From IMG/VR virus record IMGVR_UViG_3300032284_002390, positions 1 to 21,791 of that record: a stretch of 21,791 nt of DNA; one strand, written 5' to 3'. Positions 1 through 21,791 of the stretch are shown piece after piece. The translations under genes were made by a program, and so were the position numbers. The notes beneath the pieces were generated by a model that ran no database searches, was not told the DNA's origin, and was given only the letters and a program-made list of their open reading frames with translations. Every line of letters starts with the position of its first letter. Positions within the stretch are counted from its first letter, which is position 1. Origin of the DNA: a virus.

Positions 1-300
1 ACCATCTTCTTTGCCAGGAGCTGGACCTGAAAGAGCCTCAGCGCCATTACCTGTGCCACCCTGTTGGCTGTATGGGCTATAGGTATAATAGGTGGTTGTA
101 CTGGCAGCTAGTGCTCTATAGTATTTGCCATAGAAGTCGCTCATGCTTATGGCCGTGCCAGAGGTATTTTTACCAGCTATGTGGCGTATGGCGTAGTCGT
201 CTAGACTGACCTGATTATAAAGTCCGCGCTCGGTTTCAATGCTAATGCTGTACCCAGTAGTCAATCCTGCTAGGTTCATGATTCCAGAGGCATTTAACAT
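1..300 (-). CDS. Phage virion/tail protein, N-terminal part (runs off left edge)
   Basis: I translated this from an ATG at 300; about 100 residues lie in the window and the reading frame stays open to base 1. It starts MLNASGIMNLAGLTTGYSIS and contains SLDDYAIRHIAG and a SMSDFYGKY motif. The pattern of a short beta-rich N-terminus, then a DDYAIRxIAG-like segment, then SxSDFYGK recurs in tail-associated or fibre-like proteins of many tailed phages (recalled family knowledge). A Gly/Ala/Pro-rich stretch follows. It sits 2 bases downstream of the preceding virion gene, so it is probably in the same late transcript. No clear Shine-Dalgarno sequence is visible. The C-terminus and exact role are unknown. 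Confidence 0.7.
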   Translation of the reverse strand, partial: MLNASGIMNLAGLTTGYSISIETERGLYNQVSLDDYAIRHIAGKNTSGTAISMSDFYGKYYRALAASTTTYYTYSPYSQQGGTGNGAEALSGPAPGKEDG

Positions 301-302
301 GA

Positions 303-1172
303 TTAGCTCGGTATGCCATAGGCTGTTACGTTGCTGCTGGCTACAATGGTGCCACTGGTGCTGATGCTGAATACTGGAACATTATTATAGTAAAATACCA
401 GATTGTTGGTGCTGCTGCTTTGCTTGGCAATCCAGTTGGCGCCACCAAAACTGGTACTGATAACACCATTGTTGATGCTGATACTGGTTCCATCGGGACG
501 AACAATGCCCGCTATGGTTGAAGTAGCCGTGGGTATGACACTGACACTGATTACACCACTGGTTACAACTATTGAAGTACCATCGGGACGAACAATGCCG
601 GCTATGCTGCTTGAAGCCACGGAAATGTTGGCGCTGATAACTCCAGATGTAATTAAGATGCTGGTGTTGTCGGGTCTGACAGCACCAAAGTTACTGCTTG
701 TAGCCTGAGTAAAGCTACCACCAGGAATGAGACTCAGCACGCCATTGTTTACACCAACAGAGGTATTATCGGGTCGAATCATGCCCACGCTGCTGCTAGT
801 AGCTATGTTGTATACACTTTGTACATTGGTGGTGTCTACGACAATTTCACTACCACTTAGTACAAAACTAAAACTGGTAGTACCGCTCCAGACACTGATG
901 ATGTCCGTGGTAGCTAGGCTTAGCCCCAGTGTGAGCATGAGACTGTCATTGGGGTTGATATAGGTATCGTAAAGTATGAATGTCTTGGCTGTACTGGTAA
1001 TGCCAGCTGGGCGAACTGCTACTCTGCAGGTGCTGGTGGTAGCACCCAGGTTGCAGATGCTTAGAACTGACGCAAAGGCCATGAAGCCATTGGGCACAGT
1101 ATATAATATGCTTTCGGTATTGGCACTGGTGGGATTGGTCTGTCCTAGAACCTTGTAGCTATTACTGGCCAT
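303..1172 (-). CDS. Tail fibre-like virion protein with four RPDxTSI repeats
   Basis: 289 residues, rich in Ser/Thr/Val/Ile with almost no Cys, as is typical of beta-structured phage fibre or virion surface proteins. Residues about 1-115 form a globular N-terminal domain (VPNGFMAFASVLSICNLG...). They are followed by four repeats of the form (S/T)xxGxxRPD(N/G)TSIxxxxGVIS, beginning near residues 128, 162, 189 and 219. A short tail, NNLVFYYNNVPVFSIST, ends the protein. The same repeat occurs once in the gene at 1595-3367, which links the two proteins. The upstream stop is directly followed by this ATG (TAAATG). No strong ribosome site is visible. Likely role: part of the adsorption apparatus or a virion decoration; the exact position is not determinable. 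Confidence 0.75.
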   Translation of the reverse strand: MASNSYKVLGQTNPTSANTESILYTVPNGFMAFASVLSICNLGATTSTCRVAVRPAGITSTAKTFILYDTYINPNDSLMLTLGLSLATTDIISVWSGTTSFSFVLSGSEIVVDTTNVQSVYNIATSSSVGMIRPDNTSVGVNNGVLSLIPGGSFTQATSSNFGAVRPDNTSILITSGVISANISVASSSIAGIVRPDGTSIVVTSGVISVSVIPTATSTIAGIVRPDGTSISINNGVISTSFGGANWIAKQSSSTNNLVFYYNNVPVFSISTSGTIVASSNVTAYGIPS

Positions 1173-1595
1173 TTATTTGATCACTATGTCAATCATGTTT
1201 GAAAGTTTTGTAAATATCCAACCGCCTGTGATGCCAGCGCCTATGATGATCCAGCGCCATTTTTCCAGGTCTGCTATGCGATCTTCCAGAGTCTTTTGTT
1301 TCTTGTTGTGAAACTCCTGATCGGCTTTGAGCTCTTCCTTGAGTTCATCCAGTCCCTTGATGATGCGACTTTCTGTGGCATTGATCTCCGTGCATAACTC
1401 TCGCTGAACTGTAGTAATGCGGCTGTGAATTTCTTTGATGTCCTCGGCCATTTCGTTGCGTCTCTGTTCGATTAGATTGAAAATATCATCTTGTTTGCGC
1501 TCATGCTGGTTGAGTTTTTCATCATGCACAGCCAGCATGCGTTTCATGTCACTGGCTATTTCGCGAAGCATTTCGACTTGGTTTTCTAGATTCAT
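1173..1595 (-). CDS. Coiled-coil protein with C-terminal membrane anchor (holin/haemolysin-like?)
   Basis: 140 residues. Residues 1-112 are highly charged and heptad-like (long runs of E, K, R, D, Q with spaced L/I/M), predicting a long coiled coil. Residues about 113-131 (WRWIIIGAGITGGWIFTKL) form one hydrophobic membrane span. This plan of an N-terminal coiled coil and one C-terminal span introduced by KWRWII resembles XhlA-type haemolysin enhancers and some phage holin-like proteins; that is family analogy, not proof. The start codon overlaps the stop of the fibre gene upstream (TAATG), suggesting translational coupling. A lysis role would be novel in this context; it may instead be a membrane-tethered virion or injection protein. 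Confidence 0.6.
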   Translation of the reverse strand: MNLENQVEMLREIASDMKRMLAVHDEKLNQHERKQDDIFNLIEQRRNEMAEDIKEIHSRITTVQRELCTEINATESRIIKGLDELKEELKADQEFHNKKQKTLEDRIADLEKWRWIIIGAGITGGWIFTKLSNMIDIVIK

Positions 1596-3367
1596 TATAG
1601 TAATACCTTGAGTGGATGCACATTGACCACTACACTGGGGCTTTCAGGTAGGGCTGGGCTGCTGGCTGTGGCAGCAATGCTGCTCTGATACCACATGGTA
1701 GTGGTAGTTGGTCCCCACCACATGATCTGTATGGTATCGCTGCTGCTGTTGGTCTGTACATATACGTTAAATGCAAAATTTGCTGTACCGTTAACACCAT
1801 TTGCACCACCGGTTTTAGCTGGAACAGTAGCACCATAGGCCGAGCTTGGTATGTTGGTTCCGTTCAGTCGCATCCAAAAATTCGTGGTAGCCGGAGCATT
1901 ATCTGTGTTCTGTAACTGTACATTGATGTTAAAGCTATAGGTGCCTGGATAGGTAAAGGCCAGACTGCTGGTGCCCTGCAGTACTATGCCCGCGGTATTT
2001 AAAATACTAGTACTTAATAACACGGCCTGGGCCGAGGTTGCACTAGATGTTTGATTCTGTGTGCTGTAAATCTGACTGTATCTCTGTACATTGGGTGCGG
2101 TATACTGACGCGTACCATCACCAAAATAGATACCTATGCTGGTGTTACCACCTACTCCCAGACCCAGGGTGATACTGGAATTGTTTATGACCACAACCTT
2201 GCTGGTCAAAGTATTAGTTCCTGGAACTGTAGTACCAAAGGCTATGTATGATCCCTTGCTGGTGTCCGTAAAGTTTTCGGCTGCAACAAAATCGATGCGA
2301 GCCACACCTCCGGGATTGAAACCAGTATTGCCCCAGCCATTGCCAGCTATGCGCATCATGACATCATCGGCCTGTGTAGCCGAGGGATTAAGAGCCGTGC
2401 CCCGTGCCATGCGGCCGGCTAGGACATTGTACATGCCTGTACCAAATGCATCATAAAGATTGCGGTTTGGTATGCCAGTCTGGCTTACAATCTGAGTCAT
2501 GGTGCCACTATTGGTGACCTGCTGACTATCTACATTGCCATTGACAGTGAACACAGCATTGGTAACTGTTATGCCTGACCCAAAGATACTGGTATAGCGA
2601 TTGATGATTAAGTAGCTGGTGTCCTGCTGACTACCTATGGTGATGTTCTGACTGGTGTTATAGGTCCTGATGGTATAGCTGGTCATTTGTAGACCACCTA
2701 GTGTGGCACTAATGATACCATTATTAACTACAATCGAAGTATTATCAGGCTGTACAACACCCAGTGTGCTGGTACTAGCTGTAACTACATAACTGGTAGT
2801 TGAATAGTTGATCCATTTCTTACGGCCGGCATCATAGATCAGTGTCTGACCTGAGCTCAATCCGGTGCCGGCTTTGCTGCCTATGCTTACGTCACCTAGA
2901 TCCCACAACCATGCAGCACCTCCACCTGGACCGGCTGCGCCGATGCGGCTGACCCAGTCTTCAAGTCGTTTAACCTGTGCCTGTAAAGTACCACCTTGTT
3001 GGGCAAGTACAGGCTCTCCATGTACTATGGTCGCCTCTTTAATAGGGTTTTTAGTTATGTAATCGGCAATCTGTTCAACAGTATTTTTTGGCTGTGTTTG
3101 TTCCTGAGCAGTAACTCCACTCATGACCGGATAGGGTTCCATGTTGCTTACAGGGTTGGCTCGTTTGTTGGCCTTGTCCTTGTAGGTTATGGCCAAACCC
3201 TGACGAATGTTTTGTTTAATGCGTTCTTCTCGGTCAGTCTGCTGATTTTGTTTTTTCTGAGCCTGTTCTTTTAGATAGTTAATTTCTTCCAGCAGCTTAG
3301 GATCAGGTTCCAGGCCCAGAGTTTTGCGCAATTCTAATAGAGCTAATTTTTCTTTGAGTAGTTTCAT
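1595..3367 (-). CDS. Large tail fibre/virion protein with C-terminal jelly-roll-like domain
   Basis: 590 residues. Residues 1-70 are charged and helical (coiled coil, many K/E/Q). Residues about 120-155 contain QQGGTLQAQVKRLEDWVSRI followed by a Gly/Ala linker, a module I recall from marine T4-like phage fibres. Then come GQTLIYDAGRKKWIN, one VVQPDNTSIVVNNGIIS repeat and a long Ser/Thr/Asn beta-rich shaft. The last 165 residues look like a C1q/TNF-type jelly roll (TYPGTYSFNINVQLQNTDNA, IQIMWWGP) ending in SPSVVVNVHPLKVLL. Such a C-terminal tip often serves trimerisation or receptor contact. The start overlaps the upstream stop (ATGA), and its own stop overlaps the next ATG. Confidence 0.75.
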   Translation of the reverse strand: MKLLKEKLALLELRKTLGLEPDPKLLEEINYLKEQAQKKQNQQTDREERIKQNIRQGLAITYKDKANKRANPVSNMEPYPVMSGVTAQEQTQPKNTVEQIADYITKNPIKEATIVHGEPVLAQQGGTLQAQVKRLEDWVSRIGAAGPGGGAAWLWDLGDVSIGSKAGTGLSSGQTLIYDAGRKKWINYSTTSYVVTASTSTLGVVQPDNTSIVVNNGIISATLGGLQMTSYTIRTYNTSQNITIGSQQDTSYLIINRYTSIFGSGITVTNAVFTVNGNVDSQQVTNSGTMTQIVSQTGIPNRNLYDAFGTGMYNVLAGRMARGTALNPSATQADDVMMRIAGNGWGNTGFNPGGVARIDFVAAENFTDTSKGSYIAFGTTVPGTNTLTSKVVVINNSSITLGLGVGGNTSIGIYFGDGTRQYTAPNVQRYSQIYSTQNQTSSATSAQAVLLSTSILNTAGIVLQGTSSLAFTYPGTYSFNINVQLQNTDNAPATTNFWMRLNGTNIPSSAYGATVPAKTGGANGVNGTANFAFNVYVQTNSSSDTIQIMWWGPTTTTMWYQSSIAATASSPALPESPSVVVNVHPLKVLL

Positions 3368-3921
3368 TTGGTTTTACCTGGTTTAAGTCCGGTCATCTGA
3401 GGTAACTTGCGTCGGGCCATGCGTCCCTGTATGATGTCTCTACCAGCCAGATTGGGATTGGCATTGGGTGTAACCTGACCACTAAAACCACCACCTACGG
3501 CATTGGCTATGCCATCTTCCAGAAACAATCTAAAGCCCATGAGTTTGTTACCTTCTAGAATTTCTTGCACCTCGGCCATGAGCTCGGGTTGAGGAACAAC
3601 CAGTGGAAATTCTGCTTCTAGATACATGTATTCATGTTCATCAGCATGATGTTCTTTTACCAGGGTCAGGGCTGTGGTTAGATTGGCCAAACGATTCTTT
3701 TCCAGAGGCTGGCGATTCATGATGCGTCGTACTCGAAATACCAGACGATCCAGCATGGTCCAGGCATCACGCAGCTCAGGTGTGTTTAATTCAGAATCCT
3801 TTTTGATCTGGTTGCCAGCCTTGTCTATGATGCCCAGTTTGTAGGCATCGGTTTGTACTATGGGCTGTACAAGTTTTTTTAGAATTCTATAGGTAATAAT
3901 GGTATCAACAAATCTGCTCAT
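3364..3921 (-). CDS. Conserved phage protein, probably virion-associated
   Basis: 185 residues. The N-terminal 70 residues (FVDTIITYRILKKLVQPIV, LGIIDKAGNQIKK, LDRLVFRVRRIM) match a conserved block I recall from many large myophage genomes without an assigned function. The middle is acidic and hydrophobic. Residues about 130-140 hold FRLFLEDG, similar to peptides in two other genes of this window. The C-terminus is Gly/Arg-rich (GGGFSGQ, RMARRK). It is translationally coupled on both sides: its ATG overlaps the upstream stop (TAATG) and its TGA overlaps the fibre gene start. Its place among virion genes argues for a structural or assembly role; function unknown. Confidence 0.6.
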   Translation of the reverse strand: MSRFVDTIITYRILKKLVQPIVQTDAYKLGIIDKAGNQIKKDSELNTPELRDAWTMLDRLVFRVRRIMNRQPLEKNRLANLTTALTLVKEHHADEHEYMYLEAEFPLVVPQPELMAEVQEILEGNKLMGFRLFLEDGIANAVGGGFSGQVTPNANPNLAGRDIIQGRMARRKLPQMTGLKPGKTK

Positions 3922-4307
3922 TAAATCTTCCTTAGTATTTCAGCTATGTTCTCGTCTAGAACTATGTCTGAACCTGCTATGCGGTTATTGCGATACTGTA
4001 CGCTTTCGGGCATGTAGTTCAAGAATACCAGAAAACTTTTTAGCTGAGGCCAAAAGCGATCCTGTATCTTAAAGAACAGCATGTTGGTTGCGGCTTCAAT
4101 GCCGAACACATTGTAAAGAACCACCAGGTGATTAATGATCAAGCGTTCCTTGATATCACCGGTGGCCTTGTAGCGTCCTAATAATCTTTTAATATAACGT
4201 AATCGTTTTAAATCGTCGTCAAATTCTTTCAAACCACTGCAACTGGGATTGTCATAGTGTTTGATAGCATACATTAAAAAGTTTTCATTGGTCAAGTTTG
4301 TCATCAT
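3921..4307 (-). CDS. Conserved phage protein (DUF7207-like)
   Basis: I prefer the ATG at 4307 (MMTNLTNENFLMYAIKHYDN) over an in-frame start at 4367, because 4307 sits 11 bases after the previous stop while 4367 would overlap that gene by 49 bases. The protein is about 128 residues. The segments FLMYAIKHYDNPSC, FDDDLKRLRYIKRLLGRY, GDIKERLIINHLVVLYNVFG and SFLVFLNYMPE form a helical fold that recurs in T4-like phages and that I recall as DUF7207; the name is from memory. No catalytic motif is visible. Its stop overlaps the next start (TAATG). An octamer GATAAATA at 4313-4320 lies just upstream but is too close to the ATG to be its obvious promoter. Confidence 0.65.
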   Translation of the reverse strand: MMTNLTNENFLMYAIKHYDNPSCSGLKEFDDDLKRLRYIKRLLGRYKATGDIKERLIINHLVVLYNVFGIEAATNMLFFKIQDRFWPQLKSFLVFLNYMPESVQYRNNRIAGSDIVLDENIAEILRKI

Positions 4308-4318
4308 GTAATTATTTA

Positions 4319-4807
4319 TCACCAAGAACCCAGGTTTGCTCTCCTCCAGGTATTGGTTGCTACACAAACATATACATAACTACTGGTCCAGCTTACCTGT
4401 CCTATGCTGCCCGTACTAGTGCTATAGGTTGGAACATATCCAGGAATTGGTAAACTTGTTGTACCGTCGGGATTAAACTGCCAGGTAAACGGATAGACAC
4501 TAGTATTGCTGATTATTTGTACATTACCAGAACTGTATACCTGAGCCGTCCCCAGAGTATCCACATAGACACCAGATATGTCATTGCTAAAATCAGCCGT
4601 AATATCAATGGTTTTGTTACCAATAAGTGGTGAATTAACCAGCACCATGGCCGTTGCAGAAGTAGCTTCTAAAGCACCATTTAATATACTAGTAGCTAAA
4701 CTGCTGGCACTAATCTTATGACTGGCACCGCCCTGTACAACATAGACCAGGTCACTGCTGGTGAGAGCAGTGACGTAGGTTAGTTCACTTAATTTTTGAT
4801 CAGCCAT
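4319..4807 (-). CDS. Tail fibre-like/virion protein
   Basis: 162 residues. It begins MADQKLSELTYVTALTSSDL followed by VYVVQGGASHKISASSLAT, the short N-terminal module KLSxL-(10)-DLxYVVxxG-xK-Ixxxxl found in many phage fibre and virion proteins. The middle is beta-rich, and the end (GQVSWTSSYVYVCVATNTW, RRANLGSW) is a very common C-terminal tip in marine T4-like virion proteins. It starts 2 bases after the stop of the gene at 4810-5448, without a clear ribosome site, so it is probably coupled to it. Likely a virion surface or fibre subunit; exact position unknown. Confidence 0.7.
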   Translation of the reverse strand: MADQKLSELTYVTALTSSDLVYVVQGGASHKISASSLATSILNGALEATSATAMVLVNSPLIGNKTIDITADFSNDISGVYVDTLGTAQVYSSGNVQIISNTSVYPFTWQFNPDGTTSLPIPGYVPTYSTSTGSIGQVSWTSSYVYVCVATNTWRRANLGSW

Positions 4808-4809
4808 GA

Positions 4810-5448
4810 TTATGCAGTAGTGGTTACTGAAGTATTAGTCCAAAGTCTAGTACCATTGGATAAATTACCACCCACACCTGTACGGAAACCTGTACCTGCA
4901 TAGATAACATTAGATGTAGCTAGAACCAATCCACTGGTAAAGCTATCGACAACATCGATAACACCCAAGCTGATAGTTTGAGCTGGAATCCAAAGTGTAG
5001 CACCAGTTGTACTAGGAGCTGTAAATTGGAAATCAACAAAGTTACTGGTTGTATTACCAACGCGTGTTGCTGTAATATTGGTTACAGTACTTGTACCAGC
5101 TAACTGTTGTTTGATGATCAAAGTACCAGTGGTTGTTGGAGAAATTCTTTCGTTCCAGGTTACACGAACCTTACCAGTTGTACCAGTTGAATAACTAGGT
5201 GAGTTTGATGCTTTGTTGGCAGGATCCAGGAACCAGGCAAATGATACATTGCTTGAACCCAATAATTGTTGTAGACCACGAATAGTCACTAATACTTCAC
5301 CCTTGCCATGACGGCCAGCTGAAACATCTCGGTGTCCAGGTCTTACAATAACCCAACCACGGTTGTCCGCATATGTTCTTGTTTGTTGTTCTATGGACAG
5401 ATTACGCGGAAAATGTTCGTCTGTCGTACTTGCGCCCCACATTGGCAT
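4810..5448 (-). CDS. Virion structural protein (unassigned), own leader
   Basis: 212 residues, beta-rich with many Ser/Thr/Val. It begins MPMWGASTTDEHFPRNLSIE. The N-terminal part includes a basic, Gly-rich stretch (GHRDVSAGRHGKGEVLVTI), and the middle resembles an Ig-like or beta-sandwich domain (GKVRVTWNERISPTTTGTLI). A strong ribosome site, AAGGAG, lies 8 bases before the ATG. The 66-base leader contains a GATAAATA late-promoter-like octamer at 5515-5522 and a GATATCA/TGATATC inverted repeat. It therefore looks separately and strongly expressed, as for an abundant virion protein. I cannot match it to a named T4 gene. Confidence 0.65.
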   Translation of the reverse strand: MPMWGASTTDEHFPRNLSIEQQTRTYADNRGWVIVRPGHRDVSAGRHGKGEVLVTIRGLQQLLGSSNVSFAWFLDPANKASNSPSYSTGTTGKVRVTWNERISPTTTGTLIIKQQLAGTSTVTNITATRVGNTTSNFVDFQFTAPSTTGATLWIPAQTISLGVIDVVDSFTSGLVLATSNVIYAGTGFRTGVGGNLSNGTRLWTNTSVTTTA

Positions 5449-5514
5449 GTTAGTTCTCCTTAGATGATATCAGGGATCGGTGTATTTGCACTGTTTACCC
5501 GCATATGATATCGG

Positions 5515-5522
5515 TTATTTAT
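5515..5522 (-). promoter_or_regulatory. Late-promoter-like octamer GATAAATA
   Basis: One mismatch to TATAAATA. It overlaps the last codons and stop of the gene at 5515-6606 and lies 67-74 bases upstream of the ATG at 5448, whose AAGGAG site and 66-base leader are consistent with separate late transcription. Confidence 0.4.
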
Positions 5523-6606
5523 CGTCTTCTTCTTCACCAGTCTCATGAGCTTCTTTGCTGCGAGGAGCCGGGCTCATGGTCTCATGTTTAGTTTTGTTTC
5601 CATGGTAGATGTGACGACTGCGTTTACCGCTGGGTTGTGTAACAACAAAACTATATTCCATTTCACCATTTTTCATTCTGCTGGTATGATCCGAAACCTT
5701 GTGTCCTGCTTTTTCATGACTGGCAATGCGTGAACGCATCTCTGGGCTCATGAGAGCTTCCAAATACAGATCCATGGTTTCGTAATAGATTTCTTCTTCG
5801 GCCATTTTCTGACCTGTATGAGACAGATAGGCATCTCCAGCAGCTTTGTATTTACGATCTAATTTGGTCTGAGCTAACTGAACCCCACCAGCTCTTTTTG
5901 CTGCTAGAGCCTTGGCATTGGCCTTTAATTGTTCCTCGCCGCTCCGATTTAAATGAGCCGCATCATAGGTAGCATCCATGGCCTGTTGATGAGCTTTATC
6001 AGCATAGCTTTGCAGAGTTTTGGCCTTGAGTTCTGTAATGGTTTCTTCACCTACTTTGCCCCAGCCTGACTTAGCTCTGATAGCAAATGCTAGCTCTTTC
6101 ATCTTGGTAAATTCATGTGAACCCTTGGCATGGGGACCAGATTTTTTAAGTCTGGTATACTGTGCTTCTAGATCAGCTTTGTCCTTGCCATGAAACATGC
6201 CCTTTTTAGCCGGATTGATTTCAACCTTGTTACCAAAAGCTTCTTTGGTTAATTTACTTACAGCTTTATCAACACCTTTGACTCTTTTAACAGCAGTAGC
6301 AAAATTTTTACCACCTTCGGTTCCGCGACGACCAGCTTCATAGGCCTGATTAGCTGCGCCTTCGAGACCACCTGTGGCTTTTTTAACATAAGAGCCCAGA
6401 GTCTTTTTGCTTAGTTCATTAATGATGCCAAAATGTTCGGCTACCAAAGGATGAATGCTTTCATTGGTCAACCTTTCGCGATCCAAATCAGCACTATTGG
6501 TAACGCCATCGAGCTTTTTAACACCCTTGACCTGTTTCTTTTCTAGTTCGTCATCTTTTTTCTGAACTTTGGATTCGGCTTCGCCCAGGTAATCTTTAAT
6601 CTTCAT
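5515..6606 (-). CDS. Charged virion-associated/scaffold-like protein with two KTLxSY motifs
   Basis: 363 residues, very rich in K, E, A and G and poor in aromatics, unlike a normal enzyme. It begins MKIKDYLGE|AESK: a nine-residue peptide ending L-G-E before Ala, which fits the (I/L)-x-E cleavage rule of T4 prohead protease gp21. Two peptides share identical spacing, I-x-E-L-x-x-K-T-L-x-S-Y-x-x-K-A, at residues about 62-77 and 190-205. I recall this motif recurring in proteins of many large phages. The C-terminus is acidic (GEEEDDK). It follows the previous gene by one base. A prohead core or internal head protein is a reasonable guess. Confidence 0.6.
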   Translation of the reverse strand: MKIKDYLGEAESKVQKKDDELEKKQVKGVKKLDGVTNSADLDRERLTNESIHPLVAEHFGIINELSKKTLGSYVKKATGGLEGAANQAYEAGRRGTEGGKNFATAVKRVKGVDKAVSKLTKEAFGNKVEINPAKKGMFHGKDKADLEAQYTRLKKSGPHAKGSHEFTKMKELAFAIRAKSGWGKVGEETITELKAKTLQSYADKAHQQAMDATYDAAHLNRSGEEQLKANAKALAAKRAGGVQLAQTKLDRKYKAAGDAYLSHTGQKMAEEEIYYETMDLYLEALMSPEMRSRIASHEKAGHKVSDHTSRMKNGEMEYSFVVTQPSGKRSRHIYHGNKTKHETMSPAPRSKEAHETGEEEDDK

Positions 6607-6607
6607 G

Positions 6608-7303
6608 TTAGTGACCTAATTTTTTATGTGCTGCAGCAGCGTGTTGAAATTTTTCTTTGCCATATTTTTTACGACCAATCCAGGCTGCTAGAGCTGCTGG
6701 ATTTTTTGCACCCTTGGCACTTAGTTTGCCTTCGAGTTTTTTAAAGCCCATGTAGGCTTCGGCAATTTCATTGATCTCTGCTTCGGTTAATTCAATTTCC
6801 AGATCTTCGGCTAGTACACCCAGCGCTTCTTCCAAATCTAGATCTTCTTTTTTAATCTTTTTACCAATAACATCACGACGATGTTTTAGATAAGCATCGG
6901 TTTTATCAACCTTGCCATCGTTGTTGATGTCAGCGTCTTCGTGACCAACTGGGTCCAGAGCTTCTTTAGTTAATTCGCCTTTTTTCTTGAGCATTTGCAG
7001 GCCTTTTTTGCTTACATGCACATGAGCCTCACTTACTAAAACATCCAGGCTGCTGGTTGGAACTGCTCTTTCCAGTCCATGATCAAATAATACGTCATAC
7101 CATTCAACCAGACCGTCTGCGGTTGGACGAGCATGATGCTCTGGGATGCAAGTACCCTTGCCCCATTCAGCGTGTTCTACATGCTTGGCACAGTTGTGAA
7201 CAATTTCACCATTGTCCATCATCATGGTTGCTTCAGCCAAGGGTTTTTGTTTGTACATGTTGCGAACGGTTTCCACAACATTCATGAATTTTTTACCTTC
7301 CAT
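6608..7303 (-). CDS. Conserved T4-like phage protein with Ca2+-binding-type loop
   Basis: 231 residues. Residues about 36-95 (HVEHAEWGKG, HHARPTADGLVEWYDVLFDH) form a conserved module seen in many T4-like phages, possibly SH3-like. Residues 125-136 (DINNDGKVDKTD) fit the DxNxDGxVDxxD calcium-binding loop of EF-hands and dockerins. The C-terminal 45 residues (FKKLEGKLSAKGAKNPAALA, AWIGRKKYG) are another widespread phage module. PLAE|A at residues 21-25 would be a possible prohead-protease site. An AGGAG lies 9 bases before the ATG at 7303; an internal ATG six codons on is an alternative start. Probably virion-associated; function unknown. Confidence 0.6.
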   Translation of the reverse strand: MEGKKFMNVVETVRNMYKQKPLAEATMMMDNGEIVHNCAKHVEHAEWGKGTCIPEHHARPTADGLVEWYDVLFDHGLERAVPTSSLDVLVSEAHVHVSKKGLQMLKKKGELTKEALDPVGHEDADINNDGKVDKTDAYLKHRRDVIGKKIKKEDLDLEEALGVLAEDLEIELTEAEINEIAEAYMGFKKLEGKLSAKGAKNPAALAAWIGRKKYGKEKFQHAAAAHKKLGH

Positions 7304-7315
7304 TTAAATATACTC

Positions 7316-7516
7316 CTATTTTTTATGTTGATGCATATTAATAAACCAATGTGCCAGTTGTTTTGCCCTGGGACTAGCAGTCTTACTAGATCTTACAGCC
7401 TTGAGCTGTGAAATGCTTTTACCTTTTAAACCATGTCGAGCCATGTCACCTTTGTCTTCGGGATGGCGTCCATCCTGAAAGTTTTCCAGGAACAGTTTAA
7501 ACCTTAACAGTGCCAT
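7316..7516 (-). CDS. Small conserved basic phage protein
   Basis: 66 residues, strongly basic: MALLRFKLFLENFQDGRHPE then DKGDMARHGLKGKSISQLKA, RSSKTASPRAKQLAHWFINM. The pattern DKGDxxRHGLKG...SPRxKQLAHWxINM is a small phage family that I recognise but cannot name. It overlaps the upstream gene by 13 bases, indicating coupled translation. It could be a small DNA-associated head protein, because it is basic and lies among virion-type genes, but there is no direct evidence. Confidence 0.6.
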   Translation of the reverse strand: MALLRFKLFLENFQDGRHPEDKGDMARHGLKGKSISQLKAVRSSKTASPRAKQLAHWFINMHQHKK

Positions 7517-8025
7517 TTACGCAGCGCCAGAGCTTTTCGGGTTGGTTCACCATTGGGCTTTTTCATAGGTCCTTTGCTGCCACCCATTCTAGCACAAAAA
7601 CTACGGCGTCGTCCAGCAGCCTTGCTGTCTGGATTCAGCTTGCTTGGCGGTGTTGTTACGGCCAGGCTTAGATGACTACCTGGATGTTCTCGGCGATAGC
7701 TGTCTATGCCTTTTTTATTCAAACCACCAGTTGGGTTTTTGCCTTCTTTGCGAGTCCAGGCCGGAGCACTTTCTGAAACCTTGGTGCCCATTTTAAATCT
7801 GGCTCTAATATTCTTTTTTAATTCACGCTTGTCATCAGGTGTAAAATCCAAGGACTTATTGGGTAAATTTCTGCGTTGCATGGGCGGTTCCTGAGCATGT
7901 TCGCTCTCCCAGCCCTGTTCTCTTACGGGCACACAGTTAGGAACTGTTCGTCCATTCTTTTCTTTTGTGCCTATGGCCTTGTAGCCTTTCCAGCAACTGG
8001 CTCGCATTTTATGAAAAGTTTTCAT
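7504..8025 (-). CDS. Basic Cys-containing phage protein (DUF6321-like C-terminus)
   Basis: 173 residues, very basic. The N-terminus MKTFHKMRASCWKGYKAIGT followed by NGRTVPNCVPV is one conserved block. Residues about 95-173 (GGLNKKGIDSYRRE, KAAGRRRSFCARMGGSKGPM, PTRKALALRKWHC) match a widespread phage domain that I recall as DUF6321. Conserved Cys and His suggest a small metal-bound or disulphide fold. It starts in an ATGA overlap with the gene upstream. It has the MKTF opening of its neighbours but lacks the (I/L)-x-E at residue 10, so it is not counted among the tagged proteins. Function unknown. Confidence 0.65.
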   Translation of the reverse strand: MKTFHKMRASCWKGYKAIGTKEKNGRTVPNCVPVREQGWESEHAQEPPMQRRNLPNKSLDFTPDDKRELKKNIRARFKMGTKVSESAPAWTRKEGKNPTGGLNKKGIDSYRREHPGSHLSLAVTTPPSKLNPDSKAAGRRRSFCARMGGSKGPMKKPNGEPTRKALALRKWHC

Positions 8026-8222
8026 ACACCGCCACCACCAGAACCACCACCAGAGCCACCACCACTGCCCCCAGAGCCAGCAGCGCCGCCACCAGCAGCA
8101 CCACCTTTAGAGCTAGAGGACTTAGCAGGGTGTGTATACTTTTTAATAGACTTGTAGTAGTCATAGTGAACCTTAGGATTCTCTGGATGTCCTTCTAAAA
8201 GATGTTCACGAAAAGTTTTCAT
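8022..8222 (-). CDS. Small protein: head-targeting-like N-terminus plus Gly/Ser-rich tail
   Basis: 66 residues. It starts MKTFREHLLE, a ten-residue peptide of the capsid-targeting type (M-x-x-F...L-x-E). A short charged piece, GHPENPKVHYDYYKSIKKYT, follows, then a low-complexity tail of Gly, Ser and Ala from residue about 35. Translation starts at TAATG overlapping the upstream stop. The Gly-rich tail is unlikely to fold; it could be a spacer, or the C-terminus could be a decayed remnant. Coding is supported by the overlaps at both ends and by the shared N-terminal peptide. Confidence 0.55.
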   Translation of the reverse strand: MKTFREHLLEGHPENPKVHYDYYKSIKKYTHPAKSSSSKGGAAGGGAAGSGGSGGGSGGGSGGGGV

Positions 8223-9814
8223 TAGCGTTTCTTCTGATGTGTACTTACTCTTACTGTTCCAAATGTACGACGAGCTCTTGGATTCTCAGATCCATTTACA
8301 TCATGACCTTCTTTGGGTGTATGATATACGCCAGCTGCGCCATAGAATAAATGTTTACCCTTGGGAGCTTCAAACTGGTGATTATGTACACCAATGGGAT
8401 GCTCTTTGCCTGATCGTACTACCTTGGTGGTTCGTACATGATAGCTATAGGGAGTTTCATGAATGACATGTCCTTCCATGTAATGACTGTCATTAAAGCC
8501 CGGAAAATCATAGCTGCGAACCTTTTTACCAATGATGCCATGACCTGCTACCTTGAGTCCTTTGATGTTCCAGCTGCGTTCACCTTCACGAGTTGCTTCG
8601 GTTAAAACCTCACCAGTGTGGTTAGCGCTTTCCATGTGTGGATAATCGGTTTTGTCTGTGGTGCTGCGAGCTGTATGGAAATGTTGTGGATCTTCATCGG
8701 TCAACTTCTGATACCAATCTGCATGTCCATGTTCGGTTTCACTCTTTTCAGTACCTGGATAATATTCAACAGTTGTATGTGTACCAGATGCAGCAATAAC
8801 TCTACCAATGCGATTGGTTCTCAAACACTGTACCAGATCACCTACTGATAGTTGTTCAGGATAGGTTTTTTCTGCGCCCATGTCAGTTGCTGTAGCATTG
8901 GCATCGTTCCAGACTTCAGGGCCTGGTTCAATGGCATGCACTGGAAGTGATTCATTTAGGCTTTCGGTATAGGTTGAACTAAACGCATAGGCCAAATGAC
9001 GTTCCATTTTAGGACTAAGTTTTTTCATCTGACTCATGCCTTTTTGTGCTAGTGCTCTAGCCTTGGCCATGCCAGCTTTTTCGGCAGCTGTGCTAGCTGA
9101 TGCAGGTGTTTCTGCTTTTTTATTTAACATAGCTGCTTCATCAACTTTGCTCATCATGTAGTTTGCACAGGTGGTAATATAGTCTTCGCTCAGGGTAATT
9201 TTTGTCTGGATCCATTCAGGTAAATTTTCTGTATCTGTCAGATGATCCATGAGAGCCTCGGCATTACGACAAATGGTGCGTAATTGTTCTTTGGCCATCT
9301 GACCTTCATAATCGTATTCCTGAACATCCTTGGCTTCGGCTACTTTTTTAACCTTGGTTTTGCTCAGTGGTTTACCAACCTTGGCTTTTTCTGTAGCAGC
9401 TGTTTCTCCAGCTATGGGCTCAGTGGTTGGTGTAAGATTGATTGCTGCATTTACATTAGGCAAGCTATCAGAGCTCATGATCTGTTCCTGATCACCAGGA
9501 TTAAAGCTCGGAGTGCGAAGTTTAACTTCGGCTTCCTTGAGTTTTTTAGGTTCTGTCATTTTAGGGACTTCCTTTTGTTCTTCGGGTTTTTTATTAAAAG
9601 CTCTGTTGGCTATGTCTCGATTCTTAAAGAATGTTGCCAGTTGTTTGTGTGCTCTGCTCTCATTGGTCTTGCTTAAATAATCCAGGTGTTTGGTCAGCTG
9701 TTTACGATAGCTAGGTGCTTCTTTTTTATACTTGGAATGATCCAGTAGTTTTTCTTTGCGCGCCTTGATTTCAGCTGCTCGTTCTTTGTTGCTTAAAAGA
9801 TTATTGTCATCCAT
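8222..9814 (-). CDS. Large conserved T4-like virion-associated protein
   Basis: 530 residues. Residues 1-100 are charged and helical. Residues about 167-225 (EYDYEGQMAKEQLRTICRNA, NLPEWIQTKITLSEDYITT) form a block strongly conserved across T4-like phages, with a characteristic YDYEGxMAKxQL...LPEWxQxKIxxxEDYI pattern. Residues about 343-395 (LSVGDLVQCLRTNRIGRVIA) look like an SH3/KOW-type beta barrel, similar in kind to one in the nucleotidyltransferase at 10835-11848. The C-terminal 120 residues are rich in His and Tyr. LKE|A near residue 92 could be a prohead-protease site. The function is not known to me; late expression and virion association are inferred from context. Confidence 0.65.
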   Translation of the reverse strand: MDDNNLLSNKERAAEIKARKEKLLDHSKYKKEAPSYRKQLTKHLDYLSKTNESRAHKQLATFFKNRDIANRAFNKKPEEQKEVPKMTEPKKLKEAEVKLRTPSFNPGDQEQIMSSDSLPNVNAAINLTPTTEPIAGETAATEKAKVGKPLSKTKVKKVAEAKDVQEYDYEGQMAKEQLRTICRNAEALMDHLTDTENLPEWIQTKITLSEDYITTCANYMMSKVDEAAMLNKKAETPASASTAAEKAGMAKARALAQKGMSQMKKLSPKMERHLAYAFSSTYTESLNESLPVHAIEPGPEVWNDANATATDMGAEKTYPEQLSVGDLVQCLRTNRIGRVIAASGTHTTVEYYPGTEKSETEHGHADWYQKLTDEDPQHFHTARSTTDKTDYPHMESANHTGEVLTEATREGERSWNIKGLKVAGHGIIGKKVRSYDFPGFNDSHYMEGHVIHETPYSYHVRTTKVVRSGKEHPIGVHNHQFEAPKGKHLFYGAAGVYHTPKEGHDVNGSENPRARRTFGTVRVSTHQKKR

Positions 9815-10041
9815 TATACCACACCTATGAGAACCTGGGTTACTTTAACTGCCCAGCGACTTACTAATTCTTTGTTGGCTGTGTCATGAGCCGCATAGAT
9901 CTTAACTACTTCGTCTATGAGTTCATTTTTCTCAGCCAGGGTGAGTTCTCCCTTTTTGTAATTTTGCATGATGACCAATAGTTCGCGAGCCAGGTCGCCA
10001 ATAGGGCCTTGTTCATCTTTGTGTTTTAATAATTCATCCAT
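9814..10041 (-). CDS. Small helical phage protein next to lipoprotein
   Basis: About 75 residues from the ATG at 10041 (MDELLKHKDEQGPIGDLARE), which overlaps the lipoprotein stop as TAATG; an ATG at 10056 is the other option. It is helical and amphipathic, ending in WAVKVTQVLIGVV, too short and mixed to be a clear membrane span. The GPIGDxARELxxI...NELIDEVVKI pattern is a small phage family I recall beside similar lipoproteins. The pairing with a lipoprotein could indicate a lysis or envelope role, but this is inference. Its own stop overlaps the next ATG. Confidence 0.55.
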   Translation of the reverse strand: MDELLKHKDEQGPIGDLARELLVIMQNYKKGELTLAEKNELIDEVVKIYAAHDTANKELVSRWAVKVTQVLIGVV

Positions 10042-10409
10042 TACCGAGTGCTCCAAGCTTTATTAAGAACTACCAGTCGTTGTTTAACCAAATCTAACCA
10101 GATATCGCAGGCCTTTTCACTCTGTGTGGTTTTGGCCTTTTGTAGATTATCCAGTATGCCCTGGGTACTTTCTTTTTGTGGATCATTGCGGAACTGCGCA
10201 TATTCGTTCAGAAACAACGCATTCTTTTCCAGGCTATCCCAGGTTGTTTTATCCTTGCAACTAATGCTTTCAATGCCAATTTTGGTGTTTACATAGGCAC
10301 TGGCCAGAGCCGGATCATGGTCTCGGGGCAAAAATTGTTTAGCTGCCATCATGGCAGTACAGCCATTGAGCATTAATGCCATGGCGATTATATTTATCAT
10401 TTTCATCAT
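10041..10409 (-). CDS. Predicted phage lipoprotein
   Basis: 122 residues. The N-terminus MMKMINIIAMALMLNGC is a short basic head, a hydrophobic stretch and LNGC, a near-consensus lipobox with Cys17 as the lipidated residue (Asn at -2 is unusual). The mature part is soluble and helical and has two further Cys (SCKDKTTW and KACDIWL) that might form a disulphide in the periplasm. It overlaps the ferritin gene stop by four bases (ATGA) and the next start by one. Phage lipoproteins of this size are often outer-membrane spanins or superinfection-exclusion proteins. No cognate inner-membrane spanin is obvious here, so the role stays open. Confidence 0.6.
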   Translation of the reverse strand: MMKMINIIAMALMLNGCTAMMAAKQFLPRDHDPALASAYVNTKIGIESISCKDKTTWDSLEKNALFLNEYAQFRNDPQKESTQGILDNLQKAKTTQSEKACDIWLDLVKQRLVVLNKAWSTR

Positions 10410-10834
10410 TTTAATATACTCTTGAGCATCCAGTCCAGCTTCTTATGATACATCATGCGGTCCTGAAGAAAGTTACTTAATCCTATGAGCATTTCAGCCT
10501 CGGCTGTATGATAGGCCATAAGAATACCTTCCATGACTATTTCATTGTCAGCATGCAGCTGTTTGAACATGCTCATGGGGCTAGGAATGGTATCACTTAA
10601 TTTAATGTGTGAAAGTTCATCCAGCATGCGATCTGCGTCGGGCGCATAGGCGTCTAATTGGCGAACCTGTTCGGCTATGTCATCCACGGCTTCCCAGGTT
10701 TGTTCATAGATTTTATTTAAAAATTTATGATACTGTACAAAGTCCGGACCCTCTACATTCCAGTGATAGAAATGGGCTCGGCTATAAAAGGCAAAGGTAT
10801 CTGCCTGAACTCGTTTTAATTCGTCGACTATCAT
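10406..10834 (-). CDS. Dps-like ferritin (DNA-protection / iron-oxidising protein)
   Basis: 142 residues, somewhat shorter than bacterial Dps. The signature AHFYHWNVEGPDFVQYHKFL followed by WEAVDDIAEQV is the Dps helix-turn region. The ferroxidase ligands of the Dps family have the spacing H-x11-H-x14-D-x3-E, and here H24, H36, D51 and E55 match it exactly. Dps proteins form 12-subunit shells that oxidise Fe2+ with peroxide and often bind DNA. The protein has no lysine-rich N-terminal tail, so DNA binding is less certain. It lies between the enzyme block and the lipoprotein, overlapping the latter by four bases. It has no head-targeting peptide. It could protect phage DNA from oxidative damage late in infection. 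Confidence 0.8.
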   Translation of the reverse strand: MIVDELKRVQADTFAFYSRAHFYHWNVEGPDFVQYHKFLNKIYEQTWEAVDDIAEQVRQLDAYAPDADRMLDELSHIKLSDTIPSPMSMFKQLHADNEIVMEGILMAYHTAEAEMLIGLSNFLQDRMMYHKKLDWMLKSILK

Positions 10835-11848
10835 CTAGTCCTCCATTTTTCTAAAATTGCGAATCTTGCGCATGGTAGCCGCATGATTCTGTGTAATTCG
10901 GGGATCTACCTTAGGATCAATACCTGCCAGGGCCAGTTTGTTTTGCAATGCTATCTGAGCACCAGATTCGTCATCACGAGCTCCCTGAGCATGAACTGGA
11001 TCCTGCATGGCCAAGAACAATCTAAAGTTGTGCATGGCTGGTGCAGTCATTTCGGCTTCGGCTATGACATCAACATCTTTGATCCAGCGTTTGGCGCTGA
11101 CCTCTTCGGTAAGCTGAACGGTCACATAGGTTGGACCTCGGTAAACTACTCGACCTTTTAGACCTGTAAAAGCATCTTCTACCAGACAGCCCAGCTTAAG
11201 TACACGACCGGACTTGTAGTTTTCACGATCTATGTCTTCTTTGAGACCCATGTGCTTACGAGTTTCGTGATAAAGTTCCAGAGCATGATTTTCGTTTCGA
11301 GCTATGTGCTGTGGCAGATTGTTTTTAAATTTTTCATAGCTGCCCAGTTTGGCATGAGCTCGTTGTTCGGTTCCACTGATGCCTTCTTTGCGAGCACCAG
11401 TATTGGCCACGGTGATTTTATCAAACTTGTAGTAGCCATGAGCTTTGCCTCGTACACCATTGTAGCTGTTCAAAAGCTTTTTATATTCTGCTGCACGATC
11501 GCCACCGCCGGCCATGATTAAATGACGCACGCCACGATTATAAGCATGCACAGCATGATGTAATAGGGTGGGGTGTTCGGGTGTGCTAACACTGATGTGA
11601 GTGTTGCTTAAATGACCAAAAGCTCTTTTTAGATGTTTTATTTTTTGACCAGGCGACAGAGGGTTCTTGTTGGTGTCATGAGTATGAGTTCCCAGGATAT
11701 GCAAACTGGCATTGTGCTTTTGCGCCAGGGCATGAGCATGCATGACATTTTCTTCGTGTCCTTTGTGCAGTCCCTGGAATCGGCCTGTGAGCAATACTTC
11801 GGCTCGGGGAGCTGCGGCTTCTATGATTACCTGTTTAAAGCTTTTCAT
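10835..11848 (-). CDS. Nucleotidyltransferase (NMN adenylyl/cytidylyltransferase-like) with head-targeting-type N-terminus
   Basis: 337 residues. It begins MKSFKQVIIE|AAAP, a ten-residue capsid-targeting-like peptide. GRFQGLHKGH (residues 22-31) is the GxFxxxHxGH nucleotide-binding motif, and EGISGTEQR (155-163) is the matching ISxTxxR motif of the HIGH-type nucleotidyltransferase superfamily (NadM/NadR, cytidylyltransferases), so both active-site motifs are intact. Substrate is not determinable: NMN, nicotinate mononucleotide, FMN and phospho-sugars are all possible. Residues about 215-263 form an SH3-like module (LGCLVEDAFTGLKGRVVYRG). Residues 272-337 begin MHNFRLFLAM and look like an appended small protein. 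Residues 25-110 are notably His-rich. It overlaps the HAD gene by four bases (ATGA). Confidence 0.75.
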   Translation of the reverse strand: MKSFKQVIIEAAAPRAEVLLTGRFQGLHKGHEENVMHAHALAQKHNASLHILGTHTHDTNKNPLSPGQKIKHLKRAFGHLSNTHISVSTPEHPTLLHHAVHAYNRGVRHLIMAGGGDRAAEYKKLLNSYNGVRGKAHGYYKFDKITVANTGARKEGISGTEQRAHAKLGSYEKFKNNLPQHIARNENHALELYHETRKHMGLKEDIDRENYKSGRVLKLGCLVEDAFTGLKGRVVYRGPTYVTVQLTEEVSAKRWIKDVDVIAEAEMTAPAMHNFRLFLAMQDPVHAQGARDDESGAQIALQNKLALAGIDPKVDPRITQNHAATMRKIRNFRKMED

Positions 11849-12483
11849 TGGTGGTCCTCGGGACGATATCTTTCAAAGGTCCCATTGTGTTTGACATGAA
11901 ATGCATGAAATTTAATATGTGGATATTCATGTCTGAGTTGTAAAAAGTGATGCAGGTTATGATGACTATCATCATACATGGTTACATTACCGTATTTATG
12001 CGTGTTCAAATGACGTCTCAGCACCATGTTTTTGGCTTCGCCTGGACTGGTAGCTCCGGGTTCATTGCCTGCTCTGTGTACATGTATGTGCTCAATGGGT
12101 ATGCCCTGTTTCTTAAAGGTATGCAGAAACTTGTGCTTGTCATCAAAGTCTGTACGCGCAGTGTTAAAGATGATCTTGCTGTGCGGGTGATGTTTACTTA
12201 TGTGAGCGTGCAGATTTTTGATCTTGTTGATCATGTGAGGTATGGGCTGGCTTTCATGATGAAACTTATGAGCACTGCGGAATTCTGAATAATCATAATG
12301 ATGACCAGGTGGAAGCTTGTGAGTATTGTATTCACTGTTGGTAAGCTTCTGTACAACATGACCATGCTGATTCTTTACATGAATCTTGGCCGTGGTATGG
12401 AATAAGGTATCGTCTATGTCGGCTACGTGCAACCAGTGCTTGTAGTTGTCAGATTCTTTTATGAAGTCTCGGAAATTAATCAT
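11845..12483 (-). CDS. HAD-superfamily phosphatase, His-rich, head-targeting-type N-terminus
   Basis: 212 residues. It starts MINFRDFIKE|SDN, a ten-residue capsid-targeting-like peptide. The HAD motifs are complete: DIDDT with D22 and D24 (motif I nucleophile and acid), T108 in IIFNTART (motif II), K151 (motif III) and DD at 171-172 in VTMYDDSHHNL (motif IV). The arrangement resembles the 3'-phosphatase domain of T4 polynucleotide kinase and related phage phosphatases, but the substrate is not set by sequence. About 35 of 212 residues are His (16-17%), far above normal. It overlaps both neighbours by ATGA. Next to a ligase-like and a nucleotidyltransferase gene, a role in nucleic-acid end processing or nucleotide metabolism is plausible. 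Confidence 0.75.
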   Translation of the reverse strand: MINFRDFIKESDNYKHWLHVADIDDTLFHTTAKIHVKNQHGHVVQKLTNSEYNTHKLPPGHHYDYSEFRSAHKFHHESQPIPHMINKIKNLHAHISKHHPHSKIIFNTARTDFDDKHKFLHTFKKQGIPIEHIHVHRAGNEPGATSPGEAKNMVLRRHLNTHKYGNVTMYDDSHHNLHHFLQLRHEYPHIKFHAFHVKHNGTFERYRPEDHQ

Positions 12484-13712
12484 TTTCCAAATCCACCCTT
12501 TTGTAAGTTTGCCTGACTAAATCCACCAACTCCACGATTGATTAACTTAGTAGGACGATTTTCCTTGGTTACGGCTACAAATCCCTCAGGACCGGTCTTG
12601 GCTCCGTTGATGCTGTGCGTATAGCCAGTCTGATCAGCTCTTTCTAAAGCAGGCATGAGCGTATTTTTAGCATTCTGCAGATGCTGATGAATCTTTAGCA
12701 ATTCTGTAACAGCAGGTTTATCATTTTTTAAGGTTGTCATGTCGTTTTGCATCTGCATGTTCTTGGCTTCCTTGGCCTTGGCAGTGCTGACTGCAGCTAT
12801 GGCCTTGGCATGACGTTCCTGTATGTGCTTTTGTAGTCCCTGTACATTGGGTTCCTGACCTTCGCGCACACTTTTATTAATATAGGTGCTTAGATGTTCC
12901 TGCATCTTGGGATTGCTGGTTACAGCAAACATTCTGTTGCGATCTGTATTTTTAAATATTTCACCCGCGGCATTCATTTCTTTTTTAAAGGCTTCGTGTT
13001 CCTGTGGCAGTAATCCCTGCTTGTTCTGCTGAGCTGGATCACGATTGGGCTTAAAGGTGCTTTCCCAGGTATGCAAATGCACACTGGGTTCCTTGGTGTT
13101 GAAACCACTCAGGTCTGGTGTATAGTTGGCCTTCATGCTGCTGAGACTGCGACCCTCATAGCCTGTGTGTACGGCTATGCCAATCTGAGCATGTTTAATT
13201 TTGCGACCTTCTTTGCTGTTGGCTGGTGTAGAATAATCTATGAGCTGAGGTTTAAAGTGAAGATTTTTGCCGTGTTCGGTTACATCATGATCGGCCTTGT
13301 TGTATAAGAAGTCACCCTGATAAACACCATGCGGTGGAGCCACCTTGGGCAGGTATTTGAGAGCAGCCTTGAGCTTGCTGACCAGACCCGGAGCATGACC
13401 ATGATTATGCTCTATGTCTGCGGCTGTATAATTGATCTTGGGAGTCTTGTTAAAGGCACTTTTGCTGGCTACGAAAAACTTGCCATTTTCGGGATTGCGA
13501 CCGAATATGACGCTGGGGGCGCCATCGAACTTGGTCATGATTCTGGTGCCAGTATCATGTCCCTGCAGAGTTTCGGCCGTGGTTTTTAGGGTATTGAATG
13601 CGTGATGGAATCCAGCCTCACCGCTTTTGATAGGGTGATCCTCGGGATGTTCCAGATGTGTTAATTTTTCTTCAGTGGTTTCTTCCACTAAAAAACTGCT
13701 GAATGCTTTCAT
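12480..13712 (-). CDS. KxDG nucleotidyltransferase/ligase-like protein (DUF6267-like)
   Basis: I choose the ATG at 13712, giving 410 residues beginning MKAFSSFLVE|ETTE, because an upstream in-frame start at 13775 would lie before the late promoter at 13741-13748; ATG 13721 is a minor option. The first ten residues are a capsid-targeting-like peptide. MTKFDGAPSVIFG (K61-F-D-G64) is the KxDG motif of covalent nucleotidyltransferases (RNA/DNA ligases, capping enzymes). HGVYQGDFLYN and HAQIGIAVHTGYEG are conserved later blocks of a phage family I recall as DUF6267. Ligase activity has not been shown for that family to my knowledge. It heads the leftward late operon and overlaps the HAD gene by four bases. 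Confidence 0.7.
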   Translation of the reverse strand: MKAFSSFLVEETTEEKLTHLEHPEDHPIKSGEAGFHHAFNTLKTTAETLQGHDTGTRIMTKFDGAPSVIFGRNPENGKFFVASKSAFNKTPKINYTAADIEHNHGHAPGLVSKLKAALKYLPKVAPPHGVYQGDFLYNKADHDVTEHGKNLHFKPQLIDYSTPANSKEGRKIKHAQIGIAVHTGYEGRSLSSMKANYTPDLSGFNTKEPSVHLHTWESTFKPNRDPAQQNKQGLLPQEHEAFKKEMNAAGEIFKNTDRNRMFAVTSNPKMQEHLSTYINKSVREGQEPNVQGLQKHIQERHAKAIAAVSTAKAKEAKNMQMQNDMTTLKNDKPAVTELLKIHQHLQNAKNTLMPALERADQTGYTHSINGAKTGPEGFVAVTKENRPTKLINRGVGGFSQANLQKGGFGK

Positions 13713-13740
13713 AAGACCCATTAGAATATATTGTACCGTA

Positions 13741-13754
13741 TATTTATATAAATA
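13741..13754. promoter_or_regulatory. Palindromic bidirectional T4-type late promoter
   Basis: TATTTATATAAATA is a perfect 14-base palindrome that contains TATAAATA, the T4 late-promoter consensus, on both strands (plus 13747-13754, minus 13748-13741). The expected start sites, about 6 bases past each octamer, fit both divergent genes: rightward to the ATG at 13775, with AAGGAG at 13764-13769, and leftward to the ATG at 13712. The two octamers share two bases, so two polymerases cannot bind at once. Use would need a gp55-type late sigma factor, which is not in this window. Confidence 0.8.
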
Positions 13755-13774
13755 AATGATACGAAGGAGAAGCA

Positions 13775-14785
13775 ATGCATACTTTTATACAATATCTCAA
13801 AGAATCAGCAGGCGCCGAAAGTAACAGCAAGGGTGTATTTCACGAGTTAGAAACACTCAGGCATCTAAATGGTGGAAAACATGCTACTCATCACCCCAAC
13901 GAAGAGGGTCTTACTCCTGCTCAGGCACATCACCATCATGGTGCTGCTCTGGGACACGAACTAGCTCATAACATTGGCAAACACAGTGCTGAAACTGCTC
14001 GTGTAGTTCGTGAACATCTGCACAAAATAGGATTTTTAAAAACCAAAACCGAACCACTCAAAGGAACCTGGACCAGCAAAGCCGGTCAGGTGCATAGAGT
14101 AACCGGTCATGCAGCCGATAAAACCAATCCCAGCGATTATGTACTAACCAATAAACGTGGTCACCACATAGGTGTAAGCGCTAAAATCGGTGAAAAACCC
14201 GGACTAAGATCTCCAGGTCTAAAAGATTTAGATAAACTAACCAAGGCGCCTAGTTTAGAACATCACATTACAACTCATAAAAATAAACTGGTAAAAATGA
14301 TGGGCCATCATGTATCAGCTGGTGCAGGTCAGGAACAACGCAACAAGGAATTCCGAGCAGCTGAATCCGGAGCTGGTCATAAACAGGCCGAGGCTGTCAA
14401 GGCCGAAAGTCTAGCATTCAGAACCAAAATGGCCAAGCATTATGCCAAACATTTCAATGCTCTGAGTCATGAAGAAAAACATCATGCTGTTAGACGATTA
14501 TTAAATGCCGAACAGGCCGGCACTCATTATATCAAAACTCATGTTGATGACCGAACTGGACACATACATGTTAGCGATCCTGTAGCAGAGTTTCATCACA
14601 TGCACAAAAAAATGAGTCATTATTCTGCTGAGCATTCTGGCACCTACATGAAGATCCATGCTCATGATAAAGCCGGTAAAAGCTATCATATTGCCAATCT
14701 AAATCTCAAAGATAAAAGTTCACCCATGACCAACATCACGGGCGCAGTATCAGCAGCCAAAGATTATCACAAGGCTGTAGCCTAG
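13775..14785 (+). CDS. Candidate PD-(D/E)XK-type nuclease, His-rich, head-targeting-type N-terminus
   Basis: 336 residues; the only plus-strand gene here. It begins MHTFIQYLKE|SAGA, a capsid-targeting-like ten-residue peptide. KGVFHELETLRHLNGG (E24) looks like the first helix of PD-(D/E)XK enzymes, and NPSDYVLTNKRGHHIGVSAK gives D121 and K137 in a D-(15)-xK hairpin. The residue two before the Lys is Ser rather than Glu/Asp, so this is a variant site and the call is tentative. About 43 His (13%) are spread along the chain, including HHHH at 52-55. A strong AAGGAG precedes the ATG by 5 bases, and transcription would come from the palindromic late promoter. A basic DNA-packing protein is the main alternative. 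Confidence 0.55.
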   Translation: MHTFIQYLKESAGAESNSKGVFHELETLRHLNGGKHATHHPNEEGLTPAQAHHHHGAALGHELAHNIGKHSAETARVVREHLHKIGFLKTKTEPLKGTWTSKAGQVHRVTGHAADKTNPSDYVLTNKRGHHIGVSAKIGEKPGLRSPGLKDLDKLTKAPSLEHHITTHKNKLVKMMGHHVSAGAGQEQRNKEFRAAESGAGHKQAEAVKAESLAFRTKMAKHYAKHFNALSHEEKHHAVRRLLNAEQAGTHYIKTHVDDRTGHIHVSDPVAEFHHMHKKMSHYSAEHSGTYMKIHAHDKAGKSYHIANLNLKDKSSPMTNITGAVSAAKDYHKAVA

Positions 14786-14841
14786 TTAATACCCTGATAT
14801 ACCCTGGAGCAAACAAATGTGTTCTAGGCTGTTTCTGGAGA

Positions 14842-14862
14842 TCTGTCTAAAAATTAGACAGA
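14842..14862. repeat. Inverted repeat between convergent genes
   Basis: TCTGTCTAA and TTAGACAGA form a perfect 9-base stem around AAA. It lies between the end of the plus-strand gene (14785) and the end of the leftward HNH gene (14887). The run of six A that follows on the plus strand is not the U-tract of an ordinary intrinsic terminator in either direction, so it may block read-through or protect 3' ends rather than terminate alone. A weaker pair, AGCCTAG at 14778-14785 and CTAGGCT near 14824, also flanks the spacer. Confidence 0.5.
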
Positions 14863-14868
14863 AAAAAG

Positions 14869-14891
14869 TACTTGTAAATCAATGAGTTAGT
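14869..14891. repeat. 23-base direct repeat, copy 1
   Basis: Core CTTGTAAATCAATGAGTTAG with TA before and T after. It matches 18911-18933 in 22 of 23 positions. It spans the stop codon of the HNH gene at 14887 and its downstream flank. Confidence 0.6.
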
Positions 14892-15312
14892 TTCGCTTGT
14901 TTTTCCAGCCGTCTTTGTCCCCATTTCTACGGCTTTTTTCATCATGACAATAAGGGCACAATTCCTGCAGGTTTTCCACACTGTTATTACTCCAATCCCC
15001 ATCAACATGATCCATGTGAGTAATGATGCGGGCACCTTCTTTTTTAACCAGCTTCCAGTTGGTATAGCAGCTAAATCCCAGATTGACTCTACCATCATAA
15101 TTGCCACACATGTTTTTTCTTAAATAGGTTATGCCTGACTTGGGTTTAAACTTTCCCTGACTTACTCTCACACAATGAGTGCAGAAACTTCCCCAGCGAT
15201 TACCACCATTATAATTTACGGGCTTGCTACAGCCAGGATTAGCACAGCTGGGCTGAGCTCCTAGTTTAGCTTCTAGCTCGGCCTGGCGTAGGGGACTCCT
15301 CTGTGCCATCAT
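14887..15312 (-). CDS. HNH endonuclease with zinc-binding Cys pairs
   Basis: 141 residues from ATG 15312, or 140 from the adjacent ATG at 15309, which has better spacing from AAGGAG. The HNH core is THMDHVDGDWSNNSVENLQE followed by LCPYCHDEK: D101-H102, N110, N114 and the C119-x2-C122-H123 knuckle. Further Cys at 23, 28, 44 and 47 (CANPGC, CTHC) make an N-terminal zinc finger, as in free-standing phage homing endonucleases. It overlaps the upstream gene by 47 bases and ends at a repeat also found near 18929. Likely a mobile, selfish endonuclease or a host-DNA nicking enzyme. Confidence 0.8.
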   Translation of the reverse strand: MMAQRSPLRQAELEAKLGAQPSCANPGCSKPVNYNGGNRWGSFCTHCVRVSQGKFKPKSGITYLRKNMCGNYDGRVNLGFSCYTNWKLVKKEGARIITHMDHVDGDWSNNSVENLQELCPYCHDEKSRRNGDKDGWKNKRN

Positions 15313-15511
15313 CTTCTCCTTGAATGGTCTTCATGGCTACCTGAATCATTTCATTAATAATGTTATCTGCCTGAGTGTCCCGAATAACTATGCCCAGTCC
15401 TTCGAGCTTATCACAAAATACATCCATGGCATCGCAGGCACTGATTACTATGTTGGCTTCCAACTCTTTGGCCTTCTGTTCTTCATGCGCCCAGTCTAAT
15501 GGTAAATACAT
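15266..15511 (-). CDS. Small acidic phage protein, unknown
   Basis: 81 residues, beginning MYLPLDWAHEEQKAKELEAN, mostly helical and acidic with a polar C-terminus (GEDDGTEESPTPGRARS). AAGGAG lies 7 bases before the ATG, which supports the start. It overlaps the HNH start by 47 bases, so the last 15 codons are read in two frames. Its leader (15512-15622) contains hairpins that could control its expression. I do not recognise the family. Confidence 0.6.
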   Translation of the reverse strand: MYLPLDWAHEEQKAKELEANIVISACDAMDVFCDKLEGLGIVIRDTQADNIINEMIQVAMKTIQGEDDGTEESPTPGRARS

Positions 15512-15532
15512 AATCTACTCCTTGTAAGAAAC

Positions 15533-15610
15533 CTACTTGGGTCTATACAGATACTTCTATATACACCCAAGCAGGCTGCTTGGGGTCTGGGAAAAAGGAT
15601 AAACCCAGAC
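15533..15610 (-). promoter_or_regulatory. Leader with mutually exclusive hairpins
   Basis: Reading leftward: GTCTGGG (15610-15604) pairs with CCCAGAC (15591-15585). CCCAAGCAG (15584-15576) pairs with CTGCTTGGG (15574-15566). A second partner, CCCAAGTAG (15541-15533), can take CTGCTTGGG instead through nine pairs, one of them G-U. The last element lies just before the AAGGAG of the gene at 15266-15511. Competing stems of this type are typical of attenuators and translational switches; it may instead be a plain terminator region for the winged-helix gene. Confidence 0.45.
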
Positions 15611-15622
15611 AGTTGGTGCTGC

Positions 15623-15889
15623 TTAGTTACCAAATGCTTGTGAACCAAACATAGCGTATGCTTGGGCAACCATTTGACGGTTAGGCGTACCGAGACGGTA
15701 GAATGTTTTATTGTCTCTAGTGCGTGTATTTGCATACACAGCATAACCGTTACGTCTCAACTCACTGATTCTTGCTCGTACAGAAGCAACTGTTGTGTCA
15801 ACCAAACCAGCTAACTGACCTGCAGTATAGCCATGTTTTGATGGACCAGTTTTTTCAAGTACTGCTAAGATTCTCTCATGCTTAGTCAT
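15623..15889 (-). CDS. Winged-helix DNA-binding protein
   Basis: 88 residues from the ATG at 15889 (MTKHERILAVLEKTGPSKHG), which has AAGGAG five bases upstream; the frame is also open to an ATG at 15979 (118 residues), which has no ribosome site. The sequence AGQLAGLVDTTVASVRARIS then ELRRNGYAVYANTRTRDNKT fits a winged helix: recognition helix TVASVRARISELRR, then a wing with NGYAVY and FYRLG. Such small proteins act as phage transcriptional regulators. It is followed by the hairpin leader of the next gene, and a terminator-like hairpin lies inside the alternative N-terminal extension. Confidence 0.7.
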   Translation of the reverse strand: MTKHERILAVLEKTGPSKHGYTAGQLAGLVDTTVASVRARISELRRNGYAVYANTRTRDNKTFYRLGTPNRQMVAQAYAMFGSQAFGN

Positions 15890-15930
15890 AACGACTCCTT
15901 CAGATTTTGACCGCTTTACTGAAACCTTAA

Positions 15931-15954
15931 AAGGGACTGCGGTCTTAGTCCCTT
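15931..15954 (-). terminator. Terminator-like hairpin
   Basis: On the minus strand AAGGGACT and AGTCCCTT form a perfect 8-base stem with an 8-base loop, and the 3' arm runs into TTTT. It lies between the stop of the gene at 15979 and the AAGGAG/ATG at 15889. This supports 15889 as the true start of the winged-helix gene and suggests partial termination or attenuation before it. Confidence 0.5.
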
Positions 15955-15978
15955 CCGGCTTGAATAAGAATTCAAACA

Positions 15979-16308
15979 TTATGCCGTAGCCAATTCTGCG
16001 ATTTTAGTATCTACCGCAACTTTTGCTGGCTTGGCTGGCATTTTAAGACCAGTTGTTGTAACTACACCAACTGCCTTGCTTACTGTTGCCAAATAATCCT
16101 TATTAGATTTAATACCATCTACAGTTAAAAGATATTTTGCTGCATCTTCACGTGTCATGGCCTTAGGCAAATCTACTAAAAAGATCGCAGTGTTTTTAGC
16201 TGCTAACTGACGATTGTTGGTATCTGTTACTGACAATGTCGAATATCTCATCTTCCATTGACCCTTAACATTTTTACTAACACCTGCTACAATAAAGTTC
16301 TTGCTCAT
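15979..16308 (-). CDS. Small phage protein, unknown
   Basis: 109 residues starting MSKNFIVAGVSKNVKGQWKM, with AAGGAG 6 bases before the ATG. The N-terminal half is beta-rich (QWKMRYSTLSVTDTNNRQL) and the C-terminal third is Lys/Ala/Val-rich and probably extended (KMPAKPAKVAVDTKIAELAT). It starts shortly after the small membrane protein gene at 16319-16501, in the same transcript. No family or motif recognised. Confidence 0.6.
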   Translation of the reverse strand: MSKNFIVAGVSKNVKGQWKMRYSTLSVTDTNNRQLAAKNTAIFLVDLPKAMTREDAAKYLLTVDGIKSNKDYLATVSKAVGVVTTTGLKMPAKPAKVAVDTKIAELATA

Positions 16309-16318
16309 AAAATACTCC

Positions 16319-16501
16319 TTAATTTAAATAACCAAATAAGGTAGCCGCAATGACTACCACCAACGCAACAATGACCAACTTGACTATGTCTTTGGTATCG
16401 TTACGATTCCAACCACTGGAATTCTGTACAAACCCTTTGCTAGTAACTCGCACTTCGAACGGATACATGGCAGTAGGGTAAATTCGTTTATTTTTTTTCA
16501 T
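16319..16501 (-). CDS. Small single-span membrane protein
   Basis: 60 residues from the ATG at 16501 (MKKNKRIYPTAMYPFEVRVT). In-frame ATGs upstream at 16528 and 16513 overlap or precede the -10 box, so they would not be transcribed from this promoter. The C-terminal 22 residues (DIVKLVIVALVVVIAATLFG) are a clear membrane span, with a basic N-terminus likely cytoplasmic. GGAG lies 7 bases before the ATG, but it touches the -10 box, so the mRNA leader may be extremely short. Function unknown; such small phage membrane proteins may be holins, antiholins or superinfection-exclusion factors. Confidence 0.6.
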   Translation of the reverse strand: MKKNKRIYPTAMYPFEVRVTSKGFVQNSSGWNRNDTKDIVKLVIVALVVVIAATLFGYLN

Positions 16502-16511
16502 AATATTCTCC

Positions 16512-16540
16512 ATTATAAAGTAAATCATTCAAAAAGTCAA
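16512..16540 (-). promoter_or_regulatory. Early sigma70-type promoter P1
   Basis: TTGACT (16540-16535), 17-base spacer, TATAAT (16517-16512), reading leftward. It sits just after the stop of the gene at 16546 and ahead of 16319-16501. It shares GCTTGACtTTTTG and TATAATGG with the other four promoters of this region. Confidence 0.75.
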
Positions 16541-16545
16541 GCACT

Positions 16546-16752
16546 TTAGGCCCAGACATCTGATTCAAATCGTTGAGTAATCCATTCAAATGGATCACCA
16601 TCCCGAGCCTTGGCCGTGCCATAGGGCATTTCAGCTATGGTAAAAGCATAATACTCATAGAGGTCATCATACAACTCTTCGGTCAGATCTGCACCATTGA
16701 CAAATAAATCAACATCAACCTGATGCTTAGCAATAATTTCTTTTAATAACAT
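16546..16752 (-). CDS. Small acidic conserved phage protein
   Basis: 68 residues: MLLKEIIAKHQVDVDLFVNG, then an acidic, aromatic helix (DLYEYYAFTIAEMPYGTAKA) and ARDGDPFEWITQRFESDVWA. The MPYGTxKARxGDPxxWI pattern recurs in T4-like phages as an unnamed small protein (recalled). AAAGGA lies six bases before the ATG, and the start overlaps the upstream gene by 10 bases. Its net negative charge and small size are compatible with a host-takeover inhibitor, but nothing in the sequence shows this. Confidence 0.65.
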   Translation of the reverse strand: MLLKEIIAKHQVDVDLFVNGADLTEELYDDLYEYYAFTIAEMPYGTAKARDGDPFEWITQRFESDVWA

Positions 16753-16958
16753 AAATTTCCTTTTTCATAAACACTAAAAGCCACAGCCCAGCGCTTGGGG
16801 GTAAAACTTTTCAACGCATTGAGCCTAGGGCCTCTATAAACAATTCTAAAATACTTACCACCCAATCTTTTGCGCACCTCGGCTAGGTGCTGTATGGGAA
16901 TCCAATAATACACGCTGCAATCATTACGGGGACTGCGATACTGAGCTAGGTCAATCAT
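16743..16958 (-). CDS. Small conserved phage protein
   Basis: 71 residues, basic and aromatic: MIDLAQYRSPRNDCSVYYWI, IQHLAEVRKRLGGKYFRIVY, RGPRLN, then TPKRWAVAFSVYEKGNLCY. The alternation of KYFRIVYRGPR and a following beta strand suggests a small alpha-beta fold. It is part of a tightly packed leftward operon: ATGA overlap upstream and a 10-base overlap downstream. I recognise the YFRIVYRGPR pattern from T4-like phage small proteins but know no function. Confidence 0.6.
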   Translation of the reverse strand: MIDLAQYRSPRNDCSVYYWIPIQHLAEVRKRLGGKYFRIVYRGPRLNALKSFTPKRWAVAFSVYEKGNLCY

Positions 16959-17248
16959 ACAGTCTCCAATCTTCTATAATGATCCAAACATTCGTCTACA
17001 CGATCTTCTCCCTGCATGTAGAATACATAGTCACCTAGTTCCTGGCGATAGTATTCATCTACATATTCAAAGCCACCATAGTACTGAAGTCTACGGTCTG
17101 CATCACGATGCACTACTATGCCTTCATGACCATCGGTCCAGACTCTGCCAACCCTTTCGTCTAGACCTAGATCTGCACCCGTGACCTGAGTCAGGCCACC
17201 TACATAGATTTCAACTCTTTGATTGATTTCGTTAATTAAGCTTTGCAT
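16955..17248 (-). CDS. Small conserved phage protein
   Basis: 97 residues: MQSLINEINQRVEIYVGGLT, LGLDERVGRVWTDGHEGIVV, RRLQYYGGFEYVDEYYRQEL, then an acidic aromatic C-terminus. The RxLQYYGGFEYV pattern recurs in T4-like phages without a function that I know. It is coupled to its upstream gene by TAATG and to the next one by ATGA. Rich in Tyr, Asp and Glu and free of Cys; no catalytic motif seen. Confidence 0.6.
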   Translation of the reverse strand: MQSLINEINQRVEIYVGGLTQVTGADLGLDERVGRVWTDGHEGIVVHRDADRRLQYYGGFEYVDEYYRQELGDYVFYMQGEDRVDECLDHYRRLETV

Positions 17249-17493
17249 TATACAGCACCTCCATCAACAACCTTAAACTCATCACCAAATTTATTTTTGG
17301 TAAAATAAACACCGCCTGGATAACCGTGTTCAAGTCCTTCTTGAGCACAGACATTCATGGCCTGCTTTAGGCTGTCTGAACTAAAAACTAGATCCCAGGC
17401 TTTTTCTGGATTTCTAAGTTCGTCGTTCATGCAACGCATAACTCTGAATCTATACACTTGCTCAAACACTTCGGTTTCAAATAAATCTACCAT
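17248..17493 (-). CDS. Small phage protein, unknown
   Basis: 81 residues from the ATG at 17493 (MVDLFETEVFEQVYRFRVMR). AAAGGA lies before it, whereas the upstream in-frame ATG at 17520 has no ribosome site and sits only 6 bases from the -10 box. The rest (DLVFSSDSLKQAMNVCAQEG, GYPGGVYFTKNKFGDEFKVV) suggests a small alpha-beta fold. First gene of a five-gene operon (17493 to 16546) behind promoter P2. No family recognised. Confidence 0.6.
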   Translation of the reverse strand: MVDLFETEVFEQVYRFRVMRCMNDELRNPEKAWDLVFSSDSLKQAMNVCAQEGLEHGYPGGVYFTKNKFGDEFKVVDGGAV

Positions 17494-17526
17494 AATTTCG
17501 TTTCCTTTTTTATTTAACATACAACC

Positions 17527-17554
17527 ATTATAAAGGAACGATTCAAAATGTCAA
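17527..17554 (-). promoter_or_regulatory. Early sigma70-type promoter P2
   Basis: TTGACA (17554-17549), 16-base spacer, TATAAT (17532-17527): both hexamers are perfect consensus. It starts five bases after the stop of the gene at 17560 and drives the operon from 17493 leftward. Confidence 0.8.
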
Positions 17555-17559
17555 GCCTT

Positions 17560-17856
17560 TTAGATGTCAAAATCTGCCTCATTTTTAGGCATTAATCTGC
17601 CTGTTTTTAAGGCAACTTTCTCACTGTATTCCTGGCAGTCCACACACATCTGAACCCCCGGAACTGCAAGCCTGCGAGCCCGGGGTATTTTCTCCCCACA
17701 TTCTTCACAATGGCTTAGACCCGGCCCTACGCCTATCTTGTTTCTGATGGCAGCTATGGCATTCATGTTGTTGTGTATGGCATGCAACTGACCCATTTCG
17801 GCTTCTTCCAGATTTTCGTTCTGTATGCCGTCTACTTCTAGTTCTTTATTATACAA
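17560..17856 (-). CDS. DksA/TraR-type C4 zinc-finger protein
   Basis: 98 residues if started at TTG 17856, which has AAGGGG eight bases upstream and follows a stop in this frame directly; an internal ATG at 17796 would give 78 residues. C50-x2-C53 and C71-x2-C74 in LSHCEECGEKIPRARRLAVP and VQMCVDCQEY match the CxxCG...R.....P....CxxCQ finger of DksA/TraR proteins. Phage and plasmid TraR-like proteins bind RNA polymerase through the secondary channel and shift host promoter use. It overlaps the upstream 52-residue gene by 8 bases. A transcription-control role is likely from the family. Confidence 0.75.
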   Translation of the reverse strand: MYNKELEVDGIQNENLEEAEMGQLHAIHNNMNAIAAIRNKIGVGPGLSHCEECGEKIPRARRLAVPGVQMCVDCQEYSEKVALKTGRLMPKNEADFDI

Positions 17857-18007
17857 GTTTCATCCCCTTGAATTTTGCTCTGACGCCGGTCTGACGCGTA
17901 CGAGCATTTATCATTTTTACCCATTCTTTGGCAATGCTGCCCTTGGGAAAGTAATCAGCGAAGATCTTGCCTTCTTTATACACTTCAATTTTATAGGTCT
18001 TGGTCAT
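17849..18007 (-). CDS. Small basic phage protein (52 residues)
   Basis: I translated this short frame directly: it begins MTKTYKIEVYKEGKIFADYF and continues FPKGSIAKEWVKMINARTRQ, ending with KFKGMKLV. The ATG at 18007 overlaps the upstream stop (TAATG) and the stop overlaps the TTG start of the zinc-finger gene, so it fits the operon exactly. It is basic, with a beta-beta-alpha look. No family recognised; easily missed because of its length. Confidence 0.65.
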   Translation of the reverse strand: MTKTYKIEVYKEGKIFADYFPKGSIAKEWVKMINARTRQTGVRAKFKGMKLV

Positions 18008-18192
18008 TATACAATCTCCGTTTCAACTTCTTCAATATGAATACTATCACCAATTTCAAAAATGCCATTGGACACCATTTTAATCAATGCCTGTTTGATG
18101 TCTTCTTGCGTTGTACCTTCGGCATGAACACTGTCTAAATCACCGCCTATATTGCTTAAAGTCAACATTGCTACTGTTTTGAACTCTGCCAT
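18007..18192 (-). CDS. Small phage protein, unknown
   Basis: 61 residues: MAEFKTVAMLTLSNIGGDLD, EGTTQEDIKQALIKMVSNGI, EIGDSIHIEEVETEIV. AAAGGA lies 9 bases before the ATG. It looks like a small alpha-beta fold (strand, helix, two strands). First gene behind promoter P3, followed by the 52-residue gene through TAATG and then the zinc-finger gene. No family recognised. Confidence 0.6.
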   Translation of the reverse strand: MAEFKTVAMLTLSNIGGDLDSVHAEGTTQEDIKQALIKMVSNGIFEIGDSIHIEEVETEIV

Positions 18193-18224
18193 ATCAATTT
18201 TCCTTTTTTTAATTTACAAACACC

Positions 18225-18252
18225 ATTATATAGAAACGAACCAAAAAGTCAA
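18225..18252 (-). promoter_or_regulatory. Early sigma70-type promoter P3
   Basis: TTGACT (18252-18247), 16-base spacer, TATAAT (18230-18225). The -35 starts four bases after the stop of the gene at 18256. The spacer TTTTGGTTCG is shared with P4. Confidence 0.75.
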
Positions 18253-18255
18253 GCC

Positions 18256-18615
18256 TTATTTTGAAATATATCCAAAAGGCAGGCCTAACTTCCATTCAAA
18301 GTGTTCCACATCAAAATCATAGCCTGGAACCAAATCTTCGGCTATCATCATCCAGGCAATGGCCTGTTCACGAGTCTCGGCACCTACGGCCATGGTCTCT
18401 TTGATGCGCGCTTCAAAGTCTCTGATGGCTTCGCGTTCTTCTCTGAGTTCAGCTTCATGACGCGCATTCATTTCTTCTATGAGACCATCCCATTGCTTTT
18501 GCTTCTCAGCTGGGCTCAAACTCTCCCAGTATTCCATGTTGCCAAAGCTTGGGCGGCAACCACGAGCGTCTTTGTGGAGATCACTATAACAACTATCACT
18601 ATAAGTATATGCCAT
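18256..18615 (-). CDS. Conserved phage protein with acidic helices
   Basis: 119 residues from the ATG at 18615 (MAYTYSDSCYSDLHKDARGC), which has AAAGGA six bases upstream; the in-frame start at 18666 would lie upstream of promoter P4's -10 box. The YSDSCYSDLHKDARGxRP pattern is a family I recall from T4-like phages without a function. Then SLSPAEKQKQWDGLIEEMNA and a charged helix (REEREAIRDFEARIKE). The last 35 residues are acidic and aromatic. Single-gene transcript between P4 and P3. Confidence 0.65.
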   Translation of the reverse strand: MAYTYSDSCYSDLHKDARGCRPSFGNMEYWESLSPAEKQKQWDGLIEEMNARHEAELREEREAIRDFEARIKETMAVGAETREQAIAWMMIAEDLVPGYDFDVEHFEWKLGLPFGYISK

Positions 18616-18645
18616 TTGATTTCCTTTCTTAATTAACATAACGCC

Positions 18646-18674
18646 ATTATAAAGACTTCGAACCAAAATGTCAA
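18646..18674 (-). promoter_or_regulatory. Early sigma70-type promoter P4
   Basis: TTGACA (18674-18669), 17-base spacer, TATAAT (18651-18646): full consensus with optimal spacing, the strongest of the five. Drives 18256-18615. Confidence 0.85.
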
Positions 18675-18684
18675 GCCTGCTAAC

Positions 18685-18843
18685 CTATTGAAAATCAAAG
18701 GATAATTGGTAACCCATTGATTTATAAGCATCTTTATTTTCTGCCTGTTTTTTAGACAGTAACCATTCCTGGAACTCTAGTTCCTGCTGATGCTGTTCGG
18801 CCCCCTGACGGTAGTCGTCGTCCTGCTGTATTTCGTCTGCCAT
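18685..18843 (-). CDS. Small acidic phage protein (52 residues)
   Basis: I translated this short frame directly: MADEIQQDDDYRQGAEQHQQ then ELEFQEWLLSKKQAENKDAY and KSMGYQLSFDFQ. AAGGAG lies five bases before the ATG and a consensus-like promoter (P5) is 27 bases upstream, so it has its own expression signals. It is Gln/Asp/Glu-rich and probably helical. Small acidic early phage proteins are often inhibitors of host enzymes, but nothing here identifies a target. Confidence 0.65.
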   Translation of the reverse strand: MADEIQQDDDYRQGAEQHQQELEFQEWLLSKKQAENKDAYKSMGYQLSFDFQ

Positions 18844-18869
18844 GATATCTCCTTAAATTTACAAACATC

Positions 18870-18898
18870 AGTATAAAGGAACAGACCAATACTGTCAA
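18870..18898 (-). promoter_or_regulatory. Early sigma70-type promoter P5
   Basis: TTGACA (18898-18893), 17-base spacer, TATACT (18875-18870). Drives the 52-residue gene at 18685-18843. Confidence 0.75.
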
Positions 18899-18910
18899 GC
18901 TTTTTTAAAC

Positions 18911-18933
18911 TACTTGAAAATCAATGAGTTAGT
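18911..18933. repeat. 23-base direct repeat, copy 2
   Basis: Core CTTGAAAATCAATGAGTTAG with TA before and T after; one mismatch to 14869-14891. It spans the stop codon of the membrane protein gene at 18929. A shorter relative (TTGAAAATCAA) occurs near 18688 at the end of another small gene. Confidence 0.6.
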
Positions 18934-19147
18934 CGGAACCGACTTTGCGAATAACCTCGGACATGCTTTGCTTAGGCGCAGAGCCTGGGCTAATGGCCTC
19001 GGTCTTGGGATCAATGTGAATGATGCGTTGTTTTCTAAGTTCGTGTAGTGTGACATAGGTGCCGTCACCTACGCCGGTTTGCCAGCCTATGGTATAGCAG
19101 AGCCAGCAGAGTAGTGCCCAGAGCAGGTAAATTATGGTGGTGATCAT
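18929..19147 (-). CDS. Small N-terminally anchored membrane protein
   Basis: 72 residues from the ATG at 19147, preceded by AGGAG and overlapping the upstream stop as ATGA; an in-frame start at 19183 would overlap that gene by 40 bases. MITTIIYLLWALLCWLCYTI is one hydrophobic span, and the rest is soluble (TYVTLHELRKQRIIHIDPKT). AGTCGGAACCGACT at 18931-18944, inside the last codons, is a perfect palindrome. Function unknown; a holin-like or membrane-stress role is only a possibility. Confidence 0.6.
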   Translation of the reverse strand: MITTIIYLLWALLCWLCYTIGWQTGVGDGTYVTLHELRKQRIIHIDPKTEAISPGSAPKQSMSEVIRKVGSD

Positions 19148-19815
19148 CTTTTCTTCTCCTGAACAGTTACATAAGGTAACCATCCGTGTATTTTTCTAAT
19201 TAGACGTTCTTGTATGATGCTCCAGCGCGTACCAGCAAAGGTTTTTAAATAGTATCGATAGCTGTACAACAATCTATAATTGCCGATATTTTTTAATACC
19301 TCATAGGGATCCAGTTTAGGATAATGATAGCGAATCTCCATGGCTATGTCATGCCCAAAGGTATCTATCTCGTCAAACATGCTTAAATATTCTATCTGAC
19401 TTTTGGCCGCTCCTGTCTTGCGGTGATTTATGGGCTGATAAAGGTCATGAGTATATTTGTCTGGGTCACGACGAGCATTCTGGGACTTGTGTATGAGTTC
19501 ATGCTGCACGGTCTGACTTAAAAAGAATAGTGTTCGACGTACTCGGGCCTCGGGATGATCCCAGTCATAGTAAGGACTTTCTGTGCTAAACTCTATGATG
19601 ACTTCTACGGGCTGCTGACGACGGTTCCAATAATAGAACCCCTTGATCCATTTTCTATTGGGTTTGAGTCTGGGATTCTTTTCCCAACAAACAATAACTC
19701 CAAAAGGTTTAAGTACTTGCTGTAGTTGCTCAATTATAGTCGATTTACGCATGCGACCCTTCCACTTGTCGGCCAGCGTCAGTAATCTTCGATCTATTTT
19801 TTCAGCAAGATACAC
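19144..19815 (-). CDS. Predicted HExxH metalloprotein (zincin-like)
   Basis: 223 residues with a GTG start at 19815 preceded by AAAGGGGG. QHELIHKSQ gives H105-E106-x-x-H109, the zinc-binding helix of metallopeptidases, and a later conserved segment, YLSMFDEIDTFGHDIAMEI (144-162), offers acidic or His residues (E149, D151, H155) as a third ligand. I recall HELIH plus DEIDxxxxDIA together in unnamed phage proteins. The rest is basic and aromatic. It lies 29 bases downstream of the helicase gene, with a CATAAATA octamer between. Peptidase activity is predicted from the motif only. Confidence 0.6.
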   Translation of the reverse strand: MYLAEKIDRRLLTLADKWKGRMRKSTIIEQLQQVLKPFGVIVCWEKNPRLKPNRKWIKGFYYWNRRQQPVEVIIEFSTESPYYDWDHPEARVRRTLFFLSQTVQHELIHKSQNARRDPDKYTHDLYQPINHRKTGAAKSQIEYLSMFDEIDTFGHDIAMEIRYHYPKLDPYEVLKNIGNYRLLYSYRYYLKTFAGTRWSIIQERLIRKIHGWLPYVTVQEKKR

Positions 19816-19831
19816 ATTACCCCCTTTACAT

Positions 19832-19839
19832 TATTTATG
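19832..19839 (-). promoter_or_regulatory. Weak late-promoter-like octamer CATAAATA
   Basis: One mismatch to TATAAATA, in the short gap between the helicase stop and the GTG of the HExxH gene. The predicted RNA would start close to the ribosome site, so use is uncertain. Confidence 0.3.
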
Positions 19840-19844
19840 GATTC

Positions 19845-21224
19845 CTAGAATTTAATGTCACTATAGTCCTGACTGCTGCGAATCTTACTGCCAAACTTGG
19901 TGTCCAATTCGGCAATCTGTCCACTCTGGCTAATGCCTCGCTGGGCACTTAATTCTACATCATACAACTTCATTTTAGCTCGGTCTACACCTATGGCAAA
20001 TTTACGATTCAGGGTTGGATCATTGTAGCGATTCTTCAACTGCTTGACCATGAGCTGATTCAATCCTTCTAACTCCTCGCTGCTGATCAGCGCAAACATG
20101 AAGTCTACAGTTGCTGGTAGTCCAAAACTCTCAGATGTATCAGTCAATTCAACATCGGTATTACCATAACCACTACGAGTGGTCTGAGTAGCACTTAGTA
20201 TGGGTACATCATGCTCAACTGCCAGTCCTCGCATCTCTTCGGCTATGGCCTTGATATAGGTATAGCTGTTTACACCTGCACCCTGTTTGATTCTGCTGCT
20301 AGTACAGATATTCAAATAGTCAATGATGATCATGTCAGGTCTAAAACTCTGTTTAAGAGCCAGCTCATTTAATAGGGCCTTAAAGTGTCCACAATGAGCT
20401 CCAGCGGTCGGATATTCTTTGATGATTAATCGGCCTTCGGTTTTGTCCTTGATCTTACTGATGCGATTATCAAACATCTGTTTGGGTAGATCATGCAGCT
20501 GATCCATGTCAATGTTCATGAGGTTAGCATCAATACGCTCAGCTATTCTTTCTTCTGCCATTTCCATGGTAATGTAAAGTACATTTTTACCCTGTGCCAA
20601 TGTGCTGGCAGCAACATGACACATGAACAGAGACTTACCCACGCCAGTACCTGCAAGTACAACATTAAGAGTTTTGTTAGGCATACCACCGTTGGTGATT
20701 TTATTGAAGTAGTCCAAATCGAAAGGTATGCGGCTTTCAACTCTGTGATAGAATTCGAAACGCTCAGCAGCATCGCCAATGTAATCATGACCGACATGAT
20801 TATCAAAACCAACTGCCAGAGCTTCTTGCAGGATACTTGGCAGGGCCTCAGGAGTATGTTTTTTATCACGACCGTCGATGATTTCAACGGACTTAAGTAT
20901 GGCATTATACACCGCCTTGTCTTTGCAAAATTTTTCGGTTTCGGTAGTCAACCAATCGGTATTGGTCTCTGAGGGTTCTAAATCACGCACTAGCTCAGTG
21001 GCTTCTTTGAATGCAGTTTCATTTAGATTGCTATTCTGCAGAGCTATGTCCAGAGCTTCACGAGTTGGGCAGGCATTATAACGATTGATAAAGTCTGCCA
21101 TGGTCTTATAGACAATTAGATCAGCATTGCTAAAATAATCGGGTCTTAAAAATGGGAAAACCTGACGCATGTAATTTTCATCATGCATCAAATTTCTAAG
21201 TATGGTCTTCTCAATCCTGTCCAT
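19845..21224 (-). CDS. 41: Replicative DNA helicase, T4 gp41/DnaB type
   Basis: 459 residues, close to T4 gp41 (about 475). Residues 1-65 (IEKTILRNLMHDENYMRQVF) match the helical N-terminal domain. Walker A is AGTGVGKS (191-198), the conserved Glu follows in YITMEMAEERIAER, Walker B is PDMIIIDYLN (D302), and SATQTTRSGYG (344-354) with DTSESFGLPATVDF is the H4/arginine-finger region of DnaB helicases. It is a hexameric 5'-to-3' helicase that opens the fork and works with a gp61-like primase (not in the window). AAGGA lies 6 bases before the ATG. It overlaps the gene upstream by 14 bases; gene order uvsX-x-41 is as in T4. Confidence 0.95.
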   Translation of the reverse strand: MDRIEKTILRNLMHDENYMRQVFPFLRPDYFSNADLIVYKTMADFINRYNACPTREALDIALQNSNLNETAFKEATELVRDLEPSETNTDWLTTETEKFCKDKAVYNAILKSVEIIDGRDKKHTPEALPSILQEALAVGFDNHVGHDYIGDAAERFEFYHRVESRIPFDLDYFNKITNGGMPNKTLNVVLAGTGVGKSLFMCHVAASTLAQGKNVLYITMEMAEERIAERIDANLMNIDMDQLHDLPKQMFDNRISKIKDKTEGRLIIKEYPTAGAHCGHFKALLNELALKQSFRPDMIIIDYLNICTSSRIKQGAGVNSYTYIKAIAEEMRGLAVEHDVPILSATQTTRSGYGNTDVELTDTSESFGLPATVDFMFALISSEELEGLNQLMVKQLKNRYNDPTLNRKFAIGVDRAKMKLYDVELSAQRGISQSGQIAELDTKFGSKIRSSQDYSDIKF

Positions 21225-21552
21225 GTATGTCCTTGTATAAAATGTCGTCTAGTATACTTACTATTATAGGCTTTAATACAGCGTCTGTCAATTGTTCAGG
21301 ATTGCGAATCACCTGATAACCAAATTTAATGTTTAACTGACCACCGCCTTCGGCAAATCGAACACGTCCATAGCGAAATACAACGCCAGCAGCCACACCG
21401 TCATTGATGACAATGTGGGTGGTGTCGTCTATGGGATCTTCTAGAAAACTATAGGTCGGCGCCGGCTGCTTCTTCGAACGCGTCAGCGATGTCAGAGTCG
21501 CCCAGGTCTTGCCCAAGGTTTGTTGCGCTGACCTTATAATTGTCTTCAACAT
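21211..21552 (-). CDS. Small protein at the T4 gene 40 position (head assembly chaperone?)
   Basis: 113 residues from the ATG at 21552, which has AAGGAG 10 bases upstream. The first 104 bases lie inside the uvsX 3' end in another frame. The conserved-looking core starts near residue 33 (TYSFLEDPIDDTTHIVINDG, GVVFRYGRVRFAEGGGQLNI, KFGYQVIRNPEQL), a beta-rich fold. T4 has gene 40 (114 residues, head-vertex assembly) between uvsX and 41. The same position and length suggest an equivalent, but I cannot confirm similarity by eye. It overlaps the helicase start by 14 bases. Confidence 0.55.
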   Translation of the reverse strand: MLKTIIRSAQQTLGKTWATLTSLTRSKKQPAPTYSFLEDPIDDTTHIVINDGVAAGVVFRYGRVRFAEGGGQLNIKFGYQVIRNPEQLTDAVLKPIIVSILDDILYKDIHGQD

Positions 21553-21791
21553 ATTCTCTAAACTCCTTCTTGGTTAATATGGGTAACCAGAATTCTTTGT
21601 TATAGGTATCTTTTAATCTATATTTGTCTTCTTCACCTTTGCGACTATACCAGCCATTGCTAGGTTTGACAACAAATCCACCTTCCAGAGCTACATCTAA
21701 AAGACCGCTCCATTTGCTGATACCACCTTCATAGGTAACCTCAACTGGAATCTTGCTCTTTTCTCTGACATAGCGAGACTTCTCTACATTG
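21449..21791 (-). CDS. uvsX: UvsX/RecA-like recombinase, C-terminal part (runs off right edge)
   Basis: I translated the open frame from the right edge to a TAG at 21449; 113 codons are visible. It reads NVEKSRYVREKSKIPVEVTY, then GGISKWSGLLDVALEGGFVV, KPSNGWYSRKGEEDKYRLKD and an acidic end. The pattern YEGGIxxWSGLLDxALExGFVxKPSNGWYxR is characteristic of the C-terminal part of T4 UvsX, the strand-exchange recombinase used in recombination-dependent replication. The acidic C-terminal tail (EFREYVEDNY...DLGDSDIADAFEEA) is also typical. The catalytic core is outside the window. Its 3' end encodes the start of the next gene in another frame. Confidence 0.9.
   Translation of the reverse strand, partial: NVEKSRYVREKSKIPVEVTYEGGISKWSGLLDVALEGGFVVKPSNGWYSRKGEEDKYRLKDTYNKEFWLPILTKKEFREYVEDNYKVSATNLGQDLGDSDIADAFEEAAGADL

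Follow-up and report, generated by a model that had tools for sequence, protein, structure and literature searches.

A T4-type capsid targeting sequence is probably shared by five unrelated proteins of an aquatic T4-like phage locus

The closest described system is the capsid targeting sequence (CTS) of bacteriophage T4, found on the internal proteins IPI, IPII and IPIII and in the leaders of Alt and gp24. Experiments on the CTS of IPIII showed that targeting depends on residues 4 and 7 and processing on residues 8 and 10, the cut falling after L/I-x-E (PMC9026906). For other phages too, the literature describes internal proteins that a prohead protease trims and that are delivered together with the DNA, namely the ejection or inner-body proteins of phiKZ and SPN3US and the Dar proteins of P1; the phiKZ cut rule, S/A-x-E, is however unlike the (I/L)-x-E found here. 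Among cyanomyoviruses (S-SM1, S-SZBM1, S-SCSM1, S-CBWM1, S-CREM2 and S-CRM01), virion enzymes include a cytidylyltransferase homologous to the one described below, lying in the same region beside gp41. The reports on cyanomyovirus virion cytidylyltransferase/NMNAT and kinase hold packaging to be uncertain and, in their accessible portions, make no mention of a targeting leader. Enzymes are repeatedly met in purified virions in cyanophage studies, which leave undecided whether they are cargo or contamination: a tag for head loading would explain this recurrence.

The window, that is the whole stretch of 21,791 nucleotides analyzed here, encodes five proteins with an N-terminus of the form M-x-x-F-x-x-x-(I/L)-x-E. 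Four are on the minus strand: a 66-aa Gly-rich protein (8022-8222; leader MKTFREHLLE, 8193-8222), a cytidylyltransferase-like protein (10835-11848; MKSFKQVIIE, 11819-11848), a HAD-type phosphatase (11845-12483; MINFRDFIKE, 12454-12483) and a DUF6267 protein (12480-13712; MKAFSSFLVE, 13683-13712). The fifth, a nuclease candidate, is divergently transcribed from the plus strand (13775-14785; MHTFIQYLKE, 13775-13804). Checking of the translations bore out the five ten-residue starts of the original prediction in exact sequence, coordinates and strand. Phe at position 4 is present in all five, as is the combination of I or L at position 8 with E at position 10, while three have an aromatic residue 7 (F, F, Y), the cytidylyltransferase-like protein having V there and the Gly-rich one H.

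These leaders resemble the T4 CTS in forming a ten-residue N-terminal stretch (as in IPII and IPIII), in the aromatic residues at positions 4 and 7 (at 7 in three of the five), in (I/L)8-x-E10 and in preceding unrelated bodies; a gp21-type protease and a gp23 site are known here from relatives. Two differences are apparent. Position 4 is F in the window and Y in T4, and the T4 internal proteins are small, Alt being the known injected enzyme among them, whereas here the cargo includes proteins of enzyme size (212-410 aa), encoded by one putatively late operon beside gp41.

The rule requiring F4, (I/L)8 and E10 is satisfied by 5 of the 38 N-termini of the window. With a background of 5.6e-4 per position, as measured at internal positions, or 2.7e-4, as computed from composition, about 0.01-0.02 tagged N-termini are expected by chance against the five found (Poisson P about 1e-12 to 4e-11). 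For a slightly stricter pattern, in which a hydrophobic residue 7 is also required and which four of the five window leaders satisfy, the pooled internal rate in six T4-like genomes is 2.7e-4. As a positive control, a search for the tag pattern in T4 picks out ipII, ipIII and gp24. A fortuitous resemblance, in an AT-rich genome with a Lys/Phe-rich proteome, might in principle be invoked, and further T4 proteins without known head function do fit a relaxed pattern; the expectation of 0.01 against five found, and the retention of the tag across dozens of contigs, refute this reading, to which we assign practically no probability.

A second alternative is that the common start is a remnant of shared descent or duplication, or a signal for translation initiation or at the RNA level, with no role in targeting. 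The tagged genes do adjoin, most of them overlapping by a few bases, so that exchange of 5' ends is conceivable. The bodies are however unrelated, as had been proposed: deprived of residues 1-10, the five proteins give no mutual BLAST match below E 0.1. Moreover, conservation is limited to residues 1, 4, 7, 8 and 10, and the conserved tag positions show synonymous codon changes, therefore selection acts on the protein. Fusions of DUF6267 and cytidylyltransferase which retain the tag carry it in a single copy, at the front, the first tag only being preserved, and tagged homologues are found in virions. On these grounds descent or an RNA signal is judged very improbable, and a targeting function is the preferred reading.

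Conservation of the leader was followed by alignment of N-termini across relatives, as the original prediction had suggested: positions 4, 7, 8 and 10 turned out to be kept and positions 11-14 to be variable. Within the HAD family, 23 distinct N-termini feature F4 in 21, Y or F at position 7 in all 23, a hydrophobic residue 8 in 22 and E10 in 23 out of 23; M1, like F4, (Y/F)7 and E10, is nearly invariant, and residues 11-14 differ. Homologues with diverged bodies keep the leader, and when three relatives (225, 97 and 158 ORFs) were scanned over their entire contigs, the pattern was confined to the tagged cluster. The expectation that the first ten residues be conserved wherever the bodies are held only in part: HAD-family leaders are kept, but the DUF6267 homologues of S-SZBM1, S-SM1 and S-CRM01 are devoid of a leader. 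Cyanophage DUF6267 proteins are indeed often untagged, so that DUF6267 may in some cases work without being carried in the virion.

Published mass spectrometry lists the cytidylyltransferase homologue as a virion protein in five cyanophages (S-CREM2, S-SZBM1, S-SCSM1, S-SM1 and S-CBWM1), and a CTS is present on all four of these virion-detected proteins that were checked (S-CREM2, S-SZBM1, S-SCSM1 and S-SM1); a search of the S-CBWM1 genome gave no match to the S-SZBM1 cytidylyltransferase. All four S-CREM2 proteins obeying the F4 rule, or five of six when the rule is widened, fall among the 52 of 219 proteins detected in its virion (P 0.003). Two CTS-type proteins of S-SZBM1 (_191 and _192) are undetected in its proteome of 30 proteins. 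Pooling these two phages, four of six CTS proteins selected by the strict rule are found in virions (P 0.013). The authors of the S-CREM2 study consider that such virion enzymes may be co-purified contaminants. The kinase of S-CRM01 also carries a CTS. In S-TIM5, a kinase homologous to S-CREM2 gp14 was searched for and not found.

Genomic context adds to this picture. The T4-type late promoter motif TATAAATA matches the window exactly at two sites and no others, each heading one of the two divergent tagged units: one, at 13741-13748 on the minus strand, precedes the operon led by DUF6267, the other, at 13747-13754 on the plus strand, precedes the 13775-14785 gene. In 10 out of 18 relatives the motif is conserved ahead of DUF6267, at a distance of 37-41 nt, and in relatives it precedes not just the tagged operon but also gp22, gp23 or a gene resembling that of the sheath; it thus suggests that the tagged genes are expressed late, together with head proteins. 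A gp41-type primase-helicase (19845-21224, minus strand; 72% DNA identity to a cyanophage primase-helicase) is located upstream of the tagged cluster, and the window therefore belongs to the T4-like group; the order of gp41 and tagged cluster recurs in relative L101, S-CRM01, HTVC008M and Melnitz. As to the gp21 and gp23 homologues sharing the cut rule, which the original prediction expected elsewhere in the genome, neither gp21 nor gp23 is present in the 21.8-kb fragment. In relatives, peptidase S77, the gp21-type protease, and gp23 occur together in five, the protease alone in one more and gp23 alone in another, and gp23 of relatives features (L/F)-x-E close to the position of the cut in T4.

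The pattern at residues 4, 7, 8 and 10, its conservation in homologues, the virion homologues and the late motif all support the originally proposed identity of the leader: it is most probably a T4-type CTS, by which cargo is packed, trimmed and delivered with the genome. Tagged proteins would be made late in infection, alongside head proteins, and would dock in the prohead core through their aromatic residues 4 and 7; a gp21-type protease would then cut after (I/L)-x-E, at residue 10, freeing the bodies among the packaged DNA, and the trimmed bodies would reach the next host together with the DNA. The set carried in this way would consist of a protein with a ligase fold, a phosphatase of the HAD type, the cytidylyltransferase-like protein, the nuclease candidate and the Gly-rich peptide. 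For this virus, we infer the cut after residue 10, the delivery into the host and the roles of the individual cargo proteins.

The leader might also direct proteins to the prohead for work to be done there, in assembly or in DNA packaging, with no functional injection. T4 core proteins are gp21 substrates too, similar leaders being shared by Alt, the internal proteins and gp24, and packaged DNA ends are a possible substrate for a ligase, a nuclease or a phosphatase. In T4, however, the CTS-bearing internal proteins and Alt are ejected, and the cargo varies between relatives, including phospholipase-A2-like, ParB-like, SAM lyase and kinase proteins, a variability more in keeping with effectors aimed at the host than with conserved components of assembly. 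We regard action within the prohead as unlikely, and delivery with the genome remains the preferred reading.

The CTS is known from T4, and its use on an exchangeable set of enzymes in aquatic T4-like phages appears to be undescribed: in the literature searched, the term "capsid targeting sequence" was joined with cyanophages nowhere beyond a T4 review. A more speculative proposal, put forward tentatively, is that these phages possess a late operon, dedicated to this purpose and exchangeable, by which the virion is stocked in advance with a kit of several enzymes. Its core (the ligase-fold protein, the HAD phosphatase, the cytidylyltransferase-like protein and the nuclease candidate) might handle nucleotides or nucleic acids during the first minute of infection; it might, for instance, repair DNA or tRNA that host defences have cut, at a time when no phage gene is yet expressed. 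A readable tag allows likely cargo to be predicted from genome sequence alone, along with the exact mature N-terminus to be expected, and the families concerned have homologues in over 450 phage records.

The DUF6267 protein (Pfam PF19782, E 1.5e-90) starts at an inner ATG, conserved in relatives, of a TTG-started ORF (12480-13775). Its KxDG motif (K61, D63, G64) is invariant in 27 DUF6267 sequences. The structure model (pLDDT 88.6, residues 1-17 disordered) is matched by VIA-align over about 189 residues with a best Z of 9.0, a moderate value, and the 50 matches listed are RNA or DNA ligases. Foldseek gave no significant match, the likeness to ligases having come from VIA-align alone, and a PDB profile search with the DUF6267 alignment returned nothing useful. 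The protein thus models as an RNA/DNA-ligase fold, which strengthens its original description as ligase-like. DUF6267, to which Pfam assigns no function and which the literature searched does not mention, would gain a ligase-like fold and, for some of its members, a site at which they act.

The cytidylyltransferase-like protein was assigned by profile match (phrog_3041/395), and its alignment weakly matches nucleotidyltransferases among PDB profiles. The HAD-type phosphatase, recognized by its DxDxT motif (DIDDT), shows a weak match to the polynucleotide kinase phrog_415 (E 4e-4); profile search with its alignment gave no PDB match. Relatives of the 13775-14785 protein were not found by back-translated patterns but by BLAST among the loci compared: homologues of 26-37% identity keep the CTS in L005, L027, L028 and L033, and an E ... 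D ... SxK pattern is conserved in them. The designation of nuclease candidate comes only from this PD-(D/E)XK-like pattern; a structure model built from a three-sequence alignment reached pLDDT 37 and was set aside. Relatives of the Gly-rich protein keep the CTS as well (MLTFKQYLEE/A in L080 and MLTFLEHLAE/A in L004, the slash marking the end of the leader).

Weaker leader candidates lie nearby on the minus strand. The nine-residue relative noted originally is real: a 363-aa protein (5515-6606) begins with the CTS-like MKIKDYLGE/A (6580-6606), and its counterparts in L123 and L124 with MKLRDYMGE/A. A 231-aa protein (6608-7303) has a 24-residue leader ending in PLAE/A, possibly a second leader type akin to the 20-residue leaders seen in L111 and L114. 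A 66-aa protein (7316-7516) with the degenerate leader MALLRFKLFLE/N is a weak candidate; its relative in L016 (13788-13982) begins MKSFSDFIDE/N, and in L124 the corresponding stretch is fused to a DUF6321 protein. The DUF6321 protein of the window (7504-8025; Pfam PF19846, E 9e-22) has no canonical CTS, while DUF6321 is directly tagged in relatives, with MVSFKAFLNE/T at 14013 in L015 and MISFKEFISE/V at 10206 in L016.

The five N-termini of the original prediction, MKTFREHLLE (Gly-rich 66-residue protein, 8022-8222), MKSFKQVIIE (cytidylyltransferase-like protein, 10835-11848), MINFRDFIKE (HAD phosphatase, 11845-12483) and MKAFSSFLVE (DUF6267 protein, 12480-13712) on the minus strand, and MHTFIQYLKE (nuclease candidate, 13775-14785) on the plus strand, were confirmed letter for letter in the 21,791-base virus record, and no mutual resemblance was found among the bodies behind them. 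F at position 4, I or L at 8 and E at 10 (the F4 rule) would be expected in about 0.01-0.02 of the 38 predicted N-termini of the window, against the five found. This leader is, very probably, a working T4-type capsid targeting sequence (CTS).

The protein at 12480-13712 belongs to DUF6267 (Pfam, E 1.5e-90). For the cytidylyltransferase-like protein the match is to phage cytidylyltransferases (phrog_3041, E 3e-36), and for the HAD phosphatase, weakly, to polynucleotide kinase (phrog_415, E 4e-4). The DUF6267 protein has homologues in 467 phage records and the cytidylyltransferase in 454, mainly T4-like cyanophages, but also HTVC008M and Methylophilales phages. The window primase-helicase (gp41) shares 72% DNA identity with a T4-like cyanophage counterpart, and the order gp41 - tagged cluster is common to the relative L101, S-CRM01, HTVC008M and Melnitz. 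A ferritin/Dps-like protein without CTS lies within the cluster (10406-10834; Pfam Ferritin, E 5.5e-17). DUF6321 is present in 7504-8025, which is overlapped by 7316-7516; the two form one fused protein in a close relative.

The leader is maintained in relatives: among 23 distinct N-termini of the HAD family, F4 is found in 21, Y or F at position 7 in all, a hydrophobic residue at 8 in 22 and E10 in all, while residues 11-14 are variable, and the codons vary synonymously. The same pattern holds for closer DUF6267 relatives and for nuclease-candidate relatives at 26-37% identity. Further bodies carry the leader: DUF6321, a ParB-like protein and a phospholipase-A2-like protein (in L034:3369-3728, with the canonical MITFKQYLAE/I; slashes mark presumed cuts). 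Five tagged genes form a run in L101, and a scan of three large contigs from relatives showed the pattern to be confined to the tagged cluster. DUF6267-cytidylyltransferase fusions bearing the tag have it once, at the front, as would a modular element; homologues that are more distant, whether fused or split, have other leaders, or none. In the relative L003, two tagged genes (5487-6553, 8204-9270) recur on the opposite strand of that contig, perhaps an assembly palindrome.

In T4 IPIII, packaging needs no more than the first ten residues, positions 4 and 7 serving targeting, 8 and 10 processing, and gp21 cleaves after L/I-x-E (PMC9026906). A control scan of T4 recovers ipII, ipIII and gp24; the N-terminus of T4 gp61.1 (54 residues; L127:18966-19130), MKTFKEFIKE/D, also fits. 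On this precedent, tagged proteins would be cleaved after residue 10 and injected. Neither gp21 nor gp23 was found within the 21.8-kb fragment, and the machinery was therefore examined in relatives (Peptidase S77 present in six records, gp23 in six); their gp23 carries (L/F)-x-E just ahead of the conserved shell domain, at about the T4 gp23 cut position.

Published virion proteomes of other phages bear on the prediction. In the S-CREM2 report, which lists 52 virion proteins (PMC10665884), all four F4-rule proteins appear (SAM lyase gp6, kinase gp14, admitting its GTG start, gp136 and cytidylyltransferase gp154; P 0.003), and five of six when L, I or Y is also permitted at position 4. The virion protein gp12 (L070:7704-10313) has LRFASFMAE/A at residues 17-25; it matches no Pfam family, which makes its annotation as Cas9 doubtful. 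S-CRM01 g128 bears a similar leader. In other reports, S-SZBM1 cytidylyltransferase _140 (MRFRQFIIE/A) is in the virion, DUF6267 _141, without the tag, is absent from the list, and _191 and _192 are tagged, yet undetected (PMC9146016); S-SCSM1 NMNAT (MKSFLQFLKE/A) and S-SM1 T4-GC190 (MKKFSAFLNE/A) are virion proteins (PMC9602691, PMC3037559). The S-CREM2 authors were undecided whether such enzymes are contaminants; the targeting leader common to them argues for cargo. Loading of various proteins by the known CTS has been suggested for T4-like phages by T4 reviewers (PMC9026906). Two points seem new: that aquatic T4-like phages use it systematically on an exchangeable enzyme set, and that sequence can thereby be used to predict virion cargo.

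The DUF6267 structure is predicted with confidence (pLDDT 88.6) and is disordered at residues 1-17, which would suit a removable leader. Its 50 listed structural matches are exclusively RNA/DNA ligases, the top one scoring Z 9.0 over 189 residues; KxDG shows no variation in the 27 sequences compared. The candidate nuclease is so read from an E ... D ... SxK pattern conserved in homologues. As phosphatase and nuclease candidate adjoin the ligase-like protein, one may reasonably guess, though no more than guess, that the cargo acts on nucleic-acid ends.

Two copies of the T4 late promoter motif, TATAAATA, are present in the window, one per strand, and both lie between the two divergent tagged genes; the count is ordinary (mean 1.1 in shuffles), but the placement is unusual. 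The motif lies 37-41 nt ahead of DUF6267 in 10 of 18 relatives and, in the related genome G009, also 38-39 nt ahead of gp22 and gp23 and ahead of a sheath-like gene, with partial agreement in two others (G003, G007).

In 6608-7303, L111:1197-2285 and L114:3680-4903, unrelated bodies (DUF6267, nuclease candidate and the 6608-7303 family) follow leaders that are 20-24 residues long and share the pattern SVAxTYxxMLxE/A; these may represent a second kind of leader for head targeting.
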